A stretch of DNA of 64,000 nucleotides from the NCBI GenBank assembly GCA_020442465.1, contig JAGRJY010000086.1, forward strand, positions 1 through 64,000, in the 5' to 3' direction. This DNA comes from Lysobacterales bacterium (GTDB lineage: Bacteria; Pseudomonadota; Gammaproteobacteria; Xanthomonadales; Xanthomonadaceae). Shown piece by piece: positions 1 to 64,000 of this stretch (position 1 is its first letter; each line of letters opens with the position of its first letter). Under the pieces are notes generated by a model. That model was not told the origin of the DNA, searched no databases, and saw nothing but the letters and a program-made list of their open reading frames with translations. A program made the translations under genes and the position numbers.

Positions 1-127
1 GTTGGGGGAGCTATGCCTGGGCGCCAGAAAATCGCCACAGACGTTCCTGCACAGGCACCCCGCTGCGGCATTCACGCCTGCGAACACGCTCGAATGCCAA
101 GGTCGGAGAGCTCATGAAATATCCGGG

Positions 128-1819
128 CTAGGGCTTCACAACGGTAAGGCCCAAGGCGTGGACCTGGGTGTGGCAACTCGGGTGGAGGAGAACCCGGTTT
201 GACAACCGATCGGACCCTCCTGCCATCCGCAGCACGATGTGGTGATCGTGCCACCCGGTTTCTTCCGTGATGGGATGCCGGCAGTGCGCGCATTGCCCCT
301 GTTGTGCCATGAACAGGGTTGCCCACTGCTTGCGATAGGCGCGGGACCTCAACATCCGGTCCTGCCGTCGCTTTTCGCCGTACTGCTCGAACGCAGGATC
401 GAACGGGTTGTAATCCGCTTTGACCTTCACGTGCCGAACAATCGGCGTATCGGCTAGCCGATAGAGAGCCCGCAAAGGCTCCTTCGACTTCTTCCCACCA
501 TTACTTGCCGCAAATACCCAGTTCCGGGTCTCGATGGCGTGAAAGTACCTGTCCTTCACCCATTTCGATCCCTTGTTGGGATGGCGTCGCCGACACCATC
601 GCCAGAGAGCCTTGAAAACCAAGGCATCCATGGACGACAGCGCTCGCTTAGCCACCACGGGGTGGTGATAGTTCGCCCACCCCCTGAGCATCGGGTTCAG
701 CATCTTGATCAGCAAATCCTGCCTGATCGTCTTGTGGCCGCCGATGGCTCCCTTGACCTTGCAGTAGAACGTGGAGACGTTCGTCTTGCTCGGTTTGATC
801 AGCAACTTCCCCTTGTACTTGCGAAAGTTCCATCCAAGGAAGTCAAAGCCGGTGTCGATGTGCGTCATCCGGGTCTTGGTTGCCGAGAGTTCCAGACCTC
901 GCGTGGCCAAGAACCGCTCCACCCAGGGCCGGACCGTTTCCACCAGCACCTCCTTAGAGGAACCGGTGATCACGAAATCATCGGCATACCGGACTACGTT
1001 CACCTTCGCCTGCTGAGCTTTCGTGTAACCCAAGGTTGCGTACACATGCTTCCTCAGGCCGCCTTCCAGCCCATTCAGCGCCATGTTCGCCAAAGTTGGC
1101 GAGATGATGCCGCCCTGCGGCGTCCCTGCCTCCGTCGGGGCGTATTGCCCCCGATAGAGGATGCCGGCCTTCAACCATTTGCGGAGGATCTCCTTGTCCA
1201 TCGGGACGTGGGTCACCAACCAGTTGTGGTCGATATGGTCGAAGCACCCCGTGATGTCAGCTTCCAACACCCAACCCGGCGAGTACTGCTTCGCGAGGCA
1301 GATGAAAGTCTGCGCCATGGCATCGTGCGTCGAGCGACCTTGCCGAAAGCCGTAGCTGTTCGGATCGCCCGTGCTTTCCGCCACCGGTTCCAGAGCTAGC
1401 AGATATAGCGCCTGCATGGCCCGGTCCCGCATCGTTGGGATGCCCAGCGGACGTTCTTTCCCATTGGATTTCGGGATAAAAACGCGCCGCAGCGGCAGGG
1501 GTTTGTAACCGCGACGACGCAAGCCTGACAGCGCTTCCCATCGTTGCGTGGGTTCCATCCACAGCTCACGGTCGACACCGGCCGTGCGCTTGCCCTGGTT
1601 CTCCGTCACTCGCCTGACAGCCAGCATCTTGGCCGTGTACGAGCGGGTCAGCATCCGTTGCAGGGCCTTGACCCTGCGCCAGTTGCCTTCCTGTGCCGCC
1701 TTCGCAATTCGTGTCTGCATACCCCTAACAGTCCGTTGGACGTGGCGCCAGTCAATGCGCATCCAGTCTTCAGGCCCGCCGGAGGGCGCAGATCCGATCT
1801 GTTGATCGAACTCTCTCAT
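128..1819 (-). CDS. ltrA: Group II intron reverse transcriptase/maturase with HNH endonuclease domain
   Basis: 563-aa intron-encoded protein. It copies the intron RNA into DNA at the target site, aids splicing as a maturase, and nicks the second strand. Seen: the RT catalytic motif YADD (in VVRYADDFVI) near residue 279, preceded by conserved RT blocks such as PQGGIISPTLANM. The maturase/X region follows. A C-terminal HNH zinc-finger-like domain has CAHC, then HDHHI, then a LHPSCHTQVH-type tail. The start at 1819 (MREFDQQ) is chosen because GAGGAGA lies just upstream; the frame stays open to 1906. It sits inside intron domain IV and is the only ORF in the element. Family length is usually 420-600 aa, so this looks complete. 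The HNH domain argues against the short group IIC class. Confidence 0.93.
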   Translation of the reverse strand: MREFDQQIGSAPSGGPEDWMRIDWRHVQRTVRGMQTRIAKAAQEGNWRRVKALQRMLTRSYTAKMLAVRRVTENQGKRTAGVDRELWMEPTQRWEALSGLRRRGYKPLPLRRVFIPKSNGKERPLGIPTMRDRAMQALYLLALEPVAESTGDPNSYGFRQGRSTHDAMAQTFICLAKQYSPGWVLEADITGCFDHIDHNWLVTHVPMDKEILRKWLKAGILYRGQYAPTEAGTPQGGIISPTLANMALNGLEGGLRKHVYATLGYTKAQQAKVNVVRYADDFVITGSSKEVLVETVRPWVERFLATRGLELSATKTRMTHIDTGFDFLGWNFRKYKGKLLIKPSKTNVSTFYCKVKGAIGGHKTIRQDLLIKMLNPMLRGWANYHHPVVAKRALSSMDALVFKALWRWCRRRHPNKGSKWVKDRYFHAIETRNWVFAASNGGKKSKEPLRALYRLADTPIVRHVKVKADYNPFDPAFEQYGEKRRQDRMLRSRAYRKQWATLFMAQQGQCAHCRHPITEETGWHDHHIVLRMAGGSDRLSNRVLLHPSCHTQVHALGLTVVKP

Positions 1820-2186
1820 GCTGCTCTCCTCAGTGGTGGATACCCAATGAGGACGCAGTACCCCCATGGGGGACGCGTTCCCCATGTGGGTTCGTTCAAG
1901 CGTCACCCTTACGGGCGGACGCTACAACGCGGGTTTCGGCAGATCGTTGCTGCGATCCAGAACCACGCGGAAGTGGGCGTACTCTCGTACTGGCGTGATG
2001 TCGCAACGCCTATGCAGGCGACTACCGCCTGCCATTCGCTTTTTCCGCGATCCTCTTCCCACGCACCCAACAGCGCCCCTTGCGGTTTGCCTGCCCAGAG
2101 GGCGGGTGGATGGGCTTGCCACGTTCCCTTGCTGACACACGACCGGGTGAGGGTCTGTCTTTTCGCCGGTGAGCTTGATAGCGACG

Positions 2187-2209
2187 TGCCCCGAAACTGA
2201 AACGGGGCA
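2187..2209 (-). other. Intron EBS1 hairpin (domain I)
   Basis: A 7-bp stem (TGCCCCG/CGGGGCA) closes a 9-nt loop that reads TTTCAGTTT on the intron strand. The TCAGTT in the loop is the perfect complement of AACTGA, the last six bases of the 5' exon, and the next base pair would be a G-U wobble. A target-recognition sequence in an exposed loop of domain I is what EBS1 is in known introns. No equally clear EBS2 was found. Confidence 0.7.
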
Positions 2210-2854
2210 GCTGCTCACACACCATTTTGGTCGATGCCTCAACCAGCAGCGTTGGCACCTTCGTACTAACGGCGTTTATAGACAGTTCTCTGTTCGATAC
2301 CCATACCGGTCAGCCTAGCTCCCGAACCGTAGTGCTGCTCACAGTCCCACGCGCCGCCCTCACGGAAGGTGCGTGCCCATTTGCTGGGAGGCTTCATTGT
2401 CAGGAGGGCTTCGAACGAAACCGTTGCCGGTAACGCACGCCTCCCTAGGCTACCGCCAGTCGCATGGCGGGCTCTCTATCGTGCTGACACACGATTGAGC
2501 AATGCCAACAAGGACACGCAATCAGCGCGCCTTAACGGCGAGGTTCGATGCCCATTGCAGGCAAACGACCACCTTAGTGACTCTCCACAAGAGAGCACGA
2601 ATCATCGTTGCAATGATCCGGACAGGGGGGAAGTACCAACGCACGACCGCCCGTTCCGCATTGCGCGGAGTCCGGGAGGACTGCCCTCCCGGGCCCCATA
2701 CTTATCGCCGACAACCCAAAGGATTGCGGCGCTCACTAGGTGACCTGAGTCGGTTAGGACTCAGGCACTTCGCAATGTCAGGAGTGGTTACCTGACCCTT
2801 TCTCCGAGATTAGTGTCTCGGGTACACGCGCGCTCACGATTGCTCGTGTCGCAC

Positions 2855-3940
2855 TCAGTTCTGCACGTTCAGCTCGGTGCGACGGTTGGTTTCCGACTTG
2901 CAGCCCGGGAAGCCCTGGTCGGTCTGCTCGAGCGGACGCGACTCGCCGTAGCCGTTCGGACCCGCCAGACGCGAGGCGTCGATGCCCTTGCCGGTCAGGT
3001 AGTCGTACACCGCCTTGGCGCGACGGTCGGACAGCTTCTGGTTGTAGGCCTCGGGGCCGCACAGGTCGGTGTGACCGGCAACCTCGACCCGCAACTGCGG
3101 GTACTTGCTCAGGATCGACACCGCCTCGTCGAGGATGACGATCGCGTCAGCGCGCAGGGCATCCTTGTCGAAGTCGAAGTTGACGCCCTTCAGGTCGATG
3201 GTCAGCGGCACCGGGCAACCATCCGCACCCACGGCCTGGCCGGCCTGCGAGTTCGGGCACTTGTCGTTGCAGTTGTTCACGCCGTCGCCGTCGTCGTCCA
3301 TATCGGCGCAGGTCTTGACCGGCTCCTGCACGACCGGGGCCACCGGCGTCGGCTCGACCGGCTCCGGCAGGTCACCGAGCTTCACGATCAGGCTGACCGA
3401 CGCGATGGTGTCGCCGAACTCGTCTTCGTTGGCACCGGCGTCGGTGTCGAAGTCATAGCGATAGCCGACTTCCGCACGCGCACCGAAGCGGCCGTAGTCG
3501 GCCTGCACGCCTGCACCCAGCTGGGTGTAGAAGTTGGAACCCTTGCGGTCGACCGGACCGGCGTCGGTGAAGGCCGGCAGCTCGGCTTCGTGGCGCTGGG
3601 CGCCCGCACCGATCGACAGGAACGGCCACCAGGTGTCGCCTTCGTCGCGGAAGTGATAGCGACCGGTCAGGCCCAGCGAGTACTGGCTCCAGTTGAGGTC
3701 GATGTTCTCCTGCTCCGGATTGGTGTAGTACAGCTCACCATCGAGCGACACGTTCGGGGTCACGAAGCGGCCCATGCCGAGGTGCGCCGAAAAATCGTGG
3801 TCGAGGTTGCGCAGGTCGTCGAAGCTGACGGTGCCCACGCCGCCGGTGACATACCAGCGATCATCGAAATCATTCGCCGCAGCCGCCTGGGCCAGGCCGA
3901 GCGCACCAAGCAGGGCGCCGCACAGGATCTTCTTGTTCAT
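2855..3940 (-). CDS. ompA: OmpA-family outer membrane protein
   Basis: 361-aa outer membrane porin and peptidoglycan anchor. Seen: an N-terminal signal peptide (MNKKILCGALLGALGLAQA), then a beta-barrel-like region to about residue 205. A Pro/Val hinge and one acidic TSP3-like calcium repeat (DMDDDGDGVNNCND) come next. The C-terminal OmpA/MotB domain carries FDFDKDAL, VAGHTD and the LSDRRAKAVYDYL signature. The start at 3940 fits the signal peptide and has TTGGAG upstream; the frame stays open further upstream without protein-like sequence. The protein is complete, ending in NVQN-stop, and the group II intron begins at the very next base. The coding sequence is therefore intact, but its native 3' UTR and terminator are displaced or lie inside an intron-containing transcript. 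Confidence 0.93.
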   Translation of the reverse strand: MNKKILCGALLGALGLAQAAAANDFDDRWYVTGGVGTVSFDDLRNLDHDFSAHLGMGRFVTPNVSLDGELYYTNPEQENIDLNWSQYSLGLTGRYHFRDEGDTWWPFLSIGAGAQRHEAELPAFTDAGPVDRKGSNFYTQLGAGVQADYGRFGARAEVGYRYDFDTDAGANEDEFGDTIASVSLIVKLGDLPEPVEPTPVAPVVQEPVKTCADMDDDGDGVNNCNDKCPNSQAGQAVGADGCPVPLTIDLKGVNFDFDKDALRADAIVILDEAVSILSKYPQLRVEVAGHTDLCGPEAYNQKLSDRRAKAVYDYLTGKGIDASRLAGPNGYGESRPLEQTDQGFPGCKSETNRRTELNVQN

Positions 3941-3960
3941 CGACCGCTCCAAGAAAAGTA

Positions 3961-3993
3961 AGGGAAACAGGGGGAACGCAGGGAAACAGGGGG
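3961..3993. repeat. Tandem 14-bp repeat in ompA leader
   Basis: AGGGAAACAGGGGG occurs twice (3961-3974 and 3980-3993) with a 5-nt spacer (AACGC), giving a 19-nt period. It lies in the presumed 5' UTR of ompA, where the transcript reads as C- and U-rich blocks just upstream of the ribosome binding site. It could be a site for an sRNA or RNA-binding protein, or simple slippage; the sequence alone does not decide. Confidence 0.6.
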
Positions 3994-4045
3994 TAAACCG
4001 GACAGCGCCCAGCATGGCTCGGCGCGCTCGATCAGTCCGGCGCCG

Positions 4046-4074
4046 AGTGTACAGCATTAACCGAATTCTAACAT
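4046..4074 (-). promoter_or_regulatory. Possible ompA promoter
   Basis: On the minus strand a TACACT -10-like box (4046-4051) stands 17 nt from a poor -35 (ATGTTA, 4069-4074), about 105 nt upstream of the ompA start. The surrounding stretch is clearly more AT-rich than the rest of the region. The -35 match is weak, so this is only a candidate. Confidence 0.3.
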
Positions 4075-4093
4075 CCAGTCAGGACGCTGGCGT

Positions 4094-5542
4094 TCACAGG
4101 GCCAACAGGTCCATGAACCGGTGCACCGGCGTCGCCTCGAACCGCGAAGTGTCGCGCGTCAATGTGACAATCTGGTCCACGCGGCGGGCCGGCAGGTGCT
4201 CGCCCAGCGCATCCTCGAACTTCTTCAGCAGCACCGGGATACCCTCGCCACGGCGCTCGCGGTGACCGATCGGGAAGTCGATCGACACCTTGTCGGTTTT
4301 GCTGCCGTCCTTGAAGAACACCTGCAGCGAGTTGCCGATGTAGCGCTTCTCCGGGTCGAAGTAGTCCTTGGTGAACTGCGGGTTCTCGCGCACGCTCATC
4401 TTGTCGCGCAGGGCGTCGATGCGCGGGTCGGCGGCCACGTCGTCGTTGTAGTCCGACGCGGTCAGGCGGCCGAAGATCAGCGGAACCGCGACCATGTACT
4501 GGATGCAGTGGTCACGGTCGGCGTAGTTCGCCAGCGGTCCGGTCTTGTCGATGATGCGCACGCCGGCTTCCTGGGTTTCGATCTCGATGCGCTCGACGTC
4601 GTCGAGGCGATCCTTGACCTGAGCATGCAGCTGCATGGCGCACTCGACGGCGGTCTGGGCATGGAACTCGGCCGGGAAGCTGATCTTGAACAGCACGTTT
4701 TCCATCACGTAGCTGCCGAACGGGCGGTCGAACTCGAATTGCTTGCCCTTGAACGCGACGTCGTAGAAGCCCCAGGTCTTGGCCGACAGCACGCTGGGGT
4801 AGCCGACGCATCCCTTCATCGCGTTCAGCGCATGGGTGACCGCGCGGCGGCAGGCGTCACCGGCCGCCCACGACTTGCGCGGGCCGGCATTGGGGGCGTG
4901 GCGGTAGGTACGCAGCACGCCATTGTCGGCCCAGCTGTGCGACACCGCGTTGATGATGTCGGCCTTGCCGCCGCCGAGGATATGAGTCGCCACCGCGGTC
5001 GAGGCCATGCGCACCAGGATGACGTGGTCGAGGCCGACCCGGTTGAAGCTGTTCAGCAGCGCGTAGACGCCCTGGATCTCGTGCGCCTTGATCGCCCAGG
5101 TCAGCACATCGCGGATCGTCACTGGCTTGGTGCTCTCGCGCTCGGCCCGGCGCGACATGTAGTCGCTGGTGGAGAGGATCGCACCGAGGTTGTCCGACGG
5201 GTGGCCCCATTCGGCGGCCAGCCAGGTGTCGTTGAAGTCGAGCCAGCGCACCTGCACGCCGATGTTGTAGGCCGCCTGCACCGGATCCAGCTCCCAGCCG
5301 GTGCCGGGCACACGCACGCCACCCGACAGGGTGGCCCCAGGCACGAGGGGACCAAGATGCTTGACGCACTCGGGAAACTTCATCGCCAGCATGGCGCAGC
5401 CGATCGAGTCGAGCAGCATGTAGCGCGCGGTGGTGTAGGCCTCGGGCGAGCCGACGTAGTAGTCGACCACGTAGTCCGCAATGTCGACCATGACCTGGTC
5501 GGGATCGGGACGGCGGGCGGATCGGATGTCGTGCTGGCTCAT
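4094..5542 (-). CDS. prpD: 2-methylcitrate dehydratase PrpD
   Basis: 482 aa, matching the usual PrpD length (about 483). It dehydrates 2-methylcitrate to 2-methyl-cis-aconitate in the methylcitrate cycle, which clears propionyl-CoA. Seen: the MmgE/PrpD family pattern throughout, including WLDFNDTWLAAEWGHPSDN near the first quarter and SHSWADNG, RKSWAAGDA and FPAEFHAQTAVE further on. The start at 5542 (MSQHDIRS) has GAGG 7 nt upstream; the frame continues open upstream but without family similarity. No prpB, prpC, acnD or prpF is adjacent, so the rest of the cycle must be encoded elsewhere or the gene is used alone. It is convergent with nothing and lies upstream of ompA on the same strand, separated by a likely promoter. 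Confidence 0.95.
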   Translation of the reverse strand: MSQHDIRSARRPDPDQVMVDIADYVVDYYVGSPEAYTTARYMLLDSIGCAMLAMKFPECVKHLGPLVPGATLSGGVRVPGTGWELDPVQAAYNIGVQVRWLDFNDTWLAAEWGHPSDNLGAILSTSDYMSRRAERESTKPVTIRDVLTWAIKAHEIQGVYALLNSFNRVGLDHVILVRMASTAVATHILGGGKADIINAVSHSWADNGVLRTYRHAPNAGPRKSWAAGDACRRAVTHALNAMKGCVGYPSVLSAKTWGFYDVAFKGKQFEFDRPFGSYVMENVLFKISFPAEFHAQTAVECAMQLHAQVKDRLDDVERIEIETQEAGVRIIDKTGPLANYADRDHCIQYMVAVPLIFGRLTASDYNDDVAADPRIDALRDKMSVRENPQFTKDYFDPEKRYIGNSLQVFFKDGSKTDKVSIDFPIGHRERRGEGIPVLLKKFEDALGEHLPARRVDQIVTLTRDTSRFEATPVHRFMDLLAL

Positions 5543-5652
5543 GGCAAGGCCTCGGGGACGGAACGAGCCGCACATTTTGCCAGAACCGATCGACCGCAGG
5601 CGCGCAACGCTGCGTTGGATCCGCGCATCGTGTCTTGCGGCCCGCCCGACCC

Positions 5653-5658
5653 TATCTT
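5653..5658 (+). promoter_or_regulatory. Possible -10 box for a leaderless dioxygenase mRNA
   Basis: TATCTT ends 6 nt before the ATG at 5665, so initiation at the usual spacing would fall on or next to the start codon. No ribosome binding site precedes the ATG. This suggests a leaderless transcript but rests on one hexamer. Confidence 0.25.
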
Positions 5659-5664
5659 TGCGGC

Positions 5665-8587
<2,923 letters not shown>

Positions 8588-9173
8588 CCGGGGCATGCCC
8601 TGCCCTCCCGGCCACGACCCGGCACTTGCCAGACGCGCGACTTTCGACGAGAATGCGCCGCAAATCAGGTAGTTATCGCGGAACCGCCGGGATGGCAGTG
8701 AACCTGCGATGACTTTCTAGATCGACTGCTCTAGTTTGGCGAGGCTAAGGTTCGACCCGAAGGCCCGAGCAGTGACGGGTGCACGTTGTGGATTGCAGCA
8801 GACGCCACCGAGCGATTCGGTGAGGGTCCGCAGGCGTTCGGCAACGCGAACCGCCACTGACCGGCCCCAGGACGAAACCGCCGCTGGAGCGGCATTCAGA
8901 CCTGGTTCGGTGACAGGAACCTAAGTTCCGCGCCGATCTCCGATCAGGACCCCGAACGTGCGGGGAGCCTGGATCGACTGGAAACGGGGGAGCATGAAGC
9001 CCACCCCGAGCGGCTGGCGCCGCGAAGCCGGTAGGCCCGGCCCGCGCCAGGCGTACCCGACAACGCCATGAAGGCGCTTGACTGGCGCAGTCGTCCGAGG
9101 ACGGCCGCGCGCCTCGCAGTGTCCGGGATCGGACAGGCACCAAGCGCCAACGCAACGGATGAAGGAGTCCGCG
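8588..9173. other. 586-bp intergenic region, no gene recognised
   Basis: No ORF with convincing coding character was found on either strand; the short ORFs present are compositionally arginine-rich shadows. The only clear structure is the nested hairpin at 9014-9050. A ribosome binding site for the next gene lies at 9161-9167 (GAAGGAG). The stretch is long for this compact genome, so an unannotated RNA is possible, but no known riboswitch family could be matched by eye. Confidence 0.5.
9014..9050. other. Nested hairpin upstream of cell wall hydrolase
   Basis: An outer 7-bp perfect inverted repeat (CTGGCGC at 9014-9020, GCGCCAG at 9044-9050) encloses an inner 5-bp one (GCCGG at 9027-9031, CCGGC at 9037-9041). 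It lies about 125 nt before the hydrolase start. No U-tract follows, so it is not an ordinary terminator. It could be a leader RNA element or a binding site. Confidence 0.5.
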
Positions 9174-9617
9174 ATGAAGTTGGCCTGGATACTTTGGCTT
9201 GCTTCGGTGATGCCGCCCTCGGTGGCTGATCCGCTGTGTCTTGCAACAACGGTGTACCTGGAGGCCCGCAATCAGTCCGTGCTCGGACAGCGTGCCGTCG
9301 CTGAGGTCGCGCTGCGCCGACGTGAGTCGGGCCGCTGGGGCGATTCGGTGTGCGCAGTCGTCACCGCGCCCAAGCAGTTTGCCCCGACCCTGGTGAAGCC
9401 GGACTTCCGTCTGGCCAACCTGAAGGCGTGGAATCGCGCGGTCGCGATCGCGTTCCACAGCGAGCGCGTGTGGGCGATTCCGAACCGGAATCGGCAGATG
9501 GTGGTGCCCGGAGCCGACCACTTCCTTGCCCACCACATCGCCGACGCCGACTGGGCGCAGGGTGTGCCGGTCGCGCAGATCGGTGACCACACCTTTTACA
9601 AGGTGGTGAACCTGTAG
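9174..9617 (+). CDS. SleB-like cell wall hydrolase (Hydrolase_2 family)
   Basis: 147-aa small exported hydrolase predicted to act on peptidoglycan. Seen: a hydrophobic N-terminal segment that looks like a signal peptide (WILWLASVMPPSVADP). The Hydrolase_2 core follows: LATTVYLEARNQSVLGQRAVAEV, then the region around QFAP and W-rich helices. The conserved Glu in YLEAR is the proposed catalytic residue of SleB/CwlJ-type enzymes. The start ATG at 9174 is well supported by GAAGGAG 6 nt upstream. The protein is shorter than spore-associated SleB and lacks a peptidoglycan-binding domain, as is usual for proteobacterial members. It stands alone between two long intergenic regions, so it is probably a single-gene transcript. 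Confidence 0.85.
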   Translation: MKLAWILWLASVMPPSVADPLCLATTVYLEARNQSVLGQRAVAEVALRRRESGRWGDSVCAVVTAPKQFAPTLVKPDFRLANLKAWNRAVAIAFHSERVWAIPNRNRQMVVPGADHFLAHHIADADWAQGVPVAQIGDHTFYKVVNL

Positions 9618-10010
9618 CGGGATTCGCGCCGCGGAGCGCAGGCAATCGGCCTTCGATCCGCGGCGTTCCGCTACCTTGCTCTGCAGCGCGCTGCGCGCGC
9701 AGCCGGCAACCTGGAAGGTTCGCGCCGGGCTGCCCTCCACGCAGGCGCTTCGTTTGAGCTGATCTCGCCCCCACATCCCCGCAGCGCGCTGCGCGCGCAG
9801 CCGGCCCCTTGACTCAAGGGGCCTCCCAAGGAGCGGAGCGCGCTTCGGACTCGAGCCGCCCATCCCTGGCGCGGATTCCGGTCGTGTTGACCAGCGCGGC
9901 GCCAGGGCATTCCTCGCGTCCTTGACCACTTCTGCTCGAACTCGCGAGCGCCGAGACCGCGCGCGGCGGGCGATCGCGCGAATTGCCGTGCGGACGTATA
10001 AGATCGGGGC
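9618..10010. repeat. 393-bp intergenic region with paired 25-bp repeats and a strong hairpin
   Basis: No gene is seen. A 25-bp GC-rich sequence starting GCAGCGCGCTGCGCGCGCAG occurs twice in direct orientation (9683-9707 and 9781-9805, 98 nt apart). Each copy is itself internally palindromic. Overlapping the end of the second copy is an 8-bp hairpin (GGCCCCTT/AAGGGGCC with a 5-nt loop, 9803-9823). The layout resembles REP/BIME-type or other short dispersed palindromic elements. Close to the PTS genes there is a TATAAG -10-like box at 9997-10002. Confidence 0.65.
9997..10002 (+). promoter_or_regulatory. Possible -10 box of the PTS operon
   Basis: TATAAG lies 8 nt before the ATG at 10011 with no ribosome binding site in between, so the EIIA mRNA may be leaderless. 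No matching -35 hexamer at 17 nt was found. Confidence 0.3.
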
Positions 10011-10403
10011 ATGTCCGTCGGCATTCTGCTCATCACGCATCCGGGCGCGGGCCAGGCCCTGCTGGCCGTGGCCGAGCGCCTGCTCGGGCGCATGCCCTTG
10101 GCCGTGTCCTGTTTCGAGGTCGACTACGACACCGAGTTCTCCGACCTGATTGCCGCGGCCAGCACGGCGCTGCGCGCGCTCGACCAGGGCGACGGCGTGC
10201 TGCTGCTGACTGACCTCTACGGCGCATCGCCGAGCAATTTCTCGGTTCAGGTGGAAGGCCTCGGCATTCCTACCCGAAGGGTGTCGGGTCTGAACCTGCC
10301 GATGCTGCTGCGCGCGCTCAACTATGCCGACAGTTCCCTCGACGAGCTGGCCGACAAGGCTGCTGCAGGGGGGAAACTCGGCGTGGTGGTGGGCCGTGGT
10401 TGA
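10011..10403 (+). CDS. PTS EIIA component, mannose (EIIA-Man) family
   Basis: 130-aa cytoplasmic phosphocarrier with the EIIA-Man fold. It accepts a phosphoryl group from HPr on a histidine. Seen: the phospho-His motif LLITHPGAGQALL with His at position 10, then the family elements LLLTDLYGASPSN and SGLNLPMLLRAL. There is no EIIB domain or linker, so it cannot by itself pass phosphate to a sugar. It is the first gene of a tight EIIA-HPr-EI operon and overlaps the HPr start by 8 nt, implying translational coupling. No EIIB, EIIC or HPr kinase gene is within this window. This fits a regulatory PTS, as known for several proteobacteria including xanthomonads, rather than sugar transport. The target is unknown. 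Confidence 0.93.
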   Translation: MSVGILLITHPGAGQALLAVAERLLGRMPLAVSCFEVDYDTEFSDLIAAASTALRALDQGDGVLLLTDLYGASPSNFSVQVEGLGIPTRRVSGLNLPMLLRALNYADSSLDELADKAAAGGKLGVVVGRG

Positions 10404-10665
10404 GCAGGAAGTCCAGGTCATCAATCGCCTCGGCCTGCACGCCCGGGCGGCGGCCAAGCTGGTCCAGCTGCTGGGGAGCTTTCGCTCGAAGGCGACCCTG
10501 ATCGGGCGCGGCCGCGAGGTCAACGGCAAGAGCATCATGGGCGTGATGCTGCTGGCCGCGGCCCAGGGCACCGCCCTGACCGTGCGCCTGGAAGGCGACG
10601 ACGAGGAAGAGGCCATGCGCGCCGTGGCCGATCTGTTCGCCCGCTACTTCGACGAGGGCGGATAG
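10396..10665 (+). CDS. ptsH: HPr phosphocarrier protein
   Basis: 89-aa HPr. It carries phosphate from EI to EIIA. Seen: the active-site His15 in INRLGLHARAAAKL and the regulatory Ser46 in NGKSIMGVM, so it could be a target of HPr kinase as well as EI. The GTG start at 10396 is chosen because it gives the canonical numbering (His15, Ser46) and normal length, and it overlaps the end of the EIIA gene. The EI gene starts immediately after its stop, with no gap. Confidence 0.96.
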   Translation: MVEQEVQVINRLGLHARAAAKLVQLLGSFRSKATLIGRGREVNGKSIMGVMLLAAAQGTALTVRLEGDDEEEAMRAVADLFARYFDEGG

Positions 10666-12306
10666 GTGCGCCGGGTCTTTGCCGGAGTCGCTGCATCCAA
10701 AGGCCTCGCGCTCGGGCGCGCGCGGGTGCGCGAGCCGCATCGACTGGATGTCGAGGAACGCATGGTCGGCGAAGGCGAGATCGACGCCGAACGACAGCTT
10801 CTGCACGAAGCGCTGCAGGCGGCGCGGCGGGAACTCAACGACATGCGCGACCGGGTGCGTGGCGCCATCGCCCACGAAGTCGGCGAGTTCCTCGACCTCC
10901 ACGCCATGCTGCTGGATGACCCGGATCTCGAGTCGGGCCTCGACGAACTGATCCGCACCGGACACTACAGCGCCGGCTACGCACTGCGCCTGCAGCGCGA
11001 TCGCCTCGTTTCCGCCTTCGACGGCATCGACGATGCCTACCTGCGCTCGCGCCGCGAGGACATCGACCACGTCATCCAACGAGTGTATGCAGCCCTGCAC
11101 CGCGAGCCGCTGCCGCAGGTCATCGGCCTGGCCGGCGAAGTGCTGATCTGTGAGCACATCGCACCGACCGACCTGGCGCACCTGCACGAAGAGGGTGTGG
11201 TCGCGATCGTCACCGCACAGGGCAGCACGCTCTCGCACAGCGCGATCCTGGCGCGCTCGCTGCACCTGCCCCTGCTCATTGGCGCGCATGAGGCCTTGCT
11301 GCACATCAACGACGGCGATGCGCTGATCGTCGACACCCTGAGCGGCCACGTCATCGTCGAGCCCGATGCCGACGACCTGCGCAGTTTCCGCGACGCCGAG
11401 GCCGGCACCCGGCGCGAGAAGCGCGCGCTGGAACGTCTGCGCAAGGCGCCCACGCGGACCAAGGACGGCACCGAGGTCCGCTTGTGGGCGAACGCCGAGT
11501 CACGCGACGACGTCGCCCAGGCCTTCTCGCTCGGCGCGGCCGGCGTCGGCCTGTATCGCACCGAGTTCCTGTTTCTGCAGCGGCGCGAACTGCCCACCGA
11601 AGAAGAACAATTTCTCGCCTATCGCGATCTCGTTCTCGGCATGAACGGCCGGCCGGTGACGATCCGCACGCTCGACCTGGGCGCGGACAAGTCCGACTCC
11701 ACCGGGCTCGCGATCGCCGACGAGCCCAACCCGGCGCTCGGCCTGCGCGGCATCCGGTTGTGTCTGGCCCATCCCGATGTCTTCGCCGACCAGCTGCGCG
11801 CGATTCTGCGCGCCTCGGCCTACGGGCCGGTGCGCATTCTCATCCCCATGGTCAGTCACGCCGACGAACTGCGCGCCTGCCGCAAGCTGATCAAGCGATA
11901 CACCGATGAACTGCGCAAGGCCGGCCACGAGCTGGGCGAGCCACCGGACGTCGGTGCCATGATCGAAGTACCCGCCGCGGCGCTGGCTCTCGATACGCTG
12001 CTGCCGCACATCGACTTCTGCTCGGTGGGCACCAATGACCTGGTCCAGTACATGCTGGCGGCCGACCGCGGCAACGACGCGTTGGGACCGCTGGCCACTG
12101 CCCGCCATCCGGCAGTGGTGCGGGTGCTGGGCGAGATCTTCCGCACCTGTGGCGAGGCCGGCAAGAGCGTCGCCGTGTGTGGCGAGATGGCCAGCAACCC
12201 CGAGCATGCCGAGCTGCTGCTCGGACTCGGCCTGCGCGACTTCAGCATGCACCCGTCGAGCATGCTCGAAGTGCGCAAGGCAGTACGCGAGGCGGCGCTG
12301 TCGTGA
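10666..12306 (+). CDS. ptsI: PTS enzyme I (phosphoenolpyruvate-protein phosphotransferase)
   Basis: 546-aa enzyme I. It autophosphorylates from PEP and phosphorylates HPr. Seen: the N-terminal domain with the phospho-His region TAQGSTLSHSAILARS, the linker, and the C-terminal PEP-binding barrel with LYRTEFLFL, IRTLDLGADKS, NPALGLRGIR, SVGTNDLVQY and CGEMASNP. The GTG start sits directly after the HPr stop codon. The length is slightly below the usual 570-580 aa but all domains are present. There is no N-terminal GAF domain, so this is not the PtsP form of the nitrogen PTS. Last gene of the phosphorelay operon. Confidence 0.96.
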   Translation: MRRVFAGVAASKGLALGRARVREPHRLDVEERMVGEGEIDAERQLLHEALQAARRELNDMRDRVRGAIAHEVGEFLDLHAMLLDDPDLESGLDELIRTGHYSAGYALRLQRDRLVSAFDGIDDAYLRSRREDIDHVIQRVYAALHREPLPQVIGLAGEVLICEHIAPTDLAHLHEEGVVAIVTAQGSTLSHSAILARSLHLPLLIGAHEALLHINDGDALIVDTLSGHVIVEPDADDLRSFRDAEAGTRREKRALERLRKAPTRTKDGTEVRLWANAESRDDVAQAFSLGAAGVGLYRTEFLFLQRRELPTEEEQFLAYRDLVLGMNGRPVTIRTLDLGADKSDSTGLAIADEPNPALGLRGIRLCLAHPDVFADQLRAILRASAYGPVRILIPMVSHADELRACRKLIKRYTDELRKAGHELGEPPDVGAMIEVPAAALALDTLLPHIDFCSVGTNDLVQYMLAADRGNDALGPLATARHPAVVRVLGEIFRTCGEAGKSVAVCGEMASNPEHAELLLGLGLRDFSMHPSSMLEVRKAVREAALS

Positions 12307-12492
12307 GTCATCCGGACGCCGCGGCGGTCGCGACTCGAGGCGACGGCGGGCGCACGGCGCCGATCTTCGTGCATCAGCGCATCCATGAACGGAAAACCGA
12401 CGAGTCCGCCGTGACGTGCGTGCTGCGCACCGACATCAAGGATCGCAAGGCATGATCGACCAGGCGGCCCGGCACCGCGCGCCGACCTCGAC

Positions 12493-12828
12493 ATGACCCT
12501 GGACGAGGCGCGTAGCGTCGCGCTCGGTCTGCCGGAGACGGCCGAGTCGCCGCATTTTCAATACACCTCGTTTCGCGTCGCGGGGAAGATCTTCCTCACC
12601 GCCCCACCCGAAGGCACGCACCTGCACTGCTTCGTCGACGAGCCGACCCGCGAACTCGCGCTTGCTGCGGTGCCCGAATGCTGCGAGGCGCTCTGGTGGG
12701 GCGAGCGGGTTGCAGGGCTGCGGGTTGCCTTGTCCGACGCACCCGATCAGGAGCTGAGGCACTGGATCCACTCGGCTTGGCGGCACAAGGCGCCCAAGCG
12801 CCTGCTGAAGCAAGCGCAAGGCGGGTGA
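12493..12828 (+). CDS. MmcQ/YjbR family protein
   Basis: 111-aa protein of the MmcQ/YjbR (CyaY-like fold) family, often annotated as DNA-binding. Seen: the N-terminal LGLPETAESPHFQYTSFRVAGKIF pattern and the C-terminal helix with HWIHSAWRHKAPKR typical of the family. The function is not established in general. It lies 186 bp after ptsI in the same direction. The start ATG at 12493 has no clear ribosome binding site but matches the family N-terminus. Confidence 0.85.
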   Translation: MTLDEARSVALGLPETAESPHFQYTSFRVAGKIFLTAPPEGTHLHCFVDEPTRELALAAVPECCEALWWGERVAGLRVALSDAPDQELRHWIHSAWRHKAPKRLLKQAQGG

Positions 12829-12965
12829 ATCGATCGGCCACCAGACACGCCGCGACCACGGCCGATCCATCGGCGGCTGCTTCGTCGGCGGCCCGCCATG
12901 GCGTGCCCCGGAATGCACATCCTCATCGAAACCGATCCAGACCCCCTCGAACAGGCGACTCATCC

Positions 12966-13376
12966 ATGGCCCTTGAAGCACTCGACCGCTGGCACGACAT
13001 CGTCCGCACCGGCAGCGCGGAACTCATCCCGGGCTTGCTCGCCGACGACGTGGTCTTCTACTCGCCGGTGATGCATACGCCTCAACGCGGACGGGCGATG
13101 ACCGCGATGTATCTGGGCGCGGCGCTCAAGGTATTCGGCGCCGGGGACTTCCGCTACCTGCGCGAGATCATCGGCGAGCAGGACGCCATGCTGGAGTTCC
13201 AGGTCACCCTTCAGGACATTGAGGTGAACGGCGTCGATATCCTGCGCTGGAACGAGGACCAGCAGATCGTCGAGTTCAAGGTCATGCTGCGGCCGCTGAA
13301 GGCCATCCAGCTGATCCACCAGAACATGGGCGAAATGCTCGCCGCCGCGCAGGCACGGACGGCAACTCCGGGCTGA
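12966..13376 (+). CDS. SnoaL-like/NTF2-fold protein
   Basis: 136-aa protein with the cone-shaped SnoaL/NTF2 fold pattern. Seen: an N-terminal helix (LEALDRWHDIVRTGS), then LLADDVVFYSPV, which is the usual strand after the first helices. Further strands include EFQVTLQDIEVNG and VEFKVMLRPL. Proteins of this fold are isomerases, hydrolases or ligand-binding proteins, and the sequence gives no specific substrate. The start at 12966 is the first ATG giving a full domain. It is convergent with the 2OG oxygenase gene at 13402, 25 bp away. Confidence 0.75.
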   Translation: MALEALDRWHDIVRTGSAELIPGLLADDVVFYSPVMHTPQRGRAMTAMYLGAALKVFGAGDFRYLREIIGEQDAMLEFQVTLQDIEVNGVDILRWNEDQQIVEFKVMLRPLKAIQLIHQNMGEMLAAAQARTATPG

Positions 13377-13401
13377 CCGCGCATCCGCTCGTGCCGGATG
13401 T

Positions 13402-14652
13402 CTATCCGTGGTCGAGCGTGAGTGCCAGCACGCGAAAGGCCAGCGGGCGCTGGTCGTCCGAGTCGCCGCCACTCGACGGCATCCATGTGTGCTCCGCATG
13501 CATCCGCAGGCACACCGGTGCGCCGGCCTTGGCGGCCATCGGCAAGCGAACCTGATGTCGCTGACCACCCCGCAACGACACCTCAGCTGCGCCGCCGGGC
13601 CACGACAGCGAGATCACCTGCTCCACCAATGCGGGCGGCGCCCAGAACGTTGCCTCGACGGCGCGTAGCGCGCGTGAGGGCACGAACTCGATGGTCGACG
13701 ACCCGGAAAACCAGCCGTCGGGCCAGCACCCGGCGACCGACTCGGTACGCGCGTACCCCTCGACGGGGCTGCGCTGCGCGCGCCTGGCCTCGGCCAGCGC
13801 GTGTTCAAGCCGAACGATCTGCGCGTTGAACTCCAGTTCGCGCTGATACAGGTAGCGAAGCTGACCACGCGCGCCGGCGTGACTGGCGCGCACCTGCTCG
13901 GCCATGGCTTCGTCGAGCGTGACACCCGGGCGGAATGACTCGGGCAGGCCAGCAGGCACGTACACGGTCGCATGCGGCGCGGCGGTCAACTCGGCCGGTC
14001 GTTCGCGCGAGTAGAGATAGATCGCGAAAGACTTGCGCGACCGTCCGCGCTCCGGCTCGGGAAGGCGGATGGTGCCGAATCCGTGCCAGGAACGCTCGGT
14101 GGTCTCGAACACCACGGCGCGATTGAACAGCGGCATCACCGACACCCGGTCACCGCGGCCTGTCCACGGGTCTTCCATCAGTTCCAGCGCCCCACCCCAC
14201 TGTTCGTCCCAATCGGGATTGAGGTAGACGATCAGATTCAGCCTGCGATGCCAGCCGGTACGCGGGTGGTAGTTGAAGTCGATGTGTTGGTCCAGGCCCT
14301 GACCATGACGGTTGTCGTGGGTGCCGCCGCCCTCATAGTCGGGGTCGTAGAGCAAGTCGGGAATGCCGGTGACCCGCGACATCGCATCGAGAAACGCCGG
14401 TGTCTGCAGGAAGTCGTCGAGGCGTGCATACACCGAGCCGAGCTCGCGCACCCGCGTGCGCACCGCCTTGCCACCCACCTCACCCATCTCGTTCAGGGCA
14501 AAGCGCGCATCGAACCCGGGGAAATTCTCCAGCATCGACCGGGCCACGTCGGCGTCGAGAAAATCATCGATGACCACGTGGGAAAACGGCGCGGCCGATT
14601 GAAACTGACGCGCGATATCGTCGAGACGGGCAAGCGTGGACGGCGAGAGCAT
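13402..14652 (-). CDS. 2-oxoglutarate/Fe(II) oxygenase with C-terminal beta-rich extension
   Basis: 416-aa dioxygenase of the prolyl-4-hydroxylase-like 2OG-Fe(II) superfamily. Seen: the facial triad HID (in DQHIDFNYHP, near residue 140) with a distal His in SWHGFG, followed by an Arg/Lys region (GRSRKSFAIYLYS) that would bind 2-oxoglutarate. Residues 1-265 match the divergent paralogue at 14854 closely, including the identical LNEMGEVGGKAV and SRVTGIPDL. A predicted helical linker follows (about 265-305). The last 110 residues are a Trp-containing beta-rich domain (GWFSGSSTIEF onward) absent from the paralogue; similar segments occur in glycan-associated enzymes, so it may bind or position a sugar substrate. 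Start ATG at 14652. The substrate is unknown; free amino acid, peptide or sugar are all possible. Confidence 0.85.
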   Translation of the reverse strand: MLSPSTLARLDDIARQFQSAAPFSHVVIDDFLDADVARSMLENFPGFDARFALNEMGEVGGKAVRTRVRELGSVYARLDDFLQTPAFLDAMSRVTGIPDLLYDPDYEGGGTHDNRHGQGLDQHIDFNYHPRTGWHRRLNLIVYLNPDWDEQWGGALELMEDPWTGRGDRVSVMPLFNRAVVFETTERSWHGFGTIRLPEPERGRSRKSFAIYLYSRERPAELTAAPHATVYVPAGLPESFRPGVTLDEAMAEQVRASHAGARGQLRYLYQRELEFNAQIVRLEHALAEARRAQRSPVEGYARTESVAGCWPDGWFSGSSTIEFVPSRALRAVEATFWAPPALVEQVISLSWPGGAAEVSLRGGQRHQVRLPMAAKAGAPVCLRMHAEHTWMPSSGGDSDDQRPLAFRVLALTLDHG

Positions 14653-14853
14653 GGGCGATGGCGGCAAAAGCCGGCATTGTACGCGCCCGACCCTGTGCCC
14701 GGCAGAATCGCCCACGCTGCGTGGGCGCACGGGCCGCACATCATCGGGTGCAAAATGGTGCTGCCTTCCCGGGCCAGCAGGAGGAGATCGACTTGAAGTC
14801 GGAACTCGCCGAGCGCGTACGGGTCGAACCTGCGCCTCTGCCGGGAGTCACCT

Positions 14854-15789
14854 GTGCTTGCTGCTGAACTGGACCATCGCATCCCTGGACTGAGCCAGTC
14901 CTTTGCCTCGGCACGACCGTTTCGCCACGTGGTGATCGATGGCTTTCTCGACGACGCCTTTGCGCACCGCCTTCTGGCGGAGTTTCCGCCATTCGACGCG
15001 CAGCGCGCCCTGAACGAGATGGGTGAAGTGGGTGGCAAGGCGGTGGTGGAACGCATTCGCGCACTCGGCGCGGGCTATGCAAGGCTGGATGACCTGGTGA
15101 GCAGCCCGGCGTTTCTCGACACGGTGTCGCGGGTCACCGGCATTCCCGACCTGCGCTACGACGAACACTACTTCGGCGGCGGTACGCACGAGAATCGGCA
15201 GGGCCAGGATCTCGACCCGCACGTCGACTTCAACTATCACCCGCTGACCCGCTGGCATCGGCGACTCAATCTGATCATCTACCTCAACCCGGAGTGGGAC
15301 GACGCCTGGGGGGGCAGCCTCGAGCTGCACAGCGACCCACGCAGCGACGACGACCGCGTCGAACTGGTCACGCCGCTATTCAACCGCGCGGTGATCTTCG
15401 AAACCAACGAGATCAGCTGGCACGGCTTCTCGCGCATCGAACTGCCCGCAGAACGGGCGGGCATCACCCGTCGTTCCATCGCGCTGTACTTCTATACCGA
15501 AGATCGACCCGAGGAAGAGACTGCCGCCACGCACTCCACGATCTATGTCGAACGGCCGCTGCCGAAGCGGTTCCGGCCCGGCATAACGCTGACCGACCAC
15601 GATTTCGAAACGCTGCGCGTGCTGCTGAAGCGACGCGACACGCATATCGAGCGACTCTACCGCGACCTGAAGCAGCTGCAGGCGCAGATGGAGCACCAGT
15701 CGGCGAGCTGGGATCGCCTGCGGCGCAACCCGATCTTCCGCGGCTTGAACTGGATCCGTCGTCGCTTGCGCGGGCAGACCGAGGCCTGA
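14854..15789 (+). CDS. 2-oxoglutarate/Fe(II) oxygenase, paralogue
   Basis: 311-aa dioxygenase paralogous to the gene at 13402 but on the opposite strand. Seen: HVD (in DPHVDFNYHP) plus the distal His in SWHGFS, giving a complete HxD...H iron triad, then TRRSIALYFYTED as the likely 2OG-binding strand. The C-terminus is a charged helical tail (RRDTHIERLYRDLKQLQAQ) ending in basic residues (WIRRRLRGQ), with no beta domain. GTG start at 14854 with CGGGAG 7 nt upstream. The 201-bp divergent intergenic space suggests shared control. The inverted arrangement of two close paralogues points to local duplication followed by loss or gain of the C-terminal domain. Confidence 0.85.
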   Translation: MLAAELDHRIPGLSQSFASARPFRHVVIDGFLDDAFAHRLLAEFPPFDAQRALNEMGEVGGKAVVERIRALGAGYARLDDLVSSPAFLDTVSRVTGIPDLRYDEHYFGGGTHENRQGQDLDPHVDFNYHPLTRWHRRLNLIIYLNPEWDDAWGGSLELHSDPRSDDDRVELVTPLFNRAVIFETNEISWHGFSRIELPAERAGITRRSIALYFYTEDRPEEETAATHSTIYVERPLPKRFRPGITLTDHDFETLRVLLKRRDTHIERLYRDLKQLQAQMEHQSASWDRLRRNPIFRGLNWIRRRLRGQTEA

Positions 15790-15860
15790 GCCACCGCGAG
15801 CGGCGCTGCGCGATTCGACGGCGCGCGATTCGACGCTGTGCCCATTCGCCCGCTAGCGCA

Positions 15861-18047
15861 TCAATCGGCCGCCAGGGATGATGCGCTCCAGAATGCCTCG
15901 CGACACTGTGCCAGGGGCAACGACCAGCCCTTGCCCGTGCGCGTCAGCGGACGATGCGCACGCGCCGAGGCCAGAATGGCGCCCTCCGCCTGCTGGGAAA
16001 TGTCCCAACGCCGCATGACCTCGGCCGATTCCGAATCGTCTGTCATGGGGCCGGGCCGCCAGTAGAACAGGTACCAGGGCTGCTCGAACTCGACGCGCTT
16101 TTCCGGGGCGGCATCCGGCGAGAAATAGTGCAGCTCGCGCACCCGACCGGCTGGCCCGAGACCGAGGGCATACAGGCCAGGTGTGCCGGGCGCGACCCGG
16201 TACCCGTGGTAGGTGAAGCGCTCGGTAAGATCCACACCGCCGACGACGATGCCGAACCGCTCTGCGCCATCATCGCTTTCGACCGCCTCCTGCGTGCCGA
16301 CGTAGGTCTCGGCCGCCGGAACGCAGCTGGCCCGTGCGGTCGCATTGGAGTAGTGCGCAGCAAACTGCCCCAAGGTCTCCATCAACAGTCGCTTGCCACA
16401 AGCGCTGAGCGGGAATGTGTCGTGCAGGGTCGACGTCGCCGGACCACTGCACCCCGCAGGATTGTTGTCCACGGCCTGGCGCGACAGAAAATCGTGATAG
16501 CGGGTGACCAGCCATGGCGGACGTCGAGCGGGGCGGAGCAATGAGCGACCGAGCAGGAATCCCGCGTCGGTGTCGATGCCGAGCAAGTCGATCAGCGTGG
16601 GCGCCAGGTCGTACTCCGCACCGGAACCGCGTGCCGGCTTGTCGGTCGCGCCCAGCACCAGCAGAGGCAGCCGGTAGTCATCGACGGCGGCGCCGAACAG
16701 CGTACGCATGCCCGGACTGCGAAACGCCTGATGATCGGCAGTAATCACCAGCAAGGTGTCGTCCAGCAATCCCTGCGCCCGGAGACCATCCACCCATTCG
16801 CCGAGCAGATGATCGGTGCAATGCAACGCCTGCAGGAACGGGGCATCGGACTTCGCGTAGGTGGGGCAGCCAGGATAGGTGTAGCCGGGCAGATGCGTGC
16901 CGATCGTCAGCAGGGTGACATTGAACGGCTGTCCCGCTTGCTTCAGGGTTCGGATGGAGTCGGTCGCTTCCGCGAAGAGCTCATCGTCGCCGAGACCCCA
17001 GGCGCCATCGCGCTGGTTGTACCCGTGCTCGCGCCAGTATTCCCATCCGCGCACCTCGTCATAGCCATGCGCAGCAAGAAACGCGCCCTTGCCGGCGAAC
17101 TCCGACAGGGCCCCGCCGAGGTACAGCTGCCGGTAGCCGGCTTCCGACAGCACGTCGCCGAGGCAAGGCAGGTTGTCGAACAGCCGACCGCCGCTGGCGA
17201 GCGAATCGCTGTCGCGGTGATAGGGCAGCAACGTGCCGCATTGGGAGTTGGTGATGCCCTCGATCGTGATGTACGCCGAGGCGAGGTATTCCGGCAGCCA
17301 GCCGTGCTCCGACTGCAGCTGGGCGAGGCGCGGCATCAGGCCCGGCCAGTCCGGATGTTCGATCAGGCTGGCACCAACCGATTCGAGATAGACGAGGACA
17401 AGATTTGTTGGGGTACCGCTGATTTCGGCCTGAACATCCTGTTTGGCCACCAGATCGACGTCGAGCAGCCCCTGACGGACCCACGTCTCCATCTGCTCGG
17501 CATCGGCGGTCAGGTTCACCGGCTTTCGCCAGTCCGACCAGGCCTCCCAGAGCTGCCACTCCGGGCTGGCGTTCGCACCGAACGCCAGCAGCAGCACCCC
17601 GAGCACCCCGAGCTGCATGCGTCGCTTCCGGTCGACCTGCGCGTGCACCGTGCGCAGGAGCCAAACCAAGGTCACCAGAACGACCAGCAGGAGCGCGAAC
17701 ACCACCAGCACCATGCGTCGCTGATCCACCCACGCCACGGCTACCGCTTCGGGCTCCAGATGCAGGAAGAATTCGGCATTGAACCCCTGGCCAGCGAATC
17801 GCACCAGGCCATACTGCAGCAGACGGATCCACAGCACCGACGTCACCACGGCGGCGAGGATCCACGCGCCGATGCCACGCCGGTCCAACCCCGACAGGGC
17901 ACGGATCAGAAGCAGTAGCCCCAGGGTTCCGACGGCAAGCGGCAAGGCGAGCGATTCGACGCTCATCGCGCGATATGCCCGCCAGGAGGGAACGAGCAGC
18001 AGAAGACCGACGGCCACCCAGGCCGCGGCACGCATCCAACGATTCAT
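15861..18047 (-). CDS. LtaS-like membrane sulfatase-fold phosphoglycerol transferase
   Basis: 728-aa membrane enzyme of the LTA synthase/sulfatase superfamily. Seen: about five hydrophobic segments in the first 165 residues, then a large periplasmic alkaline-phosphatase-like domain. That domain starts at LVLVYLESVGASL (metal-binding Glu), carries the nucleophile region ITIEGITNSQCGTLL, where a Thr is the likely catalytic residue, and has LLVITADHQAF near its end (metal-binding Asp-His). Family members move phosphoglycerol or phosphoethanolamine groups, or related head groups, onto envelope glycans or lipids. In a Gram-negative background the role is more likely OPG- or glycan-type modification than lipoteichoic acid. 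Next to a polytopic glycosyltransferase-like gene on the same strand, 84 bp apart. Confidence 0.88.
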   Translation of the reverse strand: MNRWMRAAAWVAVGLLLLVPSWRAYRAMSVESLALPLAVGTLGLLLLIRALSGLDRRGIGAWILAAVVTSVLWIRLLQYGLVRFAGQGFNAEFFLHLEPEAVAVAWVDQRRMVLVVFALLLVVLVTLVWLLRTVHAQVDRKRRMQLGVLGVLLLAFGANASPEWQLWEAWSDWRKPVNLTADAEQMETWVRQGLLDVDLVAKQDVQAEISGTPTNLVLVYLESVGASLIEHPDWPGLMPRLAQLQSEHGWLPEYLASAYITIEGITNSQCGTLLPYHRDSDSLASGGRLFDNLPCLGDVLSEAGYRQLYLGGALSEFAGKGAFLAAHGYDEVRGWEYWREHGYNQRDGAWGLGDDELFAEATDSIRTLKQAGQPFNVTLLTIGTHLPGYTYPGCPTYAKSDAPFLQALHCTDHLLGEWVDGLRAQGLLDDTLLVITADHQAFRSPGMRTLFGAAVDDYRLPLLVLGATDKPARGSGAEYDLAPTLIDLLGIDTDAGFLLGRSLLRPARRPPWLVTRYHDFLSRQAVDNNPAGCSGPATSTLHDTFPLSACGKRLLMETLGQFAAHYSNATARASCVPAAETYVGTQEAVESDDGAERFGIVVGGVDLTERFTYHGYRVAPGTPGLYALGLGPAGRVRELHYFSPDAAPEKRVEFEQPWYLFYWRPGPMTDDSESAEVMRRWDISQQAEGAILASARAHRPLTRTGKGWSLPLAQCREAFWSASSLAAD

Positions 18048-18131
18048 CAGCGCGATGTTAAGGCTTATCGGGCAGTGCGCCCAGTCTTGTGCAGTGCAGG
18101 GTCTTCAGCATGCCCTCAGCACGAAGCAGGG

Positions 18132-19502
18132 TCAGTTTGGCCTCAACCGCCCGTCCGCGGAGACAAGGTGGGTTGCCTGGTTGCGCGCATCCACCACCGA
18201 GACTCGTCCCCGGATGACTTCACCCCGATAGCTGGGTACGTCATGGGTAATGCGCTGGAAGAACCACGTGTCCTGATCCGGCAGAACAATTCGCACCGGA
18301 TCCGCCGAGTCCCTCAGCACTGCGACGAGATCGCGATGAAACTGTTCCTGCCGCACGCCGAGCGCGTGGAACTTCCAGGCCACCCCCTGGGCATGCACCG
18401 ACATCGCCAGCAACGACGCGGCCACCACCAGCCGGTGCCGACCTGGTCGATGCATGCTCCAGGCAAAGGCTGCGGCGACGACCGCAGCGAGGCCGTATCC
18501 GTACTGCCCGAAGCTGACCTTGAGCACCAGCGTCGGACCCAGAGCCGCGACGGCCGCCGCAGCGAACAGCAGGGCAGCCCGCCAGCTGCGCCAGCCGAGC
18601 ACGCCGACGAAGGCAGCGCATCCCATCGCGGCGATCACCGTCTTCATCGGCGTCATCCGCGAGATCAGGTCCACCGGTTCGATCTCGCGGAGCATCCAGG
18701 GAAACAGCGCGTATTCGAGCAGGCGGGCAGGCACTTCGAGCAGGCTCCAGCCATAGTCGCCGTTGCCAGAACCGGCGCTGATCACGCCGAGCCGAAGCAG
18801 CAGATAGCCACCGGCGCACAGCGCGCTGCCCAGCAGCGCCATGCCCGTCGTGCGGTCTCCGCGCCGCCACACCCACACTACGGCGAGCACCGCGGGTATC
18901 GCCAGGGCAGCCTCCTTCGCCAGCAGTCCCAGCGCAGTGAGCAAGCACGCGGCAGCCAGCGCGGCGCTCCGGCCGCGCGGCCGCTGCACGATCAGCAGCA
19001 AGACCAGCAGGCACCCCAGCCAGAGCACATCGGCGAGCGTCGCCACCCACCCATGCACGTCGATGACGAAGGGGCTGGCCACGAACGCGGCAAACGCCCA
19101 GTAGCCGGCGCGTGCGCCCCACTCCCGGCGCACCCAGATAGCCAGCAGCACGGCATTGATCGTCCCCGCCAGCACGAACACGAAATGGAACAGCCTCGGC
19201 GACTCGAACAGGAAGTGCGACAGCAGCAGCCACAGACTGAACGTCAGCGGCCGATACTGGAACACCGAGCTGTCGAGCCAGTCAGGCCAGGGCAGCGCTG
19301 ACAGCTGCGGCCGGTCGGCGAAACTCCCCCACTGCAGCTCATCGTGGCTGAAGTACCCGGGGTTCAGCCACAGCGCACCCTGCCACAGCATGCCGAGCGA
19401 AACTGCAAGTACGAGTCCGAGCCCGGCTGACCATGCGCTGCCCCGCCCGGGTTCCGATGTCGGGGTCGTCGTCGAATCGAGGTGTACAGCGGCTGGGTTC
19501 AT
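18132..19502 (-). CDS. Polytopic membrane protein, GT39/PMT-like glycosyltransferase
   Basis: 456-aa integral membrane protein with roughly 10-12 hydrophobic segments. Seen: an acidic HDE motif in the first periplasmic loop (NPGYFSHDELQWGS), as in C-type glycosyltransferases that use lipid-linked sugars. QYRPLTFSLWLLLSHFLF follows, and a soluble C-terminal tail of about 70 residues closes the protein. No exact family assignment is possible by eye. The start at 19502 (MNPAAVHL) is preferred over 19613 because the extra 37 residues look non-protein-like (many Pro/Arg). Probably co-transcribed with the LtaS-like gene downstream, suggesting joint work on an envelope glycan. Confidence 0.7.
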   Translation of the reverse strand: MNPAAVHLDSTTTPTSEPGRGSAWSAGLGLVLAVSLGMLWQGALWLNPGYFSHDELQWGSFADRPQLSALPWPDWLDSSVFQYRPLTFSLWLLLSHFLFESPRLFHFVFVLAGTINAVLLAIWVRREWGARAGYWAFAAFVASPFVIDVHGWVATLADVLWLGCLLVLLLIVQRPRGRSAALAAACLLTALGLLAKEAALAIPAVLAVVWVWRRGDRTTGMALLGSALCAGGYLLLRLGVISAGSGNGDYGWSLLEVPARLLEYALFPWMLREIEPVDLISRMTPMKTVIAAMGCAAFVGVLGWRSWRAALLFAAAAVAALGPTLVLKVSFGQYGYGLAAVVAAAFAWSMHRPGRHRLVVAASLLAMSVHAQGVAWKFHALGVRQEQFHRDLVAVLRDSADPVRIVLPDQDTWFFQRITHDVPSYRGEVIRGRVSVVDARNQATHLVSADGRLRPN

Positions 19503-19849
19503 GCTCGGGACGGCGGGCGGGCGAAGTGCAGAACGGGAAGGAGCGCGTCCTGGAACGCGACTTGGGTCAGGCACTAACCAGACTGGGTGGCCCGGCGGAA
19601 GTTCCCGCTCCATTGTCGCGCGGAATCAAGTCCACCCGATGACGTCGCACGAGCGGGCAGCGCCGAGCCCGGCAGTCCACCGTCCGGGTGAGTAGCAAGC
19701 CGACAGCACCCCACAGACCGTCTCTGCAACAGCCACTCCGCCGCGTTGTGCGCTCGATTCGTGCAGCCCGCAAGCCACGCAGGCGATGCAGACGGAAGAC
19801 GCCGCGCGACCCGATCCACCATAATGCGCGCTGATCCGTGGAGCGACGC
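19503..19849. other. 347-bp divergent intergenic region
   Basis: Separates the minus-strand membrane protein from plus-strand mgtE. No gene was recognised. A CATAAT -10-like hexamer at 19819-19824 lies about 25 nt before the mgtE start. Mg2+-sensing leader structures control some mgtE genes, but only about 20 nt would lie between this promoter and the start, leaving no room for a large riboswitch. Confidence 0.45.
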
Positions 19850-21211
19850 ATGGCCGAACCCATCCACCACGAGAAGTCCGCCAGACAGCTGAAGCTGCTG
19901 TCGCAGGCGCTCGATTCGGGGCGGCTGGGACCGGTGCGCCGCCTGGTCAATACGCTGGCGCCGGCAGAGATCGGACACCTGCTCGAGTCGCTGCCTCCCG
20001 GAAAACGCGAAGTCGTGTGGGGACTGGTCGATGCCGAAGACGACGGCGAGGTCCTGCTGCACGTCGGCGACGAAGTCCGCGAGGCGCTCATCGCCGACAT
20101 GGACACCGAGGAGCTGGTCGCCGCCGTCGAAGATCTCGACATCGACGACCTCGCCGACCTCGTCGAGGACCTGCCCGACCAGGTGATCGAGGAAGTGCTG
20201 AAGTCGATGGACCGCGAGAACCGCGAGCGCCTCGAACAAGTGCTGTCCTACCCGGAGGACACCGCCGGTCGCCTGATGAACCCGGATGTGGTGACGGTGC
20301 GCGCCGATGTCACCATCGACGTGGTGCTTCGCTATCTGCGCCTGCGCGGCGAGTTGCCCGAGCACACCGACCACCTGTTCGTGGTCAGTCGCCGGCACCA
20401 GTACCTGGGGCGACTGTCGATTGCCAGCCTGGTCACCCACGAGCCCGCGCAGCGCATCAACGAGCTGATCGACGACGAGCAGCCGGCGATCCAGGTCGAC
20501 ACGTCGGCGAACTCGGTGGCCAACCAGTTTTCCGACCACGACTGGATCAGTGCACCGGTGGTCGACTCGAACAACATCCTGTTGGGTCGCATCACGATCG
20601 ATGACGTGGTCGACATCATTCGCGACCAGGCTGAGCACCAGGCGTTGGCCAGCGCCGGTCTCGATGAAGAAGAGGACCTGTTCAGCCCGGTGCCGCGGGC
20701 CGCGCGTCGCCGCGCCCTGTGGCTGGGCATCAACCTCGCTACCGCCTTCCTCGCTTCGTGGGTCATCGGTCTGTTCGAAGCCACGCTTGAACAGGTCGTT
20801 GCGCTGGCGGTGCTGATGCCGATCGTGGCCAGCATGGGTGGCATCGCCGGCACCCAGACGCTGACCCTGATGGTGCGCGGCCTCGCGCTGGGCCAGGTCG
20901 GCTTCGGCAACATGCGGGCCCTGCTGACCAAGGAGCTGCTGGTCGGACTGTTGAACGGCGCGGCCTGGGCAGTTGTGGTGGGCACCCTGGCCGGCATCTG
21001 GTTTGCCGACCTGCGCATCGGATTCGTCATCGCCGCGGCGATGGGCATCAACCTGATCGCGGCAGCCTTGGCCGGCGTGGCGGTGCCGCTGATGCTGAAA
21101 CGGATGGCAGTCGACCCGGCGCTGGCCGGCGGCGTGGTGCTGACGACGGTGACCGACGTGATCGGATTCCTCGCCTTCCTCGGACTCGGCACCCTGGTGC
21201 TGCTCGGCTGA
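19850..21211 (+). CDS. mgtE: Magnesium transporter MgtE
   Basis: 453 aa, the usual MgtE length. Inner-membrane Mg2+ channel. Seen: an N-terminal acidic helical domain (residues 1-130) with repeated LDIDDLADLVEDLP-type motifs. Two CBS domains follow (about 135-255; SYPEDTAGRLMNPD and IDDVVDIIRDQ). The C-terminal half is a five-helix pore with the signature PIVASMGGIAGTQ and AAMGINLIAAALAG. The ATG at 19850 is chosen over the GTG at 19838 because GGAG lies 8 nt upstream of it. In xanthomonads mgtE is commonly found beside the PTS operon. Here it is about 7.5 kb downstream of ptsI with envelope genes in between. Confidence 0.96.
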   Translation: MAEPIHHEKSARQLKLLSQALDSGRLGPVRRLVNTLAPAEIGHLLESLPPGKREVVWGLVDAEDDGEVLLHVGDEVREALIADMDTEELVAAVEDLDIDDLADLVEDLPDQVIEEVLKSMDRENRERLEQVLSYPEDTAGRLMNPDVVTVRADVTIDVVLRYLRLRGELPEHTDHLFVVSRRHQYLGRLSIASLVTHEPAQRINELIDDEQPAIQVDTSANSVANQFSDHDWISAPVVDSNNILLGRITIDDVVDIIRDQAEHQALASAGLDEEEDLFSPVPRAARRRALWLGINLATAFLASWVIGLFEATLEQVVALAVLMPIVASMGGIAGTQTLTLMVRGLALGQVGFGNMRALLTKELLVGLLNGAAWAVVVGTLAGIWFADLRIGFVIAAAMGINLIAAALAGVAVPLMLKRMAVDPALAGGVVLTTVTDVIGFLAFLGLGTLVLLG

Positions 21212-21230
21212 GCGCCGTCGATATCCTGGG

Positions 21231-21950
21231 CTATGACGTGCCTGCGCCGCGCTTCGCTCGCTCGGCCATGGTCTCGGCGACCTTGTTGCGCAGGTAGGCC
21301 GGTTCGACGCAATCCCAGCGCTGGCCGGCGGATCGGGCTGCGTCGGCGAGGGCCAGGCGGACCACGTCACGCGCACGCGGCAAGGCTTCCGGCTGAGTCG
21401 AAACGAGTCGCGCGCCAAGCCGATGTGTCAGCACGCCGTCTGCGGCCTTGAAGCCGGTACCCACGCCGCACAGCGTTTCACCACCGGGGCAGTCGATCGA
21501 CGACGGATCCCCCATCCACTCGTCGCCCAGCGATTGTGGCAGGCCGTCGGCGTCGAGGGTGTACATGCCGAGGTACACCTCGCCCATGCGTGCGTCGATC
21601 GCGGCGAGCACCGAGCCGCCTTCCCCGCTGCCGTGTTCAGGGGCCTGCGCCGCCAGAGCCCGCAGGGTGGACACGGGAAAGACCGGACGATCGAGCGCGA
21701 ATGCCAGGCCCTGTGCCACCGACACCCCCAGACGCACGCCGGTGAATCCTCCCGGGCCACGCCCCACGGCAATCGCATCGAGATCGCTCCGTGCGATGCC
21801 CGCGTCCTCGAGCAGCGCCTGCGCCCAAGCCAGCACCAGCTCGGCATGCCGCCGAGGCGCCAGCTCATGACGGTCGAACAGACGCCCATCCGACCACAGC
21901 GCCACGCTGCACGCCTCGGTACTGGTCTCCAGCGCGAGCAGGTGCCTCAT
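21231..21950 (-). CDS. tsaB: tRNA threonylcarbamoyladenosine biosynthesis protein TsaB
   Basis: 239-aa ASKHA-fold protein that dimerises with TsaD to make the t6A37 modification of ANN-decoding tRNAs. Seen: the N-terminal LLALETSTEACSVAL and the core GRGPGGFTGVRLGVSVAQGLA, both hallmark TsaB segments. It is the last gene of a five-gene overlapping operon, and its ATG overlaps the VOC gene stop (ATGA). It is convergent with mgtE, only 20 bp apart, with no obvious terminator in the gap. Confidence 0.95.
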   Translation of the reverse strand: MRHLLALETSTEACSVALWSDGRLFDRHELAPRRHAELVLAWAQALLEDAGIARSDLDAIAVGRGPGGFTGVRLGVSVAQGLAFALDRPVFPVSTLRALAAQAPEHGSGEGGSVLAAIDARMGEVYLGMYTLDADGLPQSLGDEWMGDPSSIDCPGGETLCGVGTGFKAADGVLTHRLGARLVSTQPEALPRARDVVRLALADAARSAGQRWDCVEPAYLRNKVAETMAERAKRGAGTS

Positions 21951-22369
21951 GCCGGCTTGTCGTCCTCCGCTGCAGCATCAGCCTGCTGCCAGAGTTCGAT
22001 CAGGGTGCCCTCGGGGTCGACGACGTAGCCGAACTTGCCGTACTCACCGTCCTCGCGGCGATCGAGCACCTCGCAGCCCTGGGCGCGCAGGTGCGCCAGC
22101 ATGGCGTCGACATCGTCCACGCGCAGGTTGAGCATGAACGCCTTGCCGCTGGGCGCGAAGTACTGCGTGTCTTCGGCAAAGGGCGACCAGACGGTGTAGC
22201 CCGCGTTCTCGCTGTCGACCGCACGCCAGGGGAACGACGCGCCGCCCCAGGCCTCCACCGGAAAGCCGAGCTTGTCGCGATACCAGGCGCCGAGTGCCTT
22301 GGGGTCCTTGGCGCGAAAAAACACGCCACCGATCGCGCGAACCCTGGGTGTTGCCGAACCGTCGCTCAT
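21947..22369 (-). CDS. VOC/glyoxalase family protein
   Basis: 140-aa vicinal oxygen chelate fold protein with paired beta-alpha-beta-beta-beta modules. Seen: the N-terminal FFRAKDPKALGAWYRDKLGF and the C-terminal VVDPEGTLIELWQQ, where the Glu is a likely metal ligand. Members include glyoxalase I, dioxygenases and antibiotic-binding proteins, and no specific substrate can be assigned. It overlaps the helicase gene upstream and tsaB downstream by 4 nt each (ATGA), so it is translated from the operon by coupling. Confidence 0.87.
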   Translation of the reverse strand: MSDGSATPRVRAIGGVFFRAKDPKALGAWYRDKLGFPVEAWGGASFPWRAVDSENAGYTVWSPFAEDTQYFAPSGKAFMLNLRVDDVDAMLAHLRAQGCEVLDRREDGEYGKFGYVVDPEGTLIELWQQADAAAEDDKPA

Positions 22370-24312
22370 GAGATCTGCTCCTTCCGACCAGTTCGCTCAT
22401 CGTGCAGGAATCGGACGACCTCATCCACCTCGCGCGTGCGCGCGAACGGCGGCAGGCTGTCGATGAAGAGACGGCCGTACGGCTTGGTCACCAGCCGCGT
22501 GTCTCCAAGCACCAGCACGCCTCGATCATCGTGCGTGCGGATCAGTCGGCCCGCGCCCTGCTTGAGTGCGATCACCGCGGCCGGCAGCTGCCAATCGCGA
22601 AACGGATTGCCGCCACCTCGACGCAGCACGTCGAGACGGGCTTCCAGCACGGGGTCATCGGGGGCCGCAAACGGCAGCTTGTCGATGACCACCACGCTGA
22701 GGGCGTCGCCGGCCACGTCGACGCCCTCCCAGAAACTCGCGGCACCGAGCAGCACGCCGTTGCCCGAGTCGCGGAACGCCTCGAGCAAGCGTGTGCGCGG
22801 CTGCGTGCCCTGCACGAACAGAGGATAGTCGCAGCGGTCCGGCAGCTGCTCGGCTGCCTCGCGCAAGGCGCGATGCGAGGTGAACAGCAGAAACGCCCGA
22901 CCCTTCGATGCCTCGATTACCGGCAGCACGGCGTCCAGCAACCGGGTGACGAAGCTGCGATCGCTGGGCTCGGGCAGTCCCTTCGGAAGATACGCGAGCG
23001 CCTGGTTGGGATAGTCGAAGGGGCTGGACTCCAGCAGGGTCTCCGGCGCATCCAGCCCAAGCTGGCGTGCAAAGTGATCGAAGTGGCCGCCGACCGCGAG
23101 GGTGGCCGAGGTGAACACCCAGGCCGCGCCCGTGCGCTCGCGGAATCCGCGCAAGGGACCGGAAACATCCAGCGGTGTCTGACTGAGCGAGAATCCCCGC
23201 GGACTGATTTCGTACCAGCGAACGTGCTTGTCGTCGCCGTCGCCCAGCATCTGCTGCAGTCGGGCCATCAGATCGGACGCACGCTCATGACCGTGCTCGA
23301 ACCCGACGCTGCTCTCCACCAGCGGCGCCAGCGCCTCGACCAGGGCTTCCAGCGCCGCCCCCATGTCGCGCAAGCCTTCCAGCACGCCGGGCAACGCCAG
23401 CACGCGCTGCAAGGGGCCGCGCGAAGGCTGGTCCTCGAACGTGAGCCGCGCCTGGCGCACCGCCTGCTCCAGCGCGGCAACCGGTACGCGCAGGGTGGCA
23501 AGGCTACCGGTAACTTGTGCGGTTTCCGCCAGCACATCGCGCCCCAGATCGAGCAGCTGTCGCGTGGATACGTGCCGGCTGAAGAACTGCGAGGCCAGTT
23601 CGGGCACCTGGTGGGCCTCGTCCAGCACGAAGACGTGCGCACCAGGAAGAATCTCGCCAAAGCCTTCTTCGCGCAGTGCCATGTCGGCGAGCAGCAGGTG
23701 GTGGTTGACCACCACGATGTCCGCGTCCTGCGCCTCGCGTCGGGCACGCACCACGAAGCATTCGTCGTACAGGGGACATTCGCTGCCGAGGCAGTTGTCG
23801 GTCGTCGACGTCACCTGTGGCCACAGCGGAGAGTCTTCCGGCACGGCCACCAGTTCGGCGACGTCGCCCGACCGCGTGCGCCCGGCCCAGGCCACCACGT
23901 CGACGAGCTGGGCCGCGATCTCACGGGTCGCGAAGCGTCCCTCCCGTCGCGCCTGATCGAGGCGGTGCACACACACGTAGTTGGCGCGACCCTTGAGCAA
24001 CGCCGTCCGGGTCGACACGCCCAGCGCATCGCGCATGCGCGGCAGGTCGCGCTCGAACAGCTGGTCCTGCAGTGCCTTGGTGCCGGTCGAGACGATGGCG
24101 CGCAGCCCGGAGAGCAACACCGGCACCAGGTAGGCGTAGGTCTTGCCGGTGCCGGTTCCGGCCTCGGCGATCAGCGTGCCTGCAGCGTCGATGGCGTCGG
24201 CGATGGCTTCGGCGAGACGCTGCTGGGTCGGTCGGGCCACGAAGCCCGGCAGCCCTTGCGATGCCGGCCCGGACGACGACAGGGCGGCGACGCTGCGGTC
24301 GGCGAGTGTCAC
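22366..24312 (-). CDS. yoaA: DinG/YoaA-family ATP-dependent DNA helicase
   Basis: 648-aa superfamily 2 XPD-like helicase. Seen: Walker A in LIAEAGTGTGKTYAYL, a four-cysteine iron-sulfur region (VCVH, then NCLGSECPLYDEC), the DEAH box in VFVLDEAHQVPEL, and C-terminal motifs SFWEGVDV and QGAGRLIRTHDDRG. The length and layout fit YoaA rather than the longer DinG. YoaA works with DNA polymerase III chi in repair of blocked replication in E. coli. The GTG start at 24312 is chosen because it forms a GTGA overlap with the preceding lipoprotein gene and gives the normal N-terminus; an open frame continues to 24339. Confidence 0.93.
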   Translation of the reverse strand: MTLADRSVAALSSSGPASQGLPGFVARPTQQRLAEAIADAIDAAGTLIAEAGTGTGKTYAYLVPVLLSGLRAIVSTGTKALQDQLFERDLPRMRDALGVSTRTALLKGRANYVCVHRLDQARREGRFATREIAAQLVDVVAWAGRTRSGDVAELVAVPEDSPLWPQVTSTTDNCLGSECPLYDECFVVRARREAQDADIVVVNHHLLLADMALREEGFGEILPGAHVFVLDEAHQVPELASQFFSRHVSTRQLLDLGRDVLAETAQVTGSLATLRVPVAALEQAVRQARLTFEDQPSRGPLQRVLALPGVLEGLRDMGAALEALVEALAPLVESSVGFEHGHERASDLMARLQQMLGDGDDKHVRWYEISPRGFSLSQTPLDVSGPLRGFRERTGAAWVFTSATLAVGGHFDHFARQLGLDAPETLLESSPFDYPNQALAYLPKGLPEPSDRSFVTRLLDAVLPVIEASKGRAFLLFTSHRALREAAEQLPDRCDYPLFVQGTQPRTRLLEAFRDSGNGVLLGAASFWEGVDVAGDALSVVVIDKLPFAAPDDPVLEARLDVLRRGGGNPFRDWQLPAAVIALKQGAGRLIRTHDDRGVLVLGDTRLVTKPYGRLFIDSLPPFARTREVDEVVRFLHDERTGRKEQIS

Positions 24313-24845
24313 ATCCGCACGGGCGGCATGACCACGCACTGCGTCAGCTGCTGTGCCGCGCGGTCGGCGCCCGCTCCGTCACCGACGGCATCGCGGGCGA
24401 GGCGCACGGTCGCCCAGTTGCGCCGGCACAGTCCGCCCAGCCGCGGCCCTTTCTCGAACGAGCGTGCAGCCAGACGTTCGGCTTCGTCGAACACGCCGAG
24501 CGCGAGCTGCATCTCCGCCGAGTGCTGCAGCAGCTCGGGGTCATCGGCACTCAATGACAGCGCCTGGCGCAGCGCAAGCGCCGCGGCCCGATAGTCGGAT
24601 GCCGCTTCGGCGCGTACGGCTTCGTGGACGAAATCCTGCACCGATGTCTCGCGCAGCGGCGCAACTTCAACGACGTCTCCGGCATCTGCGCCAGCCGCCC
24701 GCACCTCAGCCAGCAGATCCACTGCCTGCGGCGCCGCAGCCGGGGCGACGACTTCGGCCTGCCGCAGCTGAGGCTCCGAACAGGCGGTCAGCAGCAGGCA
24801 GGCGACCAGGGCAGGAACGGGCAGGCGGCAGGACACGTCAGTCAT
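24309..24845 (-). CDS. Small TPR-type lipoprotein
   Basis: 178-aa predicted lipoprotein. Seen: a signal peptide ending in the lipobox LLTAC-S at about residue 22, then an alanine-rich spacer. A helical repeat region (YRAAALALRQALSLSADDPELLQHSAEM and onward) looks like one or two tetratricopeptide repeats. The ATG at 24845 overlaps the PBP1B stop by 8 nt, and its own stop overlaps the helicase start. The linkage to PBP1B suggests an outer-membrane partner or activator of the penicillin-binding protein, similar in principle to LpoB, but sequence similarity to LpoB is not apparent. Function is inference only. Confidence 0.72.
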   Translation of the reverse strand: MTDVSCRLPVPALVACLLLTACSEPQLRQAEVVAPAAAPQAVDLLAEVRAAGADAGDVVEVAPLRETSVQDFVHEAVRAEAASDYRAAALALRQALSLSADDPELLQHSAEMQLALGVFDEAERLAARSFEKGPRLGGLCRRNWATVRLARDAVGDGAGADRAAQQLTQCVVMPPVRM

Positions 24846-27099
24846 CTCCAAAGTCGAACCAGTCTCGCAGGCGCGCAAGAGTACAGCCTCGCGACTCGAA
24901 AGGGGCATATCCGGGCACGAACGGGTAGGACTGCGCGCCGGGGCATTGGGGGTCCGTACGCACCCACTCGTCTTCAGCCACCCAGGACCACTCGAAGCTG
25001 TCTTCGGACCGGGAGAGCACTTTGCCCGGCGTCGGCCGCATCATCGCCGACCACAGGCGCAGCGCACCGGTCGAGCCGTACAGGCCGGTCGGCCGGTTCG
25101 CATCATCACCGACCCATACCACGCCCAGCCTGGAACCCGTGTAGCCAGCGAACCAGCTGTCCCGGCTGTCGTCGCTGGTGCCGGTCTTGCCGGCCGGGTG
25201 CCAGGGGCCGAACCCGTCACGCTGCAAGCTGCTCGAGGTGCCCGACTCGGCGGCCTCCTGCAGTGCCCAGGTCACCAGCCGGGTCGCCAGGGCATCACCG
25301 GGATCGGCGTCGGGCGGCGCCCGAACATATCGTTTGAGCGCCTGGCCATCGGCGTCGAGCACGCCGCGCACCGCCTGCAGCGGCTGGATCTGCCCGCGGG
25401 TGGCGAGAAACTGGTAGAGCTGGGCTATTTGCAGCGGCGACAGATCGATGGCGCCCAGCATCAGCGATGGGTGCGCTGGTGCGTCGACGCCGATCAGCAC
25501 CTGGATCAGTCGTGACAGCCTGTCGACGCCGATGTCGAGGCCAACCCGGACGGTCGCCTGATTGTAGGAATGAATCAGCGCCTGAAGCAGGGTCACCTTG
25601 CCGTGGCTGGTGCGGTCGCTGTTCTCCGGCGACCAGGTCTTGCCGCCGCTGACCCGCACCATCAGCGGCGCGTCATCGACGCGATGCGCCAGCGAATAGC
25701 GATCGGGCTGCGCCAATGCCAGCAGGTAGACGAAGGGCTTGAGCAGCGAACCCACCTGCCGGCGCGCATCCAGTGCCCGATTGAAACTGGAAGTCGTTTC
25801 TCCCCGGCCGCCGACCAGCGCTTCGATGGTGCCGTCCTCGGTGTCGGTGACGACAATCGCGGCCTGCAGGCTCACATCGGGCTTGGCCTTGAGGCCGGCG
25901 AGCTCCTTCTCCAGGGTGCGCTCGGACTGCGCCTGGATGCTCGGCGCCAGCGTGGTCAGCACGGTCAGCCCCGCGCCGTTGAGACTCTCCGGCGGGTAGT
26001 CATCCTGCAGTTGCCGGTGCACCAGCTGCATGAACCCGGGATGCCGATTGGACGACAGCCTGCCGCGTGCGGTGACGCCGAGGGATTCGCGCTTGGCCGC
26101 GTCCGCGACCGCCTGTTCGATCACCTCGGTCTCGACCAGGGTGTCGAGCACTCGATCGCGCCGCTCGGTGGCGCGGTCGGGATGCCGCCGGGGATCGAGA
26201 TAGGAAGGGCCCCGAATCAGGCCGATAAGCAGCGCGCCCTGCGCCGTGCTCAGCTGGTCGACATCCTTGCCGAACCAGAACTCCGCGCCGGCACCGAGGC
26301 CGTGTACGGACTGCGCGCCCTGCTGCCCGAGGTAGACCTGGTTGATGTAGGCCTCGAGAATGCGCCCCTTGTCGAAGCGGGCCTCGATAACCAGCGCATA
26401 GGCCGCTTCCTTGAGCTTGCGGCTGAGCGTCTGCGCGCGCGTGAGATACAGATTGCGCACCAGCTGCTGGGTGATCGTGCTGCCGCCCTGGCGCACTTCA
26501 CCGGCACGCACATTGGCCCACAGCGCGCGGAAGATGCCGAGCAGGTCGACGCCGCGGTGATGCTTGAAACCGCGGTCTTCCACCGCCTGCAGGGTCGCGA
26601 GCAGTTCGGGCGGCACTTCGCCCAGGCGCAGGAGCCTGCGTTCTTCCCGACTGCTGCCGTAGAACGTGGCAATGCGAGCCGGATCGATGCGCAGCGCCTC
26701 GATGGCCCCGCCACCGGCCGAGCGCAGCGACTGCACCCGGCCACCGGCCACGCGGACCTCCGCCAGCTGCTTCGGCTGGGCGCGGTCGATGTCGGCAAAC
26801 GGTCGGGTGTGCACGGTGAAACGGTCGCCGGACACGGAATACGATCCCGGGCCGCGACCTCCCTCCCGGTACTCGCTGGCGGCCAGTTCGCTGCGCAGCT
26901 GCGCGTCGGTCATCGGTGAACCGACGCGAAGCTCCAGCGGGCGCGCGTACACGCGGGTGGGCTCTTTCCAGACCAGGCGTCCGAACTCGCCCTGCAGCCA
27001 GCGGTCTACACCCCAGAAATACAGGCCGAGAAAGCCGATGCCGGCTCCGAACAAGAACCACGAAGTCGCCTTGGCGATACGCCGGAACGGAACGGTCAT
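24838..27099 (-). CDS. mrcB: Penicillin-binding protein 1B (bifunctional transglycosylase/transpeptidase)
   Basis: 753-aa class A PBP that polymerises and crosslinks peptidoglycan. Seen: a short cytoplasmic N-terminus, a membrane segment (SWFLFGAGIGFLGLYFWGV), and a UB2H-like region. The GT51 domain carries the catalytic Glu in VEDRGFKHHRGVD near residue 172 and RQGGSTITQQLVRNL. The transpeptidase domain has SLLK near residue 450, SYN and KTGTSDDSRDSW near 636. The start at 27099 (MTVPFRRI) gives a normal topology; the upstream frame to 27354 is antisense to the giant glycosyltransferase and has no clear start. First gene of the overlapping PBP1B-lipoprotein-yoaA-VOC-tsaB operon. Confidence 0.95.
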   Translation of the reverse strand: MTVPFRRIAKATSWFLFGAGIGFLGLYFWGVDRWLQGEFGRLVWKEPTRVYARPLELRVGSPMTDAQLRSELAASEYREGGRGPGSYSVSGDRFTVHTRPFADIDRAQPKQLAEVRVAGGRVQSLRSAGGGAIEALRIDPARIATFYGSSREERRLLRLGEVPPELLATLQAVEDRGFKHHRGVDLLGIFRALWANVRAGEVRQGGSTITQQLVRNLYLTRAQTLSRKLKEAAYALVIEARFDKGRILEAYINQVYLGQQGAQSVHGLGAGAEFWFGKDVDQLSTAQGALLIGLIRGPSYLDPRRHPDRATERRDRVLDTLVETEVIEQAVADAAKRESLGVTARGRLSSNRHPGFMQLVHRQLQDDYPPESLNGAGLTVLTTLAPSIQAQSERTLEKELAGLKAKPDVSLQAAIVVTDTEDGTIEALVGGRGETTSSFNRALDARRQVGSLLKPFVYLLALAQPDRYSLAHRVDDAPLMVRVSGGKTWSPENSDRTSHGKVTLLQALIHSYNQATVRVGLDIGVDRLSRLIQVLIGVDAPAHPSLMLGAIDLSPLQIAQLYQFLATRGQIQPLQAVRGVLDADGQALKRYVRAPPDADPGDALATRLVTWALQEAAESGTSSSLQRDGFGPWHPAGKTGTSDDSRDSWFAGYTGSRLGVVWVGDDANRPTGLYGSTGALRLWSAMMRPTPGKVLSRSEDSFEWSWVAEDEWVRTDPQCPGAQSYPFVPGYAPFESRGCTLARLRDWFDFGDD

Positions 27100-27200
27100 C
27101 GGGCGGCGCTGGGATGCCGGACGGCGATCGAGGGTGAAGAAAGGTGCAGGGGCGGCATTCCGGTCCAGCGGCTGGTTGTTCGCCGGTACGGCGGGCGATA

Positions 27201-30200
27201 ATGCGTAGTTTAGCCGTCCCGACCCCGGATTCCGCCCGACGAGGCCTGAACGGGCCGGTCGCCACGGACCAGCGAGACACGATCCTGTTGCCCACGCCCA
27301 CCGCCATCCCGAACCTGCGCATCGCCGTCTACGGGTCCCCGGACATCGCGCCACCAGCTTCCTGGTGGCGAGCGCTGCGCGCCGTGGGCCCGATCACGCT
27401 GTGCAGCCATGAGCCACTTTCCGCGCAGACGGAGGGCAGCGGCGTGGAGGCCGGGTGTCTGGTGACGAGCCCGGAAGAGCCGGAACAGGTGCTGCGGGCG
27501 CTCGCCACGCTCGGCGGCGCGCAGGCCTGGTTGCTGGTGCGCCGCGATGCGGTGTTGCCCGCCGGGCTCCCGCAGCGTGTCGCGCGCTGGATGGCAGCCG
27601 CCGGCGGGCGCGCAGTCTCGCCCTGCACACCCGAATTCGGCCAGCCGCCGCGCGTCGACCAGGCCCTGGTCGGCAATTTGGCCGCCCAAGCCGAACGTGC
27701 TGGCGACACGGCCGCCGCGCGTGACCGATGGATGTGGAATCGCGGGCGCCGCGCCAGCCTCGAGGTGCGTGGCGCCTCGGCCCTGCTGAGCCTGTGGCCG
27801 GCCGCGCTGCTCGCCCGCCTCGATGCGGAAGCCGGTTCGATGCAGCACGCACCGGCCTTGCTGATGCAGGACAGCTGGGTTGAAGCGGGAAGCGCGCAGA
27901 CTGTCGCCACCACGTCGGGCGAGCATATCGGGCTCGATCAGCGCCCCGTCCTGCTGCATGTCCTGCACGGATGGGGTGGCGGCGCCGAACGCTTCGTCTC
28001 CGACTTTGCCAGCCACGACACGGCGTTCCAGCATCTGATCCTGCGTGCGGAAACCGACCCGACACGCCAGCTCGCCGGGGTCGCGCTCACCCTGCATCGA
28101 CCGGGTGAAGAGTCGGCACTGCAGCGCTGGCCGCTGGCACCAGCCATTGCGTCGTGTGTGCTGCAGCACGCCATGCACGCGGAAATCCTGCGCCGGATCT
28201 GTGCCGACTACGGCGTCGGTGGCCTGCTGGTCTCCTCGGCGATCGGGCACGCACTCGACGTGCTCGACACCGGGCTGCCCACGGCCATCGTGTGCCACGA
28301 CTACTTTCCGGTCTGGCCTGGACTGTCGGCCGATTTCGGCGACACCCGGGCCGATTTCGGCGCCGGCGCACTCGCCGCGGCGCTGACGCAGGACCCGCAC
28401 GGTTTTCCCTTCGGCACGCGCGACCCCGAACACTGGCAGTCACTGCGTGACCGATGGGTGCGGCGCATTGTCGAGCGGAACATGCCGCTGTTCGCGCCGA
28501 GCACGACGGTGCGCGCCAACCTGACCCGCATCGAACCGTCGTTGGCGGCCGCGTCGTGGGTGATGGCGCCGCACGGTCTGGCCCCATGGCCCAAGCCGGC
28601 ACCGGATTGGACCGCCCAGCGCGCTCCCGTGCGCCTTCTGGTGCCGGGGCGCATTCACGCCGGCAAGGGCGAGCGCCTGCTGCGTGCGCTGGCGCAACGT
28701 CTGCCGGACGGAATTGAACTGATCCTGCTCGGTGCCGGCGCGGCAGGCATGCAGTTCTTCGGCTGCCGTGGCTTCCACGTGGTGATGAACTACGAACGCG
28801 ACGCGCTGCCGCAGTGGATCGCCGAGCTGCGGCCAGCCGCCGCACTGTTGCTCTCCACCGTCGCCGAGACCTATTCGTACACGCTGTCGGAAATGCGCAG
28901 TCTGGGCGTGCCCGTGCTGGCCACCCGGCGTGGAAGTTTTGCCGAGCGCATTCGCGATGGCGTCGATGGTGCACTGATCGACGTCGACCCCGAGGCCCTG
29001 CTGCGCTGGATGCAGGGGCTGCTGGACGGCACGGCATCGCTTCCTCCCGGGACAACGCCCGACACCCCACTCGACACGCCATCGCTCGACGACATGTGTC
29101 GTCGCTATGACGACGCCCTGGCGCTGGAGCCCCCTGCCTTGCCCCCCATCGAATCGATGTCACCGACCGAACTCGCCCTGTCCGAAGCTGAATTCACGCG
29201 TGATGCGCTGCACGAGGAACTCGCCAGCACGCGCAACCGACTGACGGCCAGCGTCGACGAATCCGATCGTCGCGGCACCTGGGCGCGTGAGCAGAGTGCC
29301 TTGGCGGAAGAGCGACTGGACTGGGCGCGAAACCTCGAGGACGAACTCGGCGGCACCAAGACGGCGCTGCAGTCCGCCAACGATCACGTGGACGAACTCG
29401 GCGTCGAAATCCGCCGGCTGCAGGAACGCGAGAACGAACTCGAGTCCATCATCCAGGACGTCACGCGCCATCGGGACGAGATTCTGGCCAGCAGCTCCTG
29501 GCGACTCACCCGTCCGCTTCGCGGCGCGCGGCGCCTGGTCGACCGCGTACACGCCACCTTGCGCTACCGCCTGGCCCGTCTGGCATCGCTGCAACGGCGC
29601 GGCACGCAGAGTCTGCGCACGCGCGGGCTCAATGCGACCTTGCGTCGCGCTCAGGAGGAGCTGCGCCGTGGCACGAAGTCTCCCGGACCGGCGGCCGTGC
29701 ACGTTGACGTGTCGCGCGATCTGAGCGGCATAGCATTCGCGCACCACGATGCCCCGCGGGCGAGCGTGGTCATCCCAGCCTACAACCACCTCGATCACAC
29801 CATCACCTGCCTGCGTTCGCTGGCCGAACACGCGCCCGCATTGGCGATGGAAGTCATTGTGGTGGACGACTGCGGCCAGGACGAAACCGCTGAACTGCTG
29901 CCCGCAGTGCCGGGGCTGGTCTTTCACCGCAATGCCGAGAATCTCGGATTCATCGGCGCGTGCAATGCCGGCGCCAGCCTGGCCCGCGGCGAATTCGTCG
30001 TCTTCCTCAACAACGACACGGCGGTTCGCGCCGGCTGGCTCGACGCACTGGTCGAGACTTTCGACCGGCACCGCGACGTCGGCCTGGTCGGCGCCAAGCT
30101 GATCTATCCGGACGGACGCCTGCAGGAAGCCGGCGGCATCGTGTTCGCCGATGGTTCGGGCTGGAACTACGGACGCTTCGACGATCCGGGCGCTCCGGCC

Positions 30201-31646
30201 TACAACTACGTGCGTGAGGTCGACTACTGCTCCGGCGCAGCCATCTGCCTGCCTCGCGCGCTGTTCGATGAACTGGGCGGCTTCGACCCGCTCTACGCAC
30301 CGGCCTACTACGAAGACACCGACCTGGCGATGAAAGTGCATGCCAAGGGCCTGCGTGTGCTCTACCAGCCCCGGTCCGAAGTGATCCATTTCGAGGGGAT
30401 CAGTTCGGGCACGGACACGTCGTCAGGCATCAAGCGCTACCAGGTGGTCAATCAGGAGAAGTTCCTCGACCGTTGGCGCGAAACCCTCGCGGGACATGCG
30501 AAACCGGGCACCGACATCCGCATCGCCCGCGAACACCGCTGTCGTCGGCGTGTGCTGGTGATCGACGCCACGACGCCACAGCCGGACCAGGACTCGGGCT
30601 CGGTACGCCTGGTCAACCTGCTGCGCATCCTGCAGCAGGACGGCGCGGCCGTGACCTTCTTCGCCGACAACCGGGCCTGGGACGGCGCCTACAGCGAAGC
30701 GCTACAGCAGTTGGGCATGGAAGTGCTGTGGCACCCGCACCTGGACGACCCACTCGCCTGGTTGCGCGAGCACGGCCGCTCCCTGGACATGGTGATCGTG
30801 AGCCGGCACTACGTGCTCAACCTGTACATGGACGTGCTGCGTCGCTATGCGCCCGCAGCCAAGGTCGTGTTCGATACCGTCGACCTGCACTATCTGCGCG
30901 AGCAGCGCGAGGCCGAGCTGGCCGGTCGCGAAGACATGCGCCGCACTGCCGCCGAAACCCGCCGCCGCGAGCTCGACCTGATCCGCCGCGCCGACATCAC
31001 CCTGGTGGTCAGCCCGGTCGAACAGGAGCTGCTGGCACGCGAAGCACCGGGGGCTCGCGTCGACGTGCTCTCGAACGTGCATGAGGTCGTCGGTTGCCGG
31101 CGTCCTTTCGACGAACGACGCGACATCATGTTCGTCGGCGGCTTCCAGCACCCGCCCAATGTCGACGCGGTCGAGTGGTTCTGCGGCGCGATCTGGCCCA
31201 TCGTGCACGCCAGCGAGCCGGAGCTGCGCTTCCACATCATCGGCAGCAAAATGCCCGACGCGCTGCGACGCCTCGCCGATCAGGAAGGGGTCGTGGTGCA
31301 CGGCTTCGTGCCCGACATCGAACCGTATCTGGACGGCAGCCGGCTGGCCGTCGCGCCGCTGCGCTACGGCGCCGGGGTCAAGGGCAAGGTCAACATGAGC
31401 ATGGCCTACGGACAGCCGGTGATCGCGACCCCGATCGCGGTCGAGGGCATGTTCCTTCAGGCCGGCGAGGAAGCGCTGGTGGCGGAGTCAGCCGAGGACT
31501 TCGCCGACGCACTGCTGCGCGCCTACCGCGATCCGGAACTGTGGCAGCAGCTGTCCGCAGCCGGGCTTGCCAACGTCGAACGGCATTTCAGTTTCGACGC
31601 GGCACGGCGCGCGGTGCGCCACCTGTGGAGTGATGCGCGGGCGTGA
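27201..31646 (+). CDS. Giant multidomain glycosyltransferase (GT4 - coiled coil - GT2 - GT4)
   Basis: 1481 aa. Seen: an N-terminal GT-B/GT4 module, with LLHVLHGWGGGAERFV near 250, LVPGRIHAGKGERLL near 480 and a donor-site region AETYSYTLSEMRSLG near 555. A charged coiled coil follows (about 650-765). A GT2 module begins ASVVIPAYNHLDHT at about 853, with LNNDTAV as its DxD-like motif and YEDTDLAMKVHAKG. A third, GT4-like module begins VLVIDATTPQPDQDSGS near 1117 and ends with PLRYGAGVKGKVNMSMAYG. Such fusions build O-antigen, capsule or rhamnan-like chains. No polymerase, flippase or sugar-nucleotide genes adjoin it. Start uncertain: ATG 27201 has no strong ribosome binding site. Diverges from mrcB. 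Confidence 0.88.
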   Translation: MRSLAVPTPDSARRGLNGPVATDQRDTILLPTPTAIPNLRIAVYGSPDIAPPASWWRALRAVGPITLCSHEPLSAQTEGSGVEAGCLVTSPEEPEQVLRALATLGGAQAWLLVRRDAVLPAGLPQRVARWMAAAGGRAVSPCTPEFGQPPRVDQALVGNLAAQAERAGDTAAARDRWMWNRGRRASLEVRGASALLSLWPAALLARLDAEAGSMQHAPALLMQDSWVEAGSAQTVATTSGEHIGLDQRPVLLHVLHGWGGGAERFVSDFASHDTAFQHLILRAETDPTRQLAGVALTLHRPGEESALQRWPLAPAIASCVLQHAMHAEILRRICADYGVGGLLVSSAIGHALDVLDTGLPTAIVCHDYFPVWPGLSADFGDTRADFGAGALAAALTQDPHGFPFGTRDPEHWQSLRDRWVRRIVERNMPLFAPSTTVRANLTRIEPSLAAASWVMAPHGLAPWPKPAPDWTAQRAPVRLLVPGRIHAGKGERLLRALAQRLPDGIELILLGAGAAGMQFFGCRGFHVVMNYERDALPQWIAELRPAAALLLSTVAETYSYTLSEMRSLGVPVLATRRGSFAERIRDGVDGALIDVDPEALLRWMQGLLDGTASLPPGTTPDTPLDTPSLDDMCRRYDDALALEPPALPPIESMSPTELALSEAEFTRDALHEELASTRNRLTASVDESDRRGTWAREQSALAEERLDWARNLEDELGGTKTALQSANDHVDELGVEIRRLQERENELESIIQDVTRHRDEILASSSWRLTRPLRGARRLVDRVHATLRYRLARLASLQRRGTQSLRTRGLNATLRRAQEELRRGTKSPGPAAVHVDVSRDLSGIAFAHHDAPRASVVIPAYNHLDHTITCLRSLAEHAPALAMEVIVVDDCGQDETAELLPAVPGLVFHRNAENLGFIGACNAGASLARGEFVVFLNNDTAVRAGWLDALVETFDRHRDVGLVGAKLIYPDGRLQEAGGIVFADGSGWNYGRFDDPGAPAYNYVREVDYCSGAAICLPRALFDELGGFDPLYAPAYYEDTDLAMKVHAKGLRVLYQPRSEVIHFEGISSGTDTSSGIKRYQVVNQEKFLDRWRETLAGHAKPGTDIRIAREHRCRRRVLVIDATTPQPDQDSGSVRLVNLLRILQQDGAAVTFFADNRAWDGAYSEALQQLGMEVLWHPHLDDPLAWLREHGRSLDMVIVSRHYVLNLYMDVLRRYAPAAKVVFDTVDLHYLREQREAELAGREDMRRTAAETRRRELDLIRRADITLVVSPVEQELLAREAPGARVDVLSNVHEVVGCRRPFDERRDIMFVGGFQHPPNVDAVEWFCGAIWPIVHASEPELRFHIIGSKMPDALRRLADQEGVVVHGFVPDIEPYLDGSRLAVAPLRYGAGVKGKVNMSMAYGQPVIATPIAVEGMFLQAGEEALVAESAEDFADALLRAYRDPELWQQLSAAGLANVERHFSFDAARRAVRHLWSDARA

Positions 31647-31824
31647 GTTGCCGCGCTGCAGCCCGACGAATCGTCGTGTTCAGGGCACGATGCCGCACAT
31701 CGTTTCGGGAGCAGCGCGGGCACATTCCCTCGGCCCGCACTGATTCGTCATTGAGCGGCGCTCCAAGCCTGTACTGACCCGCGCAGCTTCTTCTGCAGGC
31801 GACCTCAGAAGCGAAGATTCGCCG

Positions 31825-32076
31825 TCACCTGTGCGGACAGCCGGGCCAGCAACAAGGCCTCCGCATGCCCTTGCGCATCTTGTCGATGCCGACTTCGATT
31901 CGCCGTGCCCGGGTATCCGACTTCTTGGCGGAAGTCACCCAACAGACCCATTCATTGCGCGCGAGCGGAGTGATGTCGAGCCACAAGGTCGTGGCGACCG
32001 ACTCGGACTCGATGGCCTCCCGTAGATCGGGCGGCAGCTCGTGGATGGTGCCGCCAGGAAGGAGCTTCTTGGTCAT
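31825..32076 (-). CDS. YdeI/OmpD-associated-like short protein
   Basis: 83-aa protein resembling the C-terminal part of the YdeI/OmpD-associated (bacteriocin-protection) family. Seen: LARNEWVCWVTSAKKSDTRARRIE followed by a Cys-rich end, RRPCCWPGCPHR, which I recognise as typical of the short members. The start ATG at 32076 has AAGGAAA upstream; a GTG/ATG start at 32097 is also open. Full-length YdeI proteins are about twice as long. It may be a natural short form rather than a fragment, since the start and ribosome binding site are good. Role unknown. Confidence 0.72.
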   Translation of the reverse strand: MTKKLLPGGTIHELPPDLREAIESESVATTLWLDITPLARNEWVCWVTSAKKSDTRARRIEVGIDKMRKGMRRPCCWPGCPHR

Positions 32077-32126
32077 GAACGCGTTTCCTTGATGCATCGC
32101 CCGGGAGCGACCGCGAAACGTCGTGT

Positions 32127-34607
<2,481 letters not shown>

Positions 34608-34674
34608 ATCAGCGCGCCGGCCACCACAGCGCCCCGCTTCGCGCGGCGGCTGGTCGGGGCGAAGGTGTACGAGG

Positions 34675-36822
34675 TCAGGCGGAGCGTCGCGCTTCGACCA
34701 CGCCCGGGACGCCAGCCATCCGCGCGAGCAGCGCGCCCAACTGCTCGTAGTCCTGCACTTTCAGGCCGAAACGGAGTTCGGCCATGCCGCGCTGCTCGTC
34801 GACGCGGCTTTCGAGCGCGAGGATGTGGGCGTTGCCGGTGCCGATGATGTTGGTCAGATCCTTGATCAACCACTTGCGGTCGAACGCGCGAACCAGCACG
34901 TCGACGGCAAAACTCTGATTCCCTGCCTTGCCCCAATCCACCGGCAGCACCCGCTCGGGATGCCGCGATGCCAGGCGTTCCATCGCGGGGCAGCCCTCGC
35001 GATGAATGCTGATGCCGCGTCCCTGGGTGAGATAGCCGACGATGGGGTCGCCAGCGACCGGCTGGCAGCAGCGTGCCAGCTGGGTCATCAGGTTGCCCAC
35101 GCCTTCGATGGTGAAGCCCTTGGCCGGCTTCGGCGGCCGGATGGTCGACGGCGGCTGGCGCGAAGTATCGGCGGGCGTCCTGGCCTCGTGCATCGCGCGC
35201 GCGACCTGGGTCGGGCCGATGTCGCCCAATGCGACCGCCACGTACAGATCGTCGAGTTTGGTCAGCCGCAGCTTGGACAGGGCAGCGGCGAGCTCGGATA
35301 CCGGCAGGCCGAGCCGCTTGAGCTCGCGCTCGAGTACCTCGCGCCCTTCGCTCAGGTTGCGCTCGAGGTCGAGCTTGTGGAACCACGCCCGCACCTTGTC
35401 CCGGGCGCGGGCGCTGGCGAGGTAGCCGTGATGCGACAGCAGCCAGTCGCGCTTGGGCGCCGAATGCTTGCCGGTCAGGATCTCGATGCGATCACCACTG
35501 CGCGGCTGGTGATGCAGCGGCACGATCCGCCCGTTGACCTTGGCACCCTGGCAGCGGTGCCCGACCTCGGTGTGCACATGGTAGGCAAAATCCAGCACCG
35601 TTCCGCCGGTAGGCAGATCGATCACCTGCCCCTGCGGCGTCAGCACGTAAATCCGGTCTTCGACCAGCTCGGTCGACAACCCGGCGGCCAGCGTCTCGTC
35701 GTCGGCCTCCTTCGCATCGAGCAGCTGGCGCATCCAGGCAATCTTGCGTTCGAATTCGGCGTCGCCGCTGCCGCCTTCCTTGTAGCGCCAGTGCGCCGCG
35801 ACGCCGAGCTCGGCATGCTGGTGCATGTCGTGGGTGCGAATCTGCACTTCCACGGTCTTTCCGCCCGGGCCCACCACCGCAGTGTGCAACGACCGGTAGT
35901 TGTTGCCCTTCGGGTGCGCGATGTAGTCGTCGAACTCCTGCGGAATCGGCGTCCACAGATTGTGCACCACGCCGAGAACCGCATAGCACGCGGCCACATC
36001 GTCGACCAGCACGCGCACGGCGCGGATGTCGTAGAGCTCGCTGAACGGCACGTCCTTGCGCTGCATCTTTTTCCAGATGCTGTAGATGTGCTTCGGCCGA
36101 CCCGCCACCTCGCCGGCGATGCCGGCGTCGGCGAGCGCCTCGCGAAGGTCCTGCTTGAACGATTCGATGAAGCGCTCGCGGTCGACGCGCCGCTCGTCCA
36201 GCATGCGCGCAATGCGCTTGTAGGTGTCTTCATGCAGGTAGCGGAAGGCAAGGTCTTCCAGCTCCCACTTGATCTGCCAGATTCCGAGCCGGTTCGCCAA
36301 CGGCGAGTGGATGTCCGTGGTCAGTCGTGCCAGGGCTTCCCGTTGGTCCGGCTCCGCACGACTGGCACTGCGCATGCGCACGAGCTGGCGGGCGAGCAGA
36401 ATCCACACCACCCGCAGGTCACGAACGATGGCCAGCAGGAGTCGCCGCAGCCCTTCGGCACGCTGACGGCCGCCGTGCTCCTCGTGCAACACCCAGACCT
36501 TTTCCGCCTGGCGCTGGCCATCCAGCAAACCGTGGACGTGCTCCGACACCGGCCCGGTGTACGACGGATCCGCACCGAGATCGAAGAGCAGGCTGGCGGC
36601 GAGGGTATCCGCGTCGGCGTTCAGCTGGTCCAGCACGACCAGGGTGTCGATCGTGCGGCCGGCCGACAGCGGCTGCCTCTGCAGGCGCTCTTCGGCCCAG
36701 GCGATCAGCGCATCCGGCAGCGCCGGTGCCCGATCGCCGCGCGAATCCGACCAGTGCGCCAGACTGGCGTCTCGGATCGGACTGGGGCGGTTCGTCGTCG
36801 TGGCGGTCACTGCGATCACCAT
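34675..36822 (-). CDS. relA: (p)ppGpp synthetase RelA
   Basis: 715-aa RelA/SpoT homologue. It makes (p)ppGpp on stalled ribosomes. Seen: a degenerate N-terminal hydrolase domain lacking the HD motif (LLFDLGADPSYTG in its place), which indicates RelA rather than SpoT. The synthetase domain has DIRAVRVLVDD, HPKGNNYRSLHTAVVG and AELGVAAHWRYKEGG. A TGS domain (VYVLTPQGQVIDLPTGGTVLDF) and C-terminal Zn-finger and ACT domains follow (LARCCQPVAGD, HREGCP). The ATG at 36822 sits inside a TGCATTATGG segment that could also act as a -10 element. If transcription starts just after it, translation may begin at a GTG a few codons in. It lies directly downstream of a strong terminator hairpin belonging to the preceding gene. 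Confidence 0.96.
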   Translation of the reverse strand: MVIAVTATTTNRPSPIRDASLAHWSDSRGDRAPALPDALIAWAEERLQRQPLSAGRTIDTLVVLDQLNADADTLAASLLFDLGADPSYTGPVSEHVHGLLDGQRQAEKVWVLHEEHGGRQRAEGLRRLLLAIVRDLRVVWILLARQLVRMRSASRAEPDQREALARLTTDIHSPLANRLGIWQIKWELEDLAFRYLHEDTYKRIARMLDERRVDRERFIESFKQDLREALADAGIAGEVAGRPKHIYSIWKKMQRKDVPFSELYDIRAVRVLVDDVAACYAVLGVVHNLWTPIPQEFDDYIAHPKGNNYRSLHTAVVGPGGKTVEVQIRTHDMHQHAELGVAAHWRYKEGGSGDAEFERKIAWMRQLLDAKEADDETLAAGLSTELVEDRIYVLTPQGQVIDLPTGGTVLDFAYHVHTEVGHRCQGAKVNGRIVPLHHQPRSGDRIEILTGKHSAPKRDWLLSHHGYLASARARDKVRAWFHKLDLERNLSEGREVLERELKRLGLPVSELAAALSKLRLTKLDDLYVAVALGDIGPTQVARAMHEARTPADTSRQPPSTIRPPKPAKGFTIEGVGNLMTQLARCCQPVAGDPIVGYLTQGRGISIHREGCPAMERLASRHPERVLPVDWGKAGNQSFAVDVLVRAFDRKWLIKDLTNIIGTGNAHILALESRVDEQRGMAELRFGLKVQDYEQLGALLARMAGVPGVVEARRSA

Positions 36823-36828
36823 AATGCA

Positions 36829-36854
36829 AAACGCCGGAGCAGGCTCCGGCGTTT
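36829..36854 (-). terminator. Rho-independent terminator
   Basis: An 11-bp perfect stem (AAACGCCGGAG at 36829-36839 and CTCCGGCGTTT at 36844-36854) with a 4-nt loop; on the minus strand it is followed by TTTTGCATT. It ends the transcript of the secreted DUF11-like gene (stop at 36879) and lies only 6 nt before the relA start codon. Confidence 0.85.
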
Positions 36855-36878
36855 CATCGCGCCAGCTTCACTCCCTCA

Positions 36879-38843
36879 TCAGGAAGGAGGCGGGGCGGGG
36901 TAAATGATCGTGAAGGGCTTCGAGCGGCTTTCCGGCGGAACGCCGTCGTCGACGACCTCGATCGTGCAATTCAGCACCGCCGGTGTCGACAGACCCGAAA
37001 CCGGGCGGATGATCACCGCAAACGGGGCACTGGCACCAAGCGCAGGATTCTCTGTGAGCACGCCAGTGATATTGCCGCAATCAATGTAGCGCAGCTTGTC
37101 ATCGAGCAGGACCATGCTGACGTTCTGCGATGCCTCGTCAGTGGCGGTCGGCGGACCGGGCACGATGTCGGTGACGAATGCAGACTGGGTCACCGGTGAG
37201 CAGGGATTGCACGCGAGCACGTTGATGACACTGGAAGCCAACGTGAAGTCCGGTGGGTCGTTGACCGCGTTGATCGTGACTGGCACTTGGCGAGTCACTG
37301 GCGCGGAGTTGCCATCGGTCGCTGACACCGTCACCGTGACCGAACCGTTCTGGTCGGCGGCCGGCGTCACCATCAGCTGGTAGCTGTTGCCGCCCAGCGG
37401 GGTGATCGAAATGTTGCCGTTCGGCAGCACCGTCTGGTTGCTCGACGTCGCGGTCGGCGTCGCCACCGGGTCGCCTTCCGCATCGGTGACGGTGAAGCTC
37501 GCGGTGCCGCTGCCGTCCTCATCGAAGGCGGCCAGCGTAATGGTCGAGATGACCGGCGGCTGGTTGGAAATCGGCGTCGCGGTGGTCCAGCGGCCGTTGT
37601 CGGTGATGTTCGCGTCCGCCCGGGCAGACTCGGACGGACTCACGAACGCGGCATAGCCCATCGCCGCTGCAGGGCCAGGCAAAACGCCGTCGGCGAAACG
37701 ACGGCTCAGCGTCAACAGCAGCGATTCGCCGACGCCCACCGTCATGCCATCTTCGCGGATCGGGAACGACAGTCCATCGAGACCGCAGCTGGAGGTCGAA
37801 CCGCCAAGGCGCTCGCAGGTATCGCCGGCGCCGCCCTGGGCCATGGCCGAGGCCAGGATGCCGCCCGGCAGGGGCACGAACTCACGCAGGCGCACGCCCT
37901 GCGCCGCGGCCTCTCCGACATTCTCGATGCGGACCTGGAACTCGAACGACTGACCCGGAATCGCGTTGATTCCGGCAAGCGGCGCGCCGCCCACCTGTTC
38001 GAGGGTGACGATGAGATCGGGCGCGCTGAGGGCGCTGCCGTCCTCGAAGTTGCCGACGAAGATGCTGCCGCCACCGCTGCTTCCTGGCGTCGGCAGGATG
38101 AGTGCGCCCGGCGTCGTGCATTGCACAGCGGGCCCGCTGCCGACCTGCGTCACGGTCGGGCTCAGGGTCAGCGTGCCCGGGCTGTAAGTCAGCGATGTGA
38201 CGCCGCGCAGCATCTCGGCAGCGCCGATATCGAAGAACACGTCGTTCGGATCGGCCAGCGCGACGGTCAGACCAGTGCTGACGTAGCTCGTGCACAGAAT
38301 CGGATCGGACACGCGCACATCGAAGCGACGCGCATTCACGTCGTAGTAGACCTGCTGCGCAATCGTGCGAGTAACCTGGCCCGGAAACAGGATGTCGTAC
38401 ACATCCGGATCGGAACCCGACCCCTGACCGGTGCCGAACACGTTGGTGGTGACGCAGTCGCCGCTGAGCAACTCATTGAGTGCCAGCGACACATTGCCGC
38501 TGGACACGGTGTAGTCGATCGGAGAAGTCAGGCCAGTCGGCAGCAACCCCCCGGCCGTGATGATCGGATAGCTGCGTCCGTCGATGTTCACGCTCATGCC
38601 GGTGGTCGCACCCGCGGCGCCGCAGGTGACGTTGCCGGCGCGGGTGATCGCCGTCAGCACGTGCGTGGTGGGCGCGTAGCCGAGCGAATTCAGCGTGAAC
38701 ACACGCTCGGTGGTCGCGCTGCCGCCGGCGCTGCTGACCACGCGGAGATTCGGCTCGGCCGCCAGAGACAGGTTCGCTGTGAGACCAAGGAAGACGGCGA
38801 GGCCCAGGGCCTGCGGGCGACACAGCGGTAGCAATCTATTCAA
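36879..38843 (-). CDS. Secreted protein with DUF11-like and Ig-like domains
   Basis: 654-aa exported protein. Seen: an N-terminal signal peptide (about residues 1-28, ending LSLAAEP), an N-terminal beta-rich region with several paired cysteines, and a Ser/Gly linker (GSSGGGSIF). A DUF11-like domain (DLIVTLEQVGG...FEFQVRIENVGEAAAQGV) follows. Ig/cadherin-like repeats come next, opening with NQPPVISTI and carrying the typical FTVTDAEGDPV and VTVSATDGNSAP strands. There is no LPXTG or autotransporter domain. Such proteins are usually large extracellular or outer-membrane-associated adhesins of unknown ligand. No C-terminal sorting signal was recognised, so the secretion route past the outer membrane is unclear. 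It ends before a clear terminator. Confidence 0.72.
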   Translation of the reverse strand: MNRLLPLCRPQALGLAVFLGLTANLSLAAEPNLRVVSSAGGSATTERVFTLNSLGYAPTTHVLTAITRAGNVTCGAAGATTGMSVNIDGRSYPIITAGGLLPTGLTSPIDYTVSSGNVSLALNELLSGDCVTTNVFGTGQGSGSDPDVYDILFPGQVTRTIAQQVYYDVNARRFDVRVSDPILCTSYVSTGLTVALADPNDVFFDIGAAEMLRGVTSLTYSPGTLTLSPTVTQVGSGPAVQCTTPGALILPTPGSSGGGSIFVGNFEDGSALSAPDLIVTLEQVGGAPLAGINAIPGQSFEFQVRIENVGEAAAQGVRLREFVPLPGGILASAMAQGGAGDTCERLGGSTSSCGLDGLSFPIREDGMTVGVGESLLLTLSRRFADGVLPGPAAAMGYAAFVSPSESARADANITDNGRWTTATPISNQPPVISTITLAAFDEDGSGTASFTVTDAEGDPVATPTATSSNQTVLPNGNISITPLGGNSYQLMVTPAADQNGSVTVTVSATDGNSAPVTRQVPVTINAVNDPPDFTLASSVINVLACNPCSPVTQSAFVTDIVPGPPTATDEASQNVSMVLLDDKLRYIDCGNITGVLTENPALGASAPFAVIIRPVSGLSTPAVLNCTIEVVDDGVPPESRSKPFTIIYPAPPPS

Positions 38844-39088
38844 GCGGAGTTCCTGGTATGCCTTGCAGTCGGATCGCGCCCACCGGTCCAGAGCCGGACC
38901 GGCAGCCTGCGCCGCATTGTACCTGTTGTCGGCGCTTGTCTCAGCGCGTCGGCCCAGCGGGTGACGAAGGGTCGATTCTCGGTGCCGACCGGAGTAGGCG
39001 GCCGGTCTTATTCAGTTATCCCGTTCATGCCGACATTTTCTTAACACCCTAGAGTGGACACCGAACACTGCACCGGGAGGATGCCACG

Positions 39089-39538
39089 ATGTATTCCGAA
39101 GCGTTGGGCCGCGAGGTCCGCCAGGTCGATCGGCTGATCGGCCACTATGCCGAATCGCACCGCCATCCGAGCAATGTCCTGATTCACTGGATCTGCGTCC
39201 CGATCATCGTCTGGTGCACGCTGACGCTGTTCTGGGTCATTCACCCCTACCTCGCCGCAGGCGCTTCGGCATTGGCCATCGTGTACTACGCACGGTTGTC
39301 GCTGCCGTTCACGCTGGTCATGGCGGCGTTCGCGGTGGCCTGCCTCGCCAGCCTGACGGTGCTGCCGCACGCAGGCTGGATCGCTCTTGCGCTGTTCGTG
39401 GTGACCTGGGTGTTCCAGTTCATCGGACACAAGATCGAGGGCAAGAAGCCCTCGTTCTTCGAAGACCTGCAGTACCTGCTCGTCGGACCGATCTTTCTGC
39501 TGGCCAAACTGTTCCGCCGACTCGGACTGCCGTATTGA
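39089..39538 (+). CDS. Mpo1-like (DUF962) membrane protein
   Basis: 149-aa integral membrane protein of the Mpo1/DUF962 family. Yeast Mpo1 is an Fe(II)-dependent dioxygenase that shortens 2-hydroxy fatty acids by one carbon. Seen: the N-terminal YAESHRHPSNVLIHWICVP with family histidines, hydrophobic helices, and the C-terminal FQFIGHKIEGKKPSFFEDLQYLLVGP, which holds the second conserved histidine. Bacterial function is not proven. The stop codon overlaps a TTG that may start the next gene. Upstream 38844-39088 (245 bp) is a divergent intergenic region from the secreted protein gene; nothing else was recognised there. Confidence 0.88.
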   Translation: MYSEALGREVRQVDRLIGHYAESHRHPSNVLIHWICVPIIVWCTLTLFWVIHPYLAAGASALAIVYYARLSLPFTLVMAAFAVACLASLTVLPHAGWIALALFVVTWVFQFIGHKIEGKKPSFFEDLQYLLVGPIFLLAKLFRRLGLPY

Positions 39539-40566
39539 GCCCGGTCGCGGCGCAGGGCGAACCGGTCGACGTGATGGTGTTCGGCGCGGGTGCGATCGGC
39601 CTCTGGGTCGGCGGCATGCTCGCCCAGTCTGGGCTGCGCGTTCACTTCGTTGCCCGCGCTGGCACCGTGGGCGCGCTGCGTGCACGCGGACTCAAGCTGT
39701 ACCCACTGGATGGTGCCGAACGCACGGTCGCGCCCGACTCGCTCTCAGCGAGCGAGTCGCTGGATGAGGCACCACAAGCCCGTTTGATGCTGTTGACGGT
39801 CAAGGGCACCGCCACCCGCGAAGCGGCCGAAGCCATCGAACGTTCGCACCTCGCCGGCACACCGCTGATTTCGTTCCAGAACGGCGTCGACAACCCCGGT
39901 CGGGTCCGCGCCGCGTCGCCGCGCACGCCGGTGCTGGCGGGCATGGTTCCGTACAACGTGATCATTCCCGAGCCCGGCACCGTTCGACAGGCCAGCGACG
40001 GCAGGTTGATGTGTGCACGCGACGCGGTGAGCGAGTCATGGACTGCGGCATTCGCACGAGCCGGCATTCCGCTCGATCTGCGCGACGACATGGCCGCGGT
40101 GCAGTGGGGCAAGCTGCTGCTCAATCTCAACAATCCGGTCAACGCACTGACCGGACTCCCCCTGCGCGAACAACTGCTCGACCGCCGCTGTCGCAAGATC
40201 CTTGCGGGCCTGCAGCGCGAGGCACTGGACGCCATGGGGCGCGCTGGAATTCGTCCCGCGAGAGTGACACCGCTGCCGACACATTGGCTGCCTGCCTTTC
40301 TCTCTGCGCCCAACGCGATCTTCGTTCCGCTGGCGACCCGCATGCTGCGCATCCGGCCGGATGCACGCTCGTCGATGTACGACGATCGCGTCGCCGGCCG
40401 CGCCACCGAGATCGACGACCTGTGCGGCGCGGTGATCCGTCTGGCCGAATCGACCGGTCTGGATGCGCCCCTGAACCGAAGAATGAGAAGCCTCGTGCTG
40501 GAGTCCGAACCGGGGCGGTTCTACGCGCCCGAGGCCCTCGCCCGCGCCCTGCACGACGCCGCCTGA
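39535..40566 (+). CDS. panE: 2-dehydropantoate 2-reductase family protein
   Basis: About 343-aa NADPH-dependent reductase of the ketopantoate reductase family. Seen: the N-terminal Rossmann motif VFGAGAIGLWVGGMLAQSG, then LLTVKGTATREAAEAI with the conserved Lys, SFQNGVDN, and the C-terminal domain with WGKLLLNLNNPVNALTG and RATEIDDL. The start is uncertain. A TTG at 39535 overlaps the stop of the Mpo1-like gene and gives a 12-residue lead-in; a GTG at 39571 or ATG at 39574 would begin almost at the Rossmann strand, slightly too short. It may act in pantothenate synthesis or on another 2-oxo acid. Convergent with rlmH, 22 bp away. Confidence 0.85.
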   Translation: MSPVAAQGEPVDVMVFGAGAIGLWVGGMLAQSGLRVHFVARAGTVGALRARGLKLYPLDGAERTVAPDSLSASESLDEAPQARLMLLTVKGTATREAAEAIERSHLAGTPLISFQNGVDNPGRVRAASPRTPVLAGMVPYNVIIPEPGTVRQASDGRLMCARDAVSESWTAAFARAGIPLDLRDDMAAVQWGKLLLNLNNPVNALTGLPLREQLLDRRCRKILAGLQREALDAMGRAGIRPARVTPLPTHWLPAFLSAPNAIFVPLATRMLRIRPDARSSMYDDRVAGRATEIDDLCGAVIRLAESTGLDAPLNRRMRSLVLESEPGRFYAPEALARALHDAA

Positions 40567-40588
40567 GGCGAAGCGTCGCGGAGCCGGG

Positions 40589-41059
40589 TCAACCCCGGTG
40601 ATACGGATGATTGGCGAGCATCGACGCCGCCCGATACAGCTGCTCCAGCAGCACCACTCGAACCAGCGGATGGGGCAAGGTCAGCGGCCCCAACGACCAG
40701 CGCTCGTCGGCGCGCTCCAGCACCGCGGCCGAGTGACCTTCCGGCCCACCAATCAGAAAGGTCGGATCACGACCGCAGCCGCGCCAGAACTCCATGCGCT
40801 CGGCCAGCTGCTCCGATCTGTAGGGTTTGCCGCGGCCATCCAGCGCGACGCACCAGCACGATTTGGGCAGGGCTGCCAGCACCCGTTCGCCCTCGTCGGC
40901 CACGGCGCGATCAGCGCTGCGACCCTTGCCGCGCATGCCGGGCGCGATCTCGACGACGTCGATCGGCAGCCAGTGACTCAGACGCTTGGCATACTCGCCC
41001 TGACCTTCCAGCACCCAGGAAGGCATGCCGGTGCCCACAGCGACCAAGCGTCCGCGCAC
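40589..41059 (-). CDS. rlmH: 23S rRNA (pseudouridine1915-N3)-methyltransferase RlmH
   Basis: 156-aa SPOUT methyltransferase, E. coli length 155. It methylates pseudouridine 1915 in helix 69 of 23S rRNA. Seen: FLIGGPEGHS in the SAM-binding knot, LVRVVLLEQLYRA, and the conserved end ANHPYHRG. It lies 5 bp after rsfS and completes the conserved leuS-lptE-holA-nadD-rsfS-rlmH block. Confidence 0.97.
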   Translation of the reverse strand: MRGRLVAVGTGMPSWVLEGQGEYAKRLSHWLPIDVVEIAPGMRGKGRSADRAVADEGERVLAALPKSCWCVALDGRGKPYRSEQLAERMEFWRGCGRDPTFLIGGPEGHSAAVLERADERWSLGPLTLPHPLVRVVLLEQLYRAASMLANHPYHRG

Positions 41060-41064
41060 GCCGG

Positions 41065-41487
41065 CTACATCGCCTGGTCGGCGACCGGCTCCTGCTGTTC
41101 CGGAGCGTCGGCGTCACCGACGGTCCACAGCCTTTCCAGGCCGTAGAACTCGCGCGTCCGCGGCAGCATCACGTGCACCACCACATCACCGAGATCCACC
41201 AGCACCCACTCACCTTCCCGCTCACCTTCTACCCCCATGGGCGGCACGCCGGCATCCTTGGCCTTCCTGATGACTTCGTCGGCAATCGACTTGACGTGTC
41301 GCGACGAGGTGCCCGAGGTGATCACCATGAAATCGGTGACGCTGGTCTTGCCTCGCACATCGATGTCGCGGGATTCCTTGGCCTTGAGATCTTCGAGCGC
41401 GGCATGAACGATGCCGAGCAGGCGGGCGGAATCGGGCTGTTGGCGTTGGGGTTTCGGTCGGGCTGGCAGGGCGGCTCGGTTGGTCAA
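41065..41487 (-). CDS. rsfS: Ribosomal silencing factor RsfS
   Basis: 140-aa RsfS (formerly YbeB). It binds uL14 and keeps the ribosomal subunits apart in stationary phase. Seen: the core [39 protein letters not shown] and [17 protein letters not shown] followed by FYGLERLW. Slightly longer than E. coli RsfS through a basic N-terminal and an acidic C-terminal tail. 105 bp separates it from nadD. Confidence 0.97.
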
Positions 41488-41592
41488 GTGGCAGAACTCC
41501 TCATCGGCGGTCGGGGTGACACGGGCGCCCCCAAGGACCGGCCCCGGCAGGCTCCGTGCACAGTATAGGTCCAGTTGATGACCAGGGAGGAT

Positions 41593-42237
41593 CTACCCGC
41601 CATGGGCGCCGTAGAGCTGGTGCCTGACGATATAGGCGGCCACCCCGGGATCGAGATCGACCGGGCTGCACTCCCCCTCGCCCAGGGCAGCGCGGATGGC
41701 CGTCGACGAGGCGGAGGACACCGGTGCCGGCGTCTGCCAGATTCGACCGCACGCCGACTGCAGCAGCTCCTCGGGAGCAGCCGCCTCGGACCAGCCCAGC
41801 TGCGCGTAGGGCGGCACCGCGTCGATGCCCGGCCGCTGCAGCACAAGCAGATGACTCAGCCGGGCCAGCGCCTCGGTTTCGTGCCACGAGGGCAAGCCCA
41901 CCGCCGCATCGATGCCGAGCATCAGAATCATGGGCACTTCGGATCCGAACTCTGCACGCAATGCGCGGAGCGTATCGACGGTGTAGCTCGGTCCGGCGCG
42001 GCGCATCTCGCGCCGGTCGACATGCGCCGCAGGCCAGTCGGCGAATGCCAGCTCGAGCATGCGCGCCCGGTGTTCGGCGGACGCCTGCGGTCGACGTCGA
42101 TGGGGCGGGTCGGCACAGGGAATCAGACGCAGCACCGCGCCCTCGAACAAGGCGCAAGCCTGCTCGGCGCAGGCCCGATGGCCGCGATGCACGGGGTCGA
42201 AGGTTCCGCCGTAGACGAGCTGCGCGACGCCGCTCAT
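41593..42237 (-). CDS. nadD: Nicotinate-nucleotide adenylyltransferase NadD
   Basis: 214 aa. It adenylates nicotinate mononucleotide in NAD synthesis. Seen: the nucleotide-binding YGGTFDPVHRGHRA with the HxxH-type motif near residue 15 and SSASSTAIR close to the end. Both are hallmarks. The ATG at 42237 overlaps the holA stop codon (ATGA), so translation is coupled. Confidence 0.96.
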   Translation of the reverse strand: MSGVAQLVYGGTFDPVHRGHRACAEQACALFEGAVLRLIPCADPPHRRRPQASAEHRARMLELAFADWPAAHVDRREMRRAGPSYTVDTLRALRAEFGSEVPMILMLGIDAAVGLPSWHETEALARLSHLLVLQRPGIDAVPPYAQLGWSEAAAPEELLQSACGRIWQTPAPVSSASSTAIRAALGEGECSPVDLDPGVAAYIVRHQLYGAHGG

Positions 42238-43262
42238 GCCGCGATGAGCAACTCGATCCCGCGACGCTCGGCCAACGCGAGCAGGATTCGCTCGATCAGG
42301 ATCCACGGGTCCTCGGTGCCTCGACCCTTGCTGGTCAGGTCAAGCCTGGCGCAGGCCGCACGCACCCGCTGACAGCCCTTCGGCCCGAGCCGCTTCATCG
42401 CCTGGCGGAACTGGCCCTGACGTGAACTCCAGATGCCGGCCTCCTGCATGGCGCGGTCCGCCTGCTGACCGGCAGCCAAGGCATCGGAAACCTGCCCGAG
42501 CAATTGCACCTGACCGGCCAGCCAGTTCATCACCGGCACGACCGCTTCGCCTTCCGCGCGCAGACCGCGCACGATGCGCAATGCCCGGGCGGCATCGCCA
42601 GCCATGGCGGCTTCGGTCATGCCGAATACCGAGAACCGCGCGCTGTCGGCGACCCAGGCCTCGATCTGGTCCCAGCCCAGTTTCTTCCCGGCCGCCAACA
42701 TCGCCAGCTTGTCGATTTCCTGCGCGGCAGCCAGCAGGTTGCCCTCGACACGCTCCACCAACATGGCGAGCGCCTCGCGCTCCACCTCCACCCCGGCCGC
42801 CTGCAGGCGTGCGTGCATCCAGTGCGGCAACTCTCCGCTGCGCAGGGGAGTGGCCCATACGACGACGCCGGTCTGCTCGACCGTGCGCGACCAGGCAGCA
42901 TCGTGCTGCTTGCTCCACTCGCCGGCCACGATCAGCACGCAGAAGTCGGGCGGCACCGTCGCGCAGAACGCCTCGATGGCTGCAGCGCCCGCCGCGCCGG
43001 GCTTGCCCGTGGGCAAACGAACCTCCAGCAGGCGGCGGGAGGAAAACAGCGAAAGCGCTGCCGTCTCCGCAGAAAAACCCTGCCAGTCGAACCCGGAGGC
43101 GACGTCGAAAACGGTACGCTCATGCCCCTGCCGCAGCGCAGCGGCGCGGATGGCATCCGCCGCTTCGATGCGAATCAGGTCCTCGTTGCCGGCCACGAGA
43201 TAGATCGGCGCCAACGGACCGGAGCCGAGGCGCTTGTCGAGTTGCGAGGGAGAAACCTGCAC
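42234..43262 (-). CDS. holA: DNA polymerase III subunit delta HolA
   Basis: 342 aa. Clamp-loader delta subunit that opens the beta clamp. Seen: the N-terminal VSPSQLDKRLGSGPLAPIYLVAGNE, as in other HolA proteins, then a Rossmann-like domain (VLIVAGEWSKQHDAAW) and the C-terminal collar region. No Walker motif is expected and none is present. The GTG at 43262 is chosen by N-terminal alignment; a TTG at 43298 would add 12 residues. lptE lies 51 bp upstream in the transcript. Confidence 0.94.
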   Translation of the reverse strand: MQVSPSQLDKRLGSGPLAPIYLVAGNEDLIRIEAADAIRAAALRQGHERTVFDVASGFDWQGFSAETAALSLFSSRRLLEVRLPTGKPGAAGAAAIEAFCATVPPDFCVLIVAGEWSKQHDAAWSRTVEQTGVVVWATPLRSGELPHWMHARLQAAGVEVEREALAMLVERVEGNLLAAAQEIDKLAMLAAGKKLGWDQIEAWVADSARFSVFGMTEAAMAGDAARALRIVRGLRAEGEAVVPVMNWLAGQVQLLGQVSDALAAGQQADRAMQEAGIWSSRQGQFRQAMKRLGPKGCQRVRAACARLDLTSKGRGTEDPWILIERILLALAERRGIELLIAA

Positions 43263-43313
43263 GGGTTCGATGATGCGCGTGAGGGCCGGGCGCGGCAACC
43301 GTGCCGCGCTGGC

Positions 43314-43811
43314 TCAACCGCCGCGGAAGTAGGCGTCCAGGCGACGCATCACCGCCGCCGCCATCTGCCGTTCCAGCTCTTCGCGTACCAGCGCCTCCTC
43401 GGCGGGCGAGCCCAGCGTCTGCCCGGCATCGAAGCGGTAGTCACGCTGCAGCTCGAGCGACTCCTCGCTGATCCTGGATTGGCCCTGGGCATCGAGCAGG
43501 CTGAAGGACACCTGATAAACCAGGGCAAACTCCTGCACCCGGCCGTCAGGTCCGATCGACAGGGGGCGGGTAGTCAGCTCGGCCTGGCTGACCAGCAGCG
43601 TGGCGGAGCCCGCCCCACCATCGAGCACGGCACCGGAACGCGACAACGCGCGCTCGAGCTCGGTCTGCAGCACGCCGAAAGCATCCGGTGTCTGCACCTG
43701 AAGCTGCCGCATGTCGCCGGGCAACACCACCTCACGGGCGAGGCGGAAGCCACAGGCGCCGAGCAGCAGGGCCATGGCGGCAAGGACGATCCATCGTCGG
43801 ACGAAGCGCAT
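43314..43811 (-). CDS. lptE: LPS-assembly lipoprotein LptE
   Basis: 165-aa outer-membrane lipoprotein that plugs the LptD barrel for LPS insertion. Seen: a signal peptide with lipobox LLGAC-GF, so Cys at about residue 20 is lipidated, then the LptE fold with CGFRLAREVVLPGDMR. The ATG at 43811 has AAGGAG 8 nt upstream; the in-frame GTG at 43820 falls on top of that ribosome binding site and is rejected. Between leuS (38 bp) and holA, the conserved order. Confidence 0.95.
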   Translation of the reverse strand: MRFVRRWIVLAAMALLLGACGFRLAREVVLPGDMRQLQVQTPDAFGVLQTELERALSRSGAVLDGGAGSATLLVSQAELTTRPLSIGPDGRVQEFALVYQVSFSLLDAQGQSRISEESLELQRDYRFDAGQTLGSPAEEALVREELERQMAAAVMRRLDAYFRGG

Positions 43812-43849
43812 GCTCTCCACTCCTTCTACGGTCAGGCGCGGCTCGTCGG

Positions 43850-46552
<2,703 letters not shown>

Positions 46553-46599
46553 TTATCGCAGTGCAGCATGGCGGGGAAGCGAGCCGCGGCCTGCTCGCG

Positions 46600-47793
46600 T
46601 CAGGCAGCCCGAGGAAGCTTGGCCGTCGCGGTTGCCGCCAGCGCTTGTTCGAGGTCGACCCATACGTCCTCGACGTGCTCGATGCCCACCGACAGCCGCA
46701 TAAGACCCGCGGTGATGCCGGTGCGCGCCTGGGTTTCGGGGTCGACCACGCGGTGGGTGAGTCCGGCCGGATGCTGGATCAGCGTGTCGACGGAGCCGAG
46801 ACTCACCGCTGGAGTGATCAGCGAGACGTGCTGCATCACGCGCGCAGCTGCCTCGCGACCGTCGCGCACCTCGAACGCCATCAAACTGCCCGGACCGCGC
46901 ATCTGGCTTCGACAAAGCTCTGCATTGCGCACCGTGCCGAGACCCGGATAGAACACCTTGCCGACAGCGGCGTGCGCCGCCAGGCGCTGGGCCAACTCGA
47001 TGGCGTTGGCCTGCGCGCGCTCGACGCGCAGGGCAAGCGTAGCCAGGCCCCGATGCAGCAGGTACGCAGCGAACGGATGCAGGATGCTGCCGGTGGCCGC
47101 ACGCATGGTGCGCAGCGGCTTCGCCAGTTCGTCCGCGCAGCAGATCACCCCGGCGACAACGTCGCCGTGCCCGCCGAGGAACTTGGTCGCGCTGTGCATG
47201 ACGTAGGTGGCGCCGAGCGCGAGCGGGTTCTGCAGGACCGGCGTCGCGAAGGTCGAGTCGACCAGCACGGGCACGCTGCCGGCGTCGGCCACCACGGCGC
47301 GAATATCCACCAGGTCCACGGTCGGGTTGGCTGGCGTTTCGATAATCACCAATGCGGTGTCGGGCCGCAGCGAGGTCTGCACGTCTTCGGCGAGCACGAA
47401 CTCGGCCTCCATGCCGAGCAGACCGCTCGCCAACAGGTGATCCGATGTGCCGTAGATGGGGCGCACCACCAGCACGTGTCTGCCCCGCGACTGCGCCGCC
47501 AGCAGCACGGCAGTCAACGCTGCCATGCCCGATGCATACGCGACGCAGGCTTCAGCCTTTTCGAGTTCGGCGATCGCGCGCTCGCAGCGCGCCACGGTCG
47601 GATTGTGCAAGCGCGCATAGATGGAATTGGCCGCGCTGCCCTCCCCCGCCACCAGTGCATCCAGACTGGCGGTGCCCTCGTCGAGATCGCGCACCGGATA
47701 GGTCGAGGACAGATCAATCGGCACCGCATGCACCCCCAGGCGAACAAGATCTTCCTTGCCGGCGTGCACAGCTACGGTCTCGAGACGGTTCAT
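46600..47793 (-). CDS. PLP-dependent trans-sulfuration enzyme (Cys/Met metabolism family)
   Basis: 397-aa fold-type I PLP enzyme of the cystathionine gamma-synthase/gamma-lyase/methionine gamma-lyase family. Seen: the PLP lysine in HSATKFLGGHGDVVAG and the phosphate-contact region SIYARLHNPT; the C-terminal SLGSVDTLIQHPAG and LMRLSVGIEHVEDVW are typical. At the position after the conserved Tyr-Gly (Cys in methionine gamma-lyases, Gly in cystathionine enzymes) this protein has Thr (IYGTSDHL), so it is not a canonical member of either and the exact reaction is open. The start at 47793 has GAAGGA upstream. Divergent from an Lrp regulator, which probably controls it. Confidence 0.88.
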   Translation of the reverse strand: MNRLETVAVHAGKEDLVRLGVHAVPIDLSSTYPVRDLDEGTASLDALVAGEGSAANSIYARLHNPTVARCERAIAELEKAEACVAYASGMAALTAVLLAAQSRGRHVLVVRPIYGTSDHLLASGLLGMEAEFVLAEDVQTSLRPDTALVIIETPANPTVDLVDIRAVVADAGSVPVLVDSTFATPVLQNPLALGATYVMHSATKFLGGHGDVVAGVICCADELAKPLRTMRAATGSILHPFAAYLLHRGLATLALRVERAQANAIELAQRLAAHAAVGKVFYPGLGTVRNAELCRSQMRGPGSLMAFEVRDGREAAARVMQHVSLITPAVSLGSVDTLIQHPAGLTHRVVDPETQARTGITAGLMRLSVGIEHVEDVWVDLEQALAATATAKLPRAA

Positions 47794-47884
47794 GGCGCCA
47801 TCCTTCGGTGAGGTGGGCCAATTTTGTGGATAATTCCGCCTTGATTGTCCTTTCCGAATAATATTTCGCACCGGAGCATCCGCG
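47794..47884. promoter_or_regulatory. Divergent promoter/operator between PLP enzyme and Lrp regulator
   Basis: A 91-bp gap that is strikingly AT-rich for this genome. It contains GGATAATTCC and a near-palindrome CGAATAATATTTCG at 47855-47868, plus TTGATT at 47841. These are the expected place for both promoters and for an Lrp-family operator. The exact -35/-10 pairs could not be fixed. Confidence 0.6.
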
Positions 47885-48358
47885 ATGCACCTCGACCGAA
47901 CCGACTTCGCCTTGCTGCGACTCCTGCAGAAGAATGCGCGGCTGACCAACAAGGAACTCGCGGAAAAAACCGGTATTGCGCCGTCCACCGCGCTGGAACG
48001 GATTCGGCGGCTGCGCGAAGCACGGGTCATCGACAGCTATCGGGCCGAGCTCAACCCCCATGCCGTCGGCATCGGCCTGCAGGCCCTGGTCGCTGTACGT
48101 CTCGCTCGACATTCCCGCGCGCTGGTCGACAGCTTTCACGAACACCTGCTGCAGCTGCCCGAGGTGATCGCGTTCTACCACGTCGCCGGCGCGGACGATT
48201 TCCTTGTCCATGTGGGTGTGCGCGACAGCGAGCACTTGCGTCACTTTGCCCTGTCGGCGTTCACCGAGCGGTCCGAAGTCGACCACATCGAGACCCACCT
48301 GATCTTCCAGTTCCGCCGCGCACCCAGCACGCCGGTCTACCTGTCCGAGGACGACTGA
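47885..48358 (+). CDS. Lrp/AsnC-family transcriptional regulator
   Basis: 157-aa feast/famine regulator. Seen: an N-terminal winged helix-turn-helix (LDRTDFALLRLLQKNARLTN then KELAEKTGIAPSTALERIRRL) and a C-terminal RAM ligand-binding domain (VAVRLARHSRALVDSFHEHL, then FYHVAGADDFLVHVGV and VDHIETHLIF). Local regulators of this family usually act on the adjacent divergent operon and respond to an amino acid; here that would be the trans-sulfuration-type enzyme, with methionine or cysteine derivatives as likely effectors (inference). Its 3' end overlaps the convergent gene at 48337 by 22 nt. Confidence 0.93.
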   Translation: MHLDRTDFALLRLLQKNARLTNKELAEKTGIAPSTALERIRRLREARVIDSYRAELNPHAVGIGLQALVAVRLARHSRALVDSFHEHLLQLPEVIAFYHVAGADDFLVHVGVRDSEHLRHFALSAFTERSEVDHIETHLIFQFRRAPSTPVYLSEDD

Positions 48359-48765
48359 ACCCGGCGATCAAGCAGTTGCTCGGCCCAGGGACGCACATCC
48401 TCGAGCCGGTCGAAGTGGGCGTGCGGGCACACGCCGTCGAACATGCGGTCGAAGACGCCGCGCATCATCGCGTAGCCCTCGACCTCGGGCCCGGCCACAT
48501 GCGCCGATCCGACAGCGCCGAGCTCGGCGACCATGTACTCAGCGGTCTCGCGATGCAGGGCCAGCGCGTCCAGGGTGCAGGTCATCGAGCCGCGCATCAC
48601 GCCGACGCCGACCCAGGGCCCGAGGCGTTGCATCGCTTGCGCGTGGGCCAGCGCCTGCTTGCGCCAGAGCACGACGAGTTCGCGGTTCCATGGACCACGC
48701 GCATGCGAAATCAGCAGCGGGTATTCGACGCTGATCCTGAGCTCGCCGTGTGGCTGGAAAGTCAT
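48337..48765 (-). CDS. Hypothetical protein
   Basis: 142-aa protein of unknown function. Not recognised. Seen: a soluble mixed alpha/beta sequence (MTFQPHGELRISVEYPLLIS, then HARGPWNRELVVLWRKQ), with an SH-A-R-G-P-WN pattern and a conserved-looking GVMRGSMTCTLDAL. It resembles single-domain STAS/SpoIIAA-like folds in strand-helix order only; this is a guess. The start ATG at 48765 has GCGAGG 8 nt upstream. It overlaps the lrp gene tail to tail. Coding character in this frame is normal for the genome. Confidence 0.6.
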   Translation of the reverse strand: MTFQPHGELRISVEYPLLISHARGPWNRELVVLWRKQALAHAQAMQRLGPWVGVGVMRGSMTCTLDALALHRETAEYMVAELGAVGSAHVAGPEVEGYAMMRGVFDRMFDGVCPHAHFDRLEDVRPWAEQLLDRRVQSSSDR

Positions 48766-48932
48766 GGGAGTGGTCCTCGCCGGAGGCGGACGGATACGCC
48801 TTGCGGATGGCAAGCATAGTCCTTTGCGCGCCGCGCGCGCCGGCGCGGGAGCTGCGCCGATGGCCGATCGGATGTCCGGGATTTGACACCGGATGAAAGG
48901 ATCCCGTACCCGGCTCGGCGACCCACGCCGAC

Positions 48933-49358
48933 CTATTGCCCGGGAAACCAGGGCGGCAGCTTGTTCGGCTTCTGCAGCGACTGGATCTTGCGCCGCGCCT
49001 GCTTGTCCGGCCGAACGGGTGGCGGGCGAAAGCCCGCCTGCTCGGCGCGACGCTGCGCACGCGCAACCTCGCGCGCCTGCACGGAGCTTTCCGATTCGAC
49101 GTAGAGCGCCTGCGCCACCGTCGCCGGCCCGCGCTGCTCGCTCACGCCCACCACCAGCACTTCGAAGCGCTCGCCAGCGCGGTCGATGATCAACCGGGTC
49201 TTCTCCCGCACGCGTCGCGCCGGCTTGTGCGCCGTCTGGCCGTCGACCTGGATGCGACCCAGCTCCACCGCTTCCTTCGCCAGCGTGCGGGTCTTGAAGA
49301 ACCGTGCTGCCCACAGCCAGACGTCGAGCCTGACCTCGTCGGAATCCGCCGCGCTCAA
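48933..49358 (-). CDS. hslR: Hsp15-like S4 RNA-binding protein
   Basis: 141-aa heat-shock protein 15 homologue. It binds free 50S subunits carrying nascent chains and helps recycle them. Seen: an N-terminal S4 domain (VRLDVWLWAARFFKTRTLAKEAV, then GRIQVDGQTAHKPARRVR) and a long basic C-terminal tail ending PWFPGQ. The stop of the upstream hydrolase gene overlaps its ATG (ATGA), so the two are coupled. 167 bp to the next gene downstream holds nothing recognised. Confidence 0.93.
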   Translation of the reverse strand: MSAADSDEVRLDVWLWAARFFKTRTLAKEAVELGRIQVDGQTAHKPARRVREKTRLIIDRAGERFEVLVVGVSEQRGPATVAQALYVESESSVQAREVARAQRRAEQAGFRPPPVRPDKQARRKIQSLQKPNKLPPWFPGQ

Positions 49359-50413
49359 GGCGATGGGTTGTGTTGCTGCATATGGGCCGAAAGTGTACGC
49401 CCGAGCGGTACCACGGCGTCGGGCAGCAATCCGCCGAATCGGTCTTCGAGCGCGCCCAGCGCCGAGCCCGCCTCGGCCTCGCGACCCGAATCCGCCATCC
49501 GCTGCACGTCGGCGAAGGCTGCATCGACCTCCGCGTCGAGCTGCTGCATGCAGGCGGCGTGTTCCGCGCCTACCGGTGGCACCGGACGTTCAAGCAGGTC
49601 CAGCGCCTTGTCGAGCCCGCGCCGGTCGGGCACCCAGTGGCCGATGCGCGGCACCCAGGCGATGTCGACGTGGGCCACACAGAGACGCTCGAAGTTCTCC
49701 CGCGAGCGTTCGTCCTTGGCGCGATTCGGCAGATCTTCGCCGCCGGTGGCGAAGACCACCTTGGTGCGGGTCTGGAACAGGCGCATGAGTTCGCGTGGTG
49801 AAGGAATCGGGCCCGCCTCTTCGCCGATCGGATCGGCTCCACCGACCAGCATCACGCCGCGGAACACGTCGGAGAATGCGACAGCCAACCGCTCGGCGAC
49901 GCGCGAGCCCCCGGAGAAACCGCCGACGTACACCCGCTCCGGATTGACCGGATAATGCTGTACGACGTGCTCGTATCCGTGCAGGGCCAAAGGCAACCTG
50001 CGCTCGATGTAGTTCTGCTGGTTGCCGGACCGGTAGGAAGACACCCAGATGATGCCGCGTCGCGACAGTTCGCGTTTCCAGTCCGGATGCAGCGGCATGG
50101 CGATCGGCATGGGCGAGTTGAACACCAGCAGGCCGTATCCGCCTTCTGGCTGCTTGCCCGGCACGAAGAGATCGAAACGCTCCTTCGCGAGGTCCACCGT
50201 GTGTTCGACGGCGACGACGCCGGACGCGCGTTCGAAACGCTGCAGTCGATCCAGCGTGGTCGGCGAGAAGATGCGCCGGGCATATTCCCACTTGGCGGCC
50301 AACGGTGAGTAGTCCGCGAAGGTTTGCTCCGGCATCCAGCCGGTCGGCGCCGAGCTCACGCCGTTCGCGATGCCCGCCCAGACGAGCATCGCGATTCCGG
50401 CACGGTGCGCCAT
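49355..50413 (-). CDS. Secreted alpha/beta hydrolase
   Basis: About 352-aa exported alpha/beta-hydrolase, PHB-depolymerase/esterase-like. Seen: an N-terminal signal peptide (AGIAMLVWAGIANGVSSA), the nucleophile elbow in RVYVGGFSGGSRVAERL (G-F-S-G-G), and a likely catalytic His in VPRIGHWVPDRRG. A helical C-terminal tail of about 80 residues follows. The start is unclear: ATG 50413 gives the cleaner signal peptide, GTG 50434 adds seven residues. Substrate unknown. Coupled to hslR, which suggests stress-related or co-regulated expression but does not define it. Confidence 0.78.
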   Translation of the reverse strand: MAHRAGIAMLVWAGIANGVSSAPTGWMPEQTFADYSPLAAKWEYARRIFSPTTLDRLQRFERASGVVAVEHTVDLAKERFDLFVPGKQPEGGYGLLVFNSPMPIAMPLHPDWKRELSRRGIIWVSSYRSGNQQNYIERRLPLALHGYEHVVQHYPVNPERVYVGGFSGGSRVAERLAVAFSDVFRGVMLVGGADPIGEEAGPIPSPRELMRLFQTRTKVVFATGGEDLPNRAKDERSRENFERLCVAHVDIAWVPRIGHWVPDRRGLDKALDLLERPVPPVGAEHAACMQQLDAEVDAAFADVQRMADSGREAEAGSALGALEDRFGGLLPDAVVPLGRTLSAHMQQHNPSP

Positions 50414-50482
50414 CACCCTAGCATTCACCTTCACCCTCGCATCGCATGAATCCTCGACAACGAGGATGACCCCGCCTTCGGG

Positions 50483-52354
50483 CTATCGCAAGATCGCGCG
50501 ATTCACTCTGGCGATGAATCCTGCCGGGTCGTCGAGTGCGGCACCTTCGGCGAGCTGTGCCTGTTCGAACAGCAGCAGGGCGAGGTCCTGCGAAGTGGCA
50601 TCGTCACCGTTCTCACCAAGTCGCTGTACGAGACCATGCGCCGGGTTGATCTCGAGCACCGGCTGCGACGAAGGCGCCTCATGCCCGGCCGCCTTGAGCA
50701 GCCGCTGCATGTGCAGGGCCATGTCCTGGTCCTCGATGACCAGGCAGGACGGCGACGAAGTCAGACGATCCGACACGCGCACGTCCTTGACGCGCTCTCC
50801 GAGCAGGTCCTTGAGCTTCTTCACCGTATCGCCGGAAGCCTTCTTCAACTCCTCGCGTTCGGCCTTGTCAGCCGGTTCCCCGAGGGCGTCCAGGTCCAGC
50901 TCGCCCTTGGCCACGCTCTTCAGCGACTTGCCGGCGTATTCCTGCAGGTAGCCGATCATCCATTCGTCGATACGCTCGTGCAGCAACAGCACCTCGACCT
51001 CACGCGCCTTCAATGCCTCCAGCTGCGGGCTGTTCCGTGCCGCATTCCAACCGTCGGCCGTGAGGTAGAAGATTTCCTTCTGCTCGGGTTTCATCCGCGC
51101 GATGTAGTCGTCCAGCGAAGTCAGGTCGGTCGCTTTCTCGCTGCGCGTCGAAGCAAAGCGCAGCAGCTTGGCGATGCGCTCACGATTGGCATGGTCCTCC
51201 GCGACGCCCTCCTTGAGCAGCGGCCCGAATTCTTCCCAGAAGCCCACGTACTTGTCGGTCTCCTCGCCTGCAACCCGATCAAGCAGGTCGAGCACACGCC
51301 GGGTCAGCGCCGACTTCAGCTTGTCCAGCTGTCGGGTGTTCTGCAGCAGCTCTCGAGACACATTCAACGGCAAGTCGTCGGAATCGACCACGCCGCGCAC
51401 GAAACGGAGATACGCCGGGAGCATCTGCTCCGCGGCGTCCATGATGAAGACGCGCTTCACGTACAGGCGCAGACCCTTGCGTTCGTCGCGGTTGAACATG
51501 AAGTCGAACGGCGCCTTCCTCGGCACGTACAGCAGGGACGTGAAGTTCTGATTGCCTTCGACGCGGTTGTGCGTCCATGCCATCGGCTCGTTGAAGTCGT
51601 GGCTGACGTGCTTGTAGAAGGTCTGGTAGTCCTCGTCGTTCAATTCCGATTTCGGACGCGTCCACAGTGCCGAAGCCTGATTGACCGTCTCGCGCTCGTC
51701 GGTTGGCTTGCCGTCCTCCAGTTTCGGCACGCTGATCGGGAAGGCGATGTGATCCGACCAGGTCGTGATCAGCGAACGCAGCTTCCAGGTCTGCAGGTAT
51801 TCGTGCGCATCGTCCTTCAAGTGCAGGGTGATGCGGGTGCCACGCGGCAGATCGTCCACCGCTTCCAGCGTGTATTCGCCGGTGCCATCGGACACCCAGC
51901 GCCAGCCTTCCTGCGCACCGGCGCGGCAAGTCTCGACAGTGACCCTGTCGGCCACGATGAAGGCGGAATAGAACCCCACGCCAAACTGGCCAATGAGATT
52001 GGCGTCGGCCTTCTGACCCTGGCTGAGCTGATCGAGGAACTTCTTCGTGCCCGATCGCGCGATCGTGCCGAGATTGTCGATCAGCTCCTCGCGGCTCATG
52101 CCGATGCCCGAGTCGCGGATGGTCAGCGTCTTGGCGTCTTCGTCGGCATCGATGTCGATCCGCAGCTCGGATTGGCTGCCATAGAGGTCGGCGTTCTGCA
52201 GCGCTTCGAAGCGCAGCTTGTCGCAGGCGTCGGAGGCATTCGACACCAGCTCGCGCAGAAAGATGTCGCGGTTGGAATACAGCGAATGGATGACGAGGTG
52301 CAGCACCTGCTGCACTTCGGCTTCGAACTTGAACGACTCAACGGCCGTGGTCAT
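50483..52354 (-). CDS. htpG: Hsp90 chaperone HtpG
   Basis: 623-aa bacterial Hsp90. Seen: the N-terminal ATPase domain with LRELVSNASDACDKLRF, the GHKL motifs DSGIGMSREELI and GQFGVGFYSAF, the middle domain, and the C-terminal dimerisation domain. Length is near the 624 of E. coli. The start ATG at 52354 has GGGGAC upstream. It is preceded by a sigma-32 type promoter, so heat-shock control is likely. Confidence 0.98.
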   Translation of the reverse strand: MTTAVESFKFEAEVQQVLHLVIHSLYSNRDIFLRELVSNASDACDKLRFEALQNADLYGSQSELRIDIDADEDAKTLTIRDSGIGMSREELIDNLGTIARSGTKKFLDQLSQGQKADANLIGQFGVGFYSAFIVADRVTVETCRAGAQEGWRWVSDGTGEYTLEAVDDLPRGTRITLHLKDDAHEYLQTWKLRSLITTWSDHIAFPISVPKLEDGKPTDERETVNQASALWTRPKSELNDEDYQTFYKHVSHDFNEPMAWTHNRVEGNQNFTSLLYVPRKAPFDFMFNRDERKGLRLYVKRVFIMDAAEQMLPAYLRFVRGVVDSDDLPLNVSRELLQNTRQLDKLKSALTRRVLDLLDRVAGEETDKYVGFWEEFGPLLKEGVAEDHANRERIAKLLRFASTRSEKATDLTSLDDYIARMKPEQKEIFYLTADGWNAARNSPQLEALKAREVEVLLLHERIDEWMIGYLQEYAGKSLKSVAKGELDLDALGEPADKAEREELKKASGDTVKKLKDLLGERVKDVRVSDRLTSSPSCLVIEDQDMALHMQRLLKAAGHEAPSSQPVLEINPAHGLVQRLGENGDDATSQDLALLLFEQAQLAEGAALDDPAGFIARVNRAILR

Positions 52355-52385
52355 GGGCGTCCCCGTGAGAAAAGCACTGCGGCGA

Positions 52386-52413
52386 AGATGGGTCCACAGG
52401 CGCGCTTTTCAAG
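52386..52413 (-). promoter_or_regulatory. Sigma-32 heat-shock promoter of htpG
   Basis: On the minus strand CTTGAAA (52407-52413) stands 14 nt from CCCATCT (52386-52392). This is a near-perfect match to the RpoH consensus CTTGAAA-N13-15-CCCCATNT. The -10 ends 31 nt before the htpG start codon, giving a leader of about 25 nt. Confidence 0.88.
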
Positions 52414-52732
52414 GAGGATCGGTCTTCCGACCCGACCGGGAGCCCGACGAATGGCCCGCCGAGATGGGTGATGCGCGGAGGAAAACCATCCGCACCCGTC
52501 CCGGGTCGACGACATCGGAATACCGCTGCGGAAGCACGTACGGACGACCGCACGAGAGCGCCGACACCATGGCGACGCCCCGATGTCTTCCACTGCACGG
52601 CATCGACCCGAACGCATCGATGCAAGCACTTCGATGCATGGGTCGGGCCGCCGTGACATCAAAGCAGGCCGACGGACGAGGGGTCAGCAGAACCGGTTCG
52701 ACACCTTCGCCGGCGTGGAACTCCGGAAACGA
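52414..52732. other. Intergenic remainder between htpG promoter and rplS terminator
   Basis: About 320 bp with no recognised gene or element. Plus-strand open frames here are antisense shadows with no start signals. It lies downstream of the rplS terminator and upstream of the htpG promoter. Confidence 0.45.
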
Positions 52733-52756
52733 AAACGGCCGCTTGCGCGGCCGTTT
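52733..52756 (-). terminator. Rho-independent terminator of the rpsP-rplS operon
   Basis: A 10-bp perfect stem (AAACGGCCGC at 52733-52742, GCGGCCGTTT at 52747-52756) with a 4-nt loop. On the minus strand the stem runs into TTTTCGTTT. It lies 23 nt after the rplS stop. Confidence 0.88.
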
Positions 52757-52778
52757 CGAATCAGGCGACGAGTCGGGC

Positions 52779-53132
52779 TCAGCGGGCCGACAGGTCTTCC
52801 TTGATGCGGGCAGCCTTGCCTTCCAGGCCACGCAGATAGTACAGCTTGGCAGCGCGCACCTTGCCGCGACGCTTCACTTCGACCGAGTCGATGGTCGGCG
52901 AGAAGGTCTGGAATACGCGCTCGACGCCGGTGCCGTGCGACATCTTGCGCACGGTGAACGCAGAGTTCAGGCCGCGGTTGCGCTTGGCGATCACGACGCC
53001 TTCGTAAGCCTGTACGCGCTCACGGTTGCCTTCCTTGACCTTGACGTTCACCACGACGGTGTCGCCCGGGCCAAATTCCGGCAGCGTGCGCTGCATCTGC
53101 TCGGCTTCGAATTCCTGGAGGAGCTTGTTCAT
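52779..53132 (-). CDS. rplS: 50S ribosomal protein L19
   Basis: 117-aa bL19 at the subunit interface. Seen: [49 protein letters not shown] and the basic [17 protein letters not shown]. The start is MNKLLQEFE at 53132; the frame is open upstream to 53225 without family similarity. Last gene of rpsP-rimM-trmD-rplS, with a 182-bp gap to trmD in which nothing specific was recognised. Confidence 0.98.
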
Positions 53133-53314
53133 GATTGCACCGACCGTATGTTGTTCTTGAACGGATGCCGTTCTGCTGGAGTCGTGCTCCGCGCGAGCGC
53201 GCGGATGCGTCGGAAAGTCGGGCATGATAACCCGAAGATTTGTCTCATTTCAACAGGGTTACGCGTTCGAAACCCAATCCATTGTGCCCGGCGCCCATGC
53301 CGCAACGCCGCGGA

Positions 53315-54085
53315 TCAGTCTGCGTCCGGCTCTGTCTGCTGAAGGTCCAGTCGAAACTGGTCAAGCAGGGCCTGATCCGCCCGGCTCAATGCGATTTTTT
53401 CAAGCAGATCGGGCCGCCGCTGCCAGGTTCGCCCCAACGATTGCTGTCGCCGCCAGCGGGCAATCGCCTTGTGGTCACCGGAGGTCAGCACTGCCGGCAC
53501 CGTACCCAGTTCGTGCTGTTCCGGCCGGGTGAAGTGCGGGCAGTCGAGCAACCCGTCCTCGAAACTGTCCTGAGCTGCCGAGGCCGGGTCATTCAAGGCG
53601 CCCTCGACAAGCCGACCGACTGCATCGATCAGCACGCAGGCGGCAGGCTCGCCGCCGGACAAGACGTAGTCGCCGATCGAAATCTCTTCGTCGACTTCCG
53701 CGTCGAGCAATCGCTCATCGACACCTTCGTAGCGTCCACACAACAGCACCAGACGCGGACGGGATGCGAGCTCCCTCACCTTGGCCTGATCGAGCACCCG
53801 ACCCTGCGGAGACAGATAGATCGTGTGGGCAGGCCGGGGATCCGCCGCGCGAATCGCCGTCAGGGCGCGCCGCAGCGGCTCGATCAACATGACCATGCCC
53901 GGTCCACCGCCGTAGGTCCGGTCATCCACCGTGCGATGCACGTCGTCGGCGAAATCGCGCAGCTGCCACGCCTCGCAGTGCAGCAACCTGCGTCGCATCG
54001 CCCGGCCGACCACACCGATCTCGGTGAACTGCCGGATCCACTCGGGAAACAGCCCGAGCACGTCGATACGCGGCGCGGCAGACAT
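53315..54085 (-). CDS. trmD: tRNA (guanine37-N1)-methyltransferase TrmD
   Basis: 256-aa SPOUT enzyme that makes m1G37, preventing frameshifts. Seen: the trefoil-knot segments [24 protein letters not shown] and [18 protein letters not shown], plus the GGGPGMVM and LDCPHFTRP segments. Its start overlaps the rimM stop by one nucleotide (TGATG). Confidence 0.98.
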
Positions 54086-54594
54086 CAGAACTCGGGATCC
54101 CAGTCGACCACCATGCGCTCTTGCGCGAGATCGATCGATCGAATCACGTCGGGCTGCACGAACGGAATAAGCCGCTCCCGCTCGCCCTTGACCGCGACGA
54201 CGTCATTGGCGCCGGTCGCAAACAGGTGCGATACCACACCCAGAACCACGCCCTCGACGGTCTCGACCGAAAGACCCTCCAGATCGGCCCAGTAGTACTC
54301 GCCCTGGGGAAGCTTGGGCAGGGCAGATCGCTCAACCCAGATTTGTGCGCCAACCCACGACTCCGCGGCGTCCCGGTCAGCGACGTACGGAAACGTGGCG
54401 ACGAGCCCTTTGCCGTGCACGCGACAGCGCGGCCGGGACATCTGCACTTCCCGACCCCGATGGGTCACGAACCAGGTCTTGTACCGGGCCAGCGCATCAG
54501 GCGGGTCGGTGTGGGAGCGCAGCTTGAGCTGCCCCTGCACACCGAACACGCCGACGACTTCGCCCAGCAGGATGCGATCCGCAGGCGTATTCAT
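54085..54594 (-). CDS. rimM: Ribosome maturation factor RimM
   Basis: 169-aa 30S maturation factor that binds uS19. Seen: the N-terminal [20 protein letters not shown] and the PRC-barrel C-terminal domain with [17 protein letters not shown] and [14 protein letters not shown]. In the order rpsP-rimM-trmD-rplS; 61 bp after rpsP. Confidence 0.96.
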
Positions 54595-54655
54595 CGGCGC
54601 GTCTCGGGCTGGCGAGGAACCGGTGGCGCAATCAGCGCACCGGCTCCGATTTGAC

Positions 54656-54904
54656 TCAGGCTGCGGCGGAAGCCTGCTTGTACAGGTCGCGGACCTTGTC
54701 GGTCATCTGCGCGCCGTGACCCAGCCAATGCTGGATGCGTGCAGTGTCGAGCTGCAGACGCGGGTCGTTGCCCGCCGCCACCGGATTGTAGAAACCCACG
54801 CGCTCGATGGCACGACCGTCGCGCTTGTTGCGCTGGTCGGTAACGATGACGTGATAGAAGGGACGCTTCTTGGCGCCGCCACGGGTCAGACGGATCTTGA
54901 CCAT
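54656..54904 (-). CDS. rpsP: 30S ribosomal protein S16
   Basis: 82-aa bS16. Seen: [20 protein letters not shown] at the N-terminus and [13 protein letters not shown], both diagnostic. It begins the rpsP-rimM-trmD-rplS operon. In related genomes ffh is often directly upstream. Here the upstream neighbour is the Pfa-like megasynthase. Confidence 0.98.
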
Positions 54905-55183
54905 AGGTATGCTCTGTAGTTCTGGGTGAGGTCAACCGCCCACGGCTGGGCGCAGTGAACGCGAAAGGATAGCGGAAACCTTCCCCGAAGGGAATCCCCT
55001 TCCGCGCGCCTGCGCAACGGCACCCTGCCGACGCAGCACCTGGCGGATGCCGGACTTGAGCTGCGGCGCCCCGTGCTGCCGCAGGGCAGGCCGCACCGCC
55101 TCATGACCATCGCTGGAGTCGGCTCACGTCGGACGAAAGCCGCCCGTCCAATCGCGTCACGCCACGTCGGCTACTGCAGGCGG
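54905..55183. other. 279-bp intergenic region between Pfa genes and rpsP
   Basis: Both flanking genes are on the minus strand. A hairpin with a UUCG tetraloop (TTCCC-TTCG-GGGAA on the minus strand, 54981-54994) lies inside a longer GGAA/TTCC pairing. It is not followed by a good T-tract, so it is a weak terminator at best. A TATCCT -10-like box follows it on the minus strand and could be the rpsP promoter, about 60 nt before the start. No gene was recognised. Confidence 0.45.
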
Positions 55184-58100
55184 TTACCCACCCTCCATGA
55201 CCCGAACGCACAGGCCTTCCGCCTCATAGATCCGTTGACCGTCCGCCCACAGGCTGGCCGTCGCGGTCGCATAACGGCCGAGCGCATCGGACCCGCACTC
55301 GCTGATTTCCATGGTCGTGTGCACCGTGGCGTGGTGCGGCAGCACCTGGCCGCGGTACTTCCAGCGATGCGCACGGGCCGTGCCGATCGACTGGAAGCGC
55401 GGCGCACGCAAGCCCTCGCCGGCACCGGTCTCGAGCAGGTACCACTGCAGCAACTGCAGCATGGCCTCGAGCCCCAGCGAACCGGGTTGCACCGGATCCT
55501 GGAAGAAGTGCGCCTTGAAGAACCACTCGTCGCTGTCGACCCACTTCACCGCACGCAGCTGGCCCAGTCCGGCGGCGCCGGCCCCAGGCCAGAAGCCCTC
55601 GACCCGATCGATCATGCGCAGCATCGAACCCGGCAACCGCAGCGCGGCCTCGGTCTTCGCGGCCGACAGGTCCGCGTGGCAGTTCGATGCCCGCCCCAGC
55701 AGCTCGAACTGGGTATCCAGTTTCGGCAAACCGGCTTGGGCCGCCAACGCCTCCGGAGGAAAGAAACCGAATACGGTTCGAAGTCGGTAGACCGGCTGCT
55801 CGCCCATCCGGCATTCGACCTGGAAATTCTGGATGATCATGCCGCCCATCGCCGAGACGTCGGTCAACCGCACTTCCGTGCTGATCGTGCCGCAGCCCGG
55901 CGCAAGCTCGGCCAGCACCTCGCCTTCGCCATCGAGATTGCGGAATCCCAGCTCGCCATCGACCGTAAGGGCCGAGCCGACATAGCTCGCCAGCCAGCCG
56001 CAGGGCTGCAGGGCCACTTCGAGCAGCACCGCAAACGGCATGCGGGCGCAGCCGTTCTCATCGAAGTACCACACCGACCTCGGGACGTCGTACTCGGCGA
56101 CGACGCGCGCGCCGACCCTCATTGCGCCGATCGGCCCTTCGATCTCGGCGATGCGGCTGATGAAGTGGTACGGCGGGGTCGGCAAACGCGGCACGCGACC
56201 CGGCGCATCGAAACGCCGATACATCGGCCCGAACGCTTCGCTCGGCCGACCCACCGCGCAGGCCAGCAGGGCGCGCTGGTCGAATCGGAATCCGTCCACC
56301 ACCGCGCAGGCACGATGGTCAGGCGGCAGCGGCTGCGCGCGCAACAGGTTGTCCAGCGGCCAGTCGGGGACCAGTTGCACGCCGACGCGGCGAGCGTGGA
56401 AGGCCTTGAGTCCGTCCACGGTACACAGCAGGTCGGCATACAACGTGGGCACCGGACCCTCGTGCACTTCCTCGACGAAGATCTCGGTGACCAGCTGCTT
56501 CGAGGACGGAATGACCTGACCGCGGCACTGCAGCTTGTACGGTTCGTCGGGCACCGGCTGAAAGCGCCAGCCATCGCGTTGCAGGGTGAAACCGCAGCCC
56601 GCCAGATAGAACGCCATCATCTGCAGGCAGCCCTCGAACATCAAGGTGCCGGGCATGCACGGGTCGTTCTTGAAGTGGCCGTCGAAGAACCAGAGGTCGG
56701 GACGGATATCCAGCTCGGCGCGGAGGTAGCCGCGTCCCCACGGACCGCCAGAGGCGTCGAAGTCGGTGATGCGGTCCTGCAGCAGCATGCGACCGCCATG
56801 GATCGACGGACTTCGCGTGTGCGTGCGCGCGAACGCGAAACCCTCGCCGAAGCAATCCGCCGCGCCTCCTTCGGCGAAGCGCTCCAGCGCAGCGCGATCG
56901 AATGATCGATGCGTGGTGAGTCGAACCGGCGCATCGACCCGCGCGTCGGTGCGGATTTCCTGATCTTCCGGCCGCCAGAGGCATCCAGCCGATTCGGCGA
57001 GCTCCGCGTCGGTGAAGAACCCGGCCTGGCCGGCGCGCACGCTGAGCTGGCGGCGCCCACCGTTCATGCAGTCGTAGTGGAAGAACATCAGGCGCACATC
57101 GCCCTGGGCGGCGTGGCCATCCAGGCTGATTTCGAACTCCAGGCGCTCGCCGACCTTGGGCAGATCGCCGTGGTAGGTCAGTTCGCAGCCGAGCAGGCGG
57201 TACACGCGTTCGCCGCGGTTGAGGTTGTCGATGCCCTGCCAGGAAATCAGCATCAGATCGGCCTGACCGGCTTCGATCATCACGCCGGCAGGCATGTAGC
57301 CATGGTGCAGATACCAATCCTGGGACCCGACGTCCGTTTCGGTCCAGATGCATCCCTTGCCAAGCTTGCCCGCTTCGCCCTCGATGCCCACCACGCGGTC
57401 GGCGAGCAAGAGCGGCGGCTCGGGCATGCGTACCTGCCGGATGAAGTGATCCTGCCCGGCAAACTGCGGCCCGTAGATCTCCGAGATCCGCCCACTGGCG
57501 TGGACTTCGAGCTGGGCGCGGTCGAGCCGCGGGCCGGGTCTCGGCGAAGCGTCGCGTTTCTGCCCGACTTCCCGATCGGCAGCGAACGCAGGTTCCGAAC
57601 CCTCGGCTGAGACCACCAAGGGTGTCGCGGGCTCGCTCGGCACGTGATTGGCGCTGGCCGCCGTTGCAGACACCGAAGGCAACGGCGGAACAGGGCGCAG
57701 CAGGGGCGCAACGGCTGGCGCAGCTGGCGGCACGAAGGCGGGCGGCGCGGGCATGGAACGCACTTCGCCCACCGTTCCACCGACTCCTGCCGCGCGCGCC
57801 AGACTCTGCAGAGCCGACTGTCGGAACGCGAGGAACTGCTGCTGCGCTCGCGCGCTCTCTTCGAGGAACCGGGCATGCAAGACGGACACCTCGCCGAGCC
57901 AGTCGCCAGCGCGAGGTGCTGAAACGGGCGCAGTCACGGCTGCTGCGATCGCAGCCGGAAGCGCCGCGGCTTCGTGCTCGCTGCTCCGGGCAGCGTGGAC
58001 CGCAGCCGGCATCGCCGGGCCGCGCGGACACGGTTGATTCGACGCTGCGGGCCGGTCCACTTCGGCGCGCCGGCTGAACTGCGATTCGGCAAGCAGCGAA

Positions 58101-61100
58101 GGCAGCTTCGGCGCCGGGCGCATGCGCTGGACACCGGACGGGATTGCGCGCGCCTTGGGCAGCACCACCGCCGGCGGATGCGCCGGCAGACGCAGCAGGC
58201 GATCGCTGCGTTCCGCCCGTCGCGCGGGCTGCAGCCGCTCCATCAGTGCGGCATCGTCAACGGGTACACCCGCAGCGATCAGGGAAGCGACGACGCAAAG
58301 CAAGTCTTCGAGGTCCTGATTGCGGCGGTCGAGGCTGACGACCAGCGCTTCGCGCTCGCCCAACGCATCGCGGATCGCCCGCGCATAGGTGCCTCCCGGA
58401 CCATGCTCGATGAACACGCGCACACCGTCTTCCCAGGCACGCAGAATGGTCGGGCGCACGTCGAGCGTGGTGACGGCCTGCTGCAGCAGCGCGTCGGCGC
58501 AGCGCTTCGAATCGGGCTCGTAGGAGCCTCCAAACGCATTCGAGTAGACGCGCCCCGTTCGCGGCATCGTGCTCGGCCGGGTATGCAATTCCCTCCAAGC
58601 ATCACGCGCTTCGAGCACCTCGGGCACATGTGCGGCAAGGGCGTAGCCCAGCTTGAGACAGCGCTGCGCACCGAGCTGTTCGACGACGCGAGCACACGCG
58701 GACGATTCGCCGGCGATCAGGCTGTCCTGGTCGCTGTTGATGATCGCCAGATGCACACGTGGCTCGGTGGCGATCGCCGCGCGCACCTCGTCCAGCGGCG
58801 CCAGCACGGTCCAGCTCGCCCAGTCGGCCGAAGCCCGGCGGTCGCAACCGGCGCTGCCCGATGCACGACAGACTGACTCACGACTGACTGACTCACGACT
58901 GGTTGATTCTCCCGAGCCTGATTCACCCCACGCGCGCGCCACCGCCTCAAATTCTCCGCCGAGCTCTCGATCCATCAGCCCGGACGCATCCATGTCGGCG
59001 ATCAAGGCGTCGGGATCGCTCCACACGCCGGACCCGAACAAGGCGTTGGTCTCACCGGAGGAGTAACCCAGCCAGGCATCGGCGCGCAGACCCAGCACCC
59101 GCTCCGAGAGCTCGACGTGGATCTGCGACAGGGCACTGGCCGCCTGCAGTTGCTCGGATGCCGTCGGCGAGAAGGCACCGCCGCGATAGCACACGTCCAG
59201 CGCGACCGCGAGCTTCCTGCTGCGCGCCGCCACGTGGTCCACGAGCTCGGGCAGGGCGTGCACCAGGGCGCGCCCCATGCCGGCGTAGGCGGCACCCGCC
59301 CCGGCAAAGGCGAACCCGATCGCGCCGCCGATCGGCTTGTCACGGAACTGGATGTTCTGGCCGGCCGGCATGCCGTCGCGCAGGTGCGCCAGCGCGCGAT
59401 CGCGCGTTGCCGGAAGGTCGCCCTCCTTGCACACCAGCACCAGGCGCGCAGGGCCCTCGCGGCCTTCCTTGCCTGCGATCAGCGCTTCGACCACCGCCTC
59501 GCGATCCGCGCCAGCGAAGCAGCGCAGTCGTGGTGGTGGCGACTCGGCCTGGCGCAGCGCCCCCGCCATCTCATCCAGACGTGCTCCGACTTCGCCATGC
59601 GAAACAGCGCACGTCCGACCGCTTGCTGCCAACCACGGCTCCCCGCCCGCATGTCGGCGGTGATGCAGACTCAACGCGGCCAGCACCACTTCAAGCAGAC
59701 CCAGTGCAGCGGGCGCATGCGCAAACCGCGCGCGCACCGTCGCCGCATGCCTGAAAGGCTCGGCTTCTGCGGCGGGCGAAGGCTGCGAGGCGCTCACGTT
59801 GATGCGCGCGTAGATCCGGTCACCCGCTTTTTCCGCGTCGGGCAGCCGTTTCACCACCAGGGCAACGGCTGCGTCGCCCGGCTTTGTGTCCATCGCGCTG
59901 CGCTGGACCGGCTCGCAGGCCATGTCGACAGCGCCGACAAGGGCGGCATCGATGTCGCCCGCGCGCAGGGCGTCGGCGGCGACCTGCAGCGCGCGCAGTC
60001 CGGATGCCGCACCGGCTTGCAGCGTGAAGGCTGGTCCCGCCAGATCCAGTTGGGAGCTCAACCGGTTCGCCGGAATATTCGGCATGCAACCGAGCACGGC
60101 GGCAGACTCCAGCGCCGCCACGACGCCGTCACGCGCTGCGCGCAGTGCGGCCTCGTCAGCGCCTTCGACCTGAAGCCGCCAGCGAAGTCCGTATCGGGCG
60201 ACTTCGCCGTCGGGCTCCATGCCGATCAGCACCGCCGTACGTTCGCGCACCAGGCCGGAGGTTTCGGCCATCGCCTCGCGCGCTGCTTCGAGCATGGCGA
60301 GCTGCTGCGGCAGGGTCTGCTCGAGATCGCGCGGCGGCAGGCGCAGGCCCGCCAGATCGACCTCGACATCCTGCATGCGCGCTTCGCCGTCGGCATTGAG
60401 CACCGATGCGTCGGAGAACCAGGCTTCGGTCAGCGCGGTGCGATCCGCGAGCGAGGCCACTCGAGCGCCGATTCCGACGACGACGAGATCCTCGTCCGCG
60501 CGCGACTGAGGCAGTGGCGCGGCGATTGAGGGGTCGTCCTCGGACACGATCAGGTGCGCGTTGTTGCCGCCGAAGCCAAACGCCGACACCGCAGCAGTGC
60601 GTGGACCTGCTTTCGGCCAGTCTTCCAGTGCGCCGAGCAAACGGAATGGCGTATTCGCCAAGGCGGGATTGGCGCGCTCGACGTGCAGGGTCGGTGCACG
60701 CTGACCGTGACGCATCGCTTCAAGCGTCTTGATCAGTCCCGCCGCGCCGGCGGTGGTGATCAGGTGACCAAGATTGGACTTCAGTGAGCCGATCGGCAAT
60801 GCGTTGCATTCCGCGTACACGCTGGCGGTGCTGCGCAGTTCGGTGGCATCGCCGACCGGCGTACCGGTGGCATGGCATTCGATCATCGAGACCTGCTCAG
60901 GATCGACGCCGCTCACCGCGAGCGCCTGCTGCATCGCCCGCTGCTGGCCAGCCTCATCGGGCGCCAACAGGCCTTTTCCGCGCCCATCGTTCGACAGACC
61001 GATTCCGCGGATGACGCCGAGAATCCGGTCGCCGCCCCGTCGCGCATCGTCCAGACGCTTGAGCAGGAACATGGCCGCGCCCTCGGCCGGCACCAGACCG

Positions 61101-61840
61101 TCGGCCGCTTGATCGAACGGCCGGGAGCGACCCGTGCGACTGAGCGCACTCAGGGCGCAGAATCCGACGTGCAGGAAGAGGTCGTCGGCGCGCTGCACCG
61201 CGCCGGCCAGCATGGCGTCGGCGCGCCCGGCATGCAGTGCATCGCAGGCCAACTTGATCGCATACAGCGAGCTGGCGCAGGCCGCATCCAGGCAAAAGCT
61301 CCCAGCGCCGAGACCGAGCGCCTGCGCCACCACCTCAGCGGTGCCCGAACTCATGTAGCGGTTGCGCGTGTCGCCGCCTCGCTCACGCCGCCACACGCGC
61401 GCGGCATAGTCCGCCATCGCTTCGGAAGGAAAACCGAGATTGCCGAATACGGCACCGACCCGCGCGACATCCATCGCCAGACCTTGCCCCAGCGCTTCAC
61501 GCGCGCAATGCAAGACCCAGTGCACCAGCGGGTCCAAACCGCCCAACTCATCCGCAGGCAAGGCGAATCCGTCCGGATTCCAGACCGACTCGAAGCCCGT
61601 CACGTAGCCGCCGCGGTCGGACCAGCTTCGATCCGCGTCGTCGTCGTGCGGCGCACGCAGTCCGTCGTCTCCCGCCGGCAGGCGCCAACGTCCTTCCGGC
61701 ACGCGACCCAGCAGATCGCGTCCTTGCGCGACGGCTTCCCACAGCTCGGCCGGAGACAGGGCGCCGGGCAGGACACAGGCCTGCCCGACGATCGCGATCG
61801 GGGCGAATGTCGCGGCTGGCTTGGTTGCGGATGGGGTCAT
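55184..61840 (-). CDS. Pfa-type polyunsaturated lipid synthase subunit (KS-CLF-AT-DH-DH)
   Basis: 2218-aa iterative fatty acid/polyketide synthase. Seen in order: KS (about 10-440) with Cys188 in LDAACASSLYA and His in ECHATGTPVGD and SNLGHLITTAG. Next a KS-like chain length factor (about 447-720), where QAGAASGLRAL has Ala in place of the active Cys. Then an acyltransferase (about 838-1160) with the serine elbow GYSSGE near 926. A Pro/Ala-rich linker (about 1200-1430) follows. Two FabA-like double-hotdog dehydratases close the protein (about 1440-1870 and 1880-2218), with HFKNDPCMPGTL and HFFQDPVQPGSL. There is no ACP and no acyltransferase of the AGPAT type. Known: marine PfaC is KS-CLF-DH-DH; the added AT matches the myxobacterial Pfa3 layout. 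The product (omega-3 PUFA or another secondary lipid) is not predictable by eye. ATGA overlap with the next gene upstream. Confidence 0.9.
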   Translation of the reverse strand: MTPSATKPAATFAPIAIVGQACVLPGALSPAELWEAVAQGRDLLGRVPEGRWRLPAGDDGLRAPHDDDADRSWSDRGGYVTGFESVWNPDGFALPADELGGLDPLVHWVLHCAREALGQGLAMDVARVGAVFGNLGFPSEAMADYAARVWRRERGGDTRNRYMSSGTAEVVAQALGLGAGSFCLDAACASSLYAIKLACDALHAGRADAMLAGAVQRADDLFLHVGFCALSALSRTGRSRPFDQAADGLVPAEGAAMFLLKRLDDARRGGDRILGVIRGIGLSNDGRGKGLLAPDEAGQQRAMQQALAVSGVDPEQVSMIECHATGTPVGDATELRSTASVYAECNALPIGSLKSNLGHLITTAGAAGLIKTLEAMRHGQRAPTLHVERANPALANTPFRLLGALEDWPKAGPRTAAVSAFGFGGNNAHLIVSEDDPSIAAPLPQSRADEDLVVVGIGARVASLADRTALTEAWFSDASVLNADGEARMQDVEVDLAGLRLPPRDLEQTLPQQLAMLEAAREAMAETSGLVRERTAVLIGMEPDGEVARYGLRWRLQVEGADEAALRAARDGVVAALESAAVLGCMPNIPANRLSSQLDLAGPAFTLQAGAASGLRALQVAADALRAGDIDAALVGAVDMACEPVQRSAMDTKPGDAAVALVVKRLPDAEKAGDRIYARINVSASQPSPAAEAEPFRHAATVRARFAHAPAALGLLEVVLAALSLHHRRHAGGEPWLAASGRTCAVSHGEVGARLDEMAGALRQAESPPPRLRCFAGADREAVVEALIAGKEGREGPARLVLVCKEGDLPATRDRALAHLRDGMPAGQNIQFRDKPIGGAIGFAFAGAGAAYAGMGRALVHALPELVDHVAARSRKLAVALDVCYRGGAFSPTASEQLQAASALSQIHVELSERVLGLRADAWLGYSSGETNALFGSGVWSDPDALIADMDASGLMDRELGGEFEAVARAWGESGSGESTSRESVSRESVCRASGSAGCDRRASADWASWTVLAPLDEVRAAIATEPRVHLAIINSDQDSLIAGESSACARVVEQLGAQRCLKLGYALAAHVPEVLEARDAWRELHTRPSTMPRTGRVYSNAFGGSYEPDSKRCADALLQQAVTTLDVRPTILRAWEDGVRVFIEHGPGGTYARAIRDALGEREALVVSLDRRNQDLEDLLCVVASLIAAGVPVDDAALMERLQPARRAERSDRLLRLPAHPPAVVLPKARAIPSGVQRMRPAPKLPSLLAESQFSRRAEVDRPAASNQPCPRGPAMPAAVHAARSSEHEAAALPAAIAAAVTAPVSAPRAGDWLGEVSVLHARFLEESARAQQQFLAFRQSALQSLARAAGVGGTVGEVRSMPAPPAFVPPAAPAVAPLLRPVPPLPSVSATAASANHVPSEPATPLVVSAEGSEPAFAADREVGQKRDASPRPGPRLDRAQLEVHASGRISEIYGPQFAGQDHFIRQVRMPEPPLLLADRVVGIEGEAGKLGKGCIWTETDVGSQDWYLHHGYMPAGVMIEAGQADLMLISWQGIDNLNRGERVYRLLGCELTYHGDLPKVGERLEFEISLDGHAAQGDVRLMFFHYDCMNGGRRQLSVRAGQAGFFTDAELAESAGCLWRPEDQEIRTDARVDAPVRLTTHRSFDRAALERFAEGGAADCFGEGFAFARTHTRSPSIHGGRMLLQDRITDFDASGGPWGRGYLRAELDIRPDLWFFDGHFKNDPCMPGTLMFEGCLQMMAFYLAGCGFTLQRDGWRFQPVPDEPYKLQCRGQVIPSSKQLVTEIFVEEVHEGPVPTLYADLLCTVDGLKAFHARRVGVQLVPDWPLDNLLRAQPLPPDHRACAVVDGFRFDQRALLACAVGRPSEAFGPMYRRFDAPGRVPRLPTPPYHFISRIAEIEGPIGAMRVGARVVAEYDVPRSVWYFDENGCARMPFAVLLEVALQPCGWLASYVGSALTVDGELGFRNLDGEGEVLAELAPGCGTISTEVRLTDVSAMGGMIIQNFQVECRMGEQPVYRLRTVFGFFPPEALAAQAGLPKLDTQFELLGRASNCHADLSAAKTEAALRLPGSMLRMIDRVEGFWPGAGAAGLGQLRAVKWVDSDEWFFKAHFFQDPVQPGSLGLEAMLQLLQWYLLETGAGEGLRAPRFQSIGTARAHRWKYRGQVLPHHATVHTTMEISECGSDALGRYATATASLWADGQRIYEAEGLCVRVMEGG
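58871..58911. repeat. Degenerate 11-15-nt tandem repeat inside the AT domain
   Basis: Units of the form GACTGACTGACTCAC occur about three times (58871-58881, 58882-58896 and a decayed copy to 58911). In frame they encode a Ser/Arg/Glu-rich run (SRESVSRESV) that sits between the two halves of the acyltransferase domain, where no conserved AT sequence is expected. Probably a slippage-driven loop insertion that keeps the reading frame. Confidence 0.65.
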
Positions 61841-64000
61841 GCGCGCGGCAGCGCGTGATTCTGCACTCCAAGCAACTCGGCGAAACGACGGCCTTCCCGG
61901 TCGGTGAACAGGATGTCCGTCGTGATCGAGGTGTCGCTCACCTTGCGGCGGTAGGCCTGGGCATGGACGGGACCATCGACGGGCGCCTCCGTGTAGGAAC
62001 GCAACTCGGCGATCGAGGTCGGCAGATTGGGCCCGCCGAGCATGCGCTGGCCGTACAGCACGGCCAGCTGCAATCCGCCATCCAGCGCCGCGACATCCAG
62101 CTGCCACGGGCCGAAGGTCCAGCCCGCGGCATCCACACCGCGCAGGGTGGCGCCGACGCCCTGGTCGGAGATGCCGCGCACCGATTCAATCAGCTCGAAC
62201 TTGTCGCGATGAAACAGCAGGTTCTGGTACAGCGGCTCGCCCTGCCACGGATCGAGCGGAAGCTCCGGCATGCCCTGCTCGCCTGGCGCGTTCGCGGCAT
62301 GCAGCTCTGCGCGCGCGGTGTAGTAGGCGGTTCCGTGCGCATCCTTGACCACCAGCTGCAGCGAGGACTCGGCGCCATTCGCAACGGGCGTCGCTTCGAT
62401 CAAGAAGCGATCTCCTTCGCCCTCGAAGCCACCCAGCCGAATGCCCTTCAGCACCTTGAGGTCGCGCAGCGACGAGAGCACCAGGCCCGGGCGGAAGCTG
62501 CGGGCTGCGCGCGACAGCCACTCGGCCACCAGCACGACCGGCACCACCGGCATGCCATTCACCGCGTGCCCATTCAAGTAGTCGTGACTGTCCCGATGCA
62601 CCCGCACTTCCAGCGTGTGCACGCGCTGCTTGGCACCGTCGAACAGCAACGCCTCAGCCCTGGGCGCCCCCCCGAGCACCAGCTCGACGGTGTCGCTGGC
62701 GTCGTTCATCTCATCGACGAACATGCGCGCGCCGACCTCGAGCGGAATCATCGGCACACCCAACTCGGCGAAGCGCTTCTTCAGCTGCGGGCTGACCATA
62801 CCGGCTTCCCACGGCCCCCAGCCGAGTGATTTCACGCGCAGTTCGGGTCGACGACGCGCCTCGGCCTGCATGACCTTGGCCAGCACTTCATTGGCCATCG
62901 CATAGTCCGCCTGGCCGGTGTTGCCGCAACGTGCCGACACCGAGGAAAACACAGCCAGCAGTTTCAGCGGATCGTCGGAGGTGGCCTGGAGCAGTGCACG
63001 CAGCCCATCGATCTTGGTGTCGAACACCCGGTCGAACTGAGCGTCTGTCTTCTCGGCGATGCGCTTGTCGGCCAACACGCCGGCGGCATGCACCACTCCG
63101 CGAATCGGGCCCCAGTCCCTGCGCACCAGGTCGAGGACACTCGACAGCGCTTCGGCATCGGCCACGTCCACCGATTCATAGCGTGCCTCGGCGCCCGCCT
63201 TGCGCAAGGCGTCCATCGTGGCGGCCAACTCGCGATTGGCGAGAATCGCATTGACACGGCTCTGAAGTTCCGCGGGGGTCGACGGCTTGGACTTGCCCGT
63301 TTCCTTCAGCAGCGCCGCTTTCAGCGCCGGCTCGTCGGCGGCGGCATGACAGGAGGCCGGCTCGTTCTCCAACTCGGTGCGACCAAGCAGAACGAACCGG
63401 AGTTTCACATCGGCTGCCCAAGCCTTGAGGCAAGCCGCGGTCACACCGCGCCCTCCGCCGGACACGACCACGACATCGCCCTGTTCCATGACCGACTTCG
63501 CGGCGGTAGCGCGCACCGAAACGCTCAGCAGACTGCGGCGCTGACCCTGAGCACCCAACGCGACTTCGATCTCGCCGCCGCCCAGCAGCAGCTCATCCGC
63601 CAGCGCCGCGAACACGGCCTTGTCGTCGCGCTGGCCGCGCTCGATGTCGATTGCCTTGACCACCGCCTTGGGCCACTCCAGCGCCGCGGTCTTGATCAGC
63701 GCTGGCAAGCCGGCCGACCAGGCGCGCAAGGCATCACCGTCCCCAAGGCCGAAGCTGCCGCCCGTGTCCTGAACGGTGACGAAGAGCACCCGCTGGTGAT
63801 CGGCATGTTTCGCCAGCTGCCGGGCGAGTGCAAAGGCCTCACGATTGACTGTCTTCGCGGCATCGATGTCCGCCGCATCGCGCAGACCGCCGAGAAAGAT
63901 GCAGGCGTTCGCCGATGCCGGCGGCGCGTCACTGGCCTGCGCGTTGACACCGCGCAGGCGCAGCGCATCGACCAGCAAGGCATTGCGCGCCGGATCGCCG
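61837..64000 (-). CDS. Pfa-type synthase subunit, C-terminal part (KR and PKS-type DH), truncated by window end
   Basis: The 720 C-terminal residues of a larger megasynthase; the reading frame runs off the window edge with no start. Seen: a ketoreductase with VVVSGGGRGVTAACL (NADPH loop) near visible residue 177 and the catalytic Ser-Tyr-Asn set in FSSVSARCGNTGQADYAMAN. From about 455 there is a PKS-type double-hotdog dehydratase with HAVNGMPVVP (HxxxGxxxxP) and DGGLQLA (DxxxQ). These are the last domains of PfaA/Pfa2-type proteins; KS, AT and tandem ACPs would be expected upstream, outside the window. The stop overlaps the start of the KS-CLF-AT-DH-DH gene (ATGA), so both are made from one transcript. 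An enoyl reductase (PfaD/Pfa1) is not in view. Confidence 0.9.
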   Translation of the reverse strand, partial: GDPARNALLVDALRLRGVNAQASDAPPASANACIFLGGLRDAADIDAAKTVNREAFALARQLAKHADHQRVLFVTVQDTGGSFGLGDGDALRAWSAGLPALIKTAALEWPKAVVKAIDIERGQRDDKAVFAALADELLLGGGEIEVALGAQGQRRSLLSVSVRATAAKSVMEQGDVVVVSGGGRGVTAACLKAWAADVKLRFVLLGRTELENEPASCHAAADEPALKAALLKETGKSKPSTPAELQSRVNAILANRELAATMDALRKAGAEARYESVDVADAEALSSVLDLVRRDWGPIRGVVHAAGVLADKRIAEKTDAQFDRVFDTKIDGLRALLQATSDDPLKLLAVFSSVSARCGNTGQADYAMANEVLAKVMQAEARRRPELRVKSLGWGPWEAGMVSPQLKKRFAELGVPMIPLEVGARMFVDEMNDASDTVELVLGGAPRAEALLFDGAKQRVHTLEVRVHRDSHDYLNGHAVNGMPVVPVVLVAEWLSRAARSFRPGLVLSSLRDLKVLKGIRLGGFEGEGDRFLIEATPVANGAESSLQLVVKDAHGTAYYTARAELHAANAPGEQGMPELPLDPWQGEPLYQNLLFHRDKFELIESVRGISDQGVGATLRGVDAAGWTFGPWQLDVAALDGGLQLAVLYGQRMLGGPNLPTSIAELRSYTEAPVDGPVHAQAYRRKVSDTSITTDILFTDREGRRFAELLGVQNHALPRA

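Follow-up and report, generated by a model that had tools for sequence, protein, structure and literature searches.

The window, a stretch of 64,000 nucleotides forming positions 1-64000 of a 106-kb contig, reaches into a standalone pfaD-pfaA-pfaC operon, whose PfaA and PfaD we completed from sequence read past the window edge. It encodes what is probably a working member of the Pfa (PUFA, 'secondary lipid') family, an iterative type I fatty acid/polyketide synthase with a long-chain PUFA as its likely product. The cluster belongs to a known, little-described branch of this family and is not new in kind.

All genes of the cluster are encoded on the reverse strand. The gene pfaC (55184..61840, 2218 aa) is complete, and its ATG overlaps the pfaA stop codon by 4 bp (ATGA). 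A 2307-aa ORF starting at 62107 was rejected for pfaC because of its overlong start. The 3' part of pfaA that lies in the window (61837..64000) was identified by profile match and motifs, and Pfam finds in it a KR and a PKS-type DH, as the sequence-only reading had described. The entire gene (61837-68646, 2269 aa) extends beyond the window and encodes KS-MAT-4xACP-KR-PKS-type DH. It is preceded, outside the window, by the enoyl reductase gene pfaD (68748-70391, 547 aa), a subtilase gene (72814-75747) and ffh (76260-77645), all on the same strand. On the other side, rpsP (S16; 54656..54904, reverse strand, TIGR00002) directly adjoins the insert, and rimM (54085-54594, TIGR02273) and trmD (53315-54085, TIGR00088) lie beyond it. 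With the subtilase gene, ffh, rpsP, rimM and trmD as neighbours, no modular PKS or NRPS genes were found next to the cluster. The housekeeping neighbours had been called gammaproteobacterial, and the host chromosome is genuinely that of a member of the Lysobacterales. Elsewhere in the window, a RelA/SpoT gene (34675-36822) adjoins a gene (32127-34607) whose 826-aa product has a Ser/Thr protein kinase domain at its N terminus.

PfaC contains the KS-CLF pair and the FabA-type dehydratases (DHs) expected of this protein in Pfa synthases, according to Pfam, alignment and motifs. The ketosynthase (KS) domain (60503..61807, this and the following domains on the reverse strand; PF00109/PF02801) has Cys188 and both histidines. 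The chain length factor (CLF) domain (59798..60487), found as a second ketoacyl-synt stretch by Pfam and by alignment, lacks the active-site cysteine and shows QAGAASG at its position. It is followed by an acyltransferase (AT) domain (58223..59347, PF00698) with a GYSSG serine and an AAH histidine, and by two FabA-type dehydratase regions assigned by PF07977 and motif, the first with GHFKNDPCMPG (56348..57517) and the second with AHFFQDPVQPG (55196..56287). The Pfam scan returned three FabA stretches, and the motif check found both FabA-type His motifs. Pfam and motifs therefore agree with the KS-CLF-AT-DH-DH order, the intact KS cysteine and AT serine and the cysteine-free CLF that had been read from the letters.

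The remaining proteins are also typical of the family. PfaA scored 1666 bits against TIGR02813, the omega-3 PfaA family (cut-off 1010), and PfaD scored 613 bits against TIGR02814 (cut-off 449). PfaA has the MAT motifs GHSFG and AFH, four tandem ACPs that are 76-84% alike, the KR Tyr and the HxxxGxxxxP and DxxxQ motifs of the PKS-type DH. The gene set and the catalytic residues of the synthase are in place. The sequence-only reading had proposed extending the sequence upstream to count ACPs and to find an enoyl reductase and a phosphopantetheinyl transferase (PPTase). The four ACPs and the PfaD enoyl reductase were indeed located past the window edge; the PPTase was absent from the cluster, with a candidate of the Sfp type (240 aa; contig C118, L034:1363-2085) found elsewhere in the assembly, above the Pfam cut-off and above no NCBIfam cut-off. 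Only one PF01648 protein, of Sfp type, was retrieved from the assembly; AcpS was not found, which may reflect the 89% completeness of the assembly.

Judging from its predicted structure, the AT of PfaC is a true acyltransferase with a PfaB-like fold. Acyl_transf_1 matched it above the Pfam cut-off (1.2e-10), and the PfaB family profile matched it weakly. The domain was modelled with AlphaFold from a 44-row alignment (pLDDT 92.9). It is regarded as a real acyltransferase because the model best matched, among solved structures, the Shewanella baltica PfaB crystal structure (9ry8; TMq 0.82), with a Z of 39.3 across 341 aligned residues that exceeds the value of the next row by 4.5. Bacterial PfaB is a terminal acyltransferase in which a Tyr replaces the His of malonyl transferases in the serine motif (PMC12895367), and the GYSSG of the window AT carries the same Tyr. 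By analogy, we infer that the fused AT may act as a terminal acyltransferase like PfaB. No separate PfaB gene was detected in the assembly, where PfaB-family matches fell solely inside the cluster. A Gammaproteobacteria-wide PfaB search returned mostly long fused frames and no clear stand-alone marine PfaB. The marine pfaABCDE clusters of Shewanella and Moritella share the reaction set, and PfaB its fold, with the window cluster, but they differ in gene order, have a distant KS and carry the AT on a separate PfaB.

No AGPAT domain (PF01553) was found by Pfam in the window PfaC, which terminates 3 residues past the aligned DH2 end. This absence is real, since the same scan detects PF01553 in two positive controls, Minicystis Pfa3 and the Acidobacteriota homologue L108. 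The missing AGPAT had been taken to set this synthase off from the myxobacterial form; the domain is indeed absent here, but its absence is common to every Lysobacterales member examined and also to many other lineages. In the other Lysobacterales PfaC proteins (12/12 in the concatenated tree), tails past DH2 are only 1-15 aa long. Across 80 homologous loci, PfaC proteins fell into three groups: those without a tail (36 loci, a few of which end at contig ends), those with a tail of 290-430 aa without detected AGPAT, and those whose tails contain AGPAT. AGPAT fusion has been described as a feature that only the synthases of terrestrial myxobacteria possess. We detected it fused to PfaC in Acidobacteriota, Desulfobacterales, Paenibacillus and others (L045, L108, L041, L060, L037, L047, L054 and L053). 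The Acidobacteriota clusters L108 and L045 form the nearest outgroup, with PfaC 57% identical, but their PfaC is longer and has a C-terminal AGPAT. As the nearest outgroups carry the domain, loss is the simplest reading, and AGPAT was probably lost at the base of the Lysobacterales clade, the direction of change not being fixed by the PfaC tree alone.

An identical cluster common to all Lysobacterales, a prospect raised by the sequence-only reading, is not what the order shows. Of 299 genomes sampled evenly across the order, 11 carry the cluster, a patchy distribution; the window genome is one of them and the sole carrier found among the roughly 80 genomes sampled from its family. The nine clusters retrieved from the ten other carriers all aligned end to end, with PfaC identities of 56-63%. 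In the genus, which we take to be Pseudomarimonas, two of four genomes have the cluster, the other carrier being taken as Pseudomarimonas arenosa (contig NZ_JACYTR010000008.1). The clusters of Tahibacter and P. arenosa share with the window the pfaD-pfaA-pfaC order, the KS-CLF-AT-DH-DH layout, the lack of AGPAT and a common clade, and differ in sequence (PfaC about 54-63% identical to the window). In one genome of family f3 (G003, L031:2975-9663), pfaA consists of two overlapping frames of 1064 and 1212 aa, either a split gene or a frameshift. The under-described lineage suggested earlier corresponds to a Lysobacterales branch that is known but little described.

Beyond the order, the 80 homologous loci came from a scan of named genomes and belong to Pseudomonadota, Myxococcota, Actinomycetota, Acidobacteriota, Gemmatimonadota, Bacteroidota, Bacillota and other phyla. 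Nearly all are KS-CLF-AT-DH-DH, mostly in the order pfaD-pfaA-pfaC. Streptomyces and mycobacteria also have this layout, and a homologue on an Azospirillum lipoferum plasmid is 48% identical. A fused KS-CLF-AT-DH2 was already present in types C and D of Shulse & Allen 2011 (PMC3098273). Compared by description, these types (Desulfatibacillum, Psychroflexus) have the same fused pfaBC but another gene order or a split pfaA. The Minicystis cluster was published in 2021 as syntenic with those of Tahibacter aquaticus, Azospirillum and Streptomyces (PMC8436480). Since the layout occurs across so many phyla, the domain order is no myxobacterial signature, and tying it to myxobacterial Pfa3 in particular, as the sequence-only reading did, was wrong or overstated.

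Trees were built under the LG+G4 model; some rows were uneven in composition, and Aetherobacter and Sorangium were not represented. The concatenated PfaC tree places the window within the Lysobacterales clade (support 100/100) as sister to P. arenosa (99/98); Acidobacteriota adjoin this clade, and Minicystis stands apart. In the KS tree, the window groups with Lysobacterales and two Acidobacteriota, far from Moritella, in line with the earlier placement outside marine pfaC; the marine reference is here a single KS (Moritella 6riw) on a long branch whose exact place is unsure. Nothing was found in favour of a common marine pfaC whose AT region had been mis-scored, and as far as this one marine reference allows, that reading is refuted: the distant Moritella KS shares no more than 43% identity with any row, the AT model matches PfaB, and the assembly has PfaB-family matches solely within the cluster. 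A horizontal transfer from a myxobacterium is very improbable. Myxobacterial Pfa1-Pfa2-Pfa3 (Aetherobacter, Minicystis rosea) has the same gene order, an AT between CLF and DH and a PfaA/Pfa2 that ends in a PKS-type DH, and Minicystis has nearly the same domain order (PMC8436480), but the window cluster lacks AGPAT and the Minicystis DH4 and belongs to a separate clade, Aetherobacter being compared by description. Forcing the window together with three myxobacterial rows (Minicystis and relatives) was rejected by the AU test (p about 3e-97), and per-domain identities to Minicystis are mostly lower than those to Tahibacter and Pseudomarimonas.

The transfer suggested by the sequence-only reading is supported only as a move of the cluster inside the order or into it from outside, and nothing points to a donor among the myxobacteria. 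The genome of P. arenosa keeps ffh and rpsP 158 bp apart, in one group with rimM, trmD and htpG, and has its cluster at another chromosomal site. In the window genome, about 21.4 kb (54905 to 76259) separate ffh from rpsP, comprising pfaD-pfaA-pfaC and the subtilase gene, whose product carries fn3, PPC and P-domain. Because the cluster is patchy in the order and splits the conserved ffh-rpsP pair, which P. arenosa has unbroken, it appears to have moved. Movement within the order is likely, as PfaD is no nearer to P. arenosa (64.5%) than to a genome of family f12 (G291, 66.0%), whereas for Ffh the identity is 86% with P. arenosa and 75% with another f12 genome. Vertical inheritance from a Pseudomarimonas ancestor with later relocation, instead of separate acquisition from another Lysobacterales lineage, is a plausible if doubtful account: it agrees with the sister position to P. 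arenosa PfaC, but sits poorly with these PfaD distances, the differing chromosomal sites and the two genus members without the cluster. Base composition gave no sign of recent transfer (G+C about 0.68 in the cluster and 0.67 in the contig). In flanking-gene comparisons with other Lysobacterales clusters, only the pfa region was conserved among the matches listed, many of which were shadow ORFs. In another genome of the genus (G663), rpsP is likewise not within 1.5 kb of ffh, and the spot may be variable.

We infer the catalytic order, the release route and the product by comparison with characterised relatives. The ACPs would be activated by the Sfp-type PPTase encoded elsewhere, after which the PfaA MAT would load malonyl units onto them. 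Condensation would be carried out by the PfaA KS and the KS-CLF pair of PfaC. Reduction would fall to the KR, and dehydration or isomerisation to two kinds of DH, the PKS-type one in PfaA and the FabA-type ones in PfaC; PfaD would complete the reduction in some of the cycles. Once complete, the chain would be passed on by the PfaB-like AT and not by a fused AGPAT, so its placement in phospholipids would need the ordinary acyltransferases of the host. With the assembly 89% complete, another AT or AGPAT is possibly encoded elsewhere.

A long-chain PUFA is our best guess for the product, whose chain length and omega class are not readable from sequence. In myxobacteria, the product profile depends on the Pfa2 PKS-type DH, the Pfa3 FabA-type DHs and DH4 (PMC6731297). 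The window set, with a PKS-type DH, FabA-type DHs and no DH4, resembles the DPA/DHA type of Aetherobacter fasciculatus minus AGPAT. Hybrid lipid clusters have modular PKS/NRPS neighbours (PMC13291983), and the standalone position of this cluster favours a lipid that is either free or part of the membrane. A specialised product (hydroxy-, keto- or saturated very long chain), as made by heterocyst glycolipid (Hgl) or phenolic lipid synthases, is a less likely alternative. In its favour, most types in PMC3098273 have unknown products and the papers searched gave no PUFA report for Lysobacterales carriers, with no fatty-acid data for Pseudomarimonas and no PUFA shown in Tahibacter. Against it stand the full PUFA-type domain set with FabA-type dehydratases, intact PKS-type DH and separate ER, the PfaA score far above the omega-3 PfaA cut-off, and the lack in Hgl clusters of the FabA-type DHs of PfaC (PMC3098273).

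The Lysobacterales have, as an established but patchy trait, a full PUFA-type synthase with the AT fused and AGPAT missing. A single gain or loss does not account for the distribution of AGPAT across the family, a point of relevance for product release in these enzymes. We tentatively propose that the cluster represents a Lysobacterales-wide, sporadically kept PUFA lineage that dropped AGPAT, releases its product through the PfaB-like AT and makes a true omega-3 or omega-6 PUFA. If so, PUFA production would extend to a gammaproteobacterial order not known for it, and could be tested directly in the cultured carriers P. arenosa and Tahibacter.
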